A stretch of DNA of 49,753 nt from assembly GCA_016842065.1 (NCBI GenBank), contig JAEPDS010000029.1, positions 1 to 49,753 on the forward strand, in the 5' to 3' direction. Each line of letters starts with the position of its first letter. Within the stretch, counting starts at the first letter, position 1. A program made the position numbers and the translations under genes. This DNA comes from Candidatus Thiodiazotropha sp. 'RUGA' (GTDB taxonomy: Bacteria; Pseudomonadota; Gammaproteobacteria; Chromatiales; Chromatiaceae). This document shows, one piece after another, positions 1 through 49,753 of the stretch. The notes beneath the pieces were generated by a model. It saw only the letters and a list, made by a program, of their open reading frames with translations, was not told where the DNA came from and ran no database searches.

Positions 1-166
1 TGACGGCAGTCCGGTGACCGCCAGCATCAGTGTTTGCGAACGCGTGGCCGATCATATCGAGGAGTGGTCACAAATGCTGGAAGTGGTAAACGAGCGCCGA
101 GACAATGCAAAGCATGAGGGTAAGGACCGCTATTTTCTTTGCGGTGATAAAGTTGTCCAGCATTAA
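1..166 (+). CDS. C-terminal fragment of a GGDEF-like protein (partial)
   Basis: An open frame enters from the left edge and ends at TAA 164-166, giving 54 residues. The visible part runs from a VTASISVCE strand to MLEVVNERRDNAKHEGKDR and YFLCGD. This resembles the last strand and helix of a GGDEF domain, where family members usually read SIGVA and later A-L-AK-GR-R. The match is degenerate, so it could be a diverged or inactive diguanylate cyclase or a related signalling domain. The catalytic region lies outside the window. Intergenic DNA follows. Confidence 0.5.
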   Translation, partial: DGSPVTASISVCERVADHIEEWSQMLEVVNERRDNAKHEGKDRYFLCGDKVVQH

Positions 167-297
167 CCCTGTGCGCCATTGAGAATGCTCTGCGCTACCC
201 GGTGGTTTCAGGAGTCCAATAACATTCGCTGCAATGTTTTATCTTCGAATATTGAATTGGTCGGATCAGCGATCGAACAATAGACGTCCTAGGGCCA

Positions 298-322
298 ATT
301 GGATTCGTGTTAACAGGCCCTA
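298..322 (-). repeat. Left 25-bp arm of inverted repeat flanking the hemerythrin gene
   Basis: This arm is the exact reverse complement of 915-939. It contains GTGTTAACAGGCCCTA and its last bases form the TAG stop codon of the hemerythrin gene. It also sits inside a local stem: CTAGGGCC at 289-296 pairs with GGCCCTAG at 316-323. Related copies occur at 33982-34004 and, shorter, at 38643-38653. Confidence 0.85.
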
Positions 323-787
323 GTTGCCACCAAAGAATCGTTTCAACGATTTCGCAAATCCACCTTGCTTCTGCTTATTGGCAGCAATCTCGCGCATGTT
401 GTTCCTTACCGCTTTAACATAGGCGGCATCGTCGTTGCGTATGTGATTGAACAGCCAGCGGGCCAGCAGGTCGTGTAGCTCGGCAGAGATATCCTCGCCA
501 CTTTTGAAACGATCCTGAAATTCAGAAACCCGACGAATAAACAACTCATGAACTTTTTTATGAGGCCTGACAAATTCATATCCGGCATCTTCGATCAGCG
601 CCTCTTCAAAACTGAAGTGAGACATTGTGTAATCGACAGTTGCTGCAATGATATCGCCGATCGCACTCAGATCGTTGTTCAGCCTGGCGTCATGGAGTTT
701 GTTGATATAGTCGACGATGCGCTCATGTTGTCCATCGATGACTTCGATTCCTGTCTCGAGTTCCTTTGTCCAAACCAAATATCCCAT
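320..787 (-). CDS. Bacteriohemerythrin
   Basis: A 155-residue single-domain hemerythrin that should bind O2 (or NO) at a carboxylate-bridged di-iron centre in the cytoplasm. It could store or deliver oxygen, sense it, or serve the metal enzymes of a microaerobic cell. All usual ligands are visible: H21 (GQH), H57 and E61 (SHFSFEE), H76 and H80 (PHKKVH), and H115 with D120 (HIRNDD). There is no signal peptide and no fused signalling domain. The tail beyond residue 135 is basic. A GGGAG ribosome site precedes the ATG. The gene stands alone between inverted repeats, and its stop codon lies within the left repeat. Confidence 0.9.
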   Translation of the reverse strand: MGYLVWTKELETGIEVIDGQHERIVDYINKLHDARLNNDLSAIGDIIAATVDYTMSHFSFEEALIEDAGYEFVRPHKKVHELFIRRVSEFQDRFKSGEDISAELHDLLARWLFNHIRNDDAAYVKAVRNNMREIAANKQKQGGFAKSLKRFFGGN

Positions 788-1319
788 CTAAAAGCTCCCT
801 GTTACAAACATCCTGATAATTAAGCACTGCTCATATTAATCACACTTTGGGCAAAAAAGCCAGTAACCCCCAATCCACGAGGCCCTTCTGTCAATATTCC
901 AGGAATTAATTCTTTAGGGCCTGTTAACACGAATCCAATGCGCCCTGTTGCGCCTGAAAAAGCGCCAATCAAGGCCCTAGCAGCAACCGTCTGTCACAGA
1001 TGCCGGGAAATCGTGATGATTAAGGAGAGGGCGACACTGACTCTAGCATCGATCACTCCGTTTTGGTTTTTTAATTGAATAGAACATTACTATCCTGTTA
1101 TGGATGTCCATTGAATAATTTTCTGCTTAAGTGCTGTTGCACCTACAGCCTGTGGAGGTAGGAGTGAATCGGCAACACTTACGGCTGATGATGGTTGCAG
1201 AAGATGGGTTCGGGTGTTGAACTGGCCAGTTCAGATTGCCGCCAAGCCAAAATCATCGTTCAGGTCATCTTCCCCGTAAACATCCAGGAGAAGGTGTCAG
1301 ATACTGAGTGTGGCTGATT
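788..1319. other. Intergenic region with one repeat arm
   Basis: No convincing gene is visible. The stretch holds the hemerythrin ribosome site and presumably its promoter next to 787, and the repeat at 914-980. I see nothing I can name in 981-1319. Confidence 0.6.
915..939 (+). repeat. Right 25-bp arm of inverted repeat flanking the hemerythrin gene
   Basis: Perfect inverted copy of 298-322. This copy is followed by about 33 bases and then GGCCCTAG (973-980), which can pair with the TTAGGGCC at its start (914-921). It is thus an enlarged version of the stem seen at 289-323. Confidence 0.85.
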
Positions 1320-1460
1320 TCAATACAAGCGCATGAAATCGGGTATCAGCCAGGGATTGCCCATGAGTACACTGACATGGTTGATCAGCAAGGCAAGAAA
1401 GCCGAGCACGACCAAGCTATATCCGCAGAGTTGCAGCGCATCCAGATCGTTGTCTTCCAT
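1320..1460 (-). CDS. Small membrane protein, 46 residues
   Basis: A short frame starts at ATG 1460-1458 and stops at TGA 1322-1320. It encodes an acidic start (MEDNDLDALQ), one hydrophobic segment of about 20 residues (YSLVVLGFLALLINHVSVLM) and a short tail ending in PDFMRLY. A good AGGAG ribosome site lies 6-7 bases before the ATG. The product looks like a single-pass inner-membrane protein. I do not recognise the family. It is the only frame in the 788-1609 gap with both a strong ribosome site and protein-like composition, but conservation is untested. Confidence 0.5.
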   Translation of the reverse strand: MEDNDLDALQLCGYSLVVLGFLALLINHVSVLMGNPWLIPDFMRLY

Positions 1461-1609
1461 TGTCCACTCCTGAGCAGGAATTGATGATGTTCTACTTTTT
1501 AGCAGCTGGATGAGGGTAATAACAGAGTAAAATAGTAAGGAAATAAGGGATCTCCCTGAATGGGCTGGAAAAACCCTAACATTCTGGCTTCGAAACGCTT
1601 GCTGGAGGC

Positions 1610-2938
1610 TTAAACGGTCTTGATGAAAACCTTGGATTTTCTCTGATAATTATAGAGCTTACGCTTCAGCATCGGCAGATCCTTCAAGCTGCCTGGTGCG
1701 AAGCCCCGCTCCTTGAACCATTGTGCGGATTGAGTTGTGAGGATGAAGAGTTTATGGATACCCTGTTTGGCGGCGACGGCCTCCATATGGGCAAGCAGGC
1801 GTTCTCCCCGGTCACTACCCCGGTACTCTGGGTGAACCACAACACAGGCCAACTCAGCCATGGACTCCTGTAGGTAGGGGTATAGTGCGGCGCAGGCGAC
1901 CACCATACCGTCCCTCTCCATGAGAGTGAATCGGTCAATTTCAGTCTCTATCAACTCTCTGGAGCGTCTTACCAGGATGCCCTTATCTTCCAGGGGTTCG
2001 ATCAATCCAAGCAGACCTACCACATCATCGATACGGGCTGTACGGGTCTCCTCGTAAGGTTCTGCCGATATCAGGGTGCCGATACCATCTCTGGTGAACA
2101 GTTCCTTGAGCAGTCCCCCATCCAACTGTCTGTCGATCAGGTGGCAACGTTTGACGCCGCTGCGACAGGCAGAGACGGCCGCTTTCAGGTTCTGCTTCAG
2201 ATCTTCCGAGAGTGTTTTCCTGCTGCTTAACAATCTGTCCACTTCACGAGGCGAGAGACTGGTGATCAGTCGCTTGCGCGAATCTGTCACTCCCTTGGCC
2301 TCGACCAGTGCGATCAGTTTGTCTGCGCCAAGCGCGGTGGCAACCGAAGCGGCCACATCGGCATAGCTGAGATTGAAGACTTCGCCGGTGGGTGAGTACC
2401 CCAGTGGCGGCACGATCGCGATTGCTCCGGACTCAAGCCGTTGTTCAATGCCGGCGGCATCCACCCTGCGTACCACGCCGGTATGGCCATAGTCGATGCC
2501 CTCTTTGACGCCCAGCGGTTTGGCAGTGACAAAATTCCCTGAGGCGGCACGAATCCTTACCCCGGCCATGGGAGAGTTGGCAAGCCCCATTGAGAGCAGG
2601 GCCTCTATCTCAACCCGCGCTGCGCCGGCAGCCTCTTTGACACAGGTCAGAGCCGGATCATCGGTGATCCTCAATCCGTTGACGAACTGGGTTTCAACGC
2701 CTCTGGTTTGCAGACGCTCTTCGATCTGCGGTCTGGCGCCATGCACCAGCACCAGTCTGATACCCAGACCGTGCAGCAGTGCAATATCGTGTATCAGGTT
2801 GGCAAAACCAGCGTTCGTGACAGCCTCGCCACCGAAGGTGATGACAAATGTTCGTCCGCGATGTGCGTGGATATAGGGGGATGAACCACGAAACCAGTCG
2901 ACAAACATGTCTTGCAGTTTTTGATCGCGTTTTTTCAT
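1610..2938 (-). CDS. argA: Amino-acid N-acetyltransferase (N-acetylglutamate synthase)
   Basis: First step of arginine synthesis: transfer of acetyl from acetyl-CoA to glutamate. The 442 residues match the usual ArgA length and two-part architecture. An amino-acid-kinase-like domain covers residues about 15-290 (FVITFGGEAV, LVLVHGARPQI, IVPPLGYSPTGE) and provides the arginine-feedback module in this family. A GNAT domain covers about 295-430, with the acetyl-CoA loop HPEYRGSDRGERLL. The gene lies 27 bases downstream of argE on the same strand, so the two probably form one operon covering acetylation and deacetylation of the pathway. Confidence 0.95.
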   Translation of the reverse strand: MKKRDQKLQDMFVDWFRGSSPYIHAHRGRTFVITFGGEAVTNAGFANLIHDIALLHGLGIRLVLVHGARPQIEERLQTRGVETQFVNGLRITDDPALTCVKEAAGAARVEIEALLSMGLANSPMAGVRIRAASGNFVTAKPLGVKEGIDYGHTGVVRRVDAAGIEQRLESGAIAIVPPLGYSPTGEVFNLSYADVAASVATALGADKLIALVEAKGVTDSRKRLITSLSPREVDRLLSSRKTLSEDLKQNLKAAVSACRSGVKRCHLIDRQLDGGLLKELFTRDGIGTLISAEPYEETRTARIDDVVGLLGLIEPLEDKGILVRRSRELIETEIDRFTLMERDGMVVACAALYPYLQESMAELACVVVHPEYRGSDRGERLLAHMEAVAAKQGIHKLFILTTQSAQWFKERGFAPGSLKDLPMLKRKLYNYQRKSKVFIKTV

Positions 2939-2965
2939 CTTGTGAGAATAGCCCTAAGCCGCTGT

Positions 2966-4111
2966 CTATAAACAAAACTTCCTGATCAGTGACTGTATCA
3001 GGTTAATCGCAGGTTGAATATGTTCGAGGGGGATATATTCATCCGGTTGGTGAGCCTGATCGATACTTCCCGGACCACAGATAACCGTCTCCATGCCCAT
3101 GCTGTTCAGGTAAGGGGCTTCGGTGCCAAATGCCACGGCGCCCGCCTGGCTGTCAGTGAATCTTTCCACCGCTTTGACAATGGCTGCCTCGGCTGGGGTT
3201 TCTACGGCAGGTATCCCATCGAACAGAGGTTTGTAGTGCCACTCCAGACCGCTATCGGAGAGACAGGATTCGATGCGCTCACTCAGTTCTGCTCTGAGTA
3301 GCTGCAGATCCATGCCAGGTAGGGGTCTGAGATCGAACTGAAGCTCGCACTGGCCACAGATCCGGTTTGGATTGTCTCCCCCGTGAATATGGCCCAGATT
3401 GAGGGTGGGCACATCGATTTCGAATGCCGGATTTTTATAACGACGCTGAAGATCCGTCCGCCAGTTCAGTACCTCACCAAGCACCAGCTGCATGCCATCC
3501 AGTGCATTTCTGCCAAGCCGTGGATTGCTGGAGTGGCCCGATTGTCCGGTGAGTACGATCGATTCCATGGATACCCCCTTATGCATACGCACCGGCTTCA
3601 GACCGGTGGGTTCACCGATCACCGCATGACGGCCCAATTGGCGATGCAGCTCCAGCAATGACTTTGCGCCGCACATGTCACTCTCTTCATCGGCGGTGGC
3701 CACTATTACCAGGGGTCTCTTCAGTTGGTCGAGAGGGAGCTCTCGGACGGCCTCAAGGATGACCGCGAAAAATCCTTTCATATCCGCCGTGCCGATGCCG
3801 TACAGGCGTTGCTCCCGTTCACTCAGTTTAAGTGGGTCCGAGCTCCATTTATCCTCATCGAAGGGGACGGTATCCGTATGGCCGGAGAGCACCAGTCCAT
3901 CGCTGCCTCGGCCGCAGGTGGCGATCAGGTTGAGTTTTCCGGGACGGCCGGGAACGGCGAGGATCTCGGTCTCGAAACCCAGCGAGCTGAACCAGCTGTC
4001 CAGTAGTTCGATCACAGCGCCGTTACCCATATCCCATTCGGGATTGACACTGCTTACCGAGGCCGCGCTGATCAGCCGGCTCATCATTTCGATATAGTTG
4101 GGAAATTTCAT
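2966..4111 (-). CDS. argE: Acetylornithine deacetylase
   Basis: Releases ornithine from N-acetylornithine in arginine synthesis (M20 zinc peptidase family). Counting from the start chosen here, dinuclear zinc ligands are visible as H78 in SGHTDTVP, D110 in GTADMKG and E142/E143 in TADEESD. The dimerisation lid follows from about residue 175. I chose the ATG at 4111 (MKFPNYIEMMSRL), because the 12 extra residues of the alternative start at 4147 look unlike the family; neither start has a strong ribosome site. The gene precedes argA by 27 bases. Confidence 0.92.
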   Translation of the reverse strand: MKFPNYIEMMSRLISAASVSSVNPEWDMGNGAVIELLDSWFSSLGFETEILAVPGRPGKLNLIATCGRGSDGLVLSGHTDTVPFDEDKWSSDPLKLSEREQRLYGIGTADMKGFFAVILEAVRELPLDQLKRPLVIVATADEESDMCGAKSLLELHRQLGRHAVIGEPTGLKPVRMHKGVSMESIVLTGQSGHSSNPRLGRNALDGMQLVLGEVLNWRTDLQRRYKNPAFEIDVPTLNLGHIHGGDNPNRICGQCELQFDLRPLPGMDLQLLRAELSERIESCLSDSGLEWHYKPLFDGIPAVETPAEAAIVKAVERFTDSQAGAVAFGTEAPYLNSMGMETVICGPGSIDQAHQPDEYIPLEHIQPAINLIQSLIRKFCL

Positions 4112-4413
4112 GAAAGTGATTTTGTGGGGATGTTTAACAACATGCAAGTCTGGCTGTCAGGTCTCCGATCGGTTTACAGTTTATTTCCTCCGCGTGCGGA
4201 TAATCTCCCTGGCGGCCTTGAAAAAATATCTGACCTTTGCTTTTGTTAAAGTGGTTGGCCTGAAAAATCCTTCAGTGGAGCGGATGATCATTCAGCATCG
4301 ACCAGCCTGTGCTTATAATGAGAAAAACTCTGTCGTCGGGATTATGTGTTGAATCGAAAGGCTTGCCCCAACAAAGCCTGCTGGTAACCACCTTCTGAGC
4401 AATCTATATCGCC
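4112..4413. other. Divergent intergenic region between argE and the PilZ gene
   Basis: Holds the promoter region of argE-argA on one side and of the PilZ unit on the other. Apart from the promoter listed at 4291-4319, I see no defined site and no ARG-box-like dyad that I would defend. Confidence 0.5.
4291..4319 (+). promoter_or_regulatory. Predicted sigma-70 promoter for the PilZ operon
   Basis: A perfect TATAAT at 4314-4319 stands 17 bases after a weak TTCAGC (4291-4296). It lies about 95 bases before the PilZ start codon. This is a pattern match only. Confidence 0.4.
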
Positions 4414-4821
4414 ATGCGCCTATATATCAGACACCCCACCGACGTGCCCATCGATTTTCAGTTGGGCGGTAGGGCATCGGCACACCGTAAAAAACTGACG
4501 AACTACAGTGATGGTGGGCTCTGTTTTCTGACGGATGATCATATCGAGCCGGGTACGGAAATTCACATTGCCATCCCGATTACACCACCTCAGTTTCATG
4601 CGACCGGGGTGGTGGTCTGGTCCAGGCAGGAGGAGGATTGTTACCTGATCGGTGTGAAATTCATAGGAGAAGAGACCGCCTATGCCGTGCGTATGGTTGA
4701 GCAGTTGTGCTATATCGAACACTACAAGCAGAGTGTGAAAACCAGTGAAGGTCGCTCTCTGAGCGGGGAAGAGGCCGCCATCGAGTGGATCGAGAAGTTT
4801 GCCGGGGAGTTTCCAACCTAA
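4414..4821 (+). CDS. PilZ domain protein
   Basis: A 135-residue protein with an N-terminal PilZ domain, a c-di-GMP receptor fold. The start holds R2 and R6 (MRLYIRH), and the second motif reads NYSDGGL at about residues 30-36, matching the family's D/NxSxxG pattern. The first motif is less classical than RxxxR, so nucleotide binding is likely but not certain. Beta strands continue through TGVVVWSRQEEDCYLIGVKF. The C-terminal 40 residues are probably helical. It is cytoplasmic with no membrane segment. Only 14 bases separate it from the HbpS/GlcG-like gene. Two GGDEF proteins occur in the same window. Confidence 0.82.
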   Translation: MRLYIRHPTDVPIDFQLGGRASAHRKKLTNYSDGGLCFLTDDHIEPGTEIHIAIPITPPQFHATGVVVWSRQEEDCYLIGVKFIGEETAYAVRMVEQLCYIEHYKQSVKTSEGRSLSGEEAAIEWIEKFAGEFPT

Positions 4822-4835
4822 AGGGGTATCTGTCG

Positions 4836-5336
4836 ATGAATTTCAGAACTTTTCTGCTTGCAGGTATCTGTAGCCTGATGCTGTTACCCGGCATGGTTGC
4901 TGCAGCAGATGTGGTTACGGTAAAAAGACTTCATCCTGATCTGGCCTGGCAGCTGGTCAAGCATACGGTCGACGCCTGTCGTGCTGAAGGTTATCAGGTA
5001 ACCGCGGTGGTGGTGGATCGGGATGGCGCCGAAACAGCCGTCCTCAGAGATGTGCACGCCAGTCGATTCACCCTTCAGATCGCCAGGGACAAAGCCAATG
5101 CGGTGTTACTCTCGGGGATACCCTCCGGAGAGTTTCGTGACAACCGCCGGGACATCCAGCAGGAGATGAATCACGTTACGGGCGTATTGGTTCTACAGGG
5201 TGGACTGCCAATTGAATCAGGTGGTTATCAGTTAGGGGCGATTGGCGTCAGTGGTGCACCGGGTGGTGAAAGGGATGAGTTGTGTGCGGCAAAAGGGTTG
5301 GAGAAAATCCAGGAACGACTCGATTTTGCTGAATAG
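4836..5336 (+). CDS. Exported GlcG/HbpS-type heme-binding family protein
   Basis: 166 residues with a clear Sec signal peptide (hydrophobic residues 5-22, ending VAAAD), so the protein is periplasmic. The mature part matches the GlcG/HbpS (DUF336) fold: YQVTAVVVDRDGAETAVLRD, then FTLQIARDKANAV, and a glycine-rich end with IESGGYQLGAIGVSGAPGG. Members bind heme or small cofactors, but the exact ligand cannot be read from the sequence. The start at ATG 4836 is chosen because the signal peptide begins there. It probably shares a transcript with the PilZ gene. Confidence 0.82.
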   Translation: MNFRTFLLAGICSLMLLPGMVAAADVVTVKRLHPDLAWQLVKHTVDACRAEGYQVTAVVVDRDGAETAVLRDVHASRFTLQIARDKANAVLLSGIPSGEFRDNRRDIQQEMNHVTGVLVLQGGLPIESGGYQLGAIGVSGAPGGERDELCAAKGLEKIQERLDFAE

Positions 5337-5392
5337 TGGACAAATGGCATCTGTGATATTCTCGTTTGCAACAGCTCGAAAGGGGGCCTGCG

Positions 5393-6055
5393 ATGCAGAC
5401 CGAGATTACAGGAAGCCAGTACACGTTGGGCGAAGAGATCGCTCACGCAGTCACCCACGGAGTTGGTGTTCTGCTGAGTGTTGCCGGATTGGCAATACTG
5501 GTAACCTACGCGGCGCTGTATGGAGATGTCTGGCATATCACCAGTTGCAGTATCTACGGCGCTACCCTGATATTGCTCTATAGCGCCTCCACTCTCTACC
5601 ACGGCATCCCCATGCCGAGAGCGAAAAGAGTGCTGCAGCGATTCGACCACGCAGCGATCTTTTTACTCATCGCCGGTACCTATACACCTTTTACGCTGGT
5701 CAATTTGCGCGGCAGCTGGGGCTGGACCCTGTTTGGTCTGGTCTGGGGTTTTGCCATCGTCGGCGTGTTGCTGGAGCTATTCAGGGATGTGCGGCTGAAA
5801 TGGCTCTCTCTGTCACTCTATCTGGGGCTTGGCTGGTTAGTGGTGGTGGCGATCAAGCCCTTGATCGATGCGGTTGAAGTCGGTGGTATCGTACTCTTGC
5901 TGGCTGGTGGCCTTTGTTACTCACTTGGTGTGATTTTCTATATCTGGCGACGCTTGGCCTACCATCATGCGGTGTGGCACTTGTTTGTACTGGCGGGTAG
6001 TGTGTTGCACTTCTTCTCTGTTTTTTTCTATGTCGTACCCCCGGCGAATGGTTAG
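5393..6055 (+). CDS. Hemolysin III family membrane protein (TrhA/YqfA type)
   Basis: 220 residues with seven predicted membrane segments, the PAQR/hemolysin III fold. Conserved histidines that form the family's metal-like site are present: HAVTHGVG near residue 18-22, STLYHGI near residue 69, and HAVWHLFVLAGSVLHFF near the end. E. coli YqfA/TrhA is linked to membrane-energy and fatty-acid homeostasis, and haemolysis is not an established role for the family. An AAGGGGG ribosome site supports the ATG at 5393. Its TAG stop overlaps the stop of the convergent gene at 6052. Confidence 0.9.
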   Translation: MQTEITGSQYTLGEEIAHAVTHGVGVLLSVAGLAILVTYAALYGDVWHITSCSIYGATLILLYSASTLYHGIPMPRAKRVLQRFDHAAIFLLIAGTYTPFTLVNLRGSWGWTLFGLVWGFAIVGVLLELFRDVRLKWLSLSLYLGLGWLVVVAIKPLIDAVEVGGIVLLLAGGLCYSLGVIFYIWRRLAYHHAVWHLFVLAGSVLHFFSVFFYVVPPANG

Positions 6056-6372
6056 GACATATAGTAGCCGGCCGCTGCCATACCGATACTCAGCAAGAAG
6101 AACATCGTTGCCGAAGACTTCCACATCGTGTAGTTGAGCGTTTGTGAATTGCGATTGTGCAGTGCAATAGTCAATATGCCGGCGATCAGGAAAATGGCGC
6201 TGGCCACATAGGCGATCGTGATCAGATACTCAACCTTGATTTTTGTAGAGCCTTGAACACCTCCACCAATGGTTTCGAATTTGTTTGCCATCGATGGATC
6301 GCTGAGTGTCAGCAGGACGAAGGCTACAGCAAACACAAGCCAGGGTAGAACGACTGTCAGTTTCGATTTCAT
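6052..6372 (-). CDS. Small membrane protein, three segments, unknown function
   Basis: 106 residues. Hydrophobic segments lie at about 7-24, 48-68 and 82-104, with a polar loop (KFETIGGGVQGSTKIK) after the first. It looks like an inner-membrane protein. I do not recognise a named family. A purine-rich GAGAGATCAGAG stretch precedes the ATG. It is convergent with the hemolysin III gene, and the two stop codons share three bases (6053-6054 within TTAG). Confidence 0.65.
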   Translation of the reverse strand: MKSKLTVVLPWLVFAVAFVLLTLSDPSMANKFETIGGGVQGSTKIKVEYLITIAYVASAIFLIAGILTIALHNRNSQTLNYTMWKSSATMFFLLSIGMAAAGYYMS

Positions 6373-6720
6373 TGCTCTGATCTCTCAGGTTTAGCGGCTC
6401 TGGATAAGGCCGTATATCGCTTGGTGTATTTTCAGTTTAGCGGCAGCTTATTGAATTTATTGAATTTGATGGAATATTTCCTGATGAAATATTGGGAATA
6501 GTGCTCTCCCCCCTATTCGGGATACTCAATTTCCGGATGGATATGTCAAAATAGAAGGCCGCTTTGATCAGGTTGGAGACCGTTATCCCAACGCTCAATC
6601 AAAGTGTGGCACTATTGCGTCTACAGGTCAGGTGCTCGAATCTGCCCGCAGGTGGGTAGAGTGAATCTGTTGGCAATAGGCTTTGACGCCGGTTAATAAG
6701 AACAACGAGGAGATCATCCA
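6373..6720. other. Divergent intergenic region
   Basis: Promoter-bearing gap between the small membrane protein and the DUF302 gene. It contains the dyad listed at 6473-6493. I see no other structure. Confidence 0.5.
6473..6493. promoter_or_regulatory. 8-bp inverted repeat, possible operator
   Basis: AATATTTC, a 5-base gap CTGAT, then GAAATATT: a perfect dyad in the divergent promoter region. No specific regulator is recognised. Confidence 0.3.
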
Positions 6721-7110
6721 ATGTACAGCTTTAAGTCTCGTCTTGATGGCAATATCGATGATATTGAGCAGCGTGTAGTTGCAGCACTGAAGGTTGAAGG
6801 TTTCGGCGTGCTGACTGAAATCGATGTTAAGGCAACGATGAAAGAGAAGCTCGGGATTGAAAAAAGACCCTACAAGATTCTAGGTGCCTGTAATCCCCCG
6901 CTGGCCAATCAGGCGATCGATGCCGAACCGGATATTGGATTGCTGCTGCCATGCAATGTTGTCGTGCGTCAGGAGGAGGACGGTTCTGTAACGGTGGCAT
7001 TCATGGATCCGGTTGCGGTGCTGAAACTGGTCGAGAAACCTGAGATCGGCGATATGGCTATGGATGTCCGGCAAAGACTGGAGCGGGTACGTGATGCCAT
7101 TGAGCGGTAG
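6721..7110 (+). CDS. DUF302 domain protein
   Basis: 129 residues matching the DUF302 family: FGVLTEIDVKATMKEKLGIE, then YKILGACNPPLANQAIDAEP, LLPCNVVVRQ and VAFMDPVAVLKL. The conserved GACNP segment and LLPCNV cysteine are present. The function of this family is unknown. Members often sit near sulfur, cytochrome or metal-resistance genes. There is no signal peptide, so it is probably cytoplasmic. A GAGGAG ribosome site lies 8 bases before the ATG. Confidence 0.88.
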   Translation: MYSFKSRLDGNIDDIEQRVVAALKVEGFGVLTEIDVKATMKEKLGIEKRPYKILGACNPPLANQAIDAEPDIGLLLPCNVVVRQEEDGSVTVAFMDPVAVLKLVEKPEIGDMAMDVRQRLERVRDAIER

Positions 7111-7228
7111 CAAGTCATGTGTGGTTGAGTAACTTGCTAATAATTGACAATAAATCACAAATCACAGGAGCTTAGTTCGATATCATTCAGCGCACTTGAG
7201 TTTAAAGCACAAATTTCAGGAAGAAATT

Positions 7229-7792
7229 ATGAAGAAAACTGTTACAGGAGTGATTTTCTGCGCTGGATTGGTCTCGGCCGCTCCCGCACTGAGTGCCGGT
7301 CAAGATTGGGGGTTCCTACCGGTTAAGAGCGATGGCTTTGATCCGGATCTTACCTTGTCAGTCACCGGCGGTATTATGGATCCGCAGACCCATGGATTGG
7401 ATACGGATCTTGTATTCGGCTTGGAGGTCTCCTTCGACTGTCTGCTGGTCGAACCTCCCAATGCCACAATTCGTCAGCAATTCAGCTACTCACACTACGA
7501 TGACAGTGGCCTCGAAATCACCAGTTTCGAGATGAATCCGCACTATCTCTATCGCGTTGACAACCGTTTTTCGATCGGTTTTGGACCGGGAATCGGTTAT
7601 ATCGATGCGGATGGGCGTAACGTCAATGAAGGTGCTTTTGCGCTACAGGGTGGTGTGAGTCTTCACTACAAAATGAGTGAGCAACTTTTCCTGGGTGCAG
7701 AGGCAAGATATCAGTGGACTCAAGAGCTGGATGATATCAATGACGACCTGAAAAATGCCCGCCTCTTCGGCAAGCTGGGCTACCGTTTTTAG
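7229..7792 (+). CDS. Outer-membrane beta-barrel protein (OmpW/OmpA-barrel-like)
   Basis: 187 residues with a signal peptide (MKKTVTGVIFCAGLVSAAPA, cleavage near LSAG). Alternating strands follow, such as NPHYLYRVDNRFSIGFGPG, LQGGVSLHYKMSEQLFLGAE and ARLFGKLGYRF. The C-terminal phenylalanine is the usual BAM-recognition residue of barrels. It is likely a small 8-stranded barrel. The substrate is unknown. The ATG at 7229 follows AGGAAGAA; an upstream ATG at 7196 would place residues before the signal peptide. Confidence 0.78.
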   Translation: MKKTVTGVIFCAGLVSAAPALSAGQDWGFLPVKSDGFDPDLTLSVTGGIMDPQTHGLDTDLVFGLEVSFDCLLVEPPNATIRQQFSYSHYDDSGLEITSFEMNPHYLYRVDNRFSIGFGPGIGYIDADGRNVNEGAFALQGGVSLHYKMSEQLFLGAEARYQWTQELDDINDDLKNARLFGKLGYRF

Positions 7793-7848
7793 TTCAGTTG
7801 TTACTGCCCTTCAGGTTTTGAGCTTGTTGGGCAGCGAACAAGAGCATT

Positions 7849-7903
7849 GGCCCGTTAATTACCTCTCCAGTCTGAGGCTACAGATCCATTCGGCTAACGG
7901 GCC
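7849..7903 (+). other. Nested stem-loop downstream of the barrel gene
   Basis: GGCCCGTTA (7849-7857) pairs perfectly with TAACGGGCC (7895-7903). Inside the loop, CCTC pairs with GAGG. A weaker CTGCCC/GGGCAG pair lies just upstream. No T-run follows, so it is not a classical intrinsic terminator. It may be a 3' stabiliser or a small structured RNA. Confidence 0.35.
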
Positions 7904-8067
7904 GGTCTCCTTTGGTTTACAGCAACGATACCGCGTTTAATTGTATCGACCTGTTTGTCAGTTGTAATCCGAATCGTGGTGTTTGACCGGCGCTGTTTGC
8001 ACTGACCCAAATATGCCTGCTCGATAAATAGCCTGAAATTCAATTGAACTGAATAGGGATGATTCTT

Positions 8068-9006
8068 ATGGATAAGATAGTGTTTCTGTACACGTTGTCG
8101 AATGCTATGACAGTCGACTCTGGGAAGCGTAAATCCCAGTTGAGTCCGCTTAAATATGGCTATTTCAAATCCCGCGTCGCCTATTTTCTGATGGTTGTGC
8201 TTAACCTGAAGGAGATCCTGCTGCTGTCGAGAAAGAACTACGATCAATTGAAGTTTCTGCTCAAGCTCCATCCGGAAGCCTTACCCAGTGTCTTCTGGCC
8301 ATATCAGTGTGCCAGTTGGGGGATGGTCAAACGGTTGCAGTCCCTACACAATCATTTCACCTTGATTGGTGAAGAAATCAGCTATTTAAGCTTCGCTCGA
8401 TATGAGCGAAAAGAGGTGATTGATCTGGATGAATACTATCCGGGTATGCGGCTTGTGCTGAATAAAGATGGATTATTCCTAAGAGAGGGTATGCTGGTAT
8501 TGAATATCTATGTGCGTCAGGAGAGACTGTTTTCAATCGCTTTCTCCCTGTCAAAATCTCAATCCGGTCGGTTGGTTGCGTTTGTTGGTGCGATCCAGGG
8601 GAGGCGCATGAATCATGTGACAGACATCTATCGGGATATCACAAAAAAACTCTATGGTGTAAGGCCTCGTGACCTGATGGTTGAACTGTTTCAAATGTTC
8701 TGCAAACAGTTAGGTATCGATTGGATATACACCGTTCAGGGAGCAGAGCATCAGCATAATCACTATTTTTATCTTTTTAAGAACAAATCAGATGTGAAGA
8801 GTCTGGATTATGATCAGATATGGGAGGAGCGGGGTGGTCATTGCTGTCAAGACGGGTTTTATAAACTCTCTGTGCGTCCAGCGAGAAAGCCTTATCATCT
8901 GATCGTTGCCAGAAAACGCTCAATGTACAGAAGAAGGTATGAGGTGTTGACGGCGATCGAAGAACAAATGTCGTTCGCCATCGATCGCCAGCTGGGATTG
9001 TATTGA
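8068..9006 (+). CDS. VirK/YbjX family protein (DUF535)
   Basis: 312 residues matching the DUF535 family, which includes Shigella VirK and E. coli YbjX and has no established biochemistry. Recognisable parts are the central strands LVLNIYVRQERLFSIAFSLS, then VAFVGAIQG, and the segment TKKLYGVRPRDLMVELF, followed by a C-terminal YDQIWEERGG block. There is no signal peptide. I chose ATG 8068 because AGGGA lies 8 bases before it; an ATG at 8059 is in frame but abuts that motif. Confidence 0.8.
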   Translation: MDKIVFLYTLSNAMTVDSGKRKSQLSPLKYGYFKSRVAYFLMVVLNLKEILLLSRKNYDQLKFLLKLHPEALPSVFWPYQCASWGMVKRLQSLHNHFTLIGEEISYLSFARYERKEVIDLDEYYPGMRLVLNKDGLFLREGMLVLNIYVRQERLFSIAFSLSKSQSGRLVAFVGAIQGRRMNHVTDIYRDITKKLYGVRPRDLMVELFQMFCKQLGIDWIYTVQGAEHQHNHYFYLFKNKSDVKSLDYDQIWEERGGHCCQDGFYKLSVRPARKPYHLIVARKRSMYRRRYEVLTAIEEQMSFAIDRQLGLY

Positions 9007-9074
9007 CTTATTGAAAAAGCCTTTAAACCTGTATATAACTTCACCTTAACTGCAATGCCGCATAAGGTGATGAA

Positions 9075-10250
9075 ATGGCTGAGAATGGTCAACAAGCCTC
9101 TGATGCTGAAGAGATAGAAATCGCTGATTCACCGATCAATGACAGCGTCGAGGGGTTGGTTGATATTATCGACGCGCCGCAGATGCTTGGTCCGGTAATG
9201 GAGATCTTTGGAGGCTATCCCTGGGTCAAGGGTATCCTGATCTTTCTCTTTTTTATCCTCATTGCGAAACTCCTCACTTGGGTCTTTCTACCGATCATAC
9301 GTCGGTTGGCAGCGAGAACCGCCAGTCATGTTGACGATAAAATCATTATAATGCTGAAAGCACCGCTGTTCTGGACGGTGACGCTTATTGGTTTGCTGGT
9401 GGCAACGACGGTTTCATCACTGGGCGATCAAATAAACAAAATATTGTTGTCAGCGGTAACCTCGGTACTGGTTTTTCTCTGGATGCTGTTTGCGATACGC
9501 CTGTCAAAACTACTGCTCCAGGTTGCCAGTAGCCGGGCCAGTGAACATGCTGTGATTCGCCCTCAGACACTACCGCTCTTCACCAACCTGTTCGCAATTA
9601 CCTTCTTCATCTTTGCGGTCTATTTTATCTTTCAGGCGTGGCATATCGATATGACAGCCTGGTTGGCATCGGCCGGTATCATCGGTATCGCGGTAGGTTT
9701 TGCGGCTAAGGATACTTTGGCAAATCTGTTTTCCGGTGTCTTTATCATGGCGGATACGCCATACAAGATAGGCGATTATATTGTGCTGGATGATGGCACA
9801 GGGCTAAGAGGAAAGGTGACGAGTATCGGTATCCGAAGCACTCGCTTGTTAACCAGGGATGATGTTGAGGTAACCATTCCCAATGCCATTATGGGCAACT
9901 CGAAGGTGGTCAATGAGTCTGGTGGTCCCTATCCAAAATACAGAATCAGAGTATCCGTCGGTGTTGCCTACGGGGTCGATATCGACGAGGTAAAAAGGAT
10001 TCTGCTCGCAATTGCAGAAGAGAACGATTCGGTTTGTCATGACCCGGAACCAAGAGTGAGATTTCGCACCTTCGGCGCCTCATCCCTGGACTTTGAGCTG
10101 TTGTGCTGGGTTGATAACCCTGAGTTGAGAGGCAGAGTCATCGACAGTCTGAATAGTACAATATACAAAACCTTTCTTGAAGAGGGTATTGAGATACCTT
10201 ACTCGAAACACGATCTGTATATCAAAGAGTTACCTGGACAGACAGAGTGA
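9075..10250 (+). CDS. MscS-family mechanosensitive ion channel
   Basis: 391 residues. An acidic N-terminal tail precedes membrane segments at about 52-75, 98-115, 122-145 and 168-188. The glycine- and alanine-rich pore helix spans about 194-225 (ASAGIIGIAVGFAAKDTLAN). The soluble beta domain follows with DYIVLDDGTGLRGKV and VTIPNAIMGNSKVVN, then the alpha/beta vestibule to residue 380. It releases solutes under hypo-osmotic shock. There are more membrane helices than in minimal E. coli MscS. The conserved KIGDYI and NA-N motifs make the call firm. Confidence 0.92.
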   Translation: MAENGQQASDAEEIEIADSPINDSVEGLVDIIDAPQMLGPVMEIFGGYPWVKGILIFLFFILIAKLLTWVFLPIIRRLAARTASHVDDKIIIMLKAPLFWTVTLIGLLVATTVSSLGDQINKILLSAVTSVLVFLWMLFAIRLSKLLLQVASSRASEHAVIRPQTLPLFTNLFAITFFIFAVYFIFQAWHIDMTAWLASAGIIGIAVGFAAKDTLANLFSGVFIMADTPYKIGDYIVLDDGTGLRGKVTSIGIRSTRLLTRDDVEVTIPNAIMGNSKVVNESGGPYPKYRIRVSVGVAYGVDIDEVKRILLAIAEENDSVCHDPEPRVRFRTFGASSLDFELLCWVDNPELRGRVIDSLNSTIYKTFLEEGIEIPYSKHDLYIKELPGQTE

Positions 10251-10306
10251 GTGAGCCAAGCTGAGCTGTGTGGCTGTCTGCTGGGCGCAGGCTTTCATGC
10301 CGTAGA

Positions 10307-11218
10307 TCAGAGTGTGGCGAACTCAATATGGTCGCGACCCCCATCCTTGGCTTTATAGAGTAGTGAATCAGCGGCTTGGATTAACGCCTCTTCAGTGGAG
10401 TCTATACCGGGATAAGCAGTAGCCAGGCCGATGGATACCGTAATCGTACTGCTGATGGGTGAGTCAGGATTTGGGATCTCTTGTTTGCGAATCGTGTCCA
10501 TCAACTTCAGCATCAGTACCAGGGATTCATCCATCGCTGAGTTTCCATAAACAATCACAAATTCATCCCCACCATAGCGGGCGCAGACATCGCTTGGCCT
10601 CTTGGCGAACTCTTTCAATATTCCGCTTATGGTTTCAAGACATTCGTCACCGGCATGGTGTCCTTGCGAATCATTCAGGTGTTTGAAGAAATCAACATCA
10701 ATCATCGCCAATGTGATGGGCATTTGAGAACGGATGCAGCGTTTCCATTCGTCGATCAAAAACTTATCGAAATGGCGTCGGTTTGAAAGCCCTGTCAGGC
10801 TGTCGGTTATTGACAGGTGGAGGGCCTGTTGTTCGGCATTTTTACGTTCCGTTATGTTGCTGTGAGCTATGATAACGATACGTGAGCCGTTGAACTCAAG
10901 CGAATTGACACGCATCAGAAACCAGCGATCTTCGACCGGTGAATGGCATGGGTACTCATGGTAGTAAGTGCTACTTTTTCCCTTAATTACAGCTTCGATA
11001 TTACTCTTCACGGCCATTGTCTCAGGATCTTCCCGAGGCGCGCAGGCGTCAAAATAGTTGACACCAACCCACTCGGTATCCTGAGGAATACCATTTGAGG
11101 ATCCAAACTCGATCCATGACTTATTGACATAGATAATGGTGCCCTGATCATCAATTACTGAGATGTGATCAGTTATTGTATCGAGTACTACTTTCAAAAA
11201 ATCAAATGTGTCAAACAT
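10307..11218 (-). CDS. PAS-GGDEF diguanylate cyclase
   Basis: 303 residues, cytoplasmic. A PAS domain covers about 8-120 (VLDTITDHISVIDDQGTIIY ends its first part). The GGDEF domain runs from TDSLTGLSNRRHF (138-150) to the end. The active-site RYGGDEF is intact with GGDEF at 216-220, so synthesis of c-di-GMP is expected. The inhibitory site R207xxD210 lies exactly five residues before it. There is no receiver or membrane segment, so the signal is sensed by the PAS domain and its ligand is unknown. It is convergent with the MscS gene. The PilZ protein at 4414 could be a target. Confidence 0.93.
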   Translation of the reverse strand: MFDTFDFLKVVLDTITDHISVIDDQGTIIYVNKSWIEFGSSNGIPQDTEWVGVNYFDACAPREDPETMAVKSNIEAVIKGKSSTYYHEYPCHSPVEDRWFLMRVNSLEFNGSRIVIIAHSNITERKNAEQQALHLSITDSLTGLSNRRHFDKFLIDEWKRCIRSQMPITLAMIDVDFFKHLNDSQGHHAGDECLETISGILKEFAKRPSDVCARYGGDEFVIVYGNSAMDESLVLMLKLMDTIRKQEIPNPDSPISSTITVSIGLATAYPGIDSTEEALIQAADSLLYKAKDGGRDHIEFATL

Positions 11219-11746
11219 GTCGATAAAATTCTGCTGAAAATCCAGAGCATCCGCTATGCGTGGCGGTAGAACAACTGCCTGACAGTTACGAATTCACACC
11301 ATGACAGAAGGTGGGGTCTGGCATGGTTCAATATGCGTCAGGTCAGGATATTGATCAATAGTAATAGCATGATGAGGACCATCTTACTACTCTAAATATG
11401 ACTGAGATATTACTTAAGTTATTGAAAAAGATAAGGTTAGGTGTTTATATTCATCAATTAACCAGGCACCCTATAGGGTTATGGGTAGTTCTACTACTAC
11501 ACAGGCATTGGATTATCATATTGGCGCATAAGTTGGCATCTTCTGAGATCTTCAGGATTGGCGACAATATGAGGGGTCTCTCTGGAGACCAAACCTAGGT
11601 ATGAGATGGGGTTCTACCTGGTTCAGTCTCCGTGGTTGAGTGCATAAAGCGCAGTCTGTCAAAAACCGTGAGAATCAGATGTCCAAACTGACATCGATGC
11701 ACAGTATCCAAAAGCCAATGAATACTGTGCATCTCTCATATGGATA
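11219..11746. other. Intergenic region without recognisable genes
   Basis: AT-rich 528-base gap. The only structure I see is a short hairpin, GGTCTC-TCTG-GAGACC at 11575-11590, with no T-run. No open frame here has a credible ribosome site. Confidence 0.5.
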
Positions 11747-12979
11747 TCAGTTCTGCTCAATATTGTTGGTTTTTATCTCATCACCCTTGCCATTTCCGGC
11801 GAGTTCGACTCTTTTCAGGGTCATCGAGCCGGCCTCTTCGGTATGTTCCGCTTCACCTTCCATAACCCACTGTTCAATCTTGATGCCATATTTCTTGTTA
11901 TTAATGGCACGAACAGATTTGAGGTCAGTCTCTATTTTGCCTTCTCCAATTTCCTTTAACTGGATACCGTCATCACCACTCTCTTCAACATCAACACTTT
12001 TTAGGTTGACCTCGATGTTGCCGGCATCCTTTTCATCCAGTTTGATCGCTTCATCATTATTGTTGAATGCACTGATACGTTTGAATTTGGCTTCGATGTT
12101 GCCATCGCCAGCCTCATCAAAATCCAATCCCTCGTCCTTATTATTGTTAACCACCAGGTTGCTCAAGATTGCCTCTATGTTGCCGGCATCTGCTTCGTCG
12201 ATGTCGAATCCATCATCCAGATCCTCCTCGTTGTAAAAACCGTTGTCGTTGAGTGAAACCCGGTTCATGTAAACTTCAACATTGCCATCGCCCGCTTCGT
12301 CCAGTTCAATGCCGTCACCTCCGTTGTTGTCAATGGTGGTATTGGAGATGAAGGCGTGGATGTCACCGAGGCTTCTCTCATCAATCCGAATACCGTCAAA
12401 ATCGATTGCGCCGGTTCCATTGTATTTGAAGGTACAATGGGTGAGCTTCAAATAAACACCCAAGTCGGAACCGGTTGTACCATTGTCAAAGGCGTCAGCT
12501 TTGTCATCAATATGTAAACCATAGAGTGCCGAGTGAGTAACGGTAACGCGATCAAGAGTTACGGATATATTACTATCTGAGGCATCAACAGGAACGTTTA
12601 CCACGATTCCTCTGGTTGCACTATTGGCTACCTTTAGGTTCTTGATTTTCACTTCACCGGCAGTGTTAAAAATCAATGTGCCATCTTTCGTCATGGCGGA
12701 GAGGTTGGAATTCAGTGCAAAACTGCCAGCAGATGAACCGTCGATGGTGGAACCCTTGCCGGTCAGGGTAATGGGTTGTTCTCCGCTATAGATGGCTGGA
12801 GCACTTAAACTGATGTGGGAATTTCTTTTAAAGATGATCTCATCAATGTCCAGATTATAAGAAGCTTGTTGAAATGCATCCTGAAGAGAACGCTCATCAA
12901 ATACAACGAGAGCGCTGCCAAGTACCTGTGTGCTATATGAGGTGGCAATCAGAAGTGTAAACAGCAAATGTTTGTTCAT
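11747..12979 (-). CDS. Secreted acidic beta-helix repeat protein
   Basis: 410 residues with a Sec signal peptide (MNKHLLFTLLIATSYSTQVLG). Residues about 25-200 resemble a right-handed parallel beta-helix (LTGKGSTIDGSSAG, VKIKNLKVANSATRG). The rest is built from roughly 27-residue rungs with a shared pattern of D-DGI-LDEA-GDGNIE followed by a hydrophobic strand and NNN. At least five rungs follow each other. The regular aspartates at turns suggest calcium binding, as in beta-rolls. No catalytic pectate-lyase residues are evident. The protein is probably a surface or secreted structural factor. Its base composition is AT-rich compared with neighbours, hinting at transfer. Confidence 0.7.
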   Translation of the reverse strand: MNKHLLFTLLIATSYSTQVLGSALVVFDERSLQDAFQQASYNLDIDEIIFKRNSHISLSAPAIYSGEQPITLTGKGSTIDGSSAGSFALNSNLSAMTKDGTLIFNTAGEVKIKNLKVANSATRGIVVNVPVDASDSNISVTLDRVTVTHSALYGLHIDDKADAFDNGTTGSDLGVYLKLTHCTFKYNGTGAIDFDGIRIDERSLGDIHAFISNTTIDNNGGDGIELDEAGDGNVEVYMNRVSLNDNGFYNEEDLDDGFDIDEADAGNIEAILSNLVVNNNKDEGLDFDEAGDGNIEAKFKRISAFNNNDEAIKLDEKDAGNIEVNLKSVDVEESGDDGIQLKEIGEGKIETDLKSVRAINNKKYGIKIEQWVMEGEAEHTEEAGSMTLKRVELAGNGKGDEIKTNNIEQN

Positions 12980-13769
12980 CTTGTTATCTATATTTAAAAA
13001 TAGTAGTGATTCAACAATAATGATTGAGAGTGACGTGAATAATAAAGATGATTTTTAGTTAAACAGCAATCAAATAATGCGTACCAATAATAAATTTATC
13101 AAACTAGGTTGGGCTGTGACAATGGAATCTGGCTGCACACATGCAATAACCGGGATTGGTTCTGAATGGTATCGTTTTTCAATGATCACAATTTATTTAT
13201 AGTACTGTAGATGAGCGATAGCTGAATCGTGCTTTTCATAATAGGGATGGTTGAGACTCGCCACTTGAATCGTCTGAGCGTTAAATCAACCAGTGACTGA
13301 ATAGCACTGATCTGAAATGCAACACGATGGCGTCTTGTTCCAGGGGTAGATCAGAACATGTAGGCGCAATAAGTCATCCCTATCATTCCGTAGAGATGGA
13401 GGAGCACGGATGCCTAAAAAATTGTTCTTATAAATAGAGTGTGTGATTAGTGCTCGATTCAGTCGATGTGACCGAAAAAGTAGGGGTAACTGATCCGCTA
13501 AGCGTCTCAGTAAATGAAGCTGGTTTTGCACCACAACTGCCATTTCATTGATGTTTGATTATTTAGGATGCTAATTCATATGGAACTATTCTCGAGATTC
13601 AAATGAGTGTATTCTTTGGATGAATGATAGGAGAGCAAAAAAATTTCCGGGGTATTCGTTTTTAAGTAAATAATTATTACCTTATCAACGGCATCGGTAT
13701 CCAAGATCACTTCAAGGGGCAATTTTCTCAGTCATGTCTGCAGTTGCCCTGAAAAACAGATAAGCAAAG
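12980..13769. other. AT-rich intergenic region
   Basis: A 790-base gap between divergent surface-protein genes, visibly richer in A and T than the surrounding genes. I found no gene with a ribosome site, no repeat and no convincing terminator. It must hold promoters for both neighbours. Confidence 0.5.
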
Positions 13770-15941
13770 ATGCAAAAAAGACACAACACGCTCTATTGTT
13801 TCCTGATCAGATTCATCGCTCTATCCCTTCTCCTACTACCGCTTGGAGTCAATGCTCAAGTCTTTGAAACAGCGACTCTGAGATTCGGTAATGGCGTTGA
13901 AAACTCAGTCAATACCTCCGGTAACCTGCAGCAGCCCTTCTACTGGGATACCGGCGCAAGTCAGTTCTATAAGCTGACCTTCAGCACTTTTCCGCTGGAC
14001 ATCGCTGTAGCCTGGGGTGGGGATGGAACCAATGAGTGGAATATCAATGGTACCTTGGTTGAGACGCAGAATGGGAGTTACGTCTACGGCGGTCAGGTCA
14101 TCGACACTTCCGGTTACATATCCACCGGAGCGGATAGCGGTTACGGTACCATCATCTCAACAGGCACAGTCAATGTTGGTGGTGCCGATCTGCAGATACG
14201 ACAAACCTATACGCTGACTCAGACAGATGCCTTTATCACCATCAATACCGAGGTAACCAATGCCAGCGGAGCGCCCGTTACCAATGTGCGCGTCTGGGTT
14301 GGAACCCGGGATGACTACGTGGGGACAGACGATACCCCGGTCAAGCAGCGTGGTAATCTGGTCGCCGGTGCCTTCGAGCAGATCGCCAATGCGGCCGATC
14401 GCTCCACGGCGTTATTGATAACTGCGGACAGTGGTGCAGCAACCCCTGGCGTGCTGTTCTACACAACGGCACCGAATGCCAATGCCAGCGTTAACAGCTG
14501 CTGCTCATTCTCCAATGCGTATCAGCAGGATCCGGCGACCAGTGCGATACAGACACCCGGCCAGGATGGTTCCTATGCGATGTTTGTCAGAATGCCGGAT
14601 CTGGCGATTGGTGAATCCTCCGATTTTACCTGGTACTACGCTGCCGGTGATGTCTCGGTAATCAATGACATTATTGCTGATGTGGCGGCTGCCAGCAGTT
14701 CCGTATCCAATATCTCCTATACCAGCGCGGATCTGGCTGCGACCCTCACGGCTGACAGTACCGGTTACTGGATCGTCGTACCGGCCGGTTCCGCTGTGCC
14801 GACCGAAGCCCAGATCGAGGCCGGTGTCGATTATGGTGCGGTTACGGTCGTGGCGAATGGATCCGGGCCGATGACGGCCGATGTTGAGGCTGTCTTCAAT
14901 ATGACCGGCCTGACCCCAGCAACGGACTATGATGTCCATTTCGTCGGCGAAGACATAACGCCGGCCTATTCAGCGATTTCCAGTGCCTCTTTCACCACAC
15001 TTGCCTATACAGCACCGGTTTTATCCATCACCGATGCGGCGACAACTATCACCGGCTCTACAGCCGTCTCCGGGGGCACGGTGGATACCGACGGAAGTGA
15101 CGGTGCACAACCGGTCACCGCGCGTGGTGTTTGTTGGAGTACCCTGATGAATCCGACCACCGCTGATACCTGCACTTCGAATGGCACAGGCTTGGGCGCC
15201 TTCGTCAGCAATATCTCAGGTCTGGTGCCTTCAACCCTCTATTATGTACGAGCTTTTGCCACCAATGGCATTGGTACGGGCTATGCTCCCCAGATCAGTT
15301 TTACCACAGCGGCAGATGATGGTGATGGTGTGGCTTTGGCCGTTGAGGATGCCGGACCAAATGGTGGCGATGGCAATAATGACGGTACCGCCGACAGTCT
15401 CCAGTCGAATGTCAGCTCGCTGCCGGATGCGACCGGAAGCGGCTATCTCACCCTGGAGGTTGGGGGAGGCTGTGCCACAGCACAGGCCGTGGCGGCTGTT
15501 GATATCGGTTCAATGCCCGCATCAGACCCGTTTGGCTATCTCTACCCCTATGGTTTGCTGGAATTTACCCTGCCCTGTGAAACGGCCGATATTACCGTCT
15601 ACTACCATATACCGGCTGCAACCTCTCTGGTATCCAGTGTCTACAGGAAGTACGGTCCGGTACCGCCCGGTGGACCCTCTGCAACCTGGTATACCCTGCC
15701 GGGTGTGGTCTACGGCACGGCCAATGTGGGCGGAACTATGGTAGCGACAGCCTCATTCACCCTGGCTGACAATGTTTTGGGTGATGATACCGGGGATGAC
15801 GGAGTGATTGTGGATCAGGGTGGTCCGGGATTCCCGGGCGCTGCACGGCCGATTCCGACACTCTCGAACCTGGTGGTTCTGCTGCTCGCCCTGCTTGTCG
15901 GCGTTGTTGCCGTTCGTTCGATCAGACGGGTCACTCTCTAA
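13770..15941 (+). CDS. Surface protein with choice-of-anchor-U-like domain and IPTL-type C-terminus
   Basis: 723 residues with a signal peptide ending near VNAQ (residue 30). A large N-terminal domain is rich in Gly, Thr and Asn. Fibronectin-III-like segments follow, including LTPATDYDVHFVGED and PSTLYYVRAFATNGIGTGY. An acidic DDGDG linker precedes a domain resembling the choice-of-anchor-U family (VYYHIPAATSLVSSVYRKYG). The C-terminus reads IPTLSNLVVLLL, a hydrophobic helix, then RSIRR, matching the IPTL-CTERM sorting signal. The usual WG after IPTLS is replaced by LV. It is probably exported and anchored or processed by an exosortase, which is not encoded in this window. Confidence 0.78.
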   Translation: MQKRHNTLYCFLIRFIALSLLLLPLGVNAQVFETATLRFGNGVENSVNTSGNLQQPFYWDTGASQFYKLTFSTFPLDIAVAWGGDGTNEWNINGTLVETQNGSYVYGGQVIDTSGYISTGADSGYGTIISTGTVNVGGADLQIRQTYTLTQTDAFITINTEVTNASGAPVTNVRVWVGTRDDYVGTDDTPVKQRGNLVAGAFEQIANAADRSTALLITADSGAATPGVLFYTTAPNANASVNSCCSFSNAYQQDPATSAIQTPGQDGSYAMFVRMPDLAIGESSDFTWYYAAGDVSVINDIIADVAAASSSVSNISYTSADLAATLTADSTGYWIVVPAGSAVPTEAQIEAGVDYGAVTVVANGSGPMTADVEAVFNMTGLTPATDYDVHFVGEDITPAYSAISSASFTTLAYTAPVLSITDAATTITGSTAVSGGTVDTDGSDGAQPVTARGVCWSTLMNPTTADTCTSNGTGLGAFVSNISGLVPSTLYYVRAFATNGIGTGYAPQISFTTAADDGDGVALAVEDAGPNGGDGNNDGTADSLQSNVSSLPDATGSGYLTLEVGGGCATAQAVAAVDIGSMPASDPFGYLYPYGLLEFTLPCETADITVYYHIPAATSLVSSVYRKYGPVPPGGPSATWYTLPGVVYGTANVGGTMVATASFTLADNVLGDDTGDDGVIVDQGGPGFPGAARPIPTLSNLVVLLLALLVGVVAVRSIRRVTL

Positions 15942-15967
15942 CCAGTCACTCTATTGAGCCCGTTTTT

Positions 15968-15994
15968 CGCCAGGGGGCCTTGTTCCTCCTGGCG
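15968..15994. other. Stem-loop after the IPTL protein gene
   Basis: CGCCAGG pairs with CCTGGCG around a 13-base loop, 26 bases past the stop codon. No T-run follows, so terminator function is uncertain. Confidence 0.35.
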
Positions 15995-16179
15995 TCAAGC
16001 CGGGTAGAACCCCCTCGGCTGCTCATTTTATCGTTGTTCGGTACAGCCAGGCCGGCTGGCAGCGCGATTGACCTGGTCGGATGGCCAATTGCCAGTTCAG
16101 ATAGCAAAAATCTCGTTCAGCTTCCGTTAATACGCCCTCCATTAAGCTCCATAGTACAGACACAATGATGGAGCTAACA

Positions 16180-16611
16180 ATGAAACATGCAGCAGCGATT
16201 ACTTTATCAACATTGATCCTTCTCTTTTATGTCGGCACATCTTCGGCAATGAGCAATGCCTATGAACAAGGTTATGATGCCGGTTACAGCGATGGCTTGG
16301 AAGATGGCTATATCAAGGCGTACAAGCGCAGTTATCGCGAAGGCTATCGTGATGGCAAGGATAGATATTATGGTATGCACTCAAAAAGATCATTCGATGA
16401 AAAGGAGTACATACGCGGTTACAAAGTCGGATATGAAAAGGGCTACAGAAAAGGTGCCAGAAAGGGTGACCGCCATGGCTATGAAGATGGATATGAGCAG
16501 GGCAGTATCGATTCATTGCGCAAAAAGATGAGAAAGAAGATGCGTCGTAAAAACTGTTACGACAGTCATCTCTATCTTGGTTCCGGAAGAAGATACAAAT
16601 GTTATAACTGA
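16180..16611 (+). CDS. Secreted GYxxG-repeat protein
   Basis: 143 residues with a signal peptide (MKHAAAITLSTLILLFYVG, cleavage near SSA). The mature part is almost entirely four-residue steps of the form GYxxG: YEQGYDAGYSDGLEDGY, YREGYRDGKDRYYG, and after a short break YIRGYKVGYEKGYRKG and HGYEDGYEQG. A basic segment (LRKKMRKKMRRK) and two cysteines (NC, KC) end the protein. Such repeats occur in poorly characterised secreted proteins and I do not assign a function. The ATG at 16180 follows GGAG by six bases; the ATG at 16165 has no ribosome site. A terminator follows. Confidence 0.7.
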   Translation: MKHAAAITLSTLILLFYVGTSSAMSNAYEQGYDAGYSDGLEDGYIKAYKRSYREGYRDGKDRYYGMHSKRSFDEKEYIRGYKVGYEKGYRKGARKGDRHGYEDGYEQGSIDSLRKKMRKKMRRKNCYDSHLYLGSGRRYKCYN

Positions 16612-16655
16612 AGGTTTTGATACTCTGATCAGCCTGTCTTGATCACGAGTTTCAA

Positions 16656-16694
16656 CCCACCTGAATCGAACGCTGATCCAGGTGGGCTTTTTTT
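16656..16694 (+). terminator. Intrinsic terminator
   Basis: CCCACCTG (16656-16663) pairs with CAGGTGGG (16679-16686), followed by C and seven T. It lies 45 bases after the GYxxG-repeat gene. It abuts the 3' end of the convergent rhodanese gene. Confidence 0.85.
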
Positions 16695-16695
16695 G

Positions 16696-17595
16696 TCAGG
16701 GCAGGTCGTAATAGCCCATGGCATCAGCTTCTGCGTTGATCAGTTTCCTTTTCATCTTGGTTGTGTATGGCAGGCTTTGGTGATACCGCCATCCATCCTT
16801 GTCATCACTACTGATGCTGCCGTCATTATTCAGATCGAGGTCATAGGCGACAAAGCCCTTTGCCATGGATCCGTCAGCAAGAGTCAGATCTGTTAATGTC
16901 TGATCATCGCCGACAACGTAACGGCTGCCGCTGGAGCTGATGATCCCGGCCATAGGCTGACCGACAAACCCTTGCCAGATATTCGAGACGTTTGCATAAC
17001 CTCTATCCTGGTAAGTGGCAACGCAATCATCATATTCATTATCGGTATAGCCTTTCAGATCACAGATTGTCGTTGGCTTGGAGATGATGTTTGCGACAAG
17101 CACGCTGCGAAAGCCGGTTCGACACAAAGTTGCGATCGGTGTCTGCTTGTCTTCAATTTTCTCTTCAATCTGTAAAAACAGGCTCTCCGGATCCTGTCGG
17201 ACCTGATAGACCGTACTGCTGGCACAGGCACCGTCCTCCGTTCTCAGATTATCGACACACTCTCTGTAGATCCTTGGGTATGGCATGTGAATGGCTTTTT
17301 TGGGATGACCCATACGATATTCTGTGGCATCTCTGACATCGATGATGGTGATTTTTTCATCCTCATCCTCTTTTTCCGAATCCTCCTCATCACGTTGCTC
17401 TTTAAGTTTTCCCAGCATACCTAAGTAGGCCTTGGCGGCACTGATGTCCTGTTGATAGAAGCGCTCCAGATAGTATCTGTTACCATCTGACTCCCCATCC
17501 TGTGCGAGGGCAAGATTGGTCGCAGCAATTGAGGTCGAGGTCAACAGACTGGCAATGATGTACTTGGCCGCTTTTTGATTTGAATGTGATCTCAT
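16696..17595 (-). CDS. Exported rhodanese-domain protein with EF-hand-like loop
   Basis: 299 residues with a signal peptide (hydrophobic 12-30, cleavage near LAQD). A rhodanese domain spans about 82-212: IIDVRDATEYRMGHPKKAIH, then the active-site loop CRTGFRS with catalytic C158, and GYANVSNIWQGFVGQ. Rhodaneses carry sulfane sulfur on that cysteine; the physiological donor is unknown. Near the end, D254-L-N256-N-D258-G-S260 to D265 fits a 12-residue calcium-binding EF-hand or dockerin-like loop. The start at 17595 is favoured by GGAG spaced six bases upstream. A periplasmic place fits a sulfur-oxidising lifestyle. Confidence 0.8.
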   Translation of the reverse strand: MRSHSNQKAAKYIIASLLTSTSIAATNLALAQDGESDGNRYYLERFYQQDISAAKAYLGMLGKLKEQRDEEDSEKEDEDEKITIIDVRDATEYRMGHPKKAIHMPYPRIYRECVDNLRTEDGACASSTVYQVRQDPESLFLQIEEKIEDKQTPIATLCRTGFRSVLVANIISKPTTICDLKGYTDNEYDDCVATYQDRGYANVSNIWQGFVGQPMAGIISSSGSRYVVGDDQTLTDLTLADGSMAKGFVAYDLDLNNDGSISSDDKDGWRYHQSLPYTTKMKRKLINAEADAMGYYDLP

Positions 17596-17949
17596 CCTTA
17601 TCTCCATGTTTTATTGATTGTTTTAGGTTGATTCCTGAAATTGGCGCGACTGTGCGTGGTATTAATGGATAACCCGATTGAGTGGATATGAGCTGCCATC
17701 CGGATGCACAGCCGCTAATCGGGGCAACATGGTGAAGCTAGCTCAGAATTATTAAGAGCTGATTAATTACTTGACCTCAAAAGACCTGCTCATGATGTGA
17801 TTATTCAGGGAGCGGGCTTGGGTGAGGTGTTGTCTCGTTGTAGTGAATTGTATGGACCAGATGTTTGCCACCTGATGGTGTAGTGAGTTGGTTTGGGAAT
17901 GGGCAGCTGCTTCGGCATAGGGCCTTGTTACAGCCGAGATTTCCTATTC
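17596..17949. other. Intergenic region without recognisable features
   Basis: 354 bases. A stretch near 17926 (TAGGGCCTTGTTACA) vaguely resembles the GTTAACAGGCCCTA repeat but is too diverged to count as a copy. Nothing else is seen. Confidence 0.45.
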
Positions 17950-18264
17950 TTAACTCTCTTCCTCACCGATCGGCTCATGCTCGGAGGTGGCGACCATGCC
18001 GATCTGTTTGTCGAGATTGAGAAACAGGCAGAGTGGACTCTCATGTCTGAGGATCGAAATGATGTCTTTGAATCGACTGATCGGGAAATGAATGACCGGT
18101 TTGTCGGATTGCAGTCTGTTTTGAGGTGGCTTGACAGCTTCCTTGTGAAATATCAGTTCACCGACTCTGGTGTTGTTCTGGAAACAGTAGACCACAGCCT
18201 CATATTTATGGCCGCTGTATTGCCAGATTTTGTAGGAGTCAAAGTCCTTTCTTATTGTCGCCAT
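17950..18264 (-). CDS. Hypothetical protein, 104 residues
   Basis: A small, probably cytoplasmic protein with no signal peptide or membrane segment. Notable parts are the start IRKDFDSYKIWQYSGHKYEA, a central VIHFPISRFKDIISILRHE and an acidic end EPIGEEES. The alternating pattern suggests a mixed alpha/beta fold. I do not recognise the family. Its amino-acid composition is normal for a real protein, and no competing frame on the opposite strand is better. Confidence 0.6.
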   Translation of the reverse strand: MATIRKDFDSYKIWQYSGHKYEAVVYCFQNNTRVGELIFHKEAVKPPQNRLQSDKPVIHFPISRFKDIISILRHESPLCLFLNLDKQIGMVATSEHEPIGEEES

Positions 18265-18403
18265 ATTCTCTATCCGCCTCTATTGCGAGCTTGACTGAAC
18301 CTGGTGGAGGTGGAACCTGTTAGTCCACCCGAGTTGCGAATCGATAGAATCTACGGTAACAGATCTGTTCTGGCAGACAAGCGCCGTGCCGCGTGGTCTG
18401 TTA

Positions 18404-19252
18404 TCAGTAGTTTTCCACATTGACCCGTGTCTTCGATTCACTGATCACCCAGCTTACCGCTACACCTATTGCCGCAAAGCGATCCTCGGTCAGCAGAGGA
18501 CTCTCTTCGAAGACCGCATTACTCAGGGTGTCATAACGGACAAACGCGCCAACCCAGGTGCGTTCAAAGCGTTTGGAGAGGGTGAACAGAAACTGGCTGC
18601 CACTGTAACCCCCAGTGGTTTGGTAGGCCGGACGCTCATTGGTCGCATATTGAGGATCGACTCCGTAGAAATAGTCGTGCTGATCCTCTGTGGCGTAGAT
18701 TGGCCCGGCGACAAAGCCAAGATTCCAACCCGGTAGCGCAGGCAGGTCGGTGATATCCAGATTGAGTCTGGGCGAGAAGACCCAGCCGATGGACTCGGAT
18801 GAACGCTCAACGGTAAAAGCGGCGCGGGCAGGCATACGCAGTCTAAGTGAGCGTGTCCGGTTCTCGTTGCGCCACAGGGTGAGGTCGATCTGGGGGCCGA
18901 ACTCAAAGGTGGTTTTGAGGTCGGGCATTCCTTCGCGTTCATCGATATCGTCGCTGTTGGTAGGCGGTGAAGCGGAAAAACTCAATGTCAGATCAACCAG
19001 CTCCGAATCGAACAGACTGCCCCGGATTCCATGGCGGTCAGCTTTGAGAAAGTCACCGTGATAGACGAAATAGGGTACAGGCAGCAGAAAATTGTGTGAC
19101 TTGTCAGAGCCGCGATAGGCGGGAAAGCTCATAGCCCCAATGCCAATTCCGGCCTCCCACAGAGGTTTCTCCTCAGCCGGGCTTGAAACCGGGGCAATGA
19201 GTAGGGTAACCAAGAGTAGTATTAAAACAGTGTTGTGTGTCATCAAAAACAT
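18404..19252 (-). CDS. MipA/OmpV family outer-membrane protein
   Basis: 282 residues with a signal peptide (THNTVLILLLVTLLIAPVSS) and the MipA/OmpV signature: WEAGIGIGAMSFPAYRGSDK near the start and strands with RLNLDITDLPALPGWNLGF. It ends with FAAIGVAVSWVISESKTRVN plus a short tail. This is a barrel family; MipA scaffolds murein enzymes in E. coli, while many members have no known role. The chosen start (MFLMTHN) is one of two close ATG codons; ATG 19243 is an alternative. A further upstream ATG at 19303 would add 17 residues before the signal peptide. Confidence 0.83.
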   Translation of the reverse strand: MFLMTHNTVLILLLVTLLIAPVSSPAEEKPLWEAGIGIGAMSFPAYRGSDKSHNFLLPVPYFVYHGDFLKADRHGIRGSLFDSELVDLTLSFSASPPTNSDDIDEREGMPDLKTTFEFGPQIDLTLWRNENRTRSLRLRMPARAAFTVERSSESIGWVFSPRLNLDITDLPALPGWNLGFVAGPIYATEDQHDYFYGVDPQYATNERPAYQTTGGYSGSQFLFTLSKRFERTWVGAFVRYDTLSNAVFEESPLLTEDRFAAIGVAVSWVISESKTRVNVENY

Positions 19253-19567
19253 TCCAAAGAGACGAAGGTCCTGTTGTAACTCAGTCTGTTGTGTTGGCGT
19301 CATATTTTATCGAAAAATCAATCTCAATTCATAACAGTGTGGTTACGCTTCGTGAATACAGCGTCATTCTATCCTGTCGTGCTGTATTGTGTAACTTACA
19401 TACATCATATTCGCGTGGGAATCGACGCAATAGTGCAACCAGGCGGCTGACCAATAGGGGCAGCTGACATTTTTATACCTTTTCAAAAAGAGAGAGGCTG
19501 CCTATAGTGCCTTTATTCATTTGAATAAGATGCGCTGTTACAGGTGGTGGTTTATCTCGGAGGAAAG
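19253..19567. other. Divergent intergenic region
   Basis: Promoter-bearing gap between the MipA-like gene and the pentapeptide-repeat gene. The only signal I can support is the GGAGG ribosome site at 19559 for the latter. Confidence 0.45.
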
Positions 19568-20326
19568 GTGATCAAACAAATCCTGTTTTCACTTATGGTG
19601 ACTATCTCGATGCAGTCATCAGGCGAGGCGCCGTCACAGTCCATACCGATAGGGGATTGTGACTCACCGGTTTCAAGACATGACTATACCCATTGTGATT
19701 TCAGCGGCCGTGATCTCACCGGTGTCGATCTGCAGGGGAGTCGGTTGAGTGGTGTCAATTTTCAGAATGCCAGGTTGATCGACTGTAACCTTTCCCGGGC
19801 AATTCTGGTGAAAGCTGATTTAAAGTGGGCGATGCTCTCCGGTTGTCTGGCGGATGCCGCCGATTTTACCGATGCAGATCTGTTTCATACCAATTTTGAT
19901 GAAAGCTCACTGAATCGAAGTAATTTTACCAATGCCTACCTTTTTGGAGCCAGTATCAATGAGGCCAGTGTGAGTGGCGCTAATTTTTCCAACGCCAACA
20001 TGAAGGATATTTCGATGGAGGAGAGTCAGTTGGATGATAGCGTTTTTGATCAGGCATTTATGATGCGGGCTGTACTCATTGGCAGCACGCTCAGGAGGAC
20101 AAGTCTGCGTCAGGTAGTTTTGACCGGTGCGGCTTTGGAGCAGGCGGATTTCTCCCAGGCGGACTTGTCGGGCTCTCTGCTGAATGGTGTGGCCTTGACC
20201 GAGACTCTGTTCAGGGAGGCAAATCTTGAGGGGGCGCGTTTTGTCAATGCTCGGGTTCAGTCTGTCGATCTGACTGGGGCAAAAGGGGTGGCAAGAGACT
20301 TTCCAGAGGTTTCTGGAAAACCCTAA
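19568..20326 (+). CDS. Exported pentapeptide-repeat protein
   Basis: 252 residues. A signal peptide (VIKQILFSLMVTISMQSSG) is followed by a short region with three cysteines. Consecutive A(D/N)Lxx-type pentapeptides then run from about residue 45 to 240 (CDFSGRDLTGVDLQGSRLSG, DADLFHTNFDESSLNRSNF). This predicts a right-handed quadrilateral beta-helix in the periplasm. The role is unknown; family members act by shape or charge mimicry or as scaffolds. I chose the GTG at 19568 because GGAGG lies four bases before it and the signal peptide begins there. A perfect 8-bp hairpin overlaps the last codons. Confidence 0.85.
   Translation: MIKQILFSLMVTISMQSSGEAPSQSIPIGDCDSPVSRHDYTHCDFSGRDLTGVDLQGSRLSGVNFQNARLIDCNLSRAILVKADLKWAMLSGCLADAADFTDADLFHTNFDESSLNRSNFTNAYLFGASINEASVSGANFSNANMKDISMEESQLDDSVFDQAFMMRAVLIGSTLRRTSLRQVVLTGAALEQADFSQADLSGSLLNGVALTETLFREANLEGARFVNARVQSVDLTGAKGVARDFPEVSGKP
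20300..20319 (+). other. Perfect hairpin at the 3' end of the pentapeptide gene
   Basis: TTTCCAGA, loop GGTT, TCTGGAAA. The stem overlaps the last coding bases. No T-run follows, so its function is open. Confidence 0.35.
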
Positions 20327-20383
20327 CCAGCTGTATTAATTAGCAAAAGCTTTAGTCTCTATTGTCACAACCAGCTATGCAGT

Positions 20384-20397
20384 TTGATATCAATCAA
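20384..20397. promoter_or_regulatory. FNR/DNR-type box upstream of the sco-fusion unit
   Basis: TTGATATCAATCAA matches the TTGAT-N4-ATCAA consensus perfectly. It lies about 215 bases before the first ATG (20607), which implies either a long leader or a further unrecognised site. The identical 14-mer recurs at 34752. Confidence 0.65.
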
Positions 20398-20606
20398 ATC
20401 TCTCGAGGAAGTCTTGGGGTTTAATAGAGCTTCAGTATCGAAAATTTGATCAATCCGGAGATGCTGGCGTTTTGATGTGAGCCGGGTTGGCCCCGTCAAA
20501 CGCGGATGGTTGGGCTTCCCGGCCCGCCTGATCGGGTTACTGTCAACAGATATTGATCTGTTCATTTATTCTTTAAAGAGGTTTTGAAGGATCTGATGAG
20601 GTGCTC

Positions 20607-20942
20607 ATGATTCAGCGAATCCTGATGCTGTTGTTCGTTCTGTTCGGCATGGTTCGAGCGGAAGCTGCAAACGACGACCAGTTGGCAGCCATTAAAACGC
20701 TTGGTTCGCTGAATGGCGTCGCCCTGCATTGTGGGAGACTTGATCAGACACAAAGAATTAAACAAGCATTGGTATTCAATCTGCCCAAACAGCGTCAATT
20801 GGGAGAGTTGTTTGATTACCAGACCAATAAATCCTTTATGGCGTTCATCAATGAAAGTAGGGTCTGTCCCTCAACTGAAATCTTCAAACAACAGGTTGAT
20901 ATGGCGATAGACGAACTGTCTGCGGTGTATCAGAGGCCATGA
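20607..20942 (+). CDS. Small exported protein, first gene of the sco-fusion unit
   Basis: 111 residues with a signal peptide (IQRILMLLFVLFGMVRAEA). The mature part is about 90 residues with two cysteines (LHCGRL, RVCPST) that could form a disulfide. A predominantly helical pattern continues through FKQQVDMAIDELSAVY. I do not recognise the family. GAGG lies five bases before the ATG. The stop overlaps the start of the following gene in an ATGA junction, so the two are translationally coupled and probably act together in the periplasm. Confidence 0.65.
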   Translation: MIQRILMLLFVLFGMVRAEAANDDQLAAIKTLGSLNGVALHCGRLDQTQRIKQALVFNLPKQRQLGELFDYQTNKSFMAFINESRVCPSTEIFKQQVDMAIDELSAVYQRP

Positions 20943-22393
20943 GCAATATTGATAAACATGTCCCGATCGCACTGATATTGTTATTGATTACAGCCTGGAT
21001 TTGGCCGCTGGCAAGCACCGCAACAGAAACCGAGGATGAGTTTCGGGTTGTGGTAACAATTAAACCACTACATTCCATCCTTTCCGGCCTGATGTTAGGG
21101 CTCGGTGAGCCCGAGCTGCTGATCGACGATGCTCAATTGCCTCATCAGTTCATACCGTCACCCGAGCAGTGGCAACGTATGCAGCAAGCGGATCTCTTGT
21201 TCTGGGTCGGGCCGGAGTTGGAATCGTCTCTTGCCGAGTCCGTAGAGCAGATGGATAAAAGTACAGAGATAATCGAGTTATTGTCCCATTCCGGTTTGAA
21301 GGTGTTGCCGTCCCGCCATCAGAAACAACAGCGCGATCCACACTTTTGGCTGGATAATCGTAATCTGATGATTATGCTCGATGATCTAACGCTCCTCCTG
21401 CAGCAAATGGATACGAAACGTACACATATATATGAGCGTAACCGGCAAACCGTGCTGGCCCGGTTGGCCCGCATCGACCGTGAATATGAATATGGTTATC
21501 GGGGAATGAAAGCGGGACTGGGTATTCAGTATCATGACACCCTGCAATATTTTGAGCAGGCCTATGCCCTCAAGGTTCTTGATCACCTTAGTGGTTCGCC
21601 GACCCAACCAGCCGATGCCAAAGGATTGTTGCGGATGCGTGAGAGGATCACTTCCGGTGAAGCAGTGTGCCTGCTATCGGAACGTGGTTTTCCAAATAAG
21701 CATCTAGCCCTATTGACTGAGGAGAGTGATATAAACCATGGTATTTTGAATAGTTTCGGCATTGGACTGTCACCTGGCCCTGATCTCTACTTTGAACTCA
21801 TGGCGCATAATACGGATGAGATCAAACGTTGTCTGAATGCGGATATGGTGCAGGCGGGAAAAGCCAGGAGTGCTGCTCAGCAGGATAAACTGGTTGCCGC
21901 CGAGGGTATCGGTAAAGGGACATTTCTGCTAACCGATCATCTGGGCAGACTGGTGACCGATGAAACGATGCTGGGGAAGTTTGCGATTGTCTATTTTGGT
22001 TATACCTATTGCCCGGATATCTGTCCAACCTCACTGCAGATTGTGTTTCAGGCGCTGAATGAGCTGGGTGACAATGCGGCCCGGTTTCAACCTTACTTCA
22101 TCACGATCGATCCACAGCGGGATAGTGTTGCCGTCATGAAAAAGTATGTGGAGTACTACGACGAACGACTGATTGGGGTTACCGGATCCGAAGCTATGAT
22201 CGAGCGGGTTGCCGCGCAGTTCAAAGCCAGATTCGAACGGGTGGATGAGGCATCCGACGATCCTGATCTCTATCTTATGGATCATACTGCCAGTCTCTAC
22301 CTGCTCGATCCGAGCGGCCGGTTCATAAACAAGTTCGCTCATGGAATATCACCTCTTGAACTTGCTGCCAAACTGAATGAGCTGATTGAGTAA
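20939..22393 (+). CDS. Fusion of ZnuA-like metal-binding protein and SCO1/SenC copper chaperone
   Basis: 484 residues. A membrane or signal segment (8-26) is followed by a ZnuA/TroA-type cluster-9 solute-binding domain at about 34-305. Candidate metal ligands are H45 (KPLHS), H69 (LPHQF), H135 (DPHFWLDN) and H199 (YHD). A SCO1/SenC thioredoxin-like domain spans about 318-484 with C358-PDI-C362 and H449 (MDHTASLYLLDPSG), the three copper ligands of SCO proteins. SCO proteins deliver copper to CuA sites, and NosZ contains one. The gene lies 320 bases upstream of nosZ. The two-domain fusion is unusual. Confidence 0.85.
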   Translation: MSNIDKHVPIALILLLITAWIWPLASTATETEDEFRVVVTIKPLHSILSGLMLGLGEPELLIDDAQLPHQFIPSPEQWQRMQQADLLFWVGPELESSLAESVEQMDKSTEIIELLSHSGLKVLPSRHQKQQRDPHFWLDNRNLMIMLDDLTLLLQQMDTKRTHIYERNRQTVLARLARIDREYEYGYRGMKAGLGIQYHDTLQYFEQAYALKVLDHLSGSPTQPADAKGLLRMRERITSGEAVCLLSERGFPNKHLALLTEESDINHGILNSFGIGLSPGPDLYFELMAHNTDEIKRCLNADMVQAGKARSAAQQDKLVAAEGIGKGTFLLTDHLGRLVTDETMLGKFAIVYFGYTYCPDICPTSLQIVFQALNELGDNAARFQPYFITIDPQRDSVAVMKKYVEYYDERLIGVTGSEAMIERVAAQFKARFERVDEASDDPDLYLMDHTASLYLLDPSGRFINKFAHGISPLELAAKLNELIE

Positions 22394-22712
22394 GTATCCG
22401 GTTTTCAGTTGAGATTGTTAATCTCCAATGGATCGTGCTTATCCATTGTGGATGTTTTTTAACTTCAATTCCTCTTACCAGGATTACTCACAATTGAGTA
22501 TGTTCTGTTACCTCTTTAAGGTTGCTGCTCTCTTAGATGTAATAAAAATTAATTATGACTCTCTCTAAATTACTTGGAAATTGCGGCATTTAACCTAGGA
22601 ATTATGGCATTTGACCTAAATCAATGAGGTTTAATGGCCATTTGTTGAATATCTTTTATCTCGACATATTTCAGATATGTCCTTCTCTTTATAATCACGG
22701 GGACGGGGAACG
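22394..22712. other. nosZ promoter region
   Basis: AT-rich leader of nosZ. It contains the FNR-type box at 22611-22624. Just upstream, 22585-22610 resembles a degenerate duplicate of that box region (GGCATTTAACCTA versus GGCATTTGACCTA). Confidence 0.55.
22611..22624. promoter_or_regulatory. FNR/DNR-type box of nosZ
   Basis: TTGACCTAAATCAA differs at one position from TTGAT-N4-ATCAA. A GAATAT -10-like hexamer (22648-22653) lies where a class II activator site centred at -41.5 would require. That places the start of transcription near 22659, about 54 bases before the nosZ ATG. Confidence 0.7.
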
Positions 22713-25010
22713 ATGAACAATAGTTTGAAACGTATATCCGCATTGGGCATAGGTTTGGGAATTGGCTTGACCGCCGCAACCAATGCATGGTCCCAGTCGG
22801 CGCTTGAAGATGTCATGAAAGCGCGTGGACTCACTCAGCAGGATCTGCTTGCGGCAGCAAAAACCTATACGCCAACCGGAGGGCGCGATGAGTATCTGGC
22901 CTTCAGCTCCGGTGGACAGAGCGGACAGGTCATCGTTTACGGTATCCCTTCCATGAGGATACTCAAGTATATCGCTGTTTTTACACCTGAACCCTGGCAG
23001 GGCTACGGCTTTGATGATGAATCAAAAGCGGTACTGGCACAGGGCAGGATACAGGGCAAGGATATCAACTACGGCGATACCCACCATCCGGCATTCTCTG
23101 AGACCAACGGTGAATACAACGGCCGTTATCTATTTATCAACGATAAAGCCAATCCGCGTATGGCAGTCATCGATCTGCACGATTTCGAGACCAAGCAGAT
23201 CGTGGTCAATCCATTTATGAAATCGGAGCATGGTGGCGCTTTTGTTACACCGAACACCGAATATGTGATGGAGGCATCCCAGTATGCGGCACCGTTTGCA
23301 GATGAATTTGTGCCGCTGGAGGAGTTTAACGATAAATACCGTGGTGCAGTAACCTACTGGAAGTTTGACGATAAAAAGGGTCGCCTGGACCCATCACAGT
23401 CATTCACCTTTGAGTTGCCTCCCTACAGTCAGGATCTTTCCGATGCAGGTAAAGGGCCTTCCATGGGTTGGGGTTTTACCAACTCCTTCTGTTCTGAACG
23501 ATATGTCGGTGGTATCGAGCGTGGACGTCCTCCCTTTGAAGCGGGCTGTTCACAAAAGGATACCGATTTTCTGCATGTGACAAACTGGAAAAAGGCTGCC
23601 GAACTGGTCGCTGCCGGCAAAGTAAAGAAGTCCAAGGGCGCTTATATGATCCCTATGGAACAGGCCGTGAAAGAGGGGCTGCTCTATCTGATTCCAGAGC
23701 CAAAAAGTCCGCACGGTGTTGATGTCAGTCCCGACGGTTCCCATATCATCGTCTCCGGTAAGCTGGACAGTCATGCCTGGGTCTACAGCTGGGAGAAGAT
23801 TCAAAAAGCAATCAAAGAGAAGAAGTTTGAAGGTGAGGATCCATACGGTATCCCGATCATCGCAATGAAAGACGCCTTGCATACACAAGTGCAGGTAGGG
23901 CTTGGTCCTTTGCATACCCAGTATGATGCCAAGGAGTGTATTGTCTATACCTCGATCTATGTCGATTCAATGGTAACCAAGTGGAACTACTGTGACGGCA
24001 AGGTGTTGGATCAATTGCATATCCACTACAACATCGGTCATCTGGTCGCGATGGAAGGTGATTCCGTATCACCGGATGGTAAATATCTTGTCTCTCTGAA
24101 CAAGCTTGCCATCGATCGCTTCAATCCGGTCGGACCACTGCATCCGCAGAATCATCAGTTGATCGACATCAGCGGTGACAAGATGCAGCTGCTCTACGAT
24201 ATGCCGTTACCCTTGGGTGAGCCGCACTATGTGGTTGCCATCAAAGCGGACAAACTGAAGCCTGCGGTACGCTACAAATCCGGTTGGGACAGTCGTACTG
24301 ACAAGAAGTCACCCTACAAGACACGAGCCGGTCGAGAGAAGGTGGTGCGTGGCGAGGATGGTGTGGTGCATGTTTACGGTACAGTGATCCGTTCCCATAT
24401 CACGCCGGAAATCATCGAAGTGGAAGAGGGTGAGACAGTATCCATTCATCTGACCAATCTGGAACGTGCCGAGGATGAGACCCATGGTTTTGCACTCTAT
24501 GGACAGAATGTAAATCTTTCGATTGAACCGGGTAAGACCGTCTCGGCAACCTTCAAAGCGGATAAGGCCGGTGTCTATCCCTATTACTGCACCGAGTTCT
24601 GCTCTGCCTTGCATCTGGAAATGCAGGGATACCTGCTAGTCAAACCGAAAGGGTATGTGGCCACGACAACCGAAATACAGGAAGGCACCAAATATACCCA
24701 GGCTGACTATGAGAAGCAGGTGAAAACCAATATTGATACCCAAGCGGTTATTGATTCAGTTGTTGGCTTCATTACCAGTCATAACTACAAAGACTTCCCG
24801 GAAGTCGTGGCCCTGGTGGAAGATGCAACCGATCAGCTTGGTTTTGCCGAAGAGGCCAAGAAAAAGTCTGAAGGATTTGCTACCAAGGGTGACTACCAAA
24901 ACGCCACACTGTGGGCGGGTCAATGGTGGCAATATCAAGTCAAGACAGCTGATCTTGGATTACGTGCAAAGACCTTCCTGGAAGAGCATGGAGCGAAAAA
25001 GGTCAAATAG
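22713..25010 (+). CDS. nosZ: Nitrous-oxide reductase, clade II (Sec-dependent)
   Basis: Reduces N2O to N2 in the periplasm. The signal peptide (GIGLGIGLTAATNAWS) lacks twin arginines, as in clade II. The seven histidines of the CuZ cluster can be placed: H124, H125, H173, H334, H401, H443 and H505. The CuA domain (about 545-645) has H591, C626, C630, H634 and M637. Beyond residue 645 there is an approximately 120-residue helical extension without any CxxCH motif. Some clade II enzymes carry a cytochrome c domain at this place. GGGGA precedes the ATG. The cytochrome, nosB and maturation genes follow on the same strand. Confidence 0.96.
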   Translation: MNNSLKRISALGIGLGIGLTAATNAWSQSALEDVMKARGLTQQDLLAAAKTYTPTGGRDEYLAFSSGGQSGQVIVYGIPSMRILKYIAVFTPEPWQGYGFDDESKAVLAQGRIQGKDINYGDTHHPAFSETNGEYNGRYLFINDKANPRMAVIDLHDFETKQIVVNPFMKSEHGGAFVTPNTEYVMEASQYAAPFADEFVPLEEFNDKYRGAVTYWKFDDKKGRLDPSQSFTFELPPYSQDLSDAGKGPSMGWGFTNSFCSERYVGGIERGRPPFEAGCSQKDTDFLHVTNWKKAAELVAAGKVKKSKGAYMIPMEQAVKEGLLYLIPEPKSPHGVDVSPDGSHIIVSGKLDSHAWVYSWEKIQKAIKEKKFEGEDPYGIPIIAMKDALHTQVQVGLGPLHTQYDAKECIVYTSIYVDSMVTKWNYCDGKVLDQLHIHYNIGHLVAMEGDSVSPDGKYLVSLNKLAIDRFNPVGPLHPQNHQLIDISGDKMQLLYDMPLPLGEPHYVVAIKADKLKPAVRYKSGWDSRTDKKSPYKTRAGREKVVRGEDGVVHVYGTVIRSHITPEIIEVEEGETVSIHLTNLERAEDETHGFALYGQNVNLSIEPGKTVSATFKADKAGVYPYYCTEFCSALHLEMQGYLLVKPKGYVATTTEIQEGTKYTQADYEKQVKTNIDTQAVIDSVVGFITSHNYKDFPEVVALVEDATDQLGFAEEAKKKSEGFATKGDYQNATLWAGQWWQYQVKTADLGLRAKTFLEEHGAKKVK

Positions 25011-25037
25011 CCTGCTCGGTTTTGAGCATTGAAGAAG

Positions 25038-25059
25038 AAAGGGGTCTTAGGGCCCCTTT
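25038..25059 (+). terminator. Possible weak terminator after nosZ
   Basis: AAAGGGG pairs with CCCCTTT around an 8-base loop, 28 bases past the stop codon. Only a short T-rich stretch follows, so it may attenuate or protect the nosZ message and allow read-through to the cytochrome gene. Confidence 0.5.
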
Positions 25060-25196
25060 CTGCGTTTATCCGAAAAATACGCACATGTTTGACAAGGTTT
25101 ATTTGGCTTTGACTCACAGGAAGTAACTTGCTGCATGTGCATTGTTTCAGTTCCCTCATCGGAACTTAACCACTCGTTGTATATGAGGAACTCAGT

Positions 25197-25520
25197 ATGT
25201 TGAAAATTGTAAACCTCTCATTAATCGGTATGACTCTATTGGTTGTCTCCGCGGCACCAATGAATGCACAAGCCGCTGATGGTGCGGAACTCTACAAAAC
25301 CAAGACTTGCTGGTCATGCCATGGTAAAGATGCCCAATCACCGATCATGCCGATCTATCCCAAGCTTGCCGGGCAGAATGCTGATTACGCTTACAATCAG
25401 ATGAAGGATATCAAGTCAGGCGTTCGTGCCAATGGTCAATCAGCCGCCATGAAAGGGGTCATGGGATTGGTCACGGATGAGGAGATGAGAGCCATAGCCG
25501 ATTGGTTGAGCACTCTCTGA
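25197..25520 (+). CDS. Monoheme cytochrome c (c553 type) of the nos cluster
   Basis: 107 residues with a signal peptide ending near AQAAD. One c-type heme site, C38-WS-C41-H42, is present, and the likely axial methionine lies in the SAAMKGVMG segment. The protein is periplasmic and small, as electron carriers to NosZ are. Clade II nos clusters carry one or two such genes (nosC1/nosC2). The position just after nosZ supports that role, but the exact orthology is inferred. Confidence 0.85.
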   Translation: MLKIVNLSLIGMTLLVVSAAPMNAQAADGAELYKTKTCWSCHGKDAQSPIMPIYPKLAGQNADYAYNQMKDIKSGVRANGQSAAMKGVMGLVTDEEMRAIADWLSTL

Positions 25521-25555
25521 ACAGGCCACCAGATAGGTTATCCGGGAGATGGAGT

Positions 25556-25569
25556 TTGATGTATATCAA
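25556..25569. promoter_or_regulatory. FNR/DNR-type box upstream of the diheme cytochrome gene
   Basis: TTGATGTATATCAA matches TTGAT-N4-ATCAA perfectly. It is centred about 130 bases before the ATG at 25692 and could restart transcription for the nosC-B-D-G-H-F-L-Y part of the cluster. Confidence 0.65.
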
Positions 25570-25691
25570 AGTCATCTAATATACCCCGTGACACACTGAG
25601 AGCGTTATTCAAGTGATACTTTTTATGTGCTGGCGCCCGGGTACGAAGCAAACTGATCCCCTTGCATTACAGGGGAGTGGAGAAACGAATC

Positions 25692-26441
25692 ATGAATCTT
25701 AAACCGATGATCAAATCAGTGACCATAACCTTGGGGCTAGTTGCTTGTGGTGGTGTTGGTGCTGGGTGGAACGAGGCTGGCGGCGAAAAGGATGAAGCGA
25801 TGTTGTTGACGCCCGACCGTGAGCGGGGTATTGCCGTGTACGAGGTCTGTTCTGCCTGCCACCTGCTGGAAGGCTGGGGTCTTGCTGACGGTACTTTCCC
25901 ACAACTTGCTGGTCAGCATCGGAATGTCTTGATTAAACAGATGGCGGATATTCGTGCACAGAACCGGGATAACCCCACCATGTATCCGTTTGCTTTGGAT
26001 GAACAGATCTTGGCAGCGTCCGGATATCATGCTGGTGAGATTAAAGCCGCTCAACTGATGGCTGACGTCACCGCATATATTGCCAAGTTGCCGATGAATC
26101 CGGAAAACGGCAAGGGTCCCTGGAACCAGTTGTTCCCTGAATTTACTCAAGGTAAGAAACTCTACGATGACAACTGCGTTCAATGTCATGGTGCGAACGG
26201 TGAAGGTGACGGTGAGAAATTCTATCCGAAGATCCATGGTCAACACTATGCCTATATGTTGCGTCAGTTTGAGTGGATTCGGGACGGCAAGCGTCGCAAT
26301 GCCAACCCGGAGATGGTAGAGCAGATAAAGAATTTCTCTGACAAGGATATGCAGATGGTCATCAACTATGTATCGCGAATGACGGTACCCAAGGACCTGC
26401 TTGCGCCTTCCAAGGATTGGCAGAATCCGGATTACGATTAG
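25692..26441 (+). CDS. Diheme cytochrome c, probable lipoprotein, of the nos cluster
   Basis: 249 residues with two heme sites, C53-SA-C56-H57 and C162-VQ-C165-H166, each in a cytochrome c domain of about 90-100 residues. The N-terminus ends in LVACGG, a lipobox with C19, so it is probably lipid-anchored at the periplasmic side of a membrane. This is suited to passing electrons from the quinol-side machinery to the soluble cytochrome or to NosZ. GGAG lies nine bases before ATG 25692. An ATG at 25662 would put ten residues before the signal sequence. It has its own FNR-type box. Confidence 0.85.
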   Translation: MNLKPMIKSVTITLGLVACGGVGAGWNEAGGEKDEAMLLTPDRERGIAVYEVCSACHLLEGWGLADGTFPQLAGQHRNVLIKQMADIRAQNRDNPTMYPFALDEQILAASGYHAGEIKAAQLMADVTAYIAKLPMNPENGKGPWNQLFPEFTQGKKLYDDNCVQCHGANGEGDGEKFYPKIHGQHYAYMLRQFEWIRDGKRRNANPEMVEQIKNFSDKDMQMVINYVSRMTVPKDLLAPSKDWQNPDYD

Positions 26442-26611
26442 TGCTGAGAGCGCTGCAGTTCTCCGTACACAGAGCCGGGGCTTATCAACCGCTCTCAGTG
26501 GGCCGGTAGAAAGCGGCAGGCAGCAGACAGGTTGGGTGGTTGGCCCAACCTGGGAGTTGCTTACAGAGATTCACTACTCAAATAATCTTACTTCGTTTCA
26601 AGAGAATCATT

Positions 26612-27799
26612 ATGCCGTCTAAGCAAACGCTTCAAGTTGCCGTGCTCACCCTGGCCGCACTGGGGCTTCTGACTGTAATTTTCTACACGCCGATCTGGTG
26701 GGTATCGTTGACAGCGCCAAACTATCCGGCTGAGTCTTTTCCGGACGGTGTGAGAATTCACTTTCATATGAATGGTGTGTTCAACGGTTGTGAAAAGCAG
26801 GAGAAGGCGGAGATCGTCGAAGACGAGGCGTTGGACTGTGTGCATGAGATGGACACAATCAACCACTATGTTGGTATGTATCCGATTGCGGCGGGTGGCC
26901 CTGTTGAGCGTGGCTTCGGTCAGTTTCTGATGGTATTCATGGGTGTCATGCTGTTGGGTTTTATCTGTACCAAACCCAGGGTTCGGGTTGCGATACTGAG
27001 TGGTGGTTTTGCCGTTATCGCAGTCTGGATGGGATTTGCTTTATATGGGGATGGTGGATTCAAGCTCTTGAATACCGGATACATCAGCGCATTGGTGACC
27101 TCACTGGATCAGGAGGCGACTTCTGAGAGCAGTGAACCAGAGATCGTGATTGGTGGTATCGCAGGGGTACTCAAGGACTCTTTGGAGGAGTCGGGTGTGG
27201 AGGTGATCCTGCCGTCTCAGGTGGAAAGGGCGCAACGGGAACAGGCAGATTCGGGCGGTGTCGATAAACTGCATCTCATTGAACAGCTTAAACTGACCTA
27301 TGATATCGATCAGGTGAGATCCGATGAAATGGCGCAGTGGAATGGCAGTGCCTTTCAGGTCATGTCCTGGCACTACGCAAAAAGTCTTGGTCGATATTTT
27401 AATAATCAGGAAGAGATTGTGCCGATGGTGAAAAATCTCGAACTGGCGATTCATGTGGTTTTTGTTGGTTTACTGGGTGCCATGCTGCTGGTGGTGTTCG
27501 GTGCCCGCAAGAATGGCGGACTGTTTTACTGGCTGCTGGTATTGGTGCCGATCGCATTGCCGGTCATTTTCATCATAGATTACTCAGCCTGGCTTTGGTG
27601 GTATGGACATACCCTGAATGACATGGGGGCGTTTTCCGTAAAACCGTTCATGCCTACGGTATTTGGTGACGGCAAGGTTGCGCAGTTTACGACTCACTCC
27701 TATCCCTACAAGGGATTCGGTCTGATGGTGCTGACCTCGTTGGTACTGGCAGCAGCGGCATTGATTCGATTCAAGCAGTTCAAGCAGGAGAAGTCTTAA
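26612..27799 (+). CDS. nosB: NosB, membrane protein of clade II nos clusters
   Basis: 395 residues. One membrane helix (about 9-30) is followed by a periplasmic loop with IHFHMNGVFNGCEK and DEALDCVHEMD, holding two histidines and two cysteines. Further helices lie at about 103-118, 124-142, 295-315, 325-346 and 370-386. The long stretch between 145 and 290 is hydrophilic. The gene's place between cytochromes and nosD, the length and the topology match NosB, which replaces NosR in clade II clusters. Its biochemical role is not settled. Confidence 0.82.
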   Translation: MPSKQTLQVAVLTLAALGLLTVIFYTPIWWVSLTAPNYPAESFPDGVRIHFHMNGVFNGCEKQEKAEIVEDEALDCVHEMDTINHYVGMYPIAAGGPVERGFGQFLMVFMGVMLLGFICTKPRVRVAILSGGFAVIAVWMGFALYGDGGFKLLNTGYISALVTSLDQEATSESSEPEIVIGGIAGVLKDSLEESGVEVILPSQVERAQREQADSGGVDKLHLIEQLKLTYDIDQVRSDEMAQWNGSAFQVMSWHYAKSLGRYFNNQEEIVPMVKNLELAIHVVFVGLLGAMLLVVFGARKNGGLFYWLLVLVPIALPVIFIIDYSAWLWWYGHTLNDMGAFSVKPFMPTVFGDGKVAQFTTHSYPYKGFGLMVLTSLVLAAAALIRFKQFKQEKS

Positions 27800-27843
27800 A
27801 CTGGTTTTACATTGTGAATTGATCGGTTTGCCGCTGGTGATAG

Positions 27844-29286
27844 ATGAATTTACAGTCGAAGATCAATTTTCACAATCAACCGTTAGCGGGTGTTAAATTG
27901 GTTATTGTTTTCGCAGTCTACAGGCAGAGTCTTATATTGGCGGCATTACTGCTGCTCCTGTCTGCAGCTGTGCCTCAGGCTTCTGCATCAACCGAGAACT
28001 ACCCGTCTTTCCAGGACCTGGTCGATGATACCGAAGCTGGCGGTATTCTGATCCCGCCTCCCGGAACCTATGCCGGACCGGTAACCATAAGCGATGCCAT
28101 TACGGTGGATGGGCAGGGTAAGGTCACCATCGATGCCGGCGGTAAAGGTTCAGTCATTGTACTGGATACGGATGGCGCCACGATTAAAAACCTGCGCCTG
28201 ACCAACTCCGGAGAGTCACACAACACAATCGATTCAGGCGTGCAGGTGCGGGGTGACTTCAATGTGATCAAAGACAATGTAATCGATAACTGTCTGTTCG
28301 GTGTCGATCTGCAACAGTCGAAAAACAATATCGTGCGTGCCAACCGGATCTCTTCGAAGCCTTTCGATTTGGGCATCAGGGGGGACGCGATAAGGCTTTG
28401 GTACAGCTTCGATAACAAGATTACAGACAATATCATCCGGGATTCCCGTGATATGGTAGTTTGGTACTCAAGGGATAATCTGATTGCACGTAACGATGCC
28501 CGGGGTGGTCGTTACTCCCTGCATTTCATGTATGCACAATACAACGAAGTCGTTGACAACCACTATGAGAATAACTCAGTTGGTATCTTTGTCATGTACA
28601 GCGATGGGGTGCATTTGAAAAACAACTACATCGCCCATGCCACCGGTGCTACCGGTATGGGTATCGGTTTCAAGGAGACCTCGGATGTGGTGGTGACCGG
28701 TAACCAGGTGCTCTATTGTGCGACAGGACTCTATCTGGATGTCTCTCCCTTTCAGCCCGATACTGTCAACCTTTTTGAAAACAATCTGGTTGCCTACAGT
28801 GGTATTGGGGTGCTTTTCCTCAATGACTGGACCGGCAATACCCTGAAAAACAATCGATTCAAAGGCAACATCACTCAAGTGGCGGTCTCCGGTGGTGGAA
28901 AAACGGCCAACCGGAATATCTGGCAGGGAAACTATTGGGACGACTATGAGGGGTTTGATCAGGATCATGACAAGGTCGGTGACAAGCCCTATGAACTCTT
29001 CAGTTATGCCGATCGAATCTGGATGGATGTACCCTCGGCACGTTTTTTCAAAGGTTCCCCGGTGCTTGAGGTGATGGATTTCCTGGAGCGTCTCGCGCCA
29101 TTCACGCAGCCCAATATGCTGGTGCGTGATAAGCAGCCGATGATGACGGCTGAATGGGTGGAGCAGGTGGATCGTATTTCTGACACTCAACCATCTGATC
29201 CAATTGACTCCGAGGCGGAGATTCAAGCCGATACCCAAAAGACATTTGATGCCTATCGCGCATTGCGTGAGTCGCTCGGGCGTTGA
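27844..29286 (+). CDS. nosD: NosD, periplasmic maturation protein of nitrous-oxide reductase
   Basis: 480 residues: a cytoplasmic lead, a hydrophobic export segment (about 28-48, ending ASAST) and then the right-handed beta-helix of the NosD family with repeated N-I--N/N-V-DN motifs (IKDNVIDNCLFGVDLQQSKN, NQVLYCATGLYLD). NosD acts with the NosFY ABC transporter in building the CuZ cluster. The C-terminal 100 residues, with VPSARFFKGSPVLEVMDFLE, are typical of the family. The stop overlaps an alternative TTG of nosG. Confidence 0.95.
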   Translation: MNLQSKINFHNQPLAGVKLVIVFAVYRQSLILAALLLLLSAAVPQASASTENYPSFQDLVDDTEAGGILIPPPGTYAGPVTISDAITVDGQGKVTIDAGGKGSVIVLDTDGATIKNLRLTNSGESHNTIDSGVQVRGDFNVIKDNVIDNCLFGVDLQQSKNNIVRANRISSKPFDLGIRGDAIRLWYSFDNKITDNIIRDSRDMVVWYSRDNLIARNDARGGRYSLHFMYAQYNEVVDNHYENNSVGIFVMYSDGVHLKNNYIAHATGATGMGIGFKETSDVVVTGNQVLYCATGLYLDVSPFQPDTVNLFENNLVAYSGIGVLFLNDWTGNTLKNNRFKGNITQVAVSGGGKTANRNIWQGNYWDDYEGFDQDHDKVGDKPYELFSYADRIWMDVPSARFFKGSPVLEVMDFLERLAPFTQPNMLVRDKQPMMTAEWVEQVDRISDTQPSDPIDSEAEIQADTQKTFDAYRALRESLGR

Positions 29287-29300
29287 AAGAGAAACATAAC

Positions 29301-30191
29301 ATGAGTGACAAGCAACAACCCGTGAAGAGAAACAAGCGTCCAATGACGCCTAAACGCAAAGAGCAGAGCCGCCGGGAGTTTCTGCGCTCGTCTGTGTTGG
29401 CTGCGGGTATGATTGGTGTCTCGATGTTGGGTTATGTTCCTGTACTGCAGGGGACCTCGTTGCGTCTACGTCCCCCTGGTGCATTGAAGGCGCCAGACGA
29501 TGAGCAGCAGTTCTATGCCTCCTGCATCAAGTGTGGCCAATGTGTTCAGGTCTGTCCGGTGGAGGCGATCAAGCTGGCCGATCTGCTTGACGGGTTCGGT
29601 ATCGGCGTACCCTATATCGATGCCAGGGAGCAGGCGTGTGACTTCTCATGCGACGGTCTACAGTGTGTGTTGGCCTGCCCGACCGGCGCACTGACCCATG
29701 ACCTGGATTATCCCGCCGATACACGTATGGGATTTGCCCGGCTTGCCAGACCCAAGGCCTGTCTGGCGATGCAGGGAAAAGGATTCAAAGGCCAGGCGCG
29801 CGGGGCTGACTACAAGGGATTGCTGCGTTACGAAGAGATCGATCGTTGGAATCCCATCCGGGTATCGGAGCACCCCTATGATCTGGAGATCTGTGATCTG
29901 TGTGTACGTCAATGCCCGATCGAGATACGCATCACCCAATGTGAAGCCGCAGAATCTGAAAAAACGGATCAGCCGGTTGCAAGGGTGGCACAGCAGATGG
30001 GTAATGCCTGCCCACCAGAACACGCCATCACACTTGAACCGTTGGACCAGGGTGATGGTGTGGTGCGTATGAAACCGGTCGTACAGGAAGGGTGTGTCGG
30101 ATGTGGTGTGTGTGAAATGATCTGTCCGGTGGAGAGTGCGGCCATTGTGGTCGACCTGGACAAGAACGCCGATACGGTTAAGGAGTCCTGA
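29301..30191 (+). CDS. nosG: NosG, Tat-exported polyferredoxin
   Basis: 296 residues resembling NapG/MauM ferredoxins. A twin-arginine motif (SRREFL, residues 23-28) precedes a hydrophobic stretch (AAGMIGVSMLGYVPVL). Four cysteine sets for [4Fe-4S] clusters are visible: CIKCGQCVQVCP, the CDFSCDGLQCVLACP block, CDLCVRQCP, and CVGCGVCEMICP. It should carry electrons on the periplasmic side toward NosZ maturation or turnover, together with NosH. ATG 29301 is used. Confidence 0.93.
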   Translation: MSDKQQPVKRNKRPMTPKRKEQSRREFLRSSVLAAGMIGVSMLGYVPVLQGTSLRLRPPGALKAPDDEQQFYASCIKCGQCVQVCPVEAIKLADLLDGFGIGVPYIDAREQACDFSCDGLQCVLACPTGALTHDLDYPADTRMGFARLARPKACLAMQGKGFKGQARGADYKGLLRYEEIDRWNPIRVSEHPYDLEICDLCVRQCPIEIRITQCEAAESEKTDQPVARVAQQMGNACPPEHAITLEPLDQGDGVVRMKPVVQEGCVGCGVCEMICPVESAAIVVDLDKNADTVKES

Positions 30192-30192
30192 G

Positions 30193-31167
30193 ATGAGTTA
30201 TATCAAAGACTCGATCGCCCATCTGATAGGTCAGAAGATTCCACGCCCTTCGAAACAGGAGCAGAGTGCGGAAGTTCAGGCCATCTATGCGGGTAAAAAA
30301 GGAAAACTCTCCAAGGCGGATGTGGAGGCGGTTCGGCATGCACACAAGAGTACCTTTCTCAGTAAATGGCAGAAGCGTCGATGGGCGACCCTGATTCTGG
30401 TCAATCTGTTGTTCGTGGCCTCATTCTATTTCGATGTGCAGTTGGTGGAAGGTGCATTGACCGGTGCGCGTGTGATGGGTTTTCACTTTGCCGATCTGAA
30501 TGCCGCCTTACAGGTGGTATTGGCCTATAAACATATTGTGCTCAATCTGGTGATCGGTATTGTCACGGTGTTTCTGATGTGGCTGCTGCTGGGGGGGAGG
30601 ACATTCTGTTCCTGGGTCTGTCCCTACCACCTGTTGTCAGAGTGGGCCGAATATCTGCATTTATGGCTGGTGAAAAAGAGACTCATCAAGAACCACACCT
30701 TCAACCGTAAGGTGCGCATTGTCTTCTATCTGGTCTTCGCCCTGTTGGCGTTACTTACCGGGTATACCGTGTTTGAGACGATCTCGCCTACCGGTATTCT
30801 GAGTCGCGCATTGATCTACGGACCCGGATTGGCTCTGGTATGGGTTGGGCTACTGTTGTTATTCGAAATATTTTATTCACGCCGTGCCTGGTGTCGCTAC
30901 GTCTGTCCCATCGGTGTGACCTATGGTGCAGTCGGACTGTTGTCCCCGGTGCGGGTCAAATACAACGCTGAGGCCTGCCACCATGAGGGTGACTGCCGTA
31001 AAGTGTGTCTGGTGCCTCATGTCCTGGAGCTGACCATCCGTAGCGGTGCGCGGGATGTCAATCAGGATGTCTCATCCGATTGCACCCGATGCGGAATGTG
31101 TGTCGACGTCTGTCCAACCGACTCCCTGACCTACGAGGTCAAGGGACTCAGCAAGATGTTGAAATGA
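30193..31167 (+). CDS. nosH: NosH, membrane ferredoxin of NapH type
   Basis: 324 residues starting directly after nosG, with AAGGAG as ribosome site. Membrane helices lie at about 63-82, 115-134, 180-200 and 215-235. The NapH-type motifs C139-SWVCP and CRYVCP on the cytoplasmic side are intact. Two C-terminal [4Fe-4S] clusters are indicated by CHHEGDCRKVC and CTRCGMCVDVCP. It is thought to take electrons from quinol and pass them to NosG. It is co-transcribed with nosG and nosF (4 bases apart from nosF). Confidence 0.93.
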   Translation: MSYIKDSIAHLIGQKIPRPSKQEQSAEVQAIYAGKKGKLSKADVEAVRHAHKSTFLSKWQKRRWATLILVNLLFVASFYFDVQLVEGALTGARVMGFHFADLNAALQVVLAYKHIVLNLVIGIVTVFLMWLLLGGRTFCSWVCPYHLLSEWAEYLHLWLVKKRLIKNHTFNRKVRIVFYLVFALLALLTGYTVFETISPTGILSRALIYGPGLALVWVGLLLLFEIFYSRRAWCRYVCPIGVTYGAVGLLSPVRVKYNAEACHHEGDCRKVCLVPHVLELTIRSGARDVNQDVSSDCTRCGMCVDVCPTDSLTYEVKGLSKMLK

Positions 31168-31171
31168 ACCT

Positions 31172-32056
31172 ATGATTCAATTTGAAAACATCGTCAAGAA
31201 TTTTCGCCGGCATCAGGTACTGAAGGGTATCAACCTGAGCATAGAGCGTGGTCAGCGAGTTGCGCTGGTGGGTTCCAACGGAGCAGGAAAAACCACTCTG
31301 ATACGTTGTCTGCTGGGTGAATACACCTGTCAAGGCAGAGTACTGGTGGATGCCAAGGACCCGAGAGTTTATCGTCGCGAAGTGCTCTCCAAGGTCGGTT
31401 TCGTGCCGCAATTACCGCCGCCACTGCGGATGCCCGTCGGACAACTGATCCGCTTTGCCGCCAGTTTGTGTGATTCCAATCCGCAACGCATGGTCAGCGT
31501 TGCGGAGGAGTTGGGCTTTGATGCGCAACATTTTCACAAGCAGCCGTTCGTCAAACTCTCCGGCGGTCAGAAACAGAAGTTGTTGATTGCCATTGCTCTG
31601 GGCCGGGAGAGCGAGCTGTTGGTGATGGACGAACCCGCAGCCAATCTCGATCCGCAGGCGCGGCACATCTTTTTCAAGTTGCTTGCAGCTAAAAAGGATC
31701 ACGCTGCGATGTTGATTTCAAGTCACCGACTCGATGAAGTGGCTGCATTGGTGAATCGGGTCATTGAGATGGATCAGGGAGAGATCGTGCTGGATGACAA
31801 GGTGGCCGACCTGGTGGATCTCTCATCCCGTCTCTACTGTCGGATTCGTCTGATCCAGGCGGAAGAAGCGTTTGCAAAGGCGATCGGTGAGTGGGGCTTC
31901 AGTGCCTCTGAAAACGGTGAGGTTTGGGATGGCTACATCGCCGGTCCCGATCGTTTGCGATTTCTTGGTCTGCTCTCCCGTTATGCCGCTTTGTTATCCG
32001 CGATGGAGATCAGTGAGGTTGAGCAGCAGCGGGAGGCTTCAATCAATGTGGTTTAG
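31172..32056 (+). CDS. nosF: NosF, ABC transporter ATPase for NosZ maturation
   Basis: 294 residues. Walker A GSNGAGKT at 34-41, ABC signature LSGGQ at 129-133, Walker B LLVMDEP at 149-155 and the switch histidine in SSHRLDE are all intact. NosF pairs with NosY and works with NosD to supply a sulfur species or copper handling for CuZ assembly. The gene overlaps nosL by 11 bases, indicating coupled translation. Confidence 0.95.
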   Translation: MIQFENIVKNFRRHQVLKGINLSIERGQRVALVGSNGAGKTTLIRCLLGEYTCQGRVLVDAKDPRVYRREVLSKVGFVPQLPPPLRMPVGQLIRFAASLCDSNPQRMVSVAEELGFDAQHFHKQPFVKLSGGQKQKLLIAIALGRESELLVMDEPAANLDPQARHIFFKLLAAKKDHAAMLISSHRLDEVAALVNRVIEMDQGEIVLDDKVADLVDLSSRLYCRIRLIQAEEAFAKAIGEWGFSASENGEVWDGYIAGPDRLRFLGLLSRYAALLSAMEISEVEQQREASINVV

Positions 32057-32591
32057 AGGCTATAGGCCGGTTGGAATCTTTCTCTCTCTGGCTATGCTGG
32101 TGGCCTGTACCGGGGACACCGGCACTGGCCCCAAAGAGGTCAAGTGGGACAGGGATGCCTGTGAGCGGTGCCGGATGGTTGTAAGCGATCGCTATCACGC
32201 GGCCCAGATTCGTTATTTCCCACCCGACAAGAAACGTTCTGAGGTGGCGATGTTCGATGATATCGGTTGTGCCACCCTGTGGCTCGCCAAGCAGCCCTGG
32301 GAAGATGATCCGAATACCGAGATCTGGGTGACCGACCATCGAAGCGGAGATTGGATCGATGCTACCAAAGCCACTTATGTAACAGGCAATCTCACACCGA
32401 TGGAGTTTGGCCTTGGGGCTCAATTGGAGAGTGCACCTGGTGGGCTCAACTTCGAGCAGGCAAAGCGGTATATCCTCAAGGTGGAAAAGCGTTTCGATCA
32501 CCATGGAGTGCACCTGATGGAGCGTCTGAAACAACAGGCACAGCGCAGGCAGGGCGCAACAGAACAAGCAACGACTGGGGCAGTCGACTGA
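32046..32591 (+). CDS. nosL: NosL, copper chaperone lipoprotein
   Basis: 181 residues, outer-membrane or inner-membrane lipoprotein: lipobox LVAC with C21. The copper-binding C39-ER-C42-R-M44 motif of the NosL family is present, followed by MFDDIGCATLWLAKQP and WVTDH, family-typical. NosL supplies Cu(I) for NosZ. The start at ATG 32046 lies inside nosF and gives a proper lipoprotein signal peptide. The tail is rich in Gln, Arg and Ala and probably unstructured. Confidence 0.93.
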   Translation: MWFRGYRPVGIFLSLAMLVACTGDTGTGPKEVKWDRDACERCRMVVSDRYHAAQIRYFPPDKKRSEVAMFDDIGCATLWLAKQPWEDDPNTEIWVTDHRSGDWIDATKATYVTGNLTPMEFGLGAQLESAPGGLNFEQAKRYILKVEKRFDHHGVHLMERLKQQAQRRQGATEQATTGAVD

Positions 32592-32607
32592 ACAGGAAAA
32601 CTATCCT

Positions 32608-33435
32608 ATGCGATACCTTTGGCTGGCAGCATACACCGATATCATAGAGTCACTGCGGGCACGCTGGTTTATGGTTTATGCCATGGTGTTCGGCGGCCTG
32701 GTGGTGATTCTGTTTGCATTCGGTCTGGCGGAATCCCGAATCATGGGCTTTACCGGTCTCTCCCGTCTGTTGATCACCTACATTCAGCTCTCGATGGCGA
32801 TACTGCCGATTTTTGTTTTGATCACCACAGTACGCTCGGTGGCCGGTGATCGGGAGGCTGGGGTTTTCGAGTACCTGCTCTCCCTGCCGATTACCCTGGG
32901 GGCCTGGTTTTGGGGAAGGGTGTTTGGGCGCTTTTTCGTGGTCTTCCTGCCGGTGTTCGTAGCGATGCTGGGCGCCACTGCCTGGGGTCTGCTCAAAGGT
33001 GTCTCGGTACCCTGGCATCTGTTGCTCTACTATACCGGTCTGCTGATGGCTCTGGCCTGGTGCTTTCTCGGCATCGGTATGTTGATCTCCACCCTGGCGC
33101 GCAGTGCCGACGTGGCCCAGGGAGCGGCCTTTGTTGTCTGGCTGACCCTATTACTGTTTCTGGATCTGATTCTGCTGGGAGTCTTGATCCAGGAGCAGTT
33201 ACCACCGGAAACCGCAGTCGGTATTGCTCTGGCAAATCCAATGCAGGTTTTTCGCACCGCGACGATGATGTTGTTTGATCCACAGTTGGTGCTGCTCGGC
33301 CCCACAGCCTATGTGATTCTGGACAGTTTCGGGCAGGCCGGTTATATCGCCTATGCCATGCTCTACCCGATAGCCCTGGGAACCATCTGCGCCGGCCTGG
33401 GATACCAATATTTCAAACGCAGTGATCTGCCTTAG
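32608..33435 (+). CDS. nosY: NosY, ABC transporter permease for NosZ maturation
   Basis: 275 residues with six membrane segments in the ABC-2 permease pattern: about 22-42, 57-77, 104-126, 138-160, 168-190 and 240-262. The loop VRSVAGDREAGVFEYLLSLP is the conserved contact to the ATPase. It forms the transporter NosDFY with nosF and nosD. It is 16 bases downstream of nosL. Confidence 0.94.
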   Translation: MRYLWLAAYTDIIESLRARWFMVYAMVFGGLVVILFAFGLAESRIMGFTGLSRLLITYIQLSMAILPIFVLITTVRSVAGDREAGVFEYLLSLPITLGAWFWGRVFGRFFVVFLPVFVAMLGATAWGLLKGVSVPWHLLLYYTGLLMALAWCFLGIGMLISTLARSADVAQGAAFVVWLTLLLFLDLILLGVLIQEQLPPETAVGIALANPMQVFRTATMMLFDPQLVLLGPTAYVILDSFGQAGYIAYAMLYPIALGTICAGLGYQYFKRSDLP

Positions 33436-33478
33436 AGCATGAGTTGGTTCAGACGCTGAGATGACAGGTGAGTGCACA

Positions 33479-33988
33479 ATGGCAGTAGTGAATAAGGGGC
33501 AACACCAATGGTGGATCCTGGCTGGTCTGTTGATGGTTGCAGTGTCCGCTGTGGCGATCTACAAAGCACAGCCAATTCTGTTTCCTGAAGTGACTCGCTC
33601 AGGGCAACTCGATCCCGACTGCGATCTTCGCGCAGGTCCCTGTATCTCCCAACTGAATGATAGTGTGCGTGTCAGCTTTGCCATCGAGCCAAGGGAGATT
33701 CCACTGGTGAAGCCACTGCAACTGCAAGTCTCACTGCAAGGTTTACAGGCTGATAAGGTTCAGGTCGATTTCAACGGTGTGGATATGAATATGGGCTTCA
33801 ACCGAGTGACCTTGAATGACAGCGGCGCTGGTGATTTCAAGGGGGACGGCATGTTGCCGGTGTGTGTTTGGGATGCGATGGAGTGGGAAGCGAAGGTGCT
33901 GATAACAAACGAGCAGGGGTTGATCTCGATGCCCTATCGCTTCATTACGGTCAGGCCGGGGATTCCGCTGCCTGGGAGTGAGGATTAG
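33479..33988 (+). CDS. YtkA/FixH-like periplasmic protein at the end of the nos operon
   Basis: 169 residues with an N-terminal membrane anchor (WWILAGLLMVAVSAVAIY). A beta-sandwich domain with features of the YtkA/FixH group follows: SVRVSFAIEP, VQVDFNGVDMNMGFNRVTL, then GDGMLPVCVWDAMEWEAKV. The methionines in DMNMG and the histidine-free core hint at Cu(I) handling, but this is inference. Two cysteines occur near the start of the mature part (DCDLRAGPC). The ATG at 33479 is preceded by GGTGAG. The TAG stop lies in a copy of the GTTAACAGGCCCTAG repeat. Confidence 0.68.
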   Translation: MAVVNKGQHQWWILAGLLMVAVSAVAIYKAQPILFPEVTRSGQLDPDCDLRAGPCISQLNDSVRVSFAIEPREIPLVKPLQLQVSLQGLQADKVQVDFNGVDMNMGFNRVTLNDSGAGDFKGDGMLPVCVWDAMEWEAKVLITNEQGLISMPYRFITVRPGIPLPGSED

Positions 33989-34004
33989 TGTTAACAGGCC
34001 CTAG
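33982..34004 (+). repeat. Dispersed repeat copy at the convergent 3' ends
   Basis: GGATTAGTGTTAACAG plus GCCCTAG matches 301-323 at all but one or two positions. It covers the stop codon of the YtkA-like gene and abuts that of the convergent cytochrome gene. Confidence 0.75.
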
Positions 34005-34676
34005 TTAATCATCCAGAATCGAGAGATAGGCGAACATGTCGGTCAGTTCCTGGTCTGTGAATTCCGCCAGTAACTCATCATCGGGAGCCTCTTCATCATG
34101 GATGCGGATGCCGTCTCGGTATTTCTTGACCTGGCGCCAAAGGTAGCTGGTGTATTGTCCTGCCAACATCGGTACGGCTTTTTCCATATTGCCCATGCCA
34201 TCGCGCCCATGGCAGGATGCGCACTCTTTGCGGTACTGCTTCTTACCTTTCTCTATGTCACCTGGTGCACGGGGAATCTGCATCAGACGTTTTGAGGCCA
34301 ACAGACGTTCGTAGGCATTGAAATCCTCCGCGGTTTCATCCACCGGAGGGAGTTTGGTTTGCAACACGATCTGTGAGAGGAAATGGGAGATGTCCCGTAT
34401 ATCCTCATCCGGCATCTGGCGGTGATCGACATACTCCACCATGGCGATATTGGGGCGCAGTCGATCACGAAAAAGATGCAGTTGCTTGGCAAGGAAAGCG
34501 CTCGGCATGCCGGCAAGCCTGGGGTATTCACCCTCTTTACCACCCTGACCAAATTCACCATGGCAACCGGCACAGACCTCATTGATCTCCTCACCGTTTT
34601 CCAGATCGACGGAGAAGCAGGGTACTGGCAGCAATACCATTGCAAGAATCAATTGCTTGGTAAATTGTATAGTCAT
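34005..34676 (-). CDS. Diheme cytochrome c
   Basis: 223 residues with a signal peptide (hydrophobic 9-22). Heme sites are C35-AG-C38-H39 and C152-AS-C155-H156, each within a cytochrome c fold. It resembles the nos-cluster diheme protein in layout but lacks its lipobox. It lies on the opposite strand and its promoter region holds a perfect FNR-type box, so it is probably induced with the denitrification genes. It may be an extra electron donor to NosZ or to a nitrite or oxygen reductase. Confidence 0.88.
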   Translation of the reverse strand: MTIQFTKQLILAMVLLPVPCFSVDLENGEEINEVCAGCHGEFGQGGKEGEYPRLAGMPSAFLAKQLHLFRDRLRPNIAMVEYVDHRQMPDEDIRDISHFLSQIVLQTKLPPVDETAEDFNAYERLLASKRLMQIPRAPGDIEKGKKQYRKECASCHGRDGMGNMEKAVPMLAGQYTSYLWRQVKKYRDGIRIHDEEAPDDELLAEFTDQELTDMFAYLSILDD

Positions 34677-35152
34677 TTTCTCTCAGAAAAGTCAGGGCTG
34701 ATTCAAAACCACCACATGCAGAGAATCTTGGCATGTTTGTTAGCGAAAGGTTTGATATCAATCAAGTCGGGAAAAGTGGATCCGATCAGACGTTGATTAT
34801 AGCCTCAGCTCCATCCCGTTGCCGTAGGGATGAATCTCTTTCATGCGGAAGCTATTGGTTCAGTTTTCACTTGCATGTAAAAGTAACCGGTTAGAGCGCT
34901 TAACACCAGAACAACTGGTGTTGATCTGGAGGATGCTGTGCCAATCAATCAGGGGTAAGACGAAGCAGAGTATAACCAGAGGGAAGGCTGGTTGGACCCT
35001 AAGTCTATCGACACTGCTGGTGAGTGGATATTTGGTGGTTCTCTCATCATGAAGATCTGACGTTAGCGTGATCTCAATCAAAAACGGCAATCCGTCTTAA
35101 ACAAGCGTTGAAGGATAACAACCACCTGTGGATCATCGGCAATCAAGGACGA
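34677..35152. other. Intergenic region with FNR-type boxes
   Basis: 476 bases holding the box at 34752-34765 and a poorer one at 35068-35081 (GTGATCTCAATCAA). An open frame at 34843-35052 has no ribosome site, and I do not accept it as a gene. The rest shows nothing. Confidence 0.5.
34752..34765. promoter_or_regulatory. FNR/DNR-type box of the convergent cytochrome gene
   Basis: TTGATATCAATCAA, a perfect match and identical to the box at 20384. It is centred about 82 bases upstream of the cytochrome ATG at 34676. Confidence 0.7.
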
Positions 35153-35749
35153 TCAAAATGATTTGCCTGCCATGTCGCCCCAAATTTCCTGTAAGCGTTG
35201 ATCGCGTTGACAATTCCAACGGTAAAGCTTGTACCTGACTGGATTATTCTTGTAGAAATCCTGATGATAACTTTCAGCGCCCTGTATGGGGTAGAAGGTC
35301 GATTGGTCGAGGATTTTTGTCGCAACCATTTGGTCGGGAAAGCGGTTTTCCACAGCCCTTTTGGTCTGCTCAGCGATCTCACGCTCTTGTTCATTCGCCA
35401 CAAAGATAGCGCTTAAGTAGCTGTGGCCTTTATCGCAGAATTGCCCTCTGTCGTCAAAAGGATCGATATTCAGCCAGTAGTGGTCGATCAACTGTTGAAA
35501 GCTGATCTGGTCAGGGTCGTAGGTGATTTCAATCGCTTCGTAGTGGCCCTCATGATTGCCGTTGTAGGTTGGGTTTTTCAACGTGCCGCCGGTAAATCCC
35601 GAGATCACATCGGTGACACCCTCAAGCTTTTCAAAATCGGACTCCATGCACCAGAAGCAGCCACCGGCCAGAGTGGCCTTGGCTGCGGAGAGATTCATGG
35701 AGAAGCCCAACAGAATGAGTGCCAGCGAAATCGGAATTTTGTATTTCAC
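35153..35749 (-). CDS. msrA: Periplasmic peptide-methionine (S)-S-oxide reductase
   Basis: 198 residues. The signal peptide (MKYKIPISLALILLGFSMN, cleavage near LSAA) sends this copy to the periplasm, unlike cytosolic MsrA. The catalytic motif GGC31FWC34 is intact, followed by FTGGTLKNPTYNGN, GHYEAIEITYDP and the YHQDF segment. It reduces S-oxidised methionines in exported proteins, useful where methionine-rich copper proteins are exposed to oxidants. The recycling thioredoxin-like partner may be the CPFC protein encoded nearby. Confidence 0.93.
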   Translation of the reverse strand: MKYKIPISLALILLGFSMNLSAAKATLAGGCFWCMESDFEKLEGVTDVISGFTGGTLKNPTYNGNHEGHYEAIEITYDPDQISFQQLIDHYWLNIDPFDDRGQFCDKGHSYLSAIFVANEQEREIAEQTKRAVENRFPDQMVATKILDQSTFYPIQGAESYHQDFYKNNPVRYKLYRWNCQRDQRLQEIWGDMAGKSF

Positions 35750-36417
35750 TTACCTGCTCCAGAGATCGTTTGAATGGCGGGTAGATTGTATTGCTCTTGT
35801 GTTTATCAGAAGACTACTAAGATGTGACAATGCTTACCACCCTGTTACTTCAAACGTTATTAATTCGTGATAAATGAATTGGCTGATTAAAGCCGTTTTA
35901 CAGAGTAAATGGGTGTTGTTAGATTTTATCCATAACCTTGCAATTGGTAAGGAATAACCAGTGATGCGGTTTGTCGGAGTAGGGCAGGCAGAGTACCAAT
36001 GATCCGAACAGCGTGCATGTTATCCTTTTAAACAATCCGGTGATTTTGTCCGAGTGTCCATCTGGTGTTTTTGCTGGTTGGGTTGAATGTACTGCAGTTA
36101 TCTGTAATCCGTCTGTTTGATCATTCAAAAAGTACAATTAAATCAGTTTGCTAGTAGGGTGGGTGTCAGGCTGCTAAACTTCCGTGATATGGCTTGGAGT
36201 CTCAAACCGGTGATTCATTCCGGATCCCTGTTACGCAAAATCATGCCTCGCTGAGCCTGGTGGAGTGAAACGATGCTTCGCTCAGAAATCGTCTTGACTC
36301 GATTGCTGACAGGTTTCAACAGCGCATTACTTTTTATAAATAGAGATTGGAATTGGCTTGAGTCACCCTGGCACAGTGTCATTATTCAGCATCATGGATG
36401 CCTGGAAACTATACCGT
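35750..36417. other. Intergenic region without recognised genes
   Basis: About 670 bases. A frame starting at ATG 36273 has GGAG seven bases upstream but runs into the next gene in another frame and lacks convincing composition. Otherwise I see nothing nameable. Confidence 0.45.
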
Positions 36418-36948
36418 ATGAAATTCCGCTATTTGCTTATTTTGTTTATGGTCTTACCGGCACTATCCGCCGCTTCGGAGCGACTGCAGTACAATGATCT
36501 AAACAAGCTGGCCAAATCGGCAAAAAAAGAAGAGCTTCCAATACTGCTGATCGTATCCCAACACCATTGTCCTTTCTGTGTTCGCTTGAAACAGGAGATC
36601 ATCTTTCCAATGCAACTCAGTGGTGACTATCGGGATAGAGTGATTATGGCAGAAATCCTGCTCGACTCAGCTGACACCATACGTGACCTGGACGGAAACC
36701 TGGTACATCCCAGTCAGATTGGTACGGCTTATAATGTATGGGTTACGCCAACACTGCTGTTTCTGGATCATACGGGCAGAGAGGTTCACCGACGTATGCT
36801 GGGTGTCAACACAATAGAGATGTATGGCCACTATCTGGATGAGTCTCTGCAAGCTGCGCTTGGAGCTGTCAAAAAGGGAGATCGGAGTTACACGCCAACC
36901 GTTAAGGATATCCAGGGAGATGCACCCGGGTATGATCAGCTCTACTAG
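36418..36948 (+). CDS. Exported thioredoxin-fold protein with CPFC motif
   Basis: 176 residues with a signal peptide (MKFRYLLILFMVLPALSA). A thioredoxin-like domain follows with active site C51-PF-C54 (QHHCPFCVRL) and the cis-proline in VTPTLLFLD. The CPFC pair and the inserted segment around DTIRDLDGNLVHPSQIGTAY resemble SoxW-type and other periplasmic thioredoxins of sulfur oxidisers, which keep cysteines reduced. Start choice is uncertain, as an in-frame ATG at 36394 adds eight residues. Confidence 0.8.
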   Translation: MKFRYLLILFMVLPALSAASERLQYNDLNKLAKSAKKEELPILLIVSQHHCPFCVRLKQEIIFPMQLSGDYRDRVIMAEILLDSADTIRDLDGNLVHPSQIGTAYNVWVTPTLLFLDHTGREVHRRMLGVNTIEMYGHYLDESLQAALGAVKKGDRSYTPTVKDIQGDAPGYDQLY

Positions 36949-37022
36949 TAGCTGCTAATGCTCACCCAATACTCCCACAGTAGGTCGTACCGATCGCCTT
37001 ATCTTACGTGTTCGTATACTCA

Positions 37023-37051
37023 GACTCGATCCCCCAATGGGGGATGGAGTC
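37023..37051. terminator. Stem-loop between convergent genes
   Basis: GACTC pairs with GAGTC outside, and ATCCCCC with GGGGGAT inside, around loop AAT. It lies between the 3' ends of the thioredoxin-like and YHS genes and may terminate both. T-tracts are short, so efficiency is unclear. Confidence 0.5.
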
Positions 37052-37069
37052 GGTCAGTTAAGATATTGT

Positions 37070-37522
37070 TTACAGTTCGTCTGCAGGGGTATCCACGATT
37101 TTTGGCCACTGGGTGTCCGCCTTGTTCAGATTGCCCGGGATATCCTTTCGCCATATATCATAGACTTTTTGGTTCTTGTTAACATAGAGTTTTCCATCAA
37201 CAACCTCAAACGCTTTACCGTCTACCTGAAACTTTTTACCCAGGGTGGCGCCATAGGCACAAAAACCACCATAGGCGGGAGCATATTTTTCAGGGTTGCT
37301 GTTGAACAGCTCACGATTGTCTGCGCTGCTGAACCGATAGATCGCATCATTGTAAACAGCGGTATACTTGGTACTGCCTTCCACGGCCTCTCCTTGAGTG
37401 TGATAAGCGACCACATCGTGACCAGCCAGTATGACATCGTTGGTATCGGTGCCGGTATCGACGCCAGCCCATAGAGGTGTGGTTAAAATGGTGAATATAA
37501 AAGCGAACATGCTACGGAACAT
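37070..37522 (-). CDS. Exported YHS-domain protein
   Basis: 150 residues with a signal peptide (MFRSMFAFIFTILTTPLWAG). The YHS motif region reads DVILAGHDVVAYHTQGEAVE, then KYTAVYNDAIYRFSSADNRE and a short cysteine (GGFCAYG). The family is suspected of metal binding, with no fixed role. AGGAG lies seven bases before ATG 37522; the longer frame upstream lacks this. It is divergent from the AraC gene, and an ATTGACATCAAT dyad lies between them. Confidence 0.85.
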   Translation of the reverse strand: MFRSMFAFIFTILTTPLWAGVDTGTDTNDVILAGHDVVAYHTQGEAVEGSTKYTAVYNDAIYRFSSADNRELFNSNPEKYAPAYGGFCAYGATLGKKFQVDGKAFEVVDGKLYVNKNQKVYDIWRKDIPGNLNKADTQWPKIVDTPADEL

Positions 37523-37719
37523 TAGATTTCTCCTGTCGGTGTATTGATCTGATTTAAGAATCCTCAGTGGCGAGTGTGTCGCGATGAGCATTGACATCAA
37601 TGTTAATGGGTCGATAATCTGATTGGCATGCGCAAAACGCCGAAGAGTATGTCCAATGCTCTTAAAACTCTCTGTGGAGCCGGATAGTCCTGGCTTTGAA
37701 ATGATTCAGGTGACTGTTC

Positions 37720-38637
37720 ATGGATTCACTGTCCACTCTCTTCAGTACATTTCGACTACAGGTCGATATCATCCATAACGCGCAGTATTGTGGGGATTGG
37801 GCGGTAGATACCTCAGGGCCAGGGCATATCAGTTTCCACCTTGTAACTCATGGTCGATGCTATGCAGAGTCATCGAAACTGAAAAAACCGGCAAGATTGG
37901 AAGCGGGTGATTTCATCATGTTTCCGCAACGTGCCCGTCATCGAATCTCTTCAGAGGAAAAATCTGAGGTAGAGCTCAACATAGCGCCATCGCTACCCTA
38001 TGCGGAAGGGCTGAAGCAGGATGGGGTCGGTCTGCTTTGTGGTTACTTTCGTTTTACCCATGCGGCCAATAGCCCACTCGTCGATCTGTTGCCGCCGGTG
38101 AAAATTGTTCAGAGCGCTCTGACCCAAGCCGACGCCACAGCGGTAAAAATTCTCTCGATGATCAAACAGGAGGCACTTTCCCAGGAATCGGGTTGCCAGG
38201 CTCTAATCAATCGATTGGCTGAATCCCTGTTTGTCGTGCTGGTTCGTGAGCACATGCTGGAGAACCAAGCAACATCCGGTATGACCGCTGCCCTGACGGA
38301 TGGCCGGATCGCCAAAGCGTTGGATGCAATACACGCACAACCGGAGTATGGCTGGACAGTCGATGAGTTGGCGGCACTGGCAAATCTGTCACGTTCGGCG
38401 TTTGCCGACCGATTTAAAACCCTGTTGGGTGAGTCGCCGATCAACTACCTGGGCCGCTGGCGTATGCAAAATGCCTGGTTATGGTTGAGTGAGGAGCATG
38501 CAACCATATACGATGTTGCCAAACGCTGCGGTTATGAGAGCGAGGCATCCTTTTCAAAAGCATTCAAAAAATATACGGGCGAGTCTCCCGGCAAGGTTAG
38601 AAAGCGAGACCCAGATGAACAGACTCAATTGAGATGA
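37720..38637 (+). CDS. AraC-family transcription regulator
   Basis: 305 residues. An N-terminal cupin sensing domain covers about 10-175 (GPGHISFHLVTHGRCYAE, ARLEAGDFIMFPQRARHRIS). The C-terminal double helix-turn-helix covers about 195-300 (YGWTVDELAALANLSRSAF, YDVAKRCGYESEASFSKAFK). Effector is unknown. It may control the divergent YHS gene. Cupin-type AraC proteins of this sort often answer to small toxic molecules or redox compounds, but nothing here fixes that. Confidence 0.9.
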   Translation: MDSLSTLFSTFRLQVDIIHNAQYCGDWAVDTSGPGHISFHLVTHGRCYAESSKLKKPARLEAGDFIMFPQRARHRISSEEKSEVELNIAPSLPYAEGLKQDGVGLLCGYFRFTHAANSPLVDLLPPVKIVQSALTQADATAVKILSMIKQEALSQESGCQALINRLAESLFVVLVREHMLENQATSGMTAALTDGRIAKALDAIHAQPEYGWTVDELAALANLSRSAFADRFKTLLGESPINYLGRWRMQNAWLWLSEEHATIYDVAKRCGYESEASFSKAFKKYTGESPGKVRKRDPDEQTQLR

Positions 38638-38642
38638 TCGGG

Positions 38643-38664
38643 ACAGGCCCTAGTGGCCCACTAG
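38643..38664. repeat. Partial dispersed repeat and palindrome
   Basis: ACAGGCCCTAG matches the core of the repeat at 301-323. It runs into CTAGTGG-C-CCACTAG (38650-38664), a nearly perfect palindrome spanning the stop codon of the next gene. Both convergent genes end at this element. Confidence 0.5.
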
Positions 38665-39110
38665 ATCACGCCTTTTCTCTTCATGCCTTCAAGCTGTTTT
38701 CTTGCCAGAAACCCATACGAGAGCGACAGGGTAACCAGAATCACAATCGAGAAGAAGATAATCGCGCCAAGGATGATCCCCATATTTATGGATTTCATCA
38801 CGTCCAGCAGTTGGCTTCCTTCGTCGGTAGCCAAAATGAAACCACCCAGCAATAGGAGTGAGACTAGCCAGGAGATCAAATAGGATAGCCATACCAGCTT
38901 TGTCTTCTCCGATCGATTGGGCACCCGTTTGTGGTCCTGAATGAACTTTGATCCCGCAACCATGGCGGCACCGATCAGAGCGCCAATTACCGCGCTTGTG
39001 TTTGAGTCGATCTCCAAGAGGATAAGTGCGATGCTGAAACAGACAGTCAGTGCCAGATTTACAGCTGCGAACCAGATGACATACTTACCAATAGTGACAT
39101 TTTCTTCCAT
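38661..39110 (-). CDS. ABZJ_00895-type membrane protein
   Basis: 149 residues with four membrane segments at about 9-32, 38-53, 71-95 and 107-135, and a basic loop (DHKRVPNRSEKTK) between the second and third. Length, topology and the AVIGALIGAAMVAGSKFI segment match the ABZJ_00895 family, whose function is unknown. AAGGAG precedes the ATG. It is convergent with the AraC gene. Confidence 0.72.
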   Translation of the reverse strand: MEENVTIGKYVIWFAAVNLALTVCFSIALILLEIDSNTSAVIGALIGAAMVAGSKFIQDHKRVPNRSEKTKLVWLSYLISWLVSLLLLGGFILATDEGSQLLDVMKSINMGIILGAIIFFSIVILVTLSLSYGFLARKQLEGMKRKGVI

Positions 39111-39313
39111 GAAATAACTCCTTGTTTAGCTGGCGTTCATATCAATCGCGGGCTTTGCCAGGGTTGGTCCTGAGCAACCGGTTCGACTCCCAAAGCTTGA
39201 GGTGTCAAGCTGCCAGAGAACTTCAAGGCCTGTTTTACCATATAACTTCTGATTTCAGTTCAGGTAAAGCCGATTGGCTTTGAGTTACAGTTTAAGAGTG
39301 TTTTTGTTGCCGC

Positions 39314-39616
39314 TTATTGATTGTCCAAAGTGCACTGCCAGCCCCAGGACTGCAACTGCTCGATGAAGCCCTCAGCTTTTCTTTGACAATAATCCTCTTC
39401 ATTCCGGGCTTCCCACAAGGTACGCGGTATCACGTTCTCTTGGGGTTTTGCATAGTAAACCTTGCAAGGTAATCGGCTGGGTTCATTGGGGTAGAGAATC
39501 ACAACACTCCTGTTGAGATCCTCATAATCGCAACTCCATGAATCGGCCAGGCTCGCCAGTGGGAACAGCAGGGGGGCGAGAAGAACTCCCCAGGTTTTAT
39601 AAGCCAGCTGTTGCAT
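39314..39616 (-). CDS. Small secreted cysteine-containing protein
   Basis: 100 residues with a signal peptide (YKTWGVLLAPLLFPLASLAD). Four cysteines follow in WSCDYEDL, LPCKVYYA, DYCQRKAE and WQCTLDN, which could form two disulfides. The pattern is known to me from uncharacterised gammaproteobacterial proteins, with no function. GAGAGA lies before the ATG. Confidence 0.65.
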   Translation of the reverse strand: MQQLAYKTWGVLLAPLLFPLASLADSWSCDYEDLNRSVVILYPNEPSRLPCKVYYAKPQENVIPRTLWEARNEEDYCQRKAEGFIEQLQSWGWQCTLDNQ

Positions 39617-39950
39617 GATCTCTCTCCAGAGTGATACAGACAGAAGTGAATTCCGTGTATCCAGATAGTGTGATTCTGTTATTTCAAAATAGTAACAAAT
39701 GTATACGATCGTTTCAGTTAATTGTGGCCGGGTAATACCATGCCAAAAATGTTTACACTGTTCAGTTGGGGTCGGTGGGAGATTGTAGCCTATTCAGCTG
39801 CAGAATAATTTGAACGTTGAATCATTGTTCTGGTTGCTGTTGCCGGTATTCGGCTTTAGGCTTACCTGGCTTTTAGCTGTAACAACAATCCTAACAATCG
39901 ATAACCGGGCAGCTATACGCAGCCCGTGTGTTCACAAGAGGGAGAAATAC
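39617..39950. other. Intergenic region upstream of the MNIO unit
   Basis: 334 bases that must hold the promoters of both divergent units. No operator, repeat or clear promoter stands out. An in-frame ATG at 39810 exists but lacks a ribosome site. Confidence 0.45.
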
Positions 39951-40196
39951 ATGGAGTATCCAACCGCTATCGCACTCGATAAAGACGCTCTGCGGAGCAA
40001 TGTAGTACGCGTCACGATCCCCGCCAAAGCGATGTTTGACCTTAAAAAAATGCAAAAAATAACCGAATCGGTGCTTGATCAACTTGGTTGCAGCAATTGC
40101 CACTCAGGACATGACATTCGATTCGATATCGAGAGACAGTTCATCGTGGATGAGAAGTTGAAAGTTCACAGTCAGATGGAATTGATGCGGCGTTGA
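39951..40196 (+). CDS. Small CSNCH-motif protein, candidate substrate or partner of the MNIO enzyme
   Basis: 81 residues, no signal peptide. A short N-terminal stretch and a VRVTIPAKAMFDL strand-helix lead into a helix (KKMQKITESVLDQLG). Then comes C47-SN-C50-H51-SG-H54, followed by DIRFDIERQFIVDE and a charged tail. The CxxCH motif without export signal argues against a c-type cytochrome. GAGGGAG precedes ATG 39951. The stop overlaps the TTG start of the MNIO gene by four bases, so the pair is translationally coupled. Known MNIO enzymes modify cysteines in small coupled peptides, so a substrate role is likely but unproven. Confidence 0.65.
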   Translation: MEYPTAIALDKDALRSNVVRVTIPAKAMFDLKKMQKITESVLDQLGCSNCHSGHDIRFDIERQFIVDEKLKVHSQMELMRR

Positions 40197-41653
40197 AGAT
40201 AGAACCGCTGGGCGTAGGCCTGGTCTACATTCCGGGACTCGAACCCCTGTTCGAGTCACCGGATGGGGCGGTTCAGGTATTGGAACTTGAGCCGCAGGTG
40301 TTATGGCGCTACTTCCCCAATAAGGATCAGCCCTATCAGAATCAACTTGAATTTCTGAAACGGTTACAAGCCCTGCCTCAGGCCAAGACCATCCATGGCG
40401 TCGGCTTTCCCGTAGGCGGTTCGCGGATTCCTGATCCCAGGCATATCCTCCCACTACGCGAAGCGATTCAAACCCTGAATGGGGCCTGGGCCAGCGAACA
40501 CCTGGTGTTCAATGAATCTGTCGATGCACAGGGTAATTCGGTACAAACCGGTTTTTTTCTGCCACCTCTGGCAACACCTGCAGGAGTCGAAGCCGCCTGT
40601 CGAACCATTACTGCGGTGTCTGGTAAGCTCCCGGTGCCTTTTGCAGTGGAGACGCCAACCAACTATCTCAAGCCCATACCCGGTGAGATGAGTGATGGGC
40701 AATTTACCGCAGCAGTGGTCGAGGCGGCGGATTGCGGCATTCTTCTCGATCTGCACAATATCTGGTCGAATGAGCGTAACGGCCGGCAAACGGTTGAGGA
40801 CTTTCTCAGTGAGATACCACTCGATCGGGTCTATGAGATCCACCTGGCCGGAGGCTTGAAGTATGGGGACTATTGGCTCGATGCCCACTCCGGGGATATC
40901 CCGCCTCCTGTTATCGAATGGGCGCGCAGGTTGATTCCCTATCTGCCCAATCTTGGTGCAGTGATCTATGAGATTCTACCCGCCTATCTTCCCCGCTTTG
41001 GCCTGGAAGGTGTGCGACGGGCTGTTGATGAGATGCATGATCTCTGGAGTTGTCGTCGCGCTGCTCAGGAGAGTGACAGCCTATTTAAAAAACCAGAACC
41101 GAAGACGCTAGCCACCGACAATGGATTAACCCCTGAGGTCTGGGAGAGAAAGCTCTCTGCACAGATACTCTTCCCGGGCGAGTATGAGGATGAATTGAGC
41201 AGACAACTTGCCAATGATCCGGCTGTTGCTCTGATCCGGGAACTGAACAGAAAGTTCCGTTTGAGCGCAGTCATTTCCAATCTCAGGATGAGTATCCGAT
41301 TGCTGATGCTGAGTCTGGACGAGGCATCGTTTGATCGGCTTGTGGCAAACTACTGTTTCAGTCGGACACCGGATCGATTCGCGGTTAACGAGGCACATCA
41401 TTTCGCCGACTACATCAGAAAACTCGATCTGGAAATTCCCTATCTGTACGAACTCCTGAATTACGAAATAACCGCTATGGATGTCATCGCCGACGGTCAG
41501 GCGCGTAGTGTCCCCTTTACCACTGACCCTCAAACACTGCTTGAGACCCTCGGCCGGGGTGAGTTACCGGTCGATCTGCCGACGGCTGATTATGAGGCTG
41601 AGATCACGCCGCCGGAAGAGCGGGTGTTCGAAACCCAAAATCTAATCCATTAA
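40193..41653 (+). CDS. MNIO (DUF692) iron enzyme with fused C-terminal partner-like domain
   Basis: 486 residues. The first 285 form a DUF692/MNIO TIM barrel. Typical iron ligands can be placed: H68 (TIHGVG), H103 (ASEHLVF), E153 (VETPTN), D186 and N189 (LLDLHN), H217 (EIHLAGG), D230/H232 (LDAHSGD) and E260 (IYEILPAY). Family members (MbnB, TglH, ChrH, BufB) use two or three irons and O2 to rebuild peptide cysteines. Residues about 315-470 resemble the helical partner protein (DUF2063/HvfC-like) that is usually a separate gene: FDRLVANYCFSRTPDRFAV, YLYELLNYEITAMDV. Start is TTG, overlapping the small gene. It is back to back with lexA at its 3' end. Confidence 0.85.
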   Translation: MKIEPLGVGLVYIPGLEPLFESPDGAVQVLELEPQVLWRYFPNKDQPYQNQLEFLKRLQALPQAKTIHGVGFPVGGSRIPDPRHILPLREAIQTLNGAWASEHLVFNESVDAQGNSVQTGFFLPPLATPAGVEAACRTITAVSGKLPVPFAVETPTNYLKPIPGEMSDGQFTAAVVEAADCGILLDLHNIWSNERNGRQTVEDFLSEIPLDRVYEIHLAGGLKYGDYWLDAHSGDIPPPVIEWARRLIPYLPNLGAVIYEILPAYLPRFGLEGVRRAVDEMHDLWSCRRAAQESDSLFKKPEPKTLATDNGLTPEVWERKLSAQILFPGEYEDELSRQLANDPAVALIRELNRKFRLSAVISNLRMSIRLLMLSLDEASFDRLVANYCFSRTPDRFAVNEAHHFADYIRKLDLEIPYLYELLNYEITAMDVIADGQARSVPFTTDPQTLLETLGRGELPVDLPTADYEAEITPPEERVFETQNLIH

Positions 41654-42241
41654 CTACCTGTCGTAGGTTCTCACGACGCCTAATAATATCCCCTGGATCT
41701 GTAGCCTCTCGGCAGCATAAATCTGCGCTTTCATCTGATCATTGTGAGGAATGAGCTTAATCTTTTTTCCACCATCTATTGTTTGGAATTCTTTCAAGGA
41801 TGCCTCTTCGTTATCGACCAGGGCGACGACAATTTGTCCATTGCTCGCGGTATTCGATGGTTTTATCACAACCAGATCGCCATCCAGAATGCCGCTGTTG
41901 ATCATCGACTCGCCTTTTATCTTGAGCAGAAAACAGTCCGGCTGTATCAATAACGTGGTGAGATCGATCGTCTCATCCTGCTCCACCGCCTCAATCGGTC
42001 GTCCGGCCGCGATCACGCCCTTGTAGGGAAGTTCGTTAGGCGAACGGAGCGTACGCCAGCCTGAACGGGCCTTTTCGAGAAAGCCCTTATCCTTGATGGA
42101 AGTGACATAGCGGTGGACCGTTCCCACCGATTTGATGCCGCAGCCTTCACCGATTTCAGACAGCTTGGGGGATTGACCGTCATGGTTCCTGAGGTAGTCC
42201 CCGATGAATAGCAGGATCTTTTTTTCCAGTTCCGTCAGCAC
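41654..42241 (-). CDS. lexA: LexA-type SOS repressor
   Basis: 195 residues. An N-terminal winged helix covers 1-65 (PKLSEIGEGCGIKSVGTVHR). The self-cleavage site is A79-G80 (IAAGRP). Catalytic S112 (GESM) and K150 (ASLKEF) are intact. It should repress its own gene and the divergent imuA-imuB-dnaE2. The recognition helix differs from that of E. coli LexA, consistent with the special operator at 42258. This is the LexA2-like copy that typically travels with this cassette; a second lexA may exist elsewhere. Confidence 0.9.
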   Translation of the reverse strand: MLTELEKKILLFIGDYLRNHDGQSPKLSEIGEGCGIKSVGTVHRYVTSIKDKGFLEKARSGWRTLRSPNELPYKGVIAAGRPIEAVEQDETIDLTTLLIQPDCFLLKIKGESMINSGILDGDLVVIKPSNTASNGQIVVALVDNEEASLKEFQTIDGGKKIKLIPHNDQMKAQIYAAERLQIQGILLGVVRTYDR

Positions 42242-42257
42242 TTGACTTTCTCCGAAA

Positions 42258-42292
42258 TTTCTCTAGCCTAGAATAGAGAAAATTTAGAGAAA
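42258..42292. promoter_or_regulatory. Candidate LexA2 operator in the lexA-imuA promoter
   Basis: TTTCTCTA (42258-42265), eight bases, TAGAGAAA (42274-42281) form a perfect dyad. A further TAGAGAAA follows at 42285-42292. A -10-like TAGAAT (42269-42274) for imuA lies within the spacer and half-site, so occupancy would block transcription. No CTGT-N8-ACAG box is present. Confidence 0.6.
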
Positions 42293-42318
42293 CATCAACT
42301 CCTTTCGGGGATTGTTTT

Positions 42319-42930
42319 GTGAAAGAACCCTTAAAGAAACTGTTAAATAACAACCAGTTGATATGGTGTGGTGAAAGATGCACCCCCACCAGACGGGGTT
42401 TGCCAACCGGTCATGCCGCACTGGACGCCATTCTGCCTGAAGCCGGATGGTTGCCGGGTGCGTTGATCGAGGTGATCTCGCCTCAATGGGGCATTGGCGA
42501 AATAGAGCTCTTTCTGCCGGCCATGGCCGCTGCCACGCAGGCGGATAAGCAGTTGGTATGGATCGCTCCGCCCTATATCCCTTACCCGCCCGCTCTGGTA
42601 AGCGGCGGTATTTCATTAAGCCATCTGCTGGTGCTGCATCCACCTCGGCATCAGGATATCCCCTGGGCGATGGAGACGGTGCTGCGCCAGCGCCGGTGTG
42701 CCATGGTGTTGGCATGGCCGGGCCGGCTGATATCGAAAACGGTACGGCGCCTGCAGTTAGCCGCCGAGGCGGGGGGCGGGGTGGGCGTATTGTTTCGCTC
42801 GGAACATCGCGACAGCTCTTTTGCGGCAACACGTTTGCTGCTAAAACCCGGTACCTCCGGCTTACAGGTCACCATTCTGAAAAGCCGCGCGACCCGTGGT
42901 CGACAGACGGTCGCTCTCGCGCTTCACTGA
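42319..42930 (+). CDS. imuA: ImuA, translesion synthesis accessory protein
   Basis: 203 residues of the ImuA/SulA-like family, related to RecA in fold but without an intact Walker A. Recognisable parts are TRRGLPTGHAALDAILPEAG near the start, WLPGALIEV, and the C-terminal TRLLLKPGTSGLQVTILKSR. ImuA helps ImuB and DnaE2 in damage-induced mutagenesis. It is the first gene of the cassette, transcribed from the LexA-controlled divergent promoter. Confidence 0.92.
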   Translation: MKEPLKKLLNNNQLIWCGERCTPTRRGLPTGHAALDAILPEAGWLPGALIEVISPQWGIGEIELFLPAMAAATQADKQLVWIAPPYIPYPPALVSGGISLSHLLVLHPPRHQDIPWAMETVLRQRRCAMVLAWPGRLISKTVRRLQLAAEAGGGVGVLFRSEHRDSSFAATRLLLKPGTSGLQVTILKSRATRGRQTVALALH

Positions 42931-42942
42931 TGCTTTGCTGTC

Positions 42943-44451
42943 ATGTCCAGATCCGCCGCAGCCGCGCCCCTTCAACACTCCCTGTTTTCGCCCCAGTCAC
43001 CAGTGCTTCCCAGGCCGTCTGCGACAGGGCGTTCAGTGCTGTGGATGAGTCTCTTTTTTCCCCGTTTATCCCTGCAGGTGCTGGAAGCGGATGTGGATGC
43101 CAGGCCCTGGGCGGTGATCGATGAAGCCCATGGCAAACCGATCGTCCACGCCGCGTCACAACCGGCCCGCAAGATGGGGGTGGAGAGCGGTATGGCGCTT
43201 ACCGCGGCTTATGCGTTGTGTCCCGAGCTGGAGGCCGAACCGCGTGATCGCTCGGCCGAACAGGCCTGCTTAACCGATCTGGCCGACGGGGCCATGCAGT
43301 ACAGCTCCGTGGTCAGCCTGGAGCCTCAGGCATTGCTGTTGGAGGTAGCTGCCAGTTTGAAGTTGTTTGGCGGTTTGCAGGCACTGTACGAGCGAGTGGA
43401 AGGCGATCTGCGGCAGCAACCCTATGATGTGGAGATTGCGGTTGCTCCCTCGCCACAGGCGGCTTTGTTGCTGGCGCGTTGCGCTATGCAGACCTGCATC
43501 ACTGAACGCGCTGCGTTGCGCGCAGAGCTGGGTAGACTGCCGCTTGCGGTACTGCCCGTTTCCGAGAAGCAGGCGACTCTGCTCGGCAGAATGGGTTTGC
43601 GGGAGTTGCGTGATGTATGGCGCCTTCCCAGAGCGGGATTGATAAAACGATTGGGGCTGGAGTTTATCGACTATCTCGATCGGTTGTTGTGTGACAAACC
43701 CGAACTTCGCTTATCCCATAAGAGCGCAGCGAATTTCTCTGCCTCCTGGTGCTTCCCTCAAGAGACGGAAAACTTGACCTTCATACTCTACGGCATCGAG
43801 CAGCTCCTGCCGCGCTTGGTGAACTTCATGCGCTTGCGGGAATTGGCGCTGAACCGACTCCAGGTAGTCTTTTATCATCAAGACAAACAGGCATCGCGTC
43901 TGGAATTGGGTACACGACAGCTATGCCGTGACGAAACGCACCTATCGACACTGATACGCGAACGCTTTAATCAGGAGAAACTGTCGGCACCGGTATTGGA
44001 GTTGGTGCTGCTCGCTGAGGAGTTTCATCCTGCCGTTATCGGCAATCAATCGCTGTTTGCGCCGGGTGAAGAACAGGGCAGCGATTGGCAACAGGTGTTG
44101 GATCAGCTGCAGACCCGCTTGGGAGAAGAGGCGGTATGCCATCTGCAACTGCGTGATGAGCACCGACCCGAATACGCCTGGGCTTATACTCCGGTCCAAC
44201 CTATAGAGCAAAAAAGTCATGGGTTATTGAAGAGACGCCCGATCTGGCTGATGTCACAGCCACAGCGACTGGGCAGTGGATTGAAAGAGATTCAATTGAC
44301 TTCCGAAACGGAACGCATCGAGGGTGGCTGGTGGGATGGTTTTGATATCCGTCGCGATTACTATCGGGCACGTGATCGTCATGGCCGGCGTTTGTGGCTG
44401 TTTCGCAATCTACAGGATGGGGAGTGGTATCTGCAGGGTTTGTTCGGGTAA
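42943..44451 (+). CDS. imuB: ImuB, catalytically inactive Y-family polymerase
   Basis: 502 residues with the Y-family fold: palm start VLWMSLFFPRLSLQVLEADV, where the catalytic aspartates of true polymerases are absent. ImuB bridges ImuA, DnaE2 and the sliding clamp. Two clamp-binding-like motifs are visible, QHSLF at residues 11-15 and QSLF at 369-372. The second lies where family members carry theirs. A 30-residue extension before the fold is unusual. Start at ATG 42943, 12 bases after imuA. Confidence 0.92.
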   Translation: MSRSAAAAPLQHSLFSPQSPVLPRPSATGRSVLWMSLFFPRLSLQVLEADVDARPWAVIDEAHGKPIVHAASQPARKMGVESGMALTAAYALCPELEAEPRDRSAEQACLTDLADGAMQYSSVVSLEPQALLLEVAASLKLFGGLQALYERVEGDLRQQPYDVEIAVAPSPQAALLLARCAMQTCITERAALRAELGRLPLAVLPVSEKQATLLGRMGLRELRDVWRLPRAGLIKRLGLEFIDYLDRLLCDKPELRLSHKSAANFSASWCFPQETENLTFILYGIEQLLPRLVNFMRLRELALNRLQVVFYHQDKQASRLELGTRQLCRDETHLSTLIRERFNQEKLSAPVLELVLLAEEFHPAVIGNQSLFAPGEEQGSDWQQVLDQLQTRLGEEAVCHLQLRDEHRPEYAWAYTPVQPIEQKSHGLLKRRPIWLMSQPQRLGSGLKEIQLTSETERIEGGWWDGFDIRRDYYRARDRHGRRLWLFRNLQDGEWYLQGLFG

Positions 44452-44462
44452 GGGGATTGGAT

Positions 44463-47400
44463 ATGTCCTATGCCGAACTCCACTGCATCAGCAACTTCAC
44501 CTTTTTACAGGGTGCCTCCCACCCGGAGGAGCTCGTCGCACGCGCGGCGCTGCTCAACTATCGCGCCCTGGCCATCACCGACGAGTGCACACTGGCCGGT
44601 GTGGTACGCGCCCATGTGGAGGCCAAGCGGCAGCAACTCCACCTCATTATCGGCAGTCGGTTCAGGCTGGATGACGGCCTGTCATTTTTACTCTTGGCGA
44701 CCAACCGTAAGGGCTACGGCCAGCTCTCCACCTTGATCTCAACGGCACGCCGCAATGCGGATAAAGGCGACTATCATCTGACCCGTCTCGATTTGACCCG
44801 GCATAGCCTGAGTGACTGCCTTGCTTTATGGCTGCCGGGAGAAGCGCAGGAGGTTGTTTTTCTCAACGAGCTTTTCCCCAAGCGATTGTGGATCGCGGTA
44901 GAGCTGTCACTGACGGACAAGGATCGGGCGCACCTGGAACATCTGCGGCGTCTGTCCCAGCACCACGGTATCCCCCTAACGGCTAGCGGTAATGTACAGA
45001 TGCATCAACGCAATCGGCGTATCCTGCACGATACCCTAACCGCAATTCGTTTCAACATGCCCCTGGCGCAACTGGGTAAACGATTGGCCGCGAATGGAGA
45101 AGGTCACCTGCGCCCTTACCAGCGCCTGGCAGAAATCTACCCTCAGGAGCTGTTGCAGGAAACCCTGACTATTGCCGAACGCTGTACCTTCTCGCTGTAT
45201 GAGTTGCGTTACGAGTACCCCAGTGAACTGGTACCTGAAGGTTACAGCGCCACTGACTGGTTGCGCATCCAGGTTGAAGCCGGTGCCAAAGAGCGCTGGC
45301 CGCAAGGGGTACCGGATAGAGTCAGAAAAGCGATCAAACATGAACTGGCGCTGATCGCCGAACTGAACTATGAACCCTATTTTCTCACCATTTACGATAT
45401 CGTCTGTTTTGCGCGCCGACAGAAGATTCTTTGCCAGGGTCGAGGCTCGGCGGCCAATTCCACGGTCTGTTACTGTCTCGGCATTACCGCTGTCGACCCG
45501 GCCCGTATGGCGCTGTTGTTCGAAAGATTCATCTCAAAGGAGCGCAATGAGCCTCCGGATATCGATGTGGATTTTGAGAACGCCCGGCGTGAAGAGGTGA
45601 TTCAATACATCTATCGAAAATATGGACGTGAACGAGCGGCCCTGGTTGCCACCGTGATTACCTACCAGCCACGCAGCGCGATACGCGACGTAGGCAAGGC
45701 GCTTGGATTCAGCCCGGTGCAGGTAGAGCGTCTGGCCAGATCCACCCGCTGGTGGGACAGTCAGGTGTTGATCCCCGACCACCTGGCTGAAATGGGCTTT
45801 TCCGCAGAGAGCCCTTTGATCAAACGACTGATCACCCTGGTGGAGATGCTGCTCGGGTTTCCTCGCCATCTCTCCCAGCATGTCGGTGGTTTCATCATCT
45901 CGGCTGGACCGTTGACTCAACTAGTGCCGATTGAAAATGCAGCGATGCAGGACCGAACGGTGATCCAGTGGGAAAAAAACGATGTCGAAGCGCTTGGGTT
46001 ACTGAAGATGGACGTATTGGCGCTGGGTATGCTGACGGCCCTGCGCAAGGCGTTGGGATACATTTCTGCGTCGCAGAAACGGGAACTCTCTCTGTCAGAT
46101 ATTCCAGCGGAAGATCCCAAAGTCTACGAAATGATCAGCCGTGCCGATACAGTGGGCCTGTTCCAAATCGAATCCCGGGCGCAGATGTCGATGCTGCCCA
46201 GGTTGCAACCGCGCAATTACTATGACCTGGTGATTCAGATCGCCATCGTTCGTCCAGGCCCTATACAGGGCGAGATGGTGCATCCCTATCTCTTGCGTCG
46301 CAGCGGCAAGGCACCCGTCACCTATCCCAGCGAGGCGATTCGTTCGGTATTGGAGCGCACCCTGGGCGTGCCGATTTTTCAAGAGCAAGTGATGCAGATT
46401 GCCATGGTGGCGGCCGGTTTCAGTGCGGGTGAAGCGGACCAGTTACGTCGTGCCATGGCGGCCTGGAAACGCAAAGGTGGGCTGGAGCCGTTTCAGAAAA
46501 AGCTGCACAGCGGCATGTGCAAACGAGGTTACAGCGGTGAATTTGCGCAACAGATCTTTCGTCAAATTCGCGGTTTCAGTGATTACGGATTTCCCGAGTC
46601 CCACTCAGCCAGCTTTGCCTTGCTGGCCTATGCCTCGGCCTGGATGAAACTCTATCACCCGGCTGTATACGTTTGCGCACTCTTGAATAGTCAACCGATG
46701 GGATTCTATGCCCCGGCGCAACTGATACAGGATGCCAAACGGCATGGCGTGGAAGTACGTCCAATTGACGTGCGCTTCAGCGAAGCGGACTCCACCCTTG
46801 AATACGATACCCGCGGGGAGCGTTGCGAAGAGCCCAACACACGACCCGCCTTGCGCTTGGGATTGAATATGGTCAAAGGTCTCTCAGAGGAGGGTATTCA
46901 AAATCTGATTGATGCGCGTAAGCGGAAAGCTTTCAACGATGTGGGTGAACTCGCCAATCGAGCCAAACTCCAGCGTGTCGATCTGCAAGCCCTGGCCAGT
47001 GCTGATGCGCTGCAGGGTTTTTCAGGGGATCGTTATCGTGCCCAGTGGCAGGTGAGTGGTGTGGAGGAGCCCTTGCCCCTGTTCCAGGAGTACCACTCCG
47101 AAACTACCGATGTCATGCTGCCCAAACCCGATGAGCGGGAGGAGATCATTGCCGATTATGCCAGTAGCGGTGTGAGCCTGCGGCGCCATCCTGTCGCTTT
47201 GTTGAGAGCCCGCCTGGAGAAAAGACGCGTTCATACGGCACAGGCACTCTGGTCGGTGCGCAATGGTGCCGTCGCCCGGACCGCAGGACTGGTTATCGGT
47301 CGTCAACGCCCCGGCACGGCCTCCGGCGTCATTTTTGTCACCCTGGAAGATGAAACCGGTCAAGCCAATATCATCGTCTGGCCGAAGATCGCCGAAGCGC

Positions 47401-47549
47401 AACGTAAGCCTCTGTTACAGTCACAGCTATTGATCGTCAGCGGTATCGTGCAACAGCAGGATGGGGTGTTGCATTTAATTGCCGGGCGTTTGGAGGATCG
47501 TACTGACTGGCTGGGGGAGCTGGAGACAAAATCGAGGGATTTTCATTGA
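44463..47549 (+). CDS. dnaE2: DnaE2, error-prone DNA polymerase
   Basis: 1028 residues, the usual length. A PHP domain starts the protein ([20 protein letters not shown]). The polymerase active site includes [10 protein letters not shown] near residue 385-395, and fingers and the helix-hairpin-helix region follow ([20 protein letters not shown]). A C-terminal OB fold is seen in [14 protein letters not shown] and [16 protein letters not shown]. It is the catalytic polymerase of SOS mutagenesis. AGGGGA precedes ATG 44463, 11 bases after imuB. Confidence 0.95.
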
Positions 47550-47669
47550 ATGTGATGGGTAATAAAAACAAATTCAGTGGCCCAAAAATATAGGTCAATT
47601 GTATTCTGGTTTGACTAGGGCAATTCAATAGTAGTTGTGCAGATTGATTTTACTCATTTGAGCTTGGCA

Positions 47670-48893
47670 TCAACCAACTGCTTTTAACGCTCGGCGTAAA
47701 TTCCCGGTTAAATGTTTTGGATGAGATTTTGTTAGGACCACAGAGGTACATTGTTGGAAATGGCAGAACTTTTTAATCGCCTTTACAAATTCGGCTATGA
47801 CTGAATCCTCGTCAAAATTATGCTGATCGAAATGGAGTGATTTAATCTCCAGCTGGCCGGTTTTTCTATGGGCTTTACAATCCATTCGCCCAATAAACTC
47901 ATCGCGGTAGAGTAGCGGCAAGCAAAAGTAGCCGTAGATCCGTTTGGATGCGGGTAGATAGCACTCCAACTGATAGTCATACTGAAACAACGTTTTCAAC
48001 CGCGCACGCTGGATGATACTGTTATCAAATGGCGAAAGAATCAACAGGCGGTTGTTGAGTCGGGGAAGCCGTTCTTCAAGTGCGCTATTTTCCAATATGA
48101 ATACTTCACCGTTGCTTACTTTGATCTGTTCCAAAGTGCGCTGCGCCAACCTCTCCTTTACCAGTTCATTGACTGTTTTTTGTAATTCTTTGTTTCGACG
48201 CTGGTGGTAGGTCAGTCCCTTGAGGGAGATCAATCCATGGCATTGCAACTGTCTGTTCAAAATGTGTGATGCAAACTCTTCCATGCTGGGCATTTGTGTG
48301 TTGATGTGAGAGGGCACGACTCGCTCGGTCAGGTCATAGGTTTTCTGGAAACCTTCCCGGCTGCTTACCATCAGATCACCTTCCATATAGAGTTGTTCGA
48401 GTGCTTTTTTGGCAGGCTTCCAATCCCACCAGCCTGCGCGTTTTGTGGTATTCGTTTTTACATCCCGGGAGCGTAATGGGCCATCTGAACGTATACGGGC
48501 CAACAGCTCGCTCATGAGTTTCTTGTCAGGCTCTTTATACCAATGGGTTTGGCCGTTCTTAATCGCGTGTTTATAGGGTAAAGAGAAACGAAAATCGGAG
48601 ATGGGTAAAAAAGCCGCCGCGTGTGCCCAATACTCAAAAATATCGCCATCGATCAGCATTTGATTGGTCATGGATGGCTTGAAGCCAGGTACTCTGGAGT
48701 GAAAAACATGATGGTGCGCTCTTTCCACCACCGATATGGTGTCAATCTGCACATAGCCGATATGGTTGATCGCTTTACGAGCACCCGACAAACCACTTCC
48801 ATAGGGTTTAACCTGCAGCAAACCTTGAGCAGCTAACGCATGACGTCGTAAACGAGCAGATGCTTGTGAGGATTTGATTTCAATTGTGGTCAT
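47670..48893 (-). CDS. YcaQ-family DNA glycosylase (HTH_42)
   Basis: 407 residues with the winged-helix HTH_42 fold. The catalytic QxD motif typical of the YcaQ branch reads Q49-I-D51 (IGYVQIDTISVV), followed by AHHHVFHSRVPGF. Later segments, FEYWAHAAAFLP and LLILSPFDNSIIQRARLKTL, are family-typical. YcaQ unhooks interstrand crosslinks and removes bulky alkylated purines. Its position after a mutagenic polymerase cassette on the opposite strand may be coincidence. No SOS box of either type is seen upstream. Confidence 0.88.
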   Translation of the reverse strand: MTTIEIKSSQASARLRRHALAAQGLLQVKPYGSGLSGARKAINHIGYVQIDTISVVERAHHHVFHSRVPGFKPSMTNQMLIDGDIFEYWAHAAAFLPISDFRFSLPYKHAIKNGQTHWYKEPDKKLMSELLARIRSDGPLRSRDVKTNTTKRAGWWDWKPAKKALEQLYMEGDLMVSSREGFQKTYDLTERVVPSHINTQMPSMEEFASHILNRQLQCHGLISLKGLTYHQRRNKELQKTVNELVKERLAQRTLEQIKVSNGEVFILENSALEERLPRLNNRLLILSPFDNSIIQRARLKTLFQYDYQLECYLPASKRIYGYFCLPLLYRDEFIGRMDCKAHRKTGQLEIKSLHFDQHNFDEDSVIAEFVKAIKKFCHFQQCTSVVLTKSHPKHLTGNLRRALKAVG

Positions 48894-49094
48894 ACTTGTG
48901 CGATGCGCCGCATCGGCGGCAGATAATCATCATAAGGTAGCTATCCGGATTTATGATAACGGGTGTATTATTTCTGACCGATTAACTTTGATCCATAGGA
49001 TAGATACAGGTTGGTTTCAGTTGGTTTCTCAAATGCCTCTTGTTATACGTGAAAAAAGCACCAGGTATCAGCATGCCAAACAGAAAGAGAAAAT

Positions 49095-49753
49095 AGCTCC
49101 CCTCTCCCCTTGTGGGAGAGGGGTCGGGGGAGAGGGGGATTACCCATCAACACCCACATCCATTGAATCAATCCCCAGTAGTTGAATTGGTGGGTACGTG
49201 CAGCTGATAAATCATTTGCATCAATCGCTTGATGCTCACCCTCTCCCCAACCCCTCTCCCATCAAGGGAGAGGGGCTATTAAGCAGTCTTACGCGAGCGT
49301 TTGCGGTGATTGGCGTCCATTTGCGGCCAATTGCAGAAATCCAAAGTCTTAATCATTAGTAATACAAATGAGAGAGTAGCTCCCCTCTCCCCTTGTGGGA
49401 GAGGGGCCGGGGGAGAGGGGGATTACCCATCAACACCCACATCCATTGAATCAATCCCCAGTAGTTGAATTGATCGGTGAGTGCAACTGTTAAATCAATT
49501 GCATCAATCGCTTGACGCTCACCCTCTCCCCAACCCCTCTCCCATCAAGGGAGAGGGGCTATTAAGCAGTCTTACGCGAGCGTTTGCGGTGATTGGCATC
49601 CATTTGCGGCCAATTGCAGAAATCCAAAGTCATCAGAATTTGTACTACAAATGAGAGAGTAGCTCCCCTCTCCCCTTGCGGGAGAGGGGCCGGGGGAGAG
49701 GGGGATTCCCCATCAGCACACACATCCATTGAATCAATCCCCAGTAGTTGAAT
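49095..49753. repeat. Tandem repeat, 283-bp unit, continues past the window
   Basis: Units begin at 49095, 49378 and 49661, exactly 283 bases apart; the third is cut by the window edge. Copies differ at scattered positions. Each unit holds two strong hairpins of the form CCCCTCTCCC-loop-GGGAGAGGGG (49099-49123 and 49251-49275 in the first unit). GGGAGAGGGG-type and CCCTCTCCCC-type segments inside one unit could also pair over longer range. No gene or RNA gene is recognised in it. Confidence 0.85.

Follow-up and report, generated by a model that had tools for sequence, protein, structure and literature searches.

Most MNIO enzymes need a separate partner protein, and MNIO chemistry is hence hard to dissect. 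Among described enzymes, MovX is an MNIO with a fused C-terminal winged-helix/RRE domain (PMC12452194; PMC13419390), and an engineered HvfB-HvfC fusion is reported to be active, HvfC being required for the active iron state (PMC13419390). Our literature search, which had partial coverage, returned no account of the gene pair described here, nor of a natural MNIO-partner fusion beyond MovX and ChrH. The pair lies on contig JAEPDS010000029.1 of the clam-symbiont bacterium Candidatus Thiodiazotropha sp. 'RUGA'; the whole stretch of 49,753 nucleotides that was analysed is referred to as the window, and G and L numbers denote the genomes and loci compared with it.

In the window, the TTG start of the enzyme gene sits on the TGA stop of the small gene in a four-base overlap (TTGA), which is also found in all five relatives inspected (L006, L007, L009, L011, and L013). 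The two genes overlap by one base in G191 (TAATG) and are 33 bases apart in G341. An earlier note on this DNA had claimed an 81-residue protein with C47-S-N-C50-H51-S-G-H54 that overlaps a DUF692 gene by four bases, and both the open reading frame and the junction agree with this description (Table 1).

Table 1. Features of the gene pair and its upstream region, in window coordinates.
Feature	Position	Strand	Basis
81-aa small protein, probable enzyme substrate	39951..40196	+	ORF; homologues in 8 genomes; pN/pS
486-aa MNIO (DUF692) enzyme with C-terminal extension, TTG start	40193..41653	+	ORF, PF05114, enzyme profile
Catalytic TIM-barrel domain, about residues 1-289	40193..41059	+	Ligand-like H68, H103, E153, D186, N189, H217, D230, H232
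C-terminal domain, about residues 300-486, probable divergent partner domain	41090..41650	+	Model; hhalign 44.5%, 68.3%
Conserved motif C47-S-N-C50-H-S-G-H-D-I-R57	40089..40121	+	8-row alignment
Conserved non-coding block 5' of small gene	39819..39874	+	5-genome alignment

The enzyme matched PF05114 with 125.6 bits (cut-off 25), and its counterparts in G341 and G191 did so with 138.2 and 139.9 bits. All eight ligand-like positions fall within the 20 columns that are invariant among seven MNIO sequences of the fused, bufferin, and TglH-like types; in this comparison, a clean alignment was not obtained for the counterpart of E260, the late Glu. In a fold search (VIA-align), the predicted catalytic domain superposed on MNIO structures as a TIM barrel like those of MbnB and TglH. 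By its modelled fold and iron-ligand positions the enzyme is an MNIO, for which iron binding and peptide modification are predicted. The DUF692 assignment with its iron ligands, as proposed earlier, is thereby borne out, and the failure to superpose on MNIO structures that the same note had named as a reason for doubt was not seen. Against the BufB equivalog NF050167 the enzyme reached 103 bits, under the cut-off of 310. When 37 catalytic domains were placed in a tree, the six fused enzymes formed one clade (98/97), separate from the bufferin-type rows, which contain both natural DUF2063 fusions described below; the positions of the TglH-like row (branch 8.4) and of L067 are uncertain, both branches being very long.

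The C-terminal domain is modelled as helices (residues 314-434) followed by a short beta-alpha-beta unit. Using hhalign, a six-sequence profile of this domain aligned to five DUF2063-type partners with a probability of 44.5% (E 2.3e-4, 76 columns) and to 17 partners adjoining other MNIOs with 68.3% (60 columns). With single sequences, the 17 partners scored above 81 decoys on average (mean 18.1 vs. 14.3, p 5e-5), with overlapping ranges and with a decoy, aligned across 16 columns, as the top score; among the decoys are a genuine partner (G341 BufC, rank 14) and some orthologues that are nearly identical to one another. Pfam DUF2063, the signature of PME-type 1 partners, was found in none of six members (0/6) nor in the full-length G341 and G191 proteins, and a PDB search by sequence gave no partner match for the domain. 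TglI, MbnC, and NGO1945 were absent from the best 50 rows of the fold search, in which residues 4-291 only were aligned; NGO1945 and TglI are the references for PME-type 2 partners, structural relatives that lack DUF2063. We regard the domain as a likely divergent partner domain, with moderate confidence only.

About 200 extra C-terminal residues resembling the partner that is normally encoded separately had been reported for this enzyme before. The extension is real, and its likeness to a partner is moderate, with hhalign speaking for it and Pfam DUF2063 and PDB against. As for the 'unusual all-in-one enzyme' proposed at the same time, all-in-one is probable, but unusual in the sense of unique did not stand: two other genomes, both from the class sample, carry a bufferin-type MNIO that is naturally fused to DUF2063 (G425, L047 1300-3063; G300, L072 1220-2926), as a single open frame of 587 and 568 aa, respectively, with PF05114 and PF09836 both above their cut-offs, and the engineered HvfB-HvfC fusion is active (PMC13419390).

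The same genome also encodes two bufferin-type clusters (L001 1105-3120; L002 708-2624), each with a precursor, an MNIO, and a DUF2063 partner. Both precursors bear a signal, and L002 has DUF2282. G139 contains the pair, with no match at E 1e-30 to either bufferin-type MNIO of this genome. At two other loci (L051 2278-3567; L059 2220-3476), MNIO-partner pairs follow proteins of about 420 aa in place of a small precursor, and at L067 (1297-3104; G328) the divergent MNIO on the very long branch is followed by a 306-aa protein without a Pfam match, perhaps another type of partner.

The small-protein family spans 75-86 aa with two to three Cys residues (two in the window copy). Aligning eight of the nine copies found (the G122 copy, identical in protein to that of G124, was omitted) revealed the core G46-C47-x-x-C50-[HC]51-S52-G53-[HW]54-D55-I56-R57, in which C47, C50, S52, G53, D55, I56, and R57 are invariant (8/8 rows). 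The two histidines of CSNCHSGH, which the earlier note listed along with the cysteines, are not conserved, with H51 replaced by Cys in three of the eight rows and H54 by Trp in two. Judged by hydropathy alone, the small protein has no export signal, in line with the earlier claim: its best 12-residue value within the first 40 residues is 1.2, whereas the genome's two bufferin precursors reach 2.1 and 1.7. A longer TTG frame from 39810, which adds a hydrophobic stretch, was rejected, and the ATG at 39951 stands because the in-frame extension 5' of it is short and different, or absent, in the relatives inspected. No match above cut-off was obtained for the small protein in Pfam or NCBIfam.

With pN/pS values of 0.02-0.03 against the four closest relatives and 0.18 against G139, the small protein is conserved beyond chance (pS 0.79 and pN 0.023 against G132; pN 0.15 against G139). 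Its dN/dS was 0.02, 0.01, and 0.01 against G142, G124, and G122; values for the enzyme were 0.13 (G142) and 0.09 (G124). As controls, the Buf1 precursor showed dN/dS values of 0.04 (G142), 0.10 (G124), 0.11 (G122), and 0.08 (G132), and the second bufferin precursor 0 (G142), 0.05 (G122), and 0.02 (G132); the latter is less constrained than the small protein, but not in every comparison. Conservation along the entire chain is more in keeping with a folded protein than with a leader and a variable core. The predicted model of the small protein is poor (pLDDT 57.7), with the order beta, helix, motif, beta. A decayed fragment resembling residues 7-32, with an internal stop, lies on contig C255 of G132 (L017, about 1500-1600), apart from the intact pair.

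The pair is rare. Among 210 genomes of the order, true matches to the small protein occurred in seven, an eighth match being due to chance, and true matches to the C-terminal domain in eight, a ninth being due to chance; the extra genome is G131, whose contig (L008) ends within the enzyme gene. Within the genus, the small protein was found in 6/22 genomes and the enzyme in 7/22, the nearest named relatives being Candidatus Thiodiazotropha and a Stewartia floridana symbiont. Outside the order, 369 class and 398 phylum genomes (overlapping samples) added one further genome, G341, in which two tandem small proteins (CTACCSGWDIRF) precede the fused enzyme, with genes for a bufferin-type MNIO and for DUF2063 alongside; the pair was absent from three other genomes of its genus that were examined. 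The enzyme profile, with at most 3-4 candidates scored per genome, found an MNIO at E 1e-10 in 210 of 350 class genomes among the matches listed. Only this genome (916 bits) and G341 (788 bits) gave full-length matches among them, and the next-best match (123 bits) covered the catalytic domain only. In the 398 phylum genomes, nothing beyond this genome fell under E 1e-36. Plasmids and viral contigs held no match to the small protein, and for the enzyme the plasmid search gave just MNIOs of <60% identity, none of them spanning 80% of the query.

Several weak matches were judged to be due to chance. For the small protein, these lay inside a 1345-aa frame (G198, E 0.0085), contained internal stops (G491, E 0.00998), ran on the strand opposite to a long open frame that is RND transporter-like by eye (G684, E 3.7e-5), or fell at the start of a protein that is EAL-domain-like by eye (G700, E 0.001). 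The last of these (L031 850-1614) starts with LGCAECSTGCDLDFEF, a weak and probably fortuitous likeness to the small-protein motif. A match to the C-terminal domain in G010 (E 0.0066) was located within a 646-aa frame that is peptidyl-prolyl isomerase-like by eye.

The small protein adjoins the fused enzyme in 8/8 genomes. This supports the earlier proposal of a two-gene MNIO system whose small protein has no signal peptide, and it is the outcome of the genome search suggested there, for the small protein next to a DUF692 gene with the fused C-terminus; homologues without such a neighbour, named as a point of doubt, were not the rule. The surroundings vary: flanks on either side are common to the window, G142, and G124, part of these flanks is found in G132 and G122, only the pair is common to G139 and the other loci, and in G191 and G341 the pair lies amid different genes again. 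No third gene tracks the pair across loci, which also lack a shared protease, transporter, or tailoring gene. At ten loci of the genus with the neighbouring 100-aa gene and without the pair (L082-L091), the 19 other window proteins tried all lacked a match nearby. The upstream block (~55 bases) is strongly conserved and gap-free in five genomes; it matched nothing in Rfam, and a sigma-70-like site was not found in it. Downstream in the window (41654-47549), a convergent LexA-like gene (Pfam) is followed by an imuA-imuB-dnaE2-like mutagenesis cassette (by eye), genes that are common to the window, L006, and L007.

Given the observed gene coupling, MNIO fold and ligand positions, C-terminal domain, small-protein constraint, and invariant Cys pair, we consider it fairly likely from the sequence comparisons that the pair is a minimal protein- or peptide-modification module, in which a one-chain MNIO plus partner oxidises the co-translated 81-aa protein, its probable substrate. 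The enzyme would bind this protein in the cytosol, and a di- or tri-iron centre would use O2 to oxidise a residue in the G-C-x-x-C-x-S-G-x-D-I-R loop, with Cys47 and/or Cys50 as the likeliest target and Asp55 as the runner-up. If the enzyme works like MbnBC and HvfBC, its ferric iron would be bound by the substrate Cys and its ferrous iron by O2 (PMC13419390). The fused domain may secure the iron state and grip the small protein, so that a single polypeptide would handle both substrate recognition and iron-site stabilisation. The product would still be a small folded protein, with one or two modified residues, and a copper- or redox-related role for it would be a guess by analogy. We counted several observations against this explanation: typical leader-plus-core precursors are less conserved over their entire length than the small protein, of which the model is also poor; against a partner domain stand the missing DUF2063 in all six members, the lack of a PDB partner match, and single-sequence hhalign scores that overlap those of decoys, with a decoy ranked first; and the loci have in common neither a protease nor a transporter or tailoring gene.

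It is possible, though on balance improbable, that the pair belongs to a known candidate class, the published adjamnio-7 family of signal-less CxxC precursors beside MNIOs of cluster 7. Compared by the published description of the family (representative WP_078758616), the gross features agree (no signal peptide, CxxC, MNIO neighbour), although for the enzymes of cluster 7 a fused partner domain is not mentioned in the parts of PMC12452194 consulted. An unlikely alternative target is Asp55 (or Arg57), which the MNIO would hydroxylate or oxidise while the Cys pair merely shapes or metallates the loop. D55, I56, and R57 show the same full invariance as the two cysteines, and the MNIOs PesH, PflD, and ApyH act on Asp (PMC13060819), yet PesH and PflD are described there as having no third-site HxD motif, while the enzyme here retains the site-3 positions, and conserved Cys motifs are found in most of the MNIO precursors described (PMC12452194). 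That the small protein is instead a subunit of the enzyme or a metal chaperone, with the true substrate elsewhere, seems quite unlikely: its whole-length constraint, which exceeds the constraint on the enzyme and, in the same genomes, on the Buf1 precursor, and the lack of a separate partner gene at the locus speak for such a role, but the two tandem copies in G341, the precursor-first order, and the invariant Cys pair suit a substrate better, and no other gene tracks the pair between loci. A c-type cytochrome-like or zinc-ribbon protein (CSNCH as CxxCH) placed beside the enzyme by chance is highly improbable, since the CxxCH of the window copy and the sub-cut-off Pfam matches (Cytochrom_c3_2 in 5/8 members, best E 0.03; Cytochrom_C552 in 3/8, best E 0.022) are set against CxxCC in three of the eight rows, which rules out haem c binding, no export signal, and strict coupling to the enzyme in 8/8 genomes.

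If the pair is indeed a modification module, it would offer a minimal two-protein system in which to study expression, structure, and mechanism: a natural one-chain enzyme, one short substrate that lacks a signal, and no further conserved gene. Such a system would reveal how partner and catalytic domains are arranged. It would also extend the targets of MNIOs from exported metal-binding peptides to conserved cytosolic proteins. A more far-reaching and rather doubtful idea is that the self-partnered MNIO makes a resident intracellular cofactor protein instead of a secreted peptide, converting one or both Cys in the invariant CxxC loop of a small folded cytosolic protein to a heterocycle or thioamide and thus forming an undescribed protein-bound metal or redox centre.

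Compared with known systems, the pair differs from TglHI (pearlin/3-thiaglutamate), whose partner TglI is a separate chain, in having the partner-like domain on the same chain, in the absence (by eye) of a methyltransferase beside it, and in the separate clade of its enzymes (98/97), with the TglH-like placement being unsure. It resembles bufferin BufABC in having a small Cys protein 5' of an MNIO and in the partner function expected; bufferin precursors, however, carry an N-terminal export signal and at least six Cys, compared with no signal by hydropathy and two Cys here, and the BufC of both clusters in this genome has DUF2063, unlike the enzyme extension. The BufB-DUF2063 fusions of G300 and G425 likewise place the partner after the MNIO on one chain, but belong to the bufferin-type part of the tree and have a recognisable DUF2063 partner. 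Adjamnio-7 shares the CxxC and the missing signal peptide (PMC12452194), compared by gross features only. Adjamnio-IV shares CxxCC and is listed without a PME gene, but its members have 119-146 aa and 5-6 Cys (PMC12452194), compared with 75-86 aa and 2-3 Cys here. MovX, too, carries a partner-like domain on the MNIO chain and has no separate partner (PMC12452194; PMC13419390), but, compared by description, the extension here is modelled as a helical bundle followed by a short beta-alpha-beta unit and not as a winged helix alone. In summary, the pair looks like a rare, compact version of a known type of system.
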